DNA from: Actinomycetota bacterium
GTDB lineage: Bacteria > Actinomycetota > Actinomycetes > Propionibacteriales > Nocardioidaceae
Direction: 5' to 3'
DNA length: 11,317 nucleotides
Assembly: GCA_009702305.1 (NCBI GenBank)
Contig: WLIH01000031.1
Location: 1-11,317, forward strand
Below, piece by piece: positions 1-11,317 of the stretch (position 1 is its first letter; every line of letters begins with the position of its first letter). The position numbers and the translations under genes are program-made. The notes under the pieces are model-generated. The model did no database searches and was not told the origin of the DNA. It saw only the letters and a list, made by a program, of their open reading frames with translations.

Positions 1-3000
1 CGTTCGCGCCGCCGGCGTAGGCCGTCGCGCCACCGTCGCCGCCGGTCCACCACTGGGTGCGCAGCTGCCCGGCGGGGTCGGCGAACCCGACGCGGTAGGT
101 GCCCGCGGCGACCTCGCCCAGATACCAGGTGCCATCGGACTGCGTGCACGTCCCGTAGGCCGCCGGGCCCGCTGGCGAGGTGTAGAGGTAGACGCAGACG
201 CCCGCGGCCGCCGTCGCGGGGTTGGTGCCCCGGGTCACGGTGCCGCTCACTGTCCCCGCCGTCACCGGACTCAGAGCGATATCGGCGGTGCGGGTCGCCC
301 CGCCGGTCACGGTGAGGGCGACGGCTCCGGCCTGGCTCGGCGCGCCGCCGGGGCTGCCGGTGTGCCAGCGGGTGGGGTGCACTCCGGCCGGGTCGAAGAA
401 CGCCAGGTCGTAGCTGCCGGCCGCGACGTCGTAGAGACCGAAGGTGCCGTCAGCCAGGGTGCACGTCGCATAGGCCGCTGCCGTCGCGTCGCCGTGCGGG
501 TAGAGGTAGGCGCAGACGTTGCTCAGCGCTCCCCCGCCCTGCGTGGTCGTGACCGTGCCCGCAACAGCCCCCGGGTTGCGCCCGGTCAGCACCAGGTCGA
601 CGCCGGTCACGATCCCGCCGACCACCAGCGGCGTGGCTCGCCAGATGGTGCGGTAGGTGCCCGATGGATCGGCGACTGCGACCTCGTAGGTGCCCGCCGT
701 CACCCCGGCGAGGTAGTAGCTGCCGTCCGCCTGCGTGCAGGAGCCGTATGACGCCGCCGGAGCCGAGCGCGAGGTGTACAGGTAGACGCAGGCGCCGGGG
801 AACGGCCCGGCCGGCGCACTGACCACGCCGGCCACCGACGAAGCAGGGGGCGCCGTGCACGAGATCGTGCCGGCCCGCAGCGCGTGCCCGCCGGTGTTGG
901 AGTCGTCGGACCACACAACCGGCTTGGTGCCGCCGACGCATTGGCTCTGCGGCGCGATCGCGAAGCCCTCGTTGTTCAGGTTGGGCATCGCGGCGGGGCG
1001 CTCGTAGGCCTGGGAGATCGCGAAGCGACCGTCGCCGCCCACCTGGTGCAGGGTCGAGCGGCCGTTGCAGGTGTCGTCGCAGACGGCCCACAGGCTGCTG
1101 CGCTCGGGGTCCCACTCCAGATCCATGACGCCGGGGAAGCCACTGGCGAACGACGTCACCCGGGTGTAGCTGCCCCCGGCTCCCAACGCGTAGCCGTAGA
1201 TGCGGCCGTTGGCCTCGAGCCCGACGAAGAAGAGACCGCTGCCGTGCCCCGCGTAGGCCGCAGGGTCGTAGAGCGCGCCGGCGTCGGTGCGGAAGCCGGC
1301 GGCGACCAGCGCGCTGTCCGGCACCCAGGCGATGGCCTCGAGGCCGGCGTTGGCCGCGACACTCGGCAGATCGGCGGCCAGGGCCCATTCGTCGGTGGCC
1401 GAGAGTGGCGAGCCGCTGCCGCTGACGTCGTAGCGCAGGATCGAGGGCCTGCTGATGCCGTTGGCACTGTTGTTGCGCTCCGTGGCGACGTAGACCCCGC
1501 CGGCCGCGCCCGCAGCCGTGAGGGCCACGCCTTCGGCGTCCGGCACTCCGGTGCCGTCCGGGTAGCGCAGCACGCGGGTGGAGTCGATCGCGTAGCCGCC
1601 GGCTCCCGGCAGCAGCCGCACCAGCGAGCCGGTGCCGTTGTTGACGGCGTACAGCGTCGTGGCATCGAAGGCCAGACCGCTGACGTCACCGCCCAGGGCC
1701 CCGGCGGCATCGGCCGTCGCGACGTCGGAGCCACCGGGCCACGGCGTGGTGACGAGATCGCCCGGGCAGACGTTGGAGGTGCCCTTGGTCGGCGTCGCGG
1801 TGGTCGTGAACGCACCCGTGCCGTTGGGGCAGCGGCCGTACGACGTGGTCGCGTGCGCCGTCCATGCGTAGGAGTCGACCAGGGTCACTCCGTCGGCAAG
1901 GTAGAGACGCGCCGAGTCGGAGGTGCCGAGACCGAACACGAACTGGGCCTCGTCGAGCGTCAGGTACCCGCCTGCCGGGATCGTCGAGCCGCTCGGGAGG
2001 GTGTAGACGTCGGAGTCGACGTTGTCCTTGAAGATCCAACCGGACACGTCCAGCGAGGTCGTGCCGTTGTTGATCAGCTCGACCCAGTCACCGGGGTTGC
2101 CGCCGCTGGACTCGACCTCGTTGACCCGCACCGGCGGGGTGCAGTCGTTGGCCGTGCCCTTGGTCGCGCTGGTCGTGGTGGCGAAGGCGCCTGTCGCGCT
2201 GGGGCAGCGACCGTAGGTCGTCGTCGCATGCGGGGTCCACGAGTAGGAGTCGATCAGGGTGGTGCCGTCGCTGGCGAAGAGCCGGACGGAGTCCGGGCTG
2301 CCGAGGCCGAACCCGAAGTCGGCCTCGTTGAGCACGTACAGCGCACCGGCAGCCAGCGTCGTCCCCGCAGGGATCGTGTAGAAGGCGTGGGTGTCGTCGG
2401 CGTCCTTGAACTTCAGGCCCGACAGATCCACCGACGTCGAGCCGGTGTTGACGAGCTCTGCCCAGTCGCCGATCGGGTCGCCGTTCGACTCGACCTCGTT
2501 GAAGCGCACCGGCGGCAGGGCGACGGCGCAGCTGTTGGCGGCGCCCTTCGTCGGAGCGAGGGTCGTCACGAACGCGCCGGTGCCGTTGGGGCAGCGGCCG
2601 TAGGTCGTGGTGGCGTGCGTCGTCCAGGTGTAGGAGTCGATCAGCGTGGTGCCGTCCGTGCCGAAGAGGCGTGCCGAGTCGCCGCCACCCAGGCCGAAGA
2701 CCGGGTCGAAGGCGAGGTAGGCGCCGGGCGCGATCGACGTGCCCGCAGGGATGGTCAGCGGGTCCGCCGTGCCGTTGTCGCGCAGCACCAGGCCACCGGC
2801 GTCCACGGTGCCTGCTCCGGTGTTGACCAGCTCGATCCAGTCCGGCCCGGGAGTCGCGTCGCTCGACTCGACCTCGTTGATGCGCAAGGCGGTCGCCGGG
2901 CTCGTCGGCGGCGTGCAGCTGTTGGCAGCAGCCTTGGTGGAGGCCAGCGTGGTGACGAAGGCGCCGGTGCCGTCGGGGCAGCGGCCATAGGTCGGGTTGG

Positions 3001-3397
3001 CGTGGGCGGTCCAGGAGTAGGTGTCCACCAGCGTGGTGCCGTCGGCGAGGAACAGTCGCGCGGAGTCGGCGGAGCCGAGACCGAAGTCGACGCCGTTCGG
3101 CGAGTTCTTCACGTCGACATCGAAGGCGAGGTAGCCCCCGACCGGCAGGGTGGTGCCGGCCGTGATCGTGTAGGTGCTGGTGTTCGCGTTGTCGCGCAGG
3201 ATCATCCCGCCGATCGCGACCGGCGACGAACCGGTGTTGGTCAGCTCGATCCAGTCCTGGACATCGCCGTTGGACTCGACCTCGTTGATCGCGACGGCGG
3301 GCAGGTCGGCGGCCTGGACGGGCGCCGGGACCAGTGCGAGACCGGCGAGCGCACACGCGGTCGCGACCAGGCCCTGGACGAGGAGTTTGGGGTGCAC
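1..3397 (-). CDS. Large secreted multidomain protein: four lamin-tail domains, phytase-like propeller, three CarboxypepD_reg-like repeats (C-terminus cut off)
   Basis: The reading frame stays open from a GTG at 3397 to the left edge (1132 codons, no stop), so the protein is partial at its C-terminus. AGGGAAG at 3404-3410 lies 6 nt before the GTG. Residues 1-29 form a signal peptide ending VQA, with no lipobox. Four lamin-tail (LTD-like) repeats begin near residues 33, 170, 296 and 422. Each opens with NEVES and DWIEL-type motifs (DWAEL, DWVEL in later copies) and ends with YGRCP and a second Cys, so each probably carries a disulfide. Residues about 550-845 resemble the phytase-like beta-propeller family (DAEGVAL, ATERNN, GLEAIAW, NNEGFAI). 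Three repeats of about 100 residues begin near 853, 943 and 1049, each with paired Cys (CVYLY or CAYLY, then a second Cys about 15 residues on) and DGT/AGTY motifs typical of carboxypeptidase-regulatory-like domains. The protein is probably exported and cell-surface or extracellular. LTD and beta-sandwich modules are usually adhesive or targeting; any enzymatic role would rest in the propeller and is not established. Confidence 0.88.
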   Translation of the reverse strand, partial: MHPKLLVQGLVATACALAGLALVPAPVQAADLPAVAINEVESNGDVQDWIELTNTGSSPVAIGGMILRDNANTSTYTITAGTTLPVGGYLAFDVDVKNSPNGVDFGLGSADSARLFLADGTTLVDTYSWTAHANPTYGRCPDGTGAFVTTLASTKAAANSCTPPTSPATALRINEVESSDATPGPDWIELVNTGAGTVDAGGLVLRDNGTADPLTIPAGTSIAPGAYLAFDPVFGLGGGDSARLFGTDGTTLIDSYTWTTHATTTYGRCPNGTGAFVTTLAPTKGAANSCAVALPPVRFNEVESNGDPIGDWAELVNTGSTSVDLSGLKFKDADDTHAFYTIPAGTTLAAGALYVLNEADFGFGLGSPDSVRLFASDGTTLIDSYSWTPHATTTYGRCPSATGAFATTTSATKGTANDCTPPVRVNEVESSGGNPGDWVELINNGTTSLDVSGWIFKDNVDSDVYTLPSGSTIPAGGYLTLDEAQFVFGLGTSDSARLYLADGVTLVDSYAWTAHATTSYGRCPNGTGAFTTTATPTKGTSNVCPGDLVTTPWPGGSDVATADAAGALGGDVSGLAFDATTLYAVNNGTGSLVRLLPGAGGYAIDSTRVLRYPDGTGVPDAEGVALTAAGAAGGVYVATERNNSANGISRPSILRYDVSGSGSPLSATDEWALAADLPSVAANAGLEAIAWVPDSALVAAGFRTDAGALYDPAAYAGHGSGLFFVGLEANGRIYGYALGAGGSYTRVTSFASGFPGVMDLEWDPERSSLWAVCDDTCNGRSTLHQVGGDGRFAISQAYERPAAMPNLNNEGFAIAPQSQCVGGTKPVVWSDDSNTGGHALRAGTISCTAPPASSVAGVVSAPAGPFPGACVYLYTSRSAPAASYGSCTQADGSYYLAGVTAGTYEVAVADPSGTYRTIWRATPLVVGGIVTGVDLVLTGRNPGAVAGTVTTTQGGGALSNVCAYLYPHGDATAAAYATCTLADGTFGLYDVAAGSYDLAFFDPAGVHPTRWHTGSPGGAPSQAGAVALTVTGGATRTADIALSPVTAGTVSGTVTRGTNPATAAAGVCVYLYTSPAGPAAYGTCTQSDGTWYLGEVAAGTYRVGFADPAGQLRTQWWTGGDGGATAYAGGAN

Positions 3398-3416
3398 GTA
3401 GGTCTTCCCTCTGCGA

Positions 3417-3465
3417 CGGCTGCCCGAACAGCGGTGGTGATGGCGAGAGGAGACTCGGGCAGTCG
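3417..3465 (-). promoter_or_regulatory. Hairpin-forming inverted repeat in the leader of the large secreted-protein gene
   Basis: CTGCCCGA at 3420-3427 and TCGGGCAG at 3455-3462 form a perfect 8-bp inverted repeat with a 27-nt loop, about 20 nt upstream of the GTG at 3397. Two further pairs form beyond one mismatch. It could be an mRNA leader hairpin or an operator. No matching regulator is identifiable and no convincing -35/-10 pair was seen nearby. Confidence 0.35.
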
Positions 3466-3493
3466 CTGGACCGGAGGGTGAACGGCCACCGTC

Positions 3494-3536
3494 CAGCCGG
3501 GGAAGGCCGTCGGACGGTCCGGTGGTGCCCCGGCTG
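3494..3536 (-). terminator. Candidate terminator of the tup operon
   Basis: Just downstream of the regulator stop codon (3549, minus strand), CAGCCGGGG at 3494-3502 pairs with CCCCGGCTG at 3528-3536. This is a perfect 9-bp GC-rich stem. The loop contains a nested 5-bp hairpin (CCGTC at 3507-3511, GACGG at 3513-3517). There is no U-tract, which is common for hairpin terminators in high-GC actinobacteria. The position, at the end of a seven-gene minus-strand run and before the next gene's leader, fits termination. Confidence 0.45.
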
Positions 3537-3548
3537 ACGCCGGACCGA

Positions 3549-3953
3549 TCAGTCCGAGGCGAGTCGGGCGGCCCCGGCGTCCGTCTCGACGACGACGTTG
3601 GTGGCCTTGACGACGGCGGTCGCGCTGACGCCCGGCTCGAGGCCGAGCTCGTCGGCGGCCTCGCGGCTCATGAGGGACACGACGCGGAAGTCGCCGCAGG
3701 CCAGCTCCACCTGGGCCATCACGCCATCGCGCTTGACGTGGGTGACGACACCGACGAAGCGGTTGCGCGCACTGGAGACGCGGTCGCCGCCGGTGAGAGA
3801 GGCCGTCAGAGCGGCGAGCTCGCCGGCCGCGAGGACCCGCTGGTTGCCGCGCCGCTCGAACGTCAGCCGACCGGCAGCCTCCCAGCGACGCAGGGTGTCG
3901 ACGCTGACGCCGAGCGCCTGCGCGACCTCGCCGATCCTCAGGTAGTCCGCCAT
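3549..3953 (-). CDS. MerR-type HTH plus TOBE (Mop) oxyanion-sensing transcriptional regulator
   Basis: This 134-residue protein has an N-terminal excisionase/MerR-like winged helix at about residues 4-45 (RIGEVAQALGVS, then TLRRWEAAGRL). A TOBE/Mop molybdate- or tungstate-binding domain follows at about residues 60-126 (RNRFVGVVTHV, then ATAVVKATNVVVE). Known single-TOBE regulators bind molybdate or tungstate and repress uptake genes. This one is the last gene of the tup operon, starting 16 nt after the tupC stop, so autoregulation through the palindrome in front of tupA is the simplest model (inference). No strong Shine-Dalgarno is visible before the ATG at 3953, so translation may be coupled to tupC. 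It is not E. coli ModE-like: the HTH is MerR-type and there is one TOBE domain. The family assignment is strong; the ligand (tungstate or molybdate) is inferred from its neighbours. Confidence 0.9.
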   Translation of the reverse strand: MADYLRIGEVAQALGVSVDTLRRWEAAGRLTFERRGNQRVLAAGELAALTASLTGGDRVSSARNRFVGVVTHVKRDGVMAQVELACGDFRVVSLMSREAADELGLEPGVSATAVVKATNVVVETDAGAARLASD

Positions 3954-3969
3954 CGGGCGAGCATAGGGC

Positions 3970-4902
3970 TCACACCGACGGCGGGAAGCGCACGCCGCCG
4001 CTGACCCGGACGCCGACGCGGGCGCCGACCCGGGGCAGCCCGCCGGGATCCGTCGCGTCGACCAACGCCCACACGGTGCCGGCCGCGGTCGCGACCTCGA
4101 CCCGGGCGCCGTCCTGGAGGCGTACGACGCGGGCGACCGCGCCCTCGAGCAGCCCCGGCTCGCCAGCCGGCACGAGCCGCACGTGCGGCGCTCGGGTCAG
4201 GGTGGAGCCGCTCGCGTCGACGAGACAGCCGTCGTAGCCGAGGAAGCGGGCCACCTCGGCGGTCGGGGGTGCCGCCAGGAGTCGGTCGGGGGCGGCGTCG
4301 GCGACCAACCGGCCGTCGACGAGGACGGCGACCCGGTCGGCCATCGCCCACGCGTCGGCCCGGTCGTGCAGCACCACGAGCACTCCCCCGCCCGTGGCCC
4401 GCAGCGCCGAGGTCGCATCCTCGCTGAGGGCGGCGTGGCTCTCGGGGTCGAGCCCGGCGAAGGGCTCGTCGAGCAGCAGCAGGTCAGGCGCCACGGCGAC
4501 CCCGCGGGCCAGGTGCACGCGTCGTGCCTCACCGCCGGAGAGCGAGCCCGCCTGACGACCGGCGAGGTGAGCGGCCCGCATCAAGTCGAGCGCTGCCATC
4601 GCGCGCGCCCGTCGTTCGCGACGCGGCACTCCCCACCAGGCCAGGGCGAGCTCGACGTTGGCGCGCGCCGTACGCCGGGCCAGGCCGGGGGTCTGCAGCA
4701 CCGTCGCCGCACGTCCCTCGATGCGCACCGCACCCTGCGAGGGCAGGAGTCCGCCGACCGCCTCGACCAGGGTGCTCTTGCCGGCCCCGTTGGGGCCGAG
4801 GACCGCGACCACCTCGCCGCGGGCGAGCGTCAGGTCGACGTCGTGCACCACCTGTCGTCGCCCCCGTCGGACCTGGAGACCGCGGACCTCGAGCACGCTC
4901 AT
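3970..4902 (-). CDS. tupC: Tungstate/molybdate ABC transporter ATP-binding protein with C-terminal TOBE-like region
   Basis: This 310-residue ATPase energises import through the TupB permease at the cytoplasmic face. All nucleotide-binding motifs are present: Walker A GPNGAGKST (36-44), Q-loop Gln70, signature LSGGE (121-125), Walker B LLLLDEP (141-147) and H-loop His179. Residues about 225-310 look like a TOBE-type beta-barrel, as in ModC and related ATPases, which may sense intracellular oxyanion. The start is the ATG at 4902, which overlaps the tupB stop as ATGA. The same frame stays open to 5700, but that stretch is a frame-shadow of tupB with Arg-rich, low-complexity sequence, and the ATPase homology begins precisely at MSVLEVRGL. 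The tungstate specificity comes from the adjacent TupA and TupB; the ATPase alone does not distinguish tungstate from molybdate. Confidence 0.92.
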   Translation of the reverse strand: MSVLEVRGLQVRRGRRQVVHDVDLTLARGEVVAVLGPNGAGKSTLVEAVGGLLPSQGAVRIEGRAATVLQTPGLARRTARANVELALAWWGVPRRERRARAMAALDLMRAAHLAGRQAGSLSGGEARRVHLARGVAVAPDLLLLDEPFAGLDPESHAALSEDATSALRATGGGVLVVLHDRADAWAMADRVAVLVDGRLVADAAPDRLLAAPPTAEVARFLGYDGCLVDASGSTLTRAPHVRLVPAGEPGLLEGAVARVVRLQDGARVEVATAAGTVWALVDATDPGGLPRVGARVGVRVSGGVRFPPSV

Positions 4903-5618
4903 GACGACCGGCCGACCCGTCGGGTGGCGCCCCCACCGGCCTGCAGGACGGTGAGCGCTGCCGTGATGACGAGGATCAGTCCGAGCAGCACGATGCCGAT
5001 CGCGAGCCCCTCGGCGAAGCGCGCCGCCTCGATCCGCTGCAGCGCGGCACTGGCCAGGGTCTGGTCCAGGCCGTCGATGTTGCCGCCGACCAGCACCACC
5101 GCACCGACCTCGGAGAGCCCGGAGCCGACCGCGGCGATCGTGGCCGCCATGATGCCGACGCGGGCTTCGCGCAGCGCGAGCACGCAGACCCGCCAGCGTC
5201 GGGCGCGATAGGCCCGCGCCTGCGCGAGCAGCCCCGGCGCGACGCCCCGGACCGCGGAGGCGGTCAGCGCCACGACGATCGGCAGGGCGAGCGCCGTCTG
5301 GGCGACCAGCACGCCGTTGAGGGTGAAGAGCAGGTGGAAGCGACCGAGCGGCGCCTGCGGGAACATCAGCAGCGCGAAGACCAGGCCCACGATCACCGGC
5401 GGCAGCCCGAGGCCGGCGTTGGCCAGCGTCATCAGGACACCGCGGCCCCGGAAGCGACCGAGCCCGAGCGCAAGCCCGAGCGGCAGGCCGATGAGGAGTG
5501 CGACCCCGGTCGAGATGAAGGCGACCTTCAAGGTCACGACGACCAGCTGCACCAACCACGGCTCGTGCGCCCACACGATGTCCCAGGCCTCGGCGAGCCC
5601 CTCGAGGAAGAACCTCAC
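4899..5618 (-). CDS. tupB: Tungstate ABC transporter permease, TupB type
   Basis: This 239-residue integral membrane protein has several hydrophobic segments, about five or six by eye. Residues 69-79 (GLGLPPVIVGL) and the later REARVGIMAA and GSGLSEVGAVVLVGGNI stretch, which spans the EAA-type ATPase-contact loop, match the TupB family well. That family moves tungstate handed over by TupA. Translation starts at a GTG at 5618 that overlaps the TGA of the upstream DUF2149-type gene (GTGA), and its own stop overlaps the tupC start (ATGA). Expression of the three genes is therefore probably translationally coupled. The family is distinct from ModB, which supports tungstate over molybdate, though some Tup systems are not tested for substrate. 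Confidence 0.93.
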   Translation of the reverse strand: MRFFLEGLAEAWDIVWAHEPWLVQLVVVTLKVAFISTGVALLIGLPLGLALGLGRFRGRGVLMTLANAGLGLPPVIVGLVFALLMFPQAPLGRFHLLFTLNGVLVAQTALALPIVVALTASAVRGVAPGLLAQARAYRARRWRVCVLALREARVGIMAATIAAVGSGLSEVGAVVLVGGNIDGLDQTLASAALQRIEAARFAEGLAIGIVLLGLILVITAALTVLQAGGGATRRVGRSS

Positions 5619-5950
5619 GGGCTCGGGCTGCTGCCGGGCGAGGGCACCACGTAGACGAGACGACCGTCGTCGAGACGGTAGACGGTGCCGACCTCCTCAC
5701 CCTGCCCGATGACCTGCTCGCCCTCGGGCGGCACGTCGTCGACCTGGGCGTCGTCGGGCACGGTGATCGTGTCGGCCGGCGGGGCGGGGACCCCGTCGGT
5801 CAGGGCCGTCTCCAGATCCAGCGAGGAGAGGGCCGCGAGCAGGAAGGCGACCGAGAGCACGATGCCGAGGTCGAAGAGGTTGACGAGCCCGTCGAGCGGA
5901 TCGCCGGCGCGGTCCTCGTGGCGTCGGGCACGCGGGCTGACCCGGATCAC
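5615..5950 (-). CDS. DUF2149-type, ExbD-like single-pass membrane protein
   Basis: This 111-residue protein has a basic N-terminus, one transmembrane helix at about residues 22-42 and an external C-terminal domain. The helix starts NLFDLGIVLSVAFLL, and Asp27 sits where ExbD/TolR proteins carry their essential proton-accepting Asp, just inside the membrane on the cytoplasmic side. The C-terminal part (GQGEEVGTVYRLDDGRLVYV, residues about 82-101) matches my recollection of DUF2149, known mainly from archaeal methanogens next to an ExbB/TolQ homologue. It is shorter than ExbD (about 140 residues). The GTG start at 5950 overlaps the stop of the ExbB-like gene (GTGA), and its stop overlaps tupB. 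The proposed role is the stator subunit that converts proton flow into movement of a partner. The DUF2149 name should be confirmed by profile search. Confidence 0.8.
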   Translation of the reverse strand: MIRVSPRARRHEDRAGDPLDGLVNLFDLGIVLSVAFLLAALSSLDLETALTDGVPAPPADTITVPDDAQVDDVPPEGEQVIGQGEEVGTVYRLDDGRLVYVVPSPGSSPSP

Positions 5951-6579
5951 GCGGCCGCTCCCGGGTCGGTGAGGATCGCGGCGACGTACTCGAGGTCGGA
6001 GTAGTCCTGGCCGTAGATCCGGTCGCGCGCCAGCGAGATCGCGAACGCTCCGGCGCCGATCAGCAGGCCGAGCACCGTGATGCTGAAGGCGACGCGCAGG
6101 TTGTCGGTCAGGGTCGCCACGTCACCGGCGGCCAGGCCCTCCAGCGCCGGTGACAGCGGGATCAGGGTGCCCATCAGCCCGAGCGCAGGCCCGACGCGCA
6201 CCAGCAGCCGGGTGCGTGCGAGCCGACGCTGGCAGCCGAAGTCGAAGTCGGCCAGCTCCTTGGCGATCCTCGGCTCGGACGACTCGCGCCCGGCCTCCTC
6301 GGCCAGCACGGCCAGGGTGTGCGACATCGAGACGCTCCAGCCGATCGGCTCCAGCACCCGGCCGGCCGTGGCTCGATCGTCGGCCTCGATCGCCGCCCGC
6401 GCCTCGGCAGCGGCCCGGGTCACGTCCGGCAGCCGACGGCGCCAGCGACGGCGCGACTCGACGAGGTAGGCGCCGACCTCGACGACCACGGCGGCCAGCG
6501 CGAGCAGTGTCACCACCAGCACCGGCACCTCGAGCGCGGCCGCGGCGTCGAAGATGACGTCGTAGATGTCGTCGTTCAC
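5947..6579 (-). CDS. MotA/TolQ/ExbB-family proton channel
   Basis: This 210-residue protein has three membrane helices at about residues 17-40, 125-147 and 163-185, with a basic-rich cytoplasmic segment between the first two. That is the ExbB/TolQ topology. The family signature GPALGLMGTLI (130-140) is followed by GD at 152-153 and SITVLGLLIGA (166-176). Thr138 and Thr168 are candidates for the conserved pore threonines of ExbB. With the ExbD-like neighbour it would form an inner-membrane motor driven by proton flow. The GTG start at 6579 overlaps the stop of the PKD protein gene (GTGA), with GGTGGG shortly upstream. In Gram-negatives this motor drives TonB or TolA across the periplasm; here no TonB is visible in the window. 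Confidence 0.9.
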   Translation of the reverse strand: MNDDIYDVIFDAAAALEVPVLVVTLLALAAVVVEVGAYLVESRRRWRRRLPDVTRAAAEARAAIEADDRATAGRVLEPIGWSVSMSHTLAVLAEEAGRESSEPRIAKELADFDFGCQRRLARTRLLVRVGPALGLMGTLIPLSPALEGLAAGDVATLTDNLRVAFSITVLGLLIGAGAFAISLARDRIYGQDYSDLEYVAAILTDPGAAA

Positions 6580-7865
6580 GTGCCCACCTTGTCGCGCCGA
6601 CGGCGCCAGGCGCGGCGTACGGCGGGCGACTCGCCGAGAGCGCCCGCTGCGAGCAACAGCACCCCGCCCGCGACCGCCAGCAGCCAGGTCGGCAGGGCCG
6701 TCCGCGGCGAGGAGGCACGCGCACTCGGAGCGACGTCCTCGGGCGCGACGGAGGGCGCCGCGCCGGCTGCGAGCCCGATCAGCAACGTGCCGCTCACCTG
6801 ACGCCCGGCGACGGGTGCGGGGCCGGGTCCGGCATCGGGGGTCGGGGTGACCACGGACGGCTCGCCGCCGGTCTCGACCTCGCTCAGACCGCCCAGCGTC
6901 GGGCCACCCTCCGCGGGCGCCCCGCCGGTCGACCCGCCCTCGTGCGCGCCGCCGCTGTCGGTCGGTCCGGTGTCCGGACCCTCGCTCTCCCCGCCTCCGG
7001 GTGTCGGGCCGGGGCTCTCCTCGGGTGGCGGCTCGCTCACCTCGACGGCCACCGGGTCCGAGCGGCCAGACGAGCCGTCGTCGCCGGTGACGCTGAGCAC
7101 GACGTAGTACGTCGAGCGGTCCGTGGCGTCGTAGGTGTGGCGCGGCGCGGCGACGCTCGAGGTGTCGCCGTCGCCGAGCGCCCAGTCGTAGGTCAGACCG
7201 GCCGGAGCGTCGGGCACGCTCGCCGTCAGGTCGTAGGTGTTGGCGGCGACTCCCGCGCGGGTCACCTCGGTCGCGGTGACGACGGGACGCAGCAGCCGCC
7301 CGCTGGTGTGCACCACGATCCGCAGCGCTGCGTCGGTCTGGAAGTAGCCCTTGCGGTTGGCCTGGGCGCTGACGTTGACGTCCTGGTCGTCGCGCAGCGG
7401 GCGCAGGTAGGTGATCGCGCCACCCTGCCCGCCGCTGCTGCCGGAGAAGCTGACCGCCGGCATCAGCGCGTCCTCGAAGCCGTTGCTCCCGGGATCGTCG
7501 AGCGCGTGCTCGTCGAGCCGCAGCGACGTGCCCTGCTCGTCGATGACCTCGGTATAGGTCACCAGGTCGTGCGAGAGCGGCGCCATCGCGTCGACCAGCG
7601 CCTGCAGCGAGGTCCAGGTGCGGGTGTCGGGCGAGCGCTCAACACCCGCCTCGTCACGCAGCAGGTACGGCGCGTCGACGAGGTCGGTCAGGTCGACGAC
7701 CTCCTGGGCCGAGTAGGTCCGGGTCTCGCTCACCGAGCCGACCACCTCGACGACCACGCACGGTCCGCCGTCGGGACAGGTGGCCGCCGCGACCGGGGCT
7801 GCGAGCGCGACGAGGGACGCCCCGAGCCCCAGGACCAGGGCTCCGAGCGTCCGTCGTGCGCGCAC
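6576..7865 (-). CDS. Membrane-anchored surface protein with PKD domain and Pro/Gly/Glu-rich stalk
   Basis: This 429-residue protein starts at a GTG at 7865, 23 nt after the tupA stop, with no strong Shine-Dalgarno. Residues 1-28 are a signal peptide. Residues about 30-195 form an unrecognised extracellular domain. Its opening (VVVEVVGSVSETRTYSAQEV) faintly recalls molybdopterin-oxidoreductase-like beta domains, too weakly to name. A PKD domain covers about 196-278 (LTYDWALGDGD, then HTYDATDRSTYYVVLSV). Residues 279-350 are a low-complexity Pro/Gly/Glu/Thr stalk. A transmembrane helix (TWLLAVAGGVLLLAAGALG, 393-411) and an Arg-rich cytoplasmic tail end the protein. No LPXTG sorting motif is present. 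Lying between tupA and the ExbB/ExbD-like pair, it is a candidate docking or force-transducing partner; this is inference. Confidence 0.82.
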   Translation of the reverse strand: MRARRTLGALVLGLGASLVALAAPVAAATCPDGGPCVVVEVVGSVSETRTYSAQEVVDLTDLVDAPYLLRDEAGVERSPDTRTWTSLQALVDAMAPLSHDLVTYTEVIDEQGTSLRLDEHALDDPGSNGFEDALMPAVSFSGSSGGQGGAITYLRPLRDDQDVNVSAQANRKGYFQTDAALRIVVHTSGRLLRPVVTATEVTRAGVAANTYDLTASVPDAPAGLTYDWALGDGDTSSVAAPRHTYDATDRSTYYVVLSVTGDDGSSGRSDPVAVEVSEPPPEESPGPTPGGGESEGPDTGPTDSGGAHEGGSTGGAPAEGGPTLGGLSEVETGGEPSVVTPTPDAGPGPAPVAGRQVSGTLLIGLAAGAAPSVAPEDVAPSARASSPRTALPTWLLAVAGGVLLLAAGALGESPAVRRAWRRRRDKVGT

Positions 7866-7888
7866 CGCGCGCCGGGATGCCTGCGACC

Positions 7889-9532
7889 TCAGCTCAGGGT
7901 CACCGACCTGACCGAGGTCTGGGCCGTCCGGATCACGCCGACGTTGACGTACTGCAGCCGGTAGCGCCAGGTGCCGGCGCCGAGGCGGACGGTCACGTCG
8001 AACTTCTTCGCGCCGGCCCGGACGACCTGGGTGCCGACCGGCTTGAGCTCACGCTGGCCCTGGGCGGCCAGGAGCACGAGCTGTCCGGTGTCCCCTGCGG
8101 GGACGACGGGCGCCAGGACACCCGTGAGCGTCAACCGGCCACCGGAGATGGAGCGCGCGACGTCCTGCAGTCGACCCTGCACCTCGACCTGACCGATGGT
8201 CAGCGACGTCGGGGCGAGCAGGTCGCCGAACACCGGGTCGAGGGTCGCGTCCTCCACCTTGGTGATGGGGCCGACGTCGAGGGTGTAGGTGGCATCGGCC
8301 TGGGGGCGGTAGCCGATCGTCACGTGCCCCTCGCCGTCCGTCGTGCCTGCGGAGACCAGGACCGGCGCACCGGTCGGGTCGCCGGGCGGGGTGGCGAGCA
8401 GTTTGACGAGGACCCCGTCGAGCGCAGGGGTGCCGGGCGTGACGTTGGCGAGCGTCGCCCCGACCGAGATCCGCTCGCCGGCCTTCACCGTGGTCGGCAG
8501 CGGGTCGTCGAGGGTCAGGCTCGGGGCGGCCGAGGGCAGGAACGGCGGGTCGGCACTCTCGTTGAGGTAGGCGCCGATCGCCTGCTGCGTCTCCGGCGAG
8601 GTCACCCAGTCGAGGAAGAGCAGTGCGGCCTCGTTGTTGATGTCGACGTTGGGACTGTCGGCGAACTTCTCGGGGCTCAACGCATAGGCGTGGAAGGAGT
8701 TGATGAGCAGCGGCACTCCCCCTGGTGCCGCGGCGTCGTTGTCACGCGTGACGATGCCGAGCCGCGTGATCTGGCCCTTCGACGCCCGGTAGTTGTAGGT
8801 GCCGCGATCGGTGAAGACGTAGCAGCCACCGCCGTCGTAGTTGCAGACGTCGCCGTTGAGGATGTTCGGGCCCTGCGTCAGCCCGGTGGCGTGATACCAG
8901 GACGGGAGCGCGATCGGGTTCGCGCAGCTGCCCGTCGAGGTGCTCGGCGAGGCGCCCCCGCCGTTCGCAGCGCTGACCGTGCAGGTGGTCGTGCCGGTCG
9001 TCAGCGCCCAGATCGCGTGCTCCTGCACGGTGGTGCCGGGCGTGCCGCCGCGGGAGACGAAGTTGGCCGTGCCCGCCGCACCGGCGGCAGCGATCCTGGC
9101 GAACGCACCGGCGATGTCGTGCGGGGCCGAGGCGAGGACGCCGGCCGGGTCGTCGGCCGGACCGAGGAGCACGTAGTCGCCCCAGAAGATCGCCCGGCCG
9201 TACTCCTCGTCGGAGTAGCCGGCCGCGACGAACTGGTTCTCCAGGGCCGCCGCGTGCACGATCATCGCGTCGGCGGTGCCGGCCTGCGCATAGGTGATCG
9301 CCGCCCCGGTCCCGCGGCTGACGTACTGGAAGTCGTACTGCGGGTAGGCCTTCTCGAAGCCGGGCTCCAGGACGGTCTGGGTGAGGAACGAGTCGAAGAC
9401 GTCGCTGGTGCCGACCACGACGAACGGCTCGGGATCGGCCGCCGACGACGGCGAGCCGATCGCCACCGTCGCGACCGTCGCGCCCGTCGCGAGGGCGAGA
9501 CCGAGCAGGGAGCCCGTGAGGCGCTGAGACAT
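7889..9532 (-). CDS. tupA: TupA-type tungstate-binding protein with C-terminal beta-sandwich extension
   Basis: This 547-residue exported protein is about twice the usual TupA length. Residues 1-32 are a signal peptide with an AxA-like end and no lipobox Cys. Residues about 34-335 match the TupA periplasmic-binding fold: GTGAAITYAQAGTADAMIVH (74-93), WGDYVLLGPADDPAGV (117-132), SRGGTPGTT (160-168), TDRGTY (241-246) and DWVTSPETQQAIGAY (308-322). Four cysteines (184, 203, 230, 237) lie in or near a Gly/Ser-rich insert not typical of TupA and may form disulfides. Residues about 336-547 look like two Ig-like or CARDB-like beta-sandwich domains. The protein should capture tungstate outside the cell for TupB. 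Having neither lipid nor membrane anchor is odd for a Gram-positive binding protein. The ATG at 9532 has AGGA and GGTGA upstream. It is the first gene of the operon, with a palindrome 14 nt upstream. Confidence 0.93.
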   Translation of the reverse strand: MSQRLTGSLLGLALATGATVATVAIGSPSSAADPEPFVVVGTSDVFDSFLTQTVLEPGFEKAYPQYDFQYVSRGTGAAITYAQAGTADAMIVHAAALENQFVAAGYSDEEYGRAIFWGDYVLLGPADDPAGVLASAPHDIAGAFARIAAAGAAGTANFVSRGGTPGTTVQEHAIWALTTGTTTCTVSAANGGGASPSTSTGSCANPIALPSWYHATGLTQGPNILNGDVCNYDGGGCYVFTDRGTYNYRASKGQITRLGIVTRDNDAAAPGGVPLLINSFHAYALSPEKFADSPNVDINNEAALLFLDWVTSPETQQAIGAYLNESADPPFLPSAAPSLTLDDPLPTTVKAGERISVGATLANVTPGTPALDGVLVKLLATPPGDPTGAPVLVSAGTTDGEGHVTIGYRPQADATYTLDVGPITKVEDATLDPVFGDLLAPTSLTIGQVEVQGRLQDVARSISGGRLTLTGVLAPVVPAGDTGQLVLLAAQGQRELKPVGTQVVRAGAKKFDVTVRLGAGTWRYRLQYVNVGVIRTAQTSVRSVTLS

Positions 9533-9545
9533 GGAGTCACCGATC

Positions 9546-9566
9546 TTCCTAGGTAATACCTAGGAA
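9546..9566 (-). promoter_or_regulatory. Perfect palindromic candidate operator in front of tupA
   Basis: TTCCTAGGT, a 3-nt AAT spacer and ACCTAGGAA form a perfect 9-bp inverted repeat ending 13 nt before the tupA ATG. It is AT-richer than its surroundings, and its CCTAGG core was not seen elsewhere in the window. One arm supplies an AGGAAG that could be part of the Shine-Dalgarno. A TATGGT (minus strand, 9566-9571) is a weak -10 candidate that would put transcription start within the palindrome, but no good -35 is present. The most likely binder is the HTH-TOBE regulator encoded at the end of the operon (inference). Confidence 0.65.
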
Positions 9567-9655
9567 CCATACGTGGCCGCTGCCGCAGCGGATGGGTCAG
9601 GGCTCACCCGTCGGGACCCTGCGACGGTCGGCCTGGTCCCAGCCCCCGGTCACGA
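9567..9655. other. Non-coding upstream region of tupA
   Basis: No gene is supported here. It contains a near-continuous dyad, CCGCTGC C GCAGCGG (9577-9591), and a looser CAGGG/CCCTG pair (9598-9602, 9617-9621). The tupA promoter must lie in or near this stretch, but I see no convincing sigma-70 boxes. Together with the repeat element that follows, it fills the roughly 310-nt gap between tupA and the short-chain dehydrogenase. Confidence 0.4.
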
Positions 9656-9862
9656 GGTCTCGATACGGCGCTGGCGCGCCTACTCGACCAACGAAGATAA
9701 CGCCCTCGTTGGTCGAGTGCCGACGAGCGCCAGACCCTCCCTCGTTGGGTCGAGTGCCGACGAGCGCCAGACCCTCCCTCGTTGGTCGAGTGCCGACGAG
9801 CGCCAGACCCTCCCTCGTTGATCGAGTGCCGACGAGCGCCAGCGAGGAGGTGTATCGAGACC
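9656..9862. repeat. Compound palindromic intergenic repeat with an internally amplified arm
   Basis: The outer ends are a perfect 11-bp inverted repeat: GGTCTCGATAC (9656-9666) and GTATCGAGACC (9852-9862). Inside, CTCGACCAACGA (9683-9694) pairs with TCGTTGGTCGAG (9706-9717) across an 11-nt loop, and CTGGCGC (9671-9677) pairs with GCGCCAG (9727-9733), giving a long imperfect hairpin. The right arm is then repeated in tandem. The whole resembles REP-like palindromic elements of the GGTCTCGATAC...CTCGACCAACGA kind that I associate with intergenic regions of actinobacterial genomes. It lies just past the 3' end of the dehydrogenase gene and could also end its transcript. Confidence 0.75.
9705..9842 (+). 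repeat. Tandem 36-bp direct repeats, about 3.8 copies
   Basis: Units run 9705-9740 (36 bp), 9741-9777 (37 bp, one extra G), 9778-9813 (36 bp) and 9814-9842 (partial, 29 bp). Each begins CTCGTTGGTCGAGTGCCGAC and continues through GAGCGCCAG; the first three end ACCCTCC. Unit 4 has one substitution (GTTGATC) and then runs into the unamplified end of the palindromic element. Copies are nearly identical, which suggests recent expansion by slippage or unequal exchange. There are no spacers, so this is not a CRISPR array. Confidence 0.85.
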
Positions 9863-9880
9863 CCGGCCGGCGGCCTGGTG

Positions 9881-10600
9881 TCAGCAGGCGGTGCCGCGGT
9901 CGACCGACAGGACGGCCCCGGTGACCGACGCGGCGGCGTCGGAGGCGAGGTAGGCGACGGCGTCGGCGATGTCGCGCGGCGGCATGAAGCCGTAGCGGCC
10001 GCCCGCGGTCTCGCTCAGCAGGCCCCAGTCGAGCTGGGTGTCGGCGTGCTCGGCGGCGGCCGCCATCGGCAGGTCGGTCTCGACGCCGCCGGGGCAGATG
10101 GTGTTGACCCGGATGCCGTCGGCCGCCAGCTCGAGCGCCAGGGACTTCATCAGCAGGATCACGCCGCCCTTGGACGCGCAGTACGACGCCTGGTAGGGCT
10201 GGGCACGGAGGCCGGCGATCGAGGCGATCGTGACGATGTTGCCCTTGCTGGCGCGCAGATGCGGCAGCGCGGCGTGGCTCATGAGCATCGGCCCGGTGAG
10301 GTTGACGCCGAGGTGGCGCTGCCACGTGGCGACGTCGAGATCCTCGAAGCGTCGGAACTGGTCGATGCCGGCGACGTTGACCACGACGTCGATCCCGCCG
10401 AGCTCCTCCGCAGCGGCCGCGACCGCCGCGGACACCGAGTCGGCGTCGCTGACGTCGCAGGGCCGGACACCGTCGGCCTCGCGCAGGTCGAGGCCGACCA
10501 CGCGCGCGCCCTCCTCGGCCAGCAGGTCGACCGTCGCCTTGCCGACTCCGCCGGCTGCCCCGGTGACCACAACCCGCTTGCCCTCGAACCGTCCTGCCAC
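9881..10600 (-). CDS. Short-chain dehydrogenase/reductase (classical SDR)
   Basis: This 239-residue cytoplasmic oxidoreductase has the Rossmann cofactor motif TGAAGGVG (13-20). Asp38 at the end of the second strand favours NAD(H) over NADP(H). NVAG (75-78) stands in for the usual NNAG. The catalytic residues fit Asn100, Ser127, Tyr140 and Lys144 (SYCASKGG). PGGVETDL follows the catalytic helix as expected, and the length is normal for the family. The GTG start at 10600 has GGAG 6 nt upstream on the minus strand (10607-10610). The gene stands alone, divergent from the sigma-factor gene and followed by the repeat element. Substrate cannot be read from sequence; annotations such as 3-oxoacyl-ACP reductase-like would be generic. 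Confidence 0.93.
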   Translation of the reverse strand: MAGRFEGKRVVVTGAAGGVGKATVDLLAEEGARVVGLDLREADGVRPCDVSDADSVSAAVAAAAEELGGIDVVVNVAGIDQFRRFEDLDVATWQRHLGVNLTGPMLMSHAALPHLRASKGNIVTIASIAGLRAQPYQASYCASKGGVILLMKSLALELAADGIRVNTICPGGVETDLPMAAAAEHADTQLDWGLLSETAGGRYGFMPPRDIADAVAYLASDAAASVTGAVLSVDRGTAC

Positions 10601-10727
10601 ATCCTGCTCCGTTCGTCCGTGCGCCCGCGCTGGGTCGCCGCGGGCATCCTTGCAGGCGAGTGAGCCACGACACCCCGGAGGTCGGTGCCACGCGCCGGTG
10701 GTCCCGAGGCGTCAGAGAGGTGTGACG

Positions 10728-11303
10728 GTGACCGACGACCTCGACCAGACGACCCGACGACACCCGCCCCCCACCACGGCGGCGGGCGACCCTCCCGACT
10801 TCGACGCCCTGGTGCAGGCCACCGGGCGTCCGCTCTACCGCGCGGCCCTGCTGCTCACCGGTGGAGACCACCACCTCGCCGAGGACCTGCTGCAGACGAC
10901 GTACACGAAGGTGTACGCGTCGTGGCGTCGGGTCAGTCGCGCCGACGACCCGGTGGCCTACACCCGGACCATGCTGACCCGGACCTTCCTCAGTCACCGG
11001 CGGCTGCGGCGCTCGGGCGAGCGGCCGAGCGACGTGCTGCCGGAGCCGCCACCGACCGACCCCGACACCACGCTCACGCTCGACCTGGTGGCCGCCCTCG
11101 CCCGGCTGACACCGCGCGACCGCGCCGTCGTGGTGCTGCGCTACTGGCTCGACCGCAGTGTCGCCGACACGGCCGCCGACCTGGGGCTCAGCCAGACCGC
11201 GGTCCGCTCCGCCGCCCGGCGTGCCCTGGCCCGGCTGCGCGAGCAGCTGGCCGACCTCGACCACGATCTCGACCTCGACCTCGACGAACAGGACCTCCGA
11301 TGA
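10728..11303 (+). CDS. SigE-family (ECF-like) RNA polymerase sigma-70 factor
   Basis: This 191-residue protein has sigma region 2 at about residues 24-92 (FDALVQATGRPLYRAALLLT, AEDLLQTTYTKVYASW) and region 4 at about 128-182 (LARLTPRDRAVVVLRYWLD, then LGLSQTAVRSAARRALARLR, the HTH). This matches the actinobacterial SigE-family of small sigma factors. Two GTG starts are possible, at 10722 and 10728. GAGAGG at 10715-10720 is 7 nt from the second and only 1 nt from the first, so 10728 is preferred. The frame stays open upstream to 10230, but that part is antisense shadow of the dehydrogenase. The Asp-rich C-terminus (DLDLDLDE) is low complexity. Its stop overlaps the next start (ATGA), as is usual when a membrane or anti-sigma partner is co-transcribed. 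Confidence 0.93.
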   Translation: MTDDLDQTTRRHPPPTTAAGDPPDFDALVQATGRPLYRAALLLTGGDHHLAEDLLQTTYTKVYASWRRVSRADDPVAYTRTMLTRTFLSHRRLRRSGERPSDVLPEPPPTDPDTTLTLDLVAALARLTPRDRAVVVLRYWLDRSVADTAADLGLSQTAVRSAARRALARLREQLADLDHDLDLDLDEQDLR

Positions 11304-11317
11304 AGCTGCACGACCAC
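11300..11317 (+). CDS. Start of a further gene, cut by the window edge
   Basis: An ATG at 11300 overlaps the sigma-factor stop as ATGA and reads MKLHDH to the edge. Only six codons are visible. Genes directly coupled to SigE-family sigma factors often encode membrane or anti-sigma-like proteins, but the product cannot be determined from this window. Confidence 0.5.

Follow-up and report, generated by a model that had tools for sequence, protein, structure and literature searches.

Putative Ton-like motor genes within a Tup-like oxyanion uptake operon of an actinobacterium

Ton-type motors are understood as energising an outer membrane; what, then, would a related motor do among the genes of a Tup-like ABC importer in an actinobacterium? 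The question is raised by a contig of 11,317 nucleotides (WLIH01000031.1, assembly GCA_009702305.1, family Nocardioidaceae), here called the window, in which seven genes, all on the minus strand, span positions 3549-9532. A previous sequence-only reading had described them as one tightly packed minus-strand run with 4-nt overlaps. The run itself is borne out by gene coordinates and profile matches, and the packing holds for the core, where four of the six junctions (surface/exbB, exbB/DUF2149, DUF2149/tupB and tupB/tupC) are such overlaps, but at the remaining two the genes stand apart, by 23 nt at tupA/surface and by 16 nt at tupC/regulator. The cell has no known outer membrane, and the seven genes probably form one regulated group-6 oxyanion uptake operon in which an ABC importer is joined by a Ton-like motor driven by protons. 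The features are as follows.

7889-9532, minus strand: tupA-like substrate-binding protein (PF12849; 547 aa)
6576-7865, minus strand: PKD surface protein, membrane-tethered, candidate force transducer (PF18911; 429 aa; AF2 model m2770d485e7a9; 24-sequence alignment A2)
5947-6579, minus strand: ExbB/TolQ-like putative motor subunit (PF01618, 30.1 bits, cut-off 22.9; 210 aa)
5615-5950, minus strand: DUF2149, HmuV-like (PF09919, 51.8 bits, cut-off 27.1; 111 aa)
4899-5618, minus strand: tupB-like ABC permease (PF00528; NF038017 157.6 bits, cut-off 100; 239 aa)
3970-4902, minus strand: tupC-like ABC ATPase (PF00005; 310 aa; start from the gene caller)
3549-3953, minus strand: HTH (MerR/excisionase type)-TOBE (Mop) regulator (PF00376 MerR, PF03459 TOBE, TIGR00638 Mop 58.2 against a cut-off of 55; 134 aa)
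9548-9564, no strand assigned: 17-bp palindrome CCTAGGTATTACCTAGG, predicted operon operator, 15 nt upstream of the tupA start

Rfam and tRNA scans of the window returned no matches. At loci L017, L022 and L058 our gene caller missed the surface gene, which was recovered with an HMM on stop-to-stop frames.

The proposal that the motor is part of the tup operon and not a chance neighbour is upheld by its distribution: the order tupA-surface-exbB-DUF2149-tupB-tupC, with the motor genes interdigitated, is found in the window and in 15 other distinct actinobacterial loci. In related genomes the motor genes, where they occur, are not rare beside tup genes, six of the seven DUF2149 loci of the genus (window included) lying inside a complete tup operon. 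Furthermore, 7 of 215 genus genomes carry the same TupA type (E <1e-100) and six of these are exactly the six DUF2149 genomes (Fisher p 5e-11, relatedness ignored). A search by TupA alone matched 4 of 394 genomes, the window's own included, and all three new class-level loci outside the genus carry the motor. The further idea that the motor is a trait of this lineage has to be given up, as it is sporadic (6/215 genus genomes) and occurs in several actinobacterial families; the module reaches Solirubrobacterales and Conexibacter. Besides lying within tup operons, the module also adjoins FecBCD-type importers (L028, L031, L032, L044 and L074) or, at many loci, is found without adjacent ABC genes (L018, L019, L021 and L029 in Aeromicrobium; L025, L026, L034, L042 and L045). 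One MAG holds both kinds (L031 and L033), and at L059 the motor genes lie beside, but outside, a canonical lipoprotein tup set. The ExbB/DUF2149/surface module is a general motor module, broader than tungstate. On an ExbB tree from a quick search, which has several long branches, the tup label changes six times, two of them forced, and the fec label five times, three of them forced (starred branches). Within the available portions of the literature searched, the combination of tup genes with a motor and a surface protein is undescribed.

Regulation of the operon is predicted from the palindrome, to which the HTH-TOBE protein may bind. The palindrome has zero mismatches in both orientations, where 200 shuffles gave a chance mean of 0.01 matches. 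Palindrome-like sites, defined as at least 12 of 16 fixed positions of a consensus taken by eye with shuffle p <= 0.02, precede tupA at 10 of the 16 other tup loci, including the motorless L129; at 12 loci where the motor has no tup operon next to it, no upstream site scored >10. The palindrome falls inside the range that had been noted earlier, which ends at 9566, and went unmentioned there.

The ExbB-like protein and DUF2149 probably constitute a motor pair, as supported by sequence and modelling. Both T138 and T168 of the ExbB-like protein, which we take to be proton-path positions of ExbB, are Thr in 88/88 sequences, a conservation that is partly due to locus selection because the loci were chosen by peptide patterns containing these residues. 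DUF2149 is modelled, at low confidence (AF2, pTM 0.31), as one long helix beginning near an invariant NLFD, followed by a small beta-hairpin. D27, at the helix start, is present in 68 of the 69 rows with a residue there in a 71-row alignment, and G88 in 71/71. DUF2149 had been called ExbD-like, an identity that is not recognisable by profile: the hhalign probability against nine ExbD sequences is 5-8%, despite which Asp aligns with Asp. Overall, the earlier interpretation is partly supported. Profiles of ExbB and of DUF2149 brought up nothing useful among PDB sequences. The ExbB-like gene is directly followed by the DUF2149 gene, as in Bacteroidota loci L080, L086, L088, L089 and L095.

The operon resembles Ton systems in its ExbB-family stator (the window gene passes the PF01618 cut-off), in a partner with one helix carrying an Asp (DUF2149), in a candidate transducer made up of a membrane helix, a hydrophobic strand close to it and a disordered linker rich in Pro, and in its tie to scarce-metal uptake. 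By membership, however, it is no Ton system: the assembled genome, which is ~76% complete, has no match to PF02472 (ExbD; 5/14 control genomes matched), PF03544 (TonB) or PF07715 (TonB-dependent receptor). Here DUF2149 replaces ExbD, whose extracytoplasmic part is larger, the transducer is reversed with its membrane helix at the C-terminus, and the motor would work beside an ABC importer. The Bacteroidota heme system HmuYRSTUV shares the identical gene pair, HmuU being ExbB-like and HmuV DUF2149/ExbD-like in the portions of the reports available (PMC10434189, PMC10100974, PMC12583661). In that system the role proposed for the motor is to energise a TonB-dependent receptor, and the HmuS de-chelatase belongs to the set; HmuS, the HmuR receptor and the HmuY hemophore are all missing among the window genes. 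One report, in the available part, regards HmuY, HmuT and HmuV as apparent markers of heme transport (PMC10100974), but as far as DUF2149 is concerned this diagnostic fails in the present loci. In archaeal CobN-like/DUF2162/ExbB/DUF2149 clusters, too, homologues of ExbB and DUF2149 neighbour a large protein tethered to the membrane, but the partner is CobN-like and the common tail motif is only suggestive.

The surface protein appears to be built like TonB in reverse, D-box-like strand included, as supported by alignment and model. Its parts are given below, with model residue numbers beginning at codon 2.

7299-7766, minus strand: N-terminal domain with a sulfite oxidase molybdopterin domain fold (model residues 33-188)
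7032-7298, minus strand: PKD domain (model residues 189-277)
6798-7031, minus strand: disordered Pro/Gly/Ala/Ser/Thr-rich linker (model residues 278-355)
6777-6797, minus strand: strand-like box VSGTLLI with an invariant Gly, D-box-like (model residues 356-362)
6633-6689, minus strand: C-terminal transmembrane helix with invariant G407 (model residues 392-410)

The ectodomain is modelled with pLDDT mostly >90, and the linker has block-mean pLDDT of 41-53 from residue 291 onward. The linker is 79 aa long in the window; across 24 homologues its median length is 81.5 aa, with 71% PGSTA and 3% hydrophobic residues. Of the 24 surface-protein tails, 23 carry the pattern [VIL]xGx[LVIM][LVIM], where shuffles would give 0.41; the seed pattern for this count was picked by eye on these same proteins. 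The box Gly, G407 and E411, the last just beyond the membrane helix, are each kept in 24/24 rows of A2, and their invariance is independent of the motif seed. Past the membrane helix lies a conserved basic stretch, modelled as a cytosolic helix. In the part of the TonB study available, the D-box has the pattern PhiZetaPhiZetaPhiPhiZeta and lies between the membrane anchor and the Pro-rich linker (PMC10907165); the box of the surface protein differs in having Gly at the central hydrophobic position.

By Foldseek alone, PKD and Ig-like chains were on top among the best 50, and the sulfite oxidase (PF00174) molybdopterin-domain fold, which is present in the surface protein, emerged on a second comparison. 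Molybdenum is bound through a Cys ligand in the sulfite oxidase family. None of the columns of A2 (24 sequences) that are invariant or almost so holds a Cys, and binding of a molybdenum cofactor by this domain was rejected on that ground. A role for the surface protein as a tungstate receptor was rejected as well, since the SUOX-PKD ectodomain is found with FecBCD-type importers too.

Motif searches on tails, which were collected from proteins with a predicted C-terminal helix and left out the archaeal or duplicate loci L052, L053, L008, L009, L106, L109 and L110, gave a mixed picture. Unseeded training on actinobacterial tails settled on Pro/Ala-rich stretches and yielded no useful motif. A motif trained on CobN-like tails picked out nine of the 24 actinobacterial tails at p <0.05 (Fisher 7e-12) and none of 22 controls (Fisher 0.67), but the training set also took in a CobN core segment and four of the 24 tails are closely similar Aeromicrobium rows. 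Carried the other way, the seeded motif was weak in CobN/HmuS tails (2/22 at p <0.05, Fisher 0.027) and gave 0/4 in four archaeal giants; its controls gave 3/21 at p <0.05 with four module-protein copies (L008, L009, L109 and L110) set aside, and the low Fisher value of the control set arises because these copies are included.

The importer resembles TupABC in having binding protein, permease and ATPase in a single operon, with a TupA-type sequence and part of the pocket, and differs in that TupA is unlipidated and extended and that the motor and surface genes lie between tupA and tupB. The TupA-like protein has a signal peptide without a lipobox, no Cys in the leader and a C-terminal extension of ~200 aa, giving 547 aa where canonical TupAs are 257-282 aa here. 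A lipobox is absent in 15 of 16 motor-associated TupAs, L136 being ambiguous, and short canonical TupAs with a lipobox occur at L059 and, by eye, at L130 and L131. TupA anchoring differs with the presence of the motor, as read from sequence. In the exception by gene content, L129, tupA-tupB-tupC-TOBE and an operator-like site are present and the motor is absent; its TupA is a likely lipoprotein from which the last ~100 residues are missing. L129 is the sister of motor-bearing L104, nested in the motor clade (TupA tree 99/96; TupB tree 94/86, where row L103 was ignored as a neighbouring ModB-like permease by its long branch and gene order). The motor loss at L129 is one single event. Among the 91 FGDL-bearing (domain mark) of the 120 TupA homologues listed, a regular expression found a lipobox-like stretch in three of the ten with a short tail and in one of the 81 with a long tail (Fisher p 0.004), a link that is partial. 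The TupA C-terminal domain as an obligatory dock was ruled out, as the domain is missing at L022 and L138, which do carry the motor.

In the preferred reading, proton flow via ExbB/DUF2149 would move DUF2149, which would grip the strand of the surface protein so that the tethered ectodomain is pulled or cycled through the wall zone. Since TupA has no lipid anchor, it is proposed that the surface protein holds or collects it and brings it to TupBC, which would import the anion with ATP; in place of a fixed lipid anchor, the motor would give the binding protein a moving one. The HTH-TOBE protein would repress the whole gene set once metal is sufficient. That the motor is active, that it couples mechanically and what the importer carries are all predictions, and the idea of mechanical delivery across a thick wall draws its strongest indirect support from the unlipidated TupA where the motor is present. 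These operons, for which no outer-membrane role would be expected, conserve a Ton-related motor along with a candidate transducer bearing a D-box-like strand.

The substrate is presumably tungstate or molybdate; the tupA/B/C genes are Tup-like. That the importer carries some other oxyanion, with the motor mechanism unchanged, is quite unlikely. TupA scores only 57.2 bits against NCBIfam tungstate equivalog NF041772, far under the cut-off of 400, and TSDV (of GTSDV) takes the position of TTTS, a motif of TupA in the available part of one study (PMC5517513) that is absent from the window protein. TupB similarly reaches 127.9 bits against tungstate equivalog NF041773, far below its cut-off of 320, and passes the broader NF038017. 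Set against another oxyanion are the pocket residues R118 and H59, kept in an alignment with 5my5 whose numbering was mapped by eye, VHA and xSRG being found in 119/120 and 111/120 of the TupA family proteins listed, and the Mop/TOBE regulator within the operon. PDB sequence matches, 3lr1 (6e-19) and 5my5 (2e-17), are both TupA-type. The assembled genome also has four PF00384 matches, one of which may be a complex-I subunit, and no second TupB-like permease at E 0.001, the TupB of the window being the sole match.

Other alternatives leave the substrate aside. The motor and surface protein may be co-regulated with tungstate/molybdate uptake and yet serve a separate envelope role under metal limitation, such as wall remodelling, display or shedding of surface proteins, or adhesion, with TupABC sufficient by itself. 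Module loci without adjacent ABC genes or with other transporters fit this, as do the motorless L129 operon, apparently enough for its host, and the canonical, likewise motorless tup sets L130 and L132; it is nevertheless unlikely, given that tupA and tupB flank the motor genes in the window and at 15 further loci, that TupA anchoring varies with motor presence, and that adjacent ABC genes, where there are any, mostly encode Tup- or FecBCD-type importers. A sensor, in which the ectodomain would signal its mechanical or ligand state inward to tune the importer or the HTH-TOBE regulator, would account for a regulator inside the operon and for the basic segment past the transducer membrane helix, but is very unlikely: the regulator has its own Mop/TOBE domain, a proton-driven motor is a costly sensor, and at L137 the motor occurs with no HTH-TOBE gene next to it. 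A 2025 survey, in the part available, considers incomplete actinobacterial Ton systems to be probably without function (PMC12204202), and functionless vestiges or lateral acquisitions would suit a distribution as sporadic as 6/215 genus genomes and, in a phylum sample, 13/396 at E 0.001 with 10 above the cut-off. Intact frames, residues invariant across distant taxa, conserved gene order and tight co-occurrence with one TupA type make this highly improbable here.

A wider reading than the preferred one is offered tentatively: single-membrane cells may own a general force-transduction system in which ExbB/DUF2149 pulls 'reversed TonB' surface proteins by a D-box-like strand beside their C-terminal membrane helix, ectodomains (SUOX-PKD, toroid, propeller) and importers (Tup, FecBCD/heme) are exchangeable, a moving tether takes the place of the lipid anchor and leaves unlipidated binding proteins to wander in the wall until they are drawn to the importer, and the archaeal and Bacteroidota CobN/HmuS clusters are further branches. 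If true, proton-driven surface force would be a general aid to metal uptake in monoderm cells and ExbB-family motors would call for a wider definition. Alternative ectodomains are found in the loci: a toroid type (PF00432) in L074 and L048, and a PF14269 type in L069 and, below the cut-off, in L059.

The seven minus-strand genes at 3549-9532, encoding a TupA-like binding protein, a PKD surface protein, an ExbB-like protein, a DUF2149 protein, TupB-like and TupC-like importer components and an HTH-TOBE regulator, are read from their spacing as a single operon. A tight run with 4-nt overlaps had been claimed earlier; four junctions do overlap by 4 nt, but two are gaps of 23 and 16 nt. The window is the entire contig 235 of a 2.9 Mb, 478-contig assembly that is 76% complete, its G+C content is 70-77% per kb, and Nocardioides is the source of many of the nearest ExbB-like proteins among those with an organism name; Nocardioides is also the probable genus of the window. 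The other features of the window are as follows.

2-3397, minus strand: large protein, 1132 aa or longer, that has four lamin-tail (LTD) stretches plus phytase-like and carboxypeptidase-regulatory-like domains and runs past the contig end
9548-9564: perfect 17-bp palindrome upstream of tupA, 15 nt away, the predicted operator
9703-9842: 36-nt GC-rich unit repeated in tandem, 3.9 copies with 97% matches, between the predicted operator and the SDR gene
9881-10600, minus strand: SDR oxidoreductase gene flanking the operon
10722-11303, plus strand: sigma-70 family factor gene (regions 2 and 4), flanking the operon

The composite neighbourhood put forward by the sequence-only reading, PF01618 and DUF2149 next to TupA/TupB, recurs in actinobacterial genomes: a contig-collection scan with an ExbB-like alignment (A1) and searches of the genus and class together give 15 distinct loci besides the window with the same order. 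At least 598 stretches matched A1 and the best 80 were kept as loci; 39 of these 80 are actinobacterial by title, 8 of which have the complete order tupA-surface-exbB-DUF2149-tupB-tupC (L017, L022, L023, L024, L033, L038, L049 and L058). In L020 the order is cut by the contig end, and a second tupB is present in L020, L023, L024, L038, L049 and L058. Within the genus, DUF2149 occurs in 6 of 215 genomes at seven loci, and of the six loci other than the window five, each including a TOBE regulator, are complete tup operons (L103, L104, L105, L106 and L107; L106 and L022 are one strain). L108, in the genome of L106, has the surface-exbB-DUF2149 genes without tup. DUF2149 was found in 1 of 58 relatives, the window's own genome, and in 13 of 396 genomes of a phylum sample, 10 of them above the cut-off. 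With TupA as query, 9 of 215 genomes of the genus matched at E 1e-8, seven of these below 1e-100, and 4 of 394 genomes of the class at E 1e-30, own genome included. All three class matches beyond the own genome (L136, L137 and L138) have the full motor operon, and they were retrieved by TupA, the motor genes playing no part in their selection; in L137 no HTH-TOBE gene adjoins it.

Of 16 other tup loci, 10 have a palindrome-like site upstream of tupA at a shuffle p <=0.02 (L022, L023, L033, L049, L103, L104, L105, L107, L129 and L136), a level not reached in L017, L024, L038, L058, L137 and L138. The consensus was drawn by eye from the upstream sequences, with that of the window weighing most. 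In 12 motor loci without tup, the region ahead of the surface gene or of the operon start gave palindrome-like scores of at most 10/16. Further genes were seen near tup-motor operons: in L103 the immediate neighbour of the composite operon is a ModABC-like operon (4079-7117) that has an HTH-TOBE regulator of its own and whose binding protein is PF13531 with a lipobox by eye, and the Solirubrobacterales locus L024 has a second SUOX-like protein (4359-5348, minus strand; PF00174 at cut-off) near a divergent TOBE regulator.

In the ExbB-like proteins, T138 and T168, at the positions of the ExbB proton-path threonines, are both present in 88 of 88 sequences, but the locus-selecting patterns contain both residues. 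DUF2149 has NLFD at the start of its helix, with D27 in 68 of 69 sequences and G88 in 71 of 71. Its hhalign alignment to ExbD (nine sequences that a filter retrieved from 30 loci) places Asp on Asp at a non-significant probability of 5-8%, and a low-confidence structure model gives a single long helix and a small hairpin. DUF2149 may thus work like ExbD. The own genome, at 76% completeness, has no match to PF02472, PF07715 or PF03544, and its other PF01618 match (C134) resembles flagellar MotA and is followed by MotB (by eye).

Alongside the observed operon, synteny, co-occurrence, domain make-up, invariant residues and TupA anchoring difference of the tup-motor loci, a mechanism can be proposed in which the ExbB/DUF2149 motor would undergo proton-driven motion and grip the D-box-like strand of the surface protein, with TupA docking and haulage through the wall as further proposed steps. 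No description of the motor and tup combination was recognised among the open-licence PMC papers searched, although print beyond these may differ; two papers there, on Campylobacter and Marinobacter, have both TupA and ExbB, and PMC12204202 describes incomplete Ton systems in Actinobacteria, which it judges likely non-functional.

TupA anchoring differs between motor and motorless loci. A lipoprotein site is absent from motor-associated TupAs in 15 of 16 loci, with those of L038, L049 and L058 checked by a looser expression only; the L136 protein has LVSC early in its leader, ambiguous as a lipobox. Canonical TupAs with a lipobox are those of L059, L130 and L131 (the latter two by eye), and among the best 120 TupA homologues the looser expression found seven lipobox-like stretches, two of them convincing by eye (P0217 and P0240). 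The motorless locus L129 (genome G514) has tupA-tupB-tupC-TOBE with a palindrome-like site and no surface gene, exbB or DUF2149, tupB starting immediately at the end of tupA. Because the TupA tree (support 99/96) places L129 as sister to L104 within the motor clade, the TupB tree also pairs them (94/86), and the two share flanking genes (by eye), the motor was most likely lost in the L129 lineage. Its TupA is about 100 residues short at the C-terminus, and LSAGC-GG in the leader is probably a lipoprotein site, judged against the PROSITE-type lipobox pattern; a stricter regular expression found no match in this leader.

The window TupA aligns to TupA structures 3lr1 and 5my5 and retains the His and Arg of the pocket, while the TTTS motif is not retained. 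In the own assembled genome there are four matches to PF00384, and at E 0.001 it has no TupB-like permease besides that of the window. Tungstate and molybdate are not distinguishable as substrates from these data.

The module also adjoins FecBCD-type importers (Peripla_BP_2, FecCD, ABC) in L028, L031, L032, L044 and L074, labelled by Pfam for the first three and parts of L074 and otherwise by phmmer. By eye, the binding proteins of L028, L031 and L032 have no clear lipobox and that of L044 is ambiguous. In L074 (Patulibacter americanus), where the surface protein beside the motor is toroid-type, the Peripla_BP_2-type binding protein (11165-12868) carries a fused HugZ-like part (CREG beta-barrel, DUF2470, PNPOx), which suggests heme as substrate and probably makes this a heme importer that uses the same motor. 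Two motors occur in MAG SZAS-9, one beside Fec genes (L031) and the other with tup (L033), and bin_221 has both L044 and L049. Outside Actinomycetota, CobN-like genes neighbour ExbB-DUF2149 in many archaeal and Bacteroidota loci, the Bacteroidota arrangement being hmu according to PMC10434189, PMC10100974 and PMC12583661. HmuY, HmuT and HmuV are said in PMC10100974 to appear diagnostic of heme transport, a role to which the HmuV-like DUF2149 proteins of the tup loci are exceptions.

L059 was rejected as a tup-motor locus, its motor pair, which has a different kind of surface protein, lying upstream of a canonical, lipoprotein-type TOBE-tupA-tupB-tupC set. Here (7580-9951) and in L069 (4830-7096) a motor variant has an ECF S-component-like gene and an arylsulfotransferase-like surface protein, presumably a propeller, upstream of ExbB-DUF2149. 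In the archaeal loci L053, L054, L057, L061, L064 and L070, the surface proteins encoded immediately before ExbB-DUF2149 reach 2242 aa and end in a G-Y-P/Q-M-G motif and a membrane helix.
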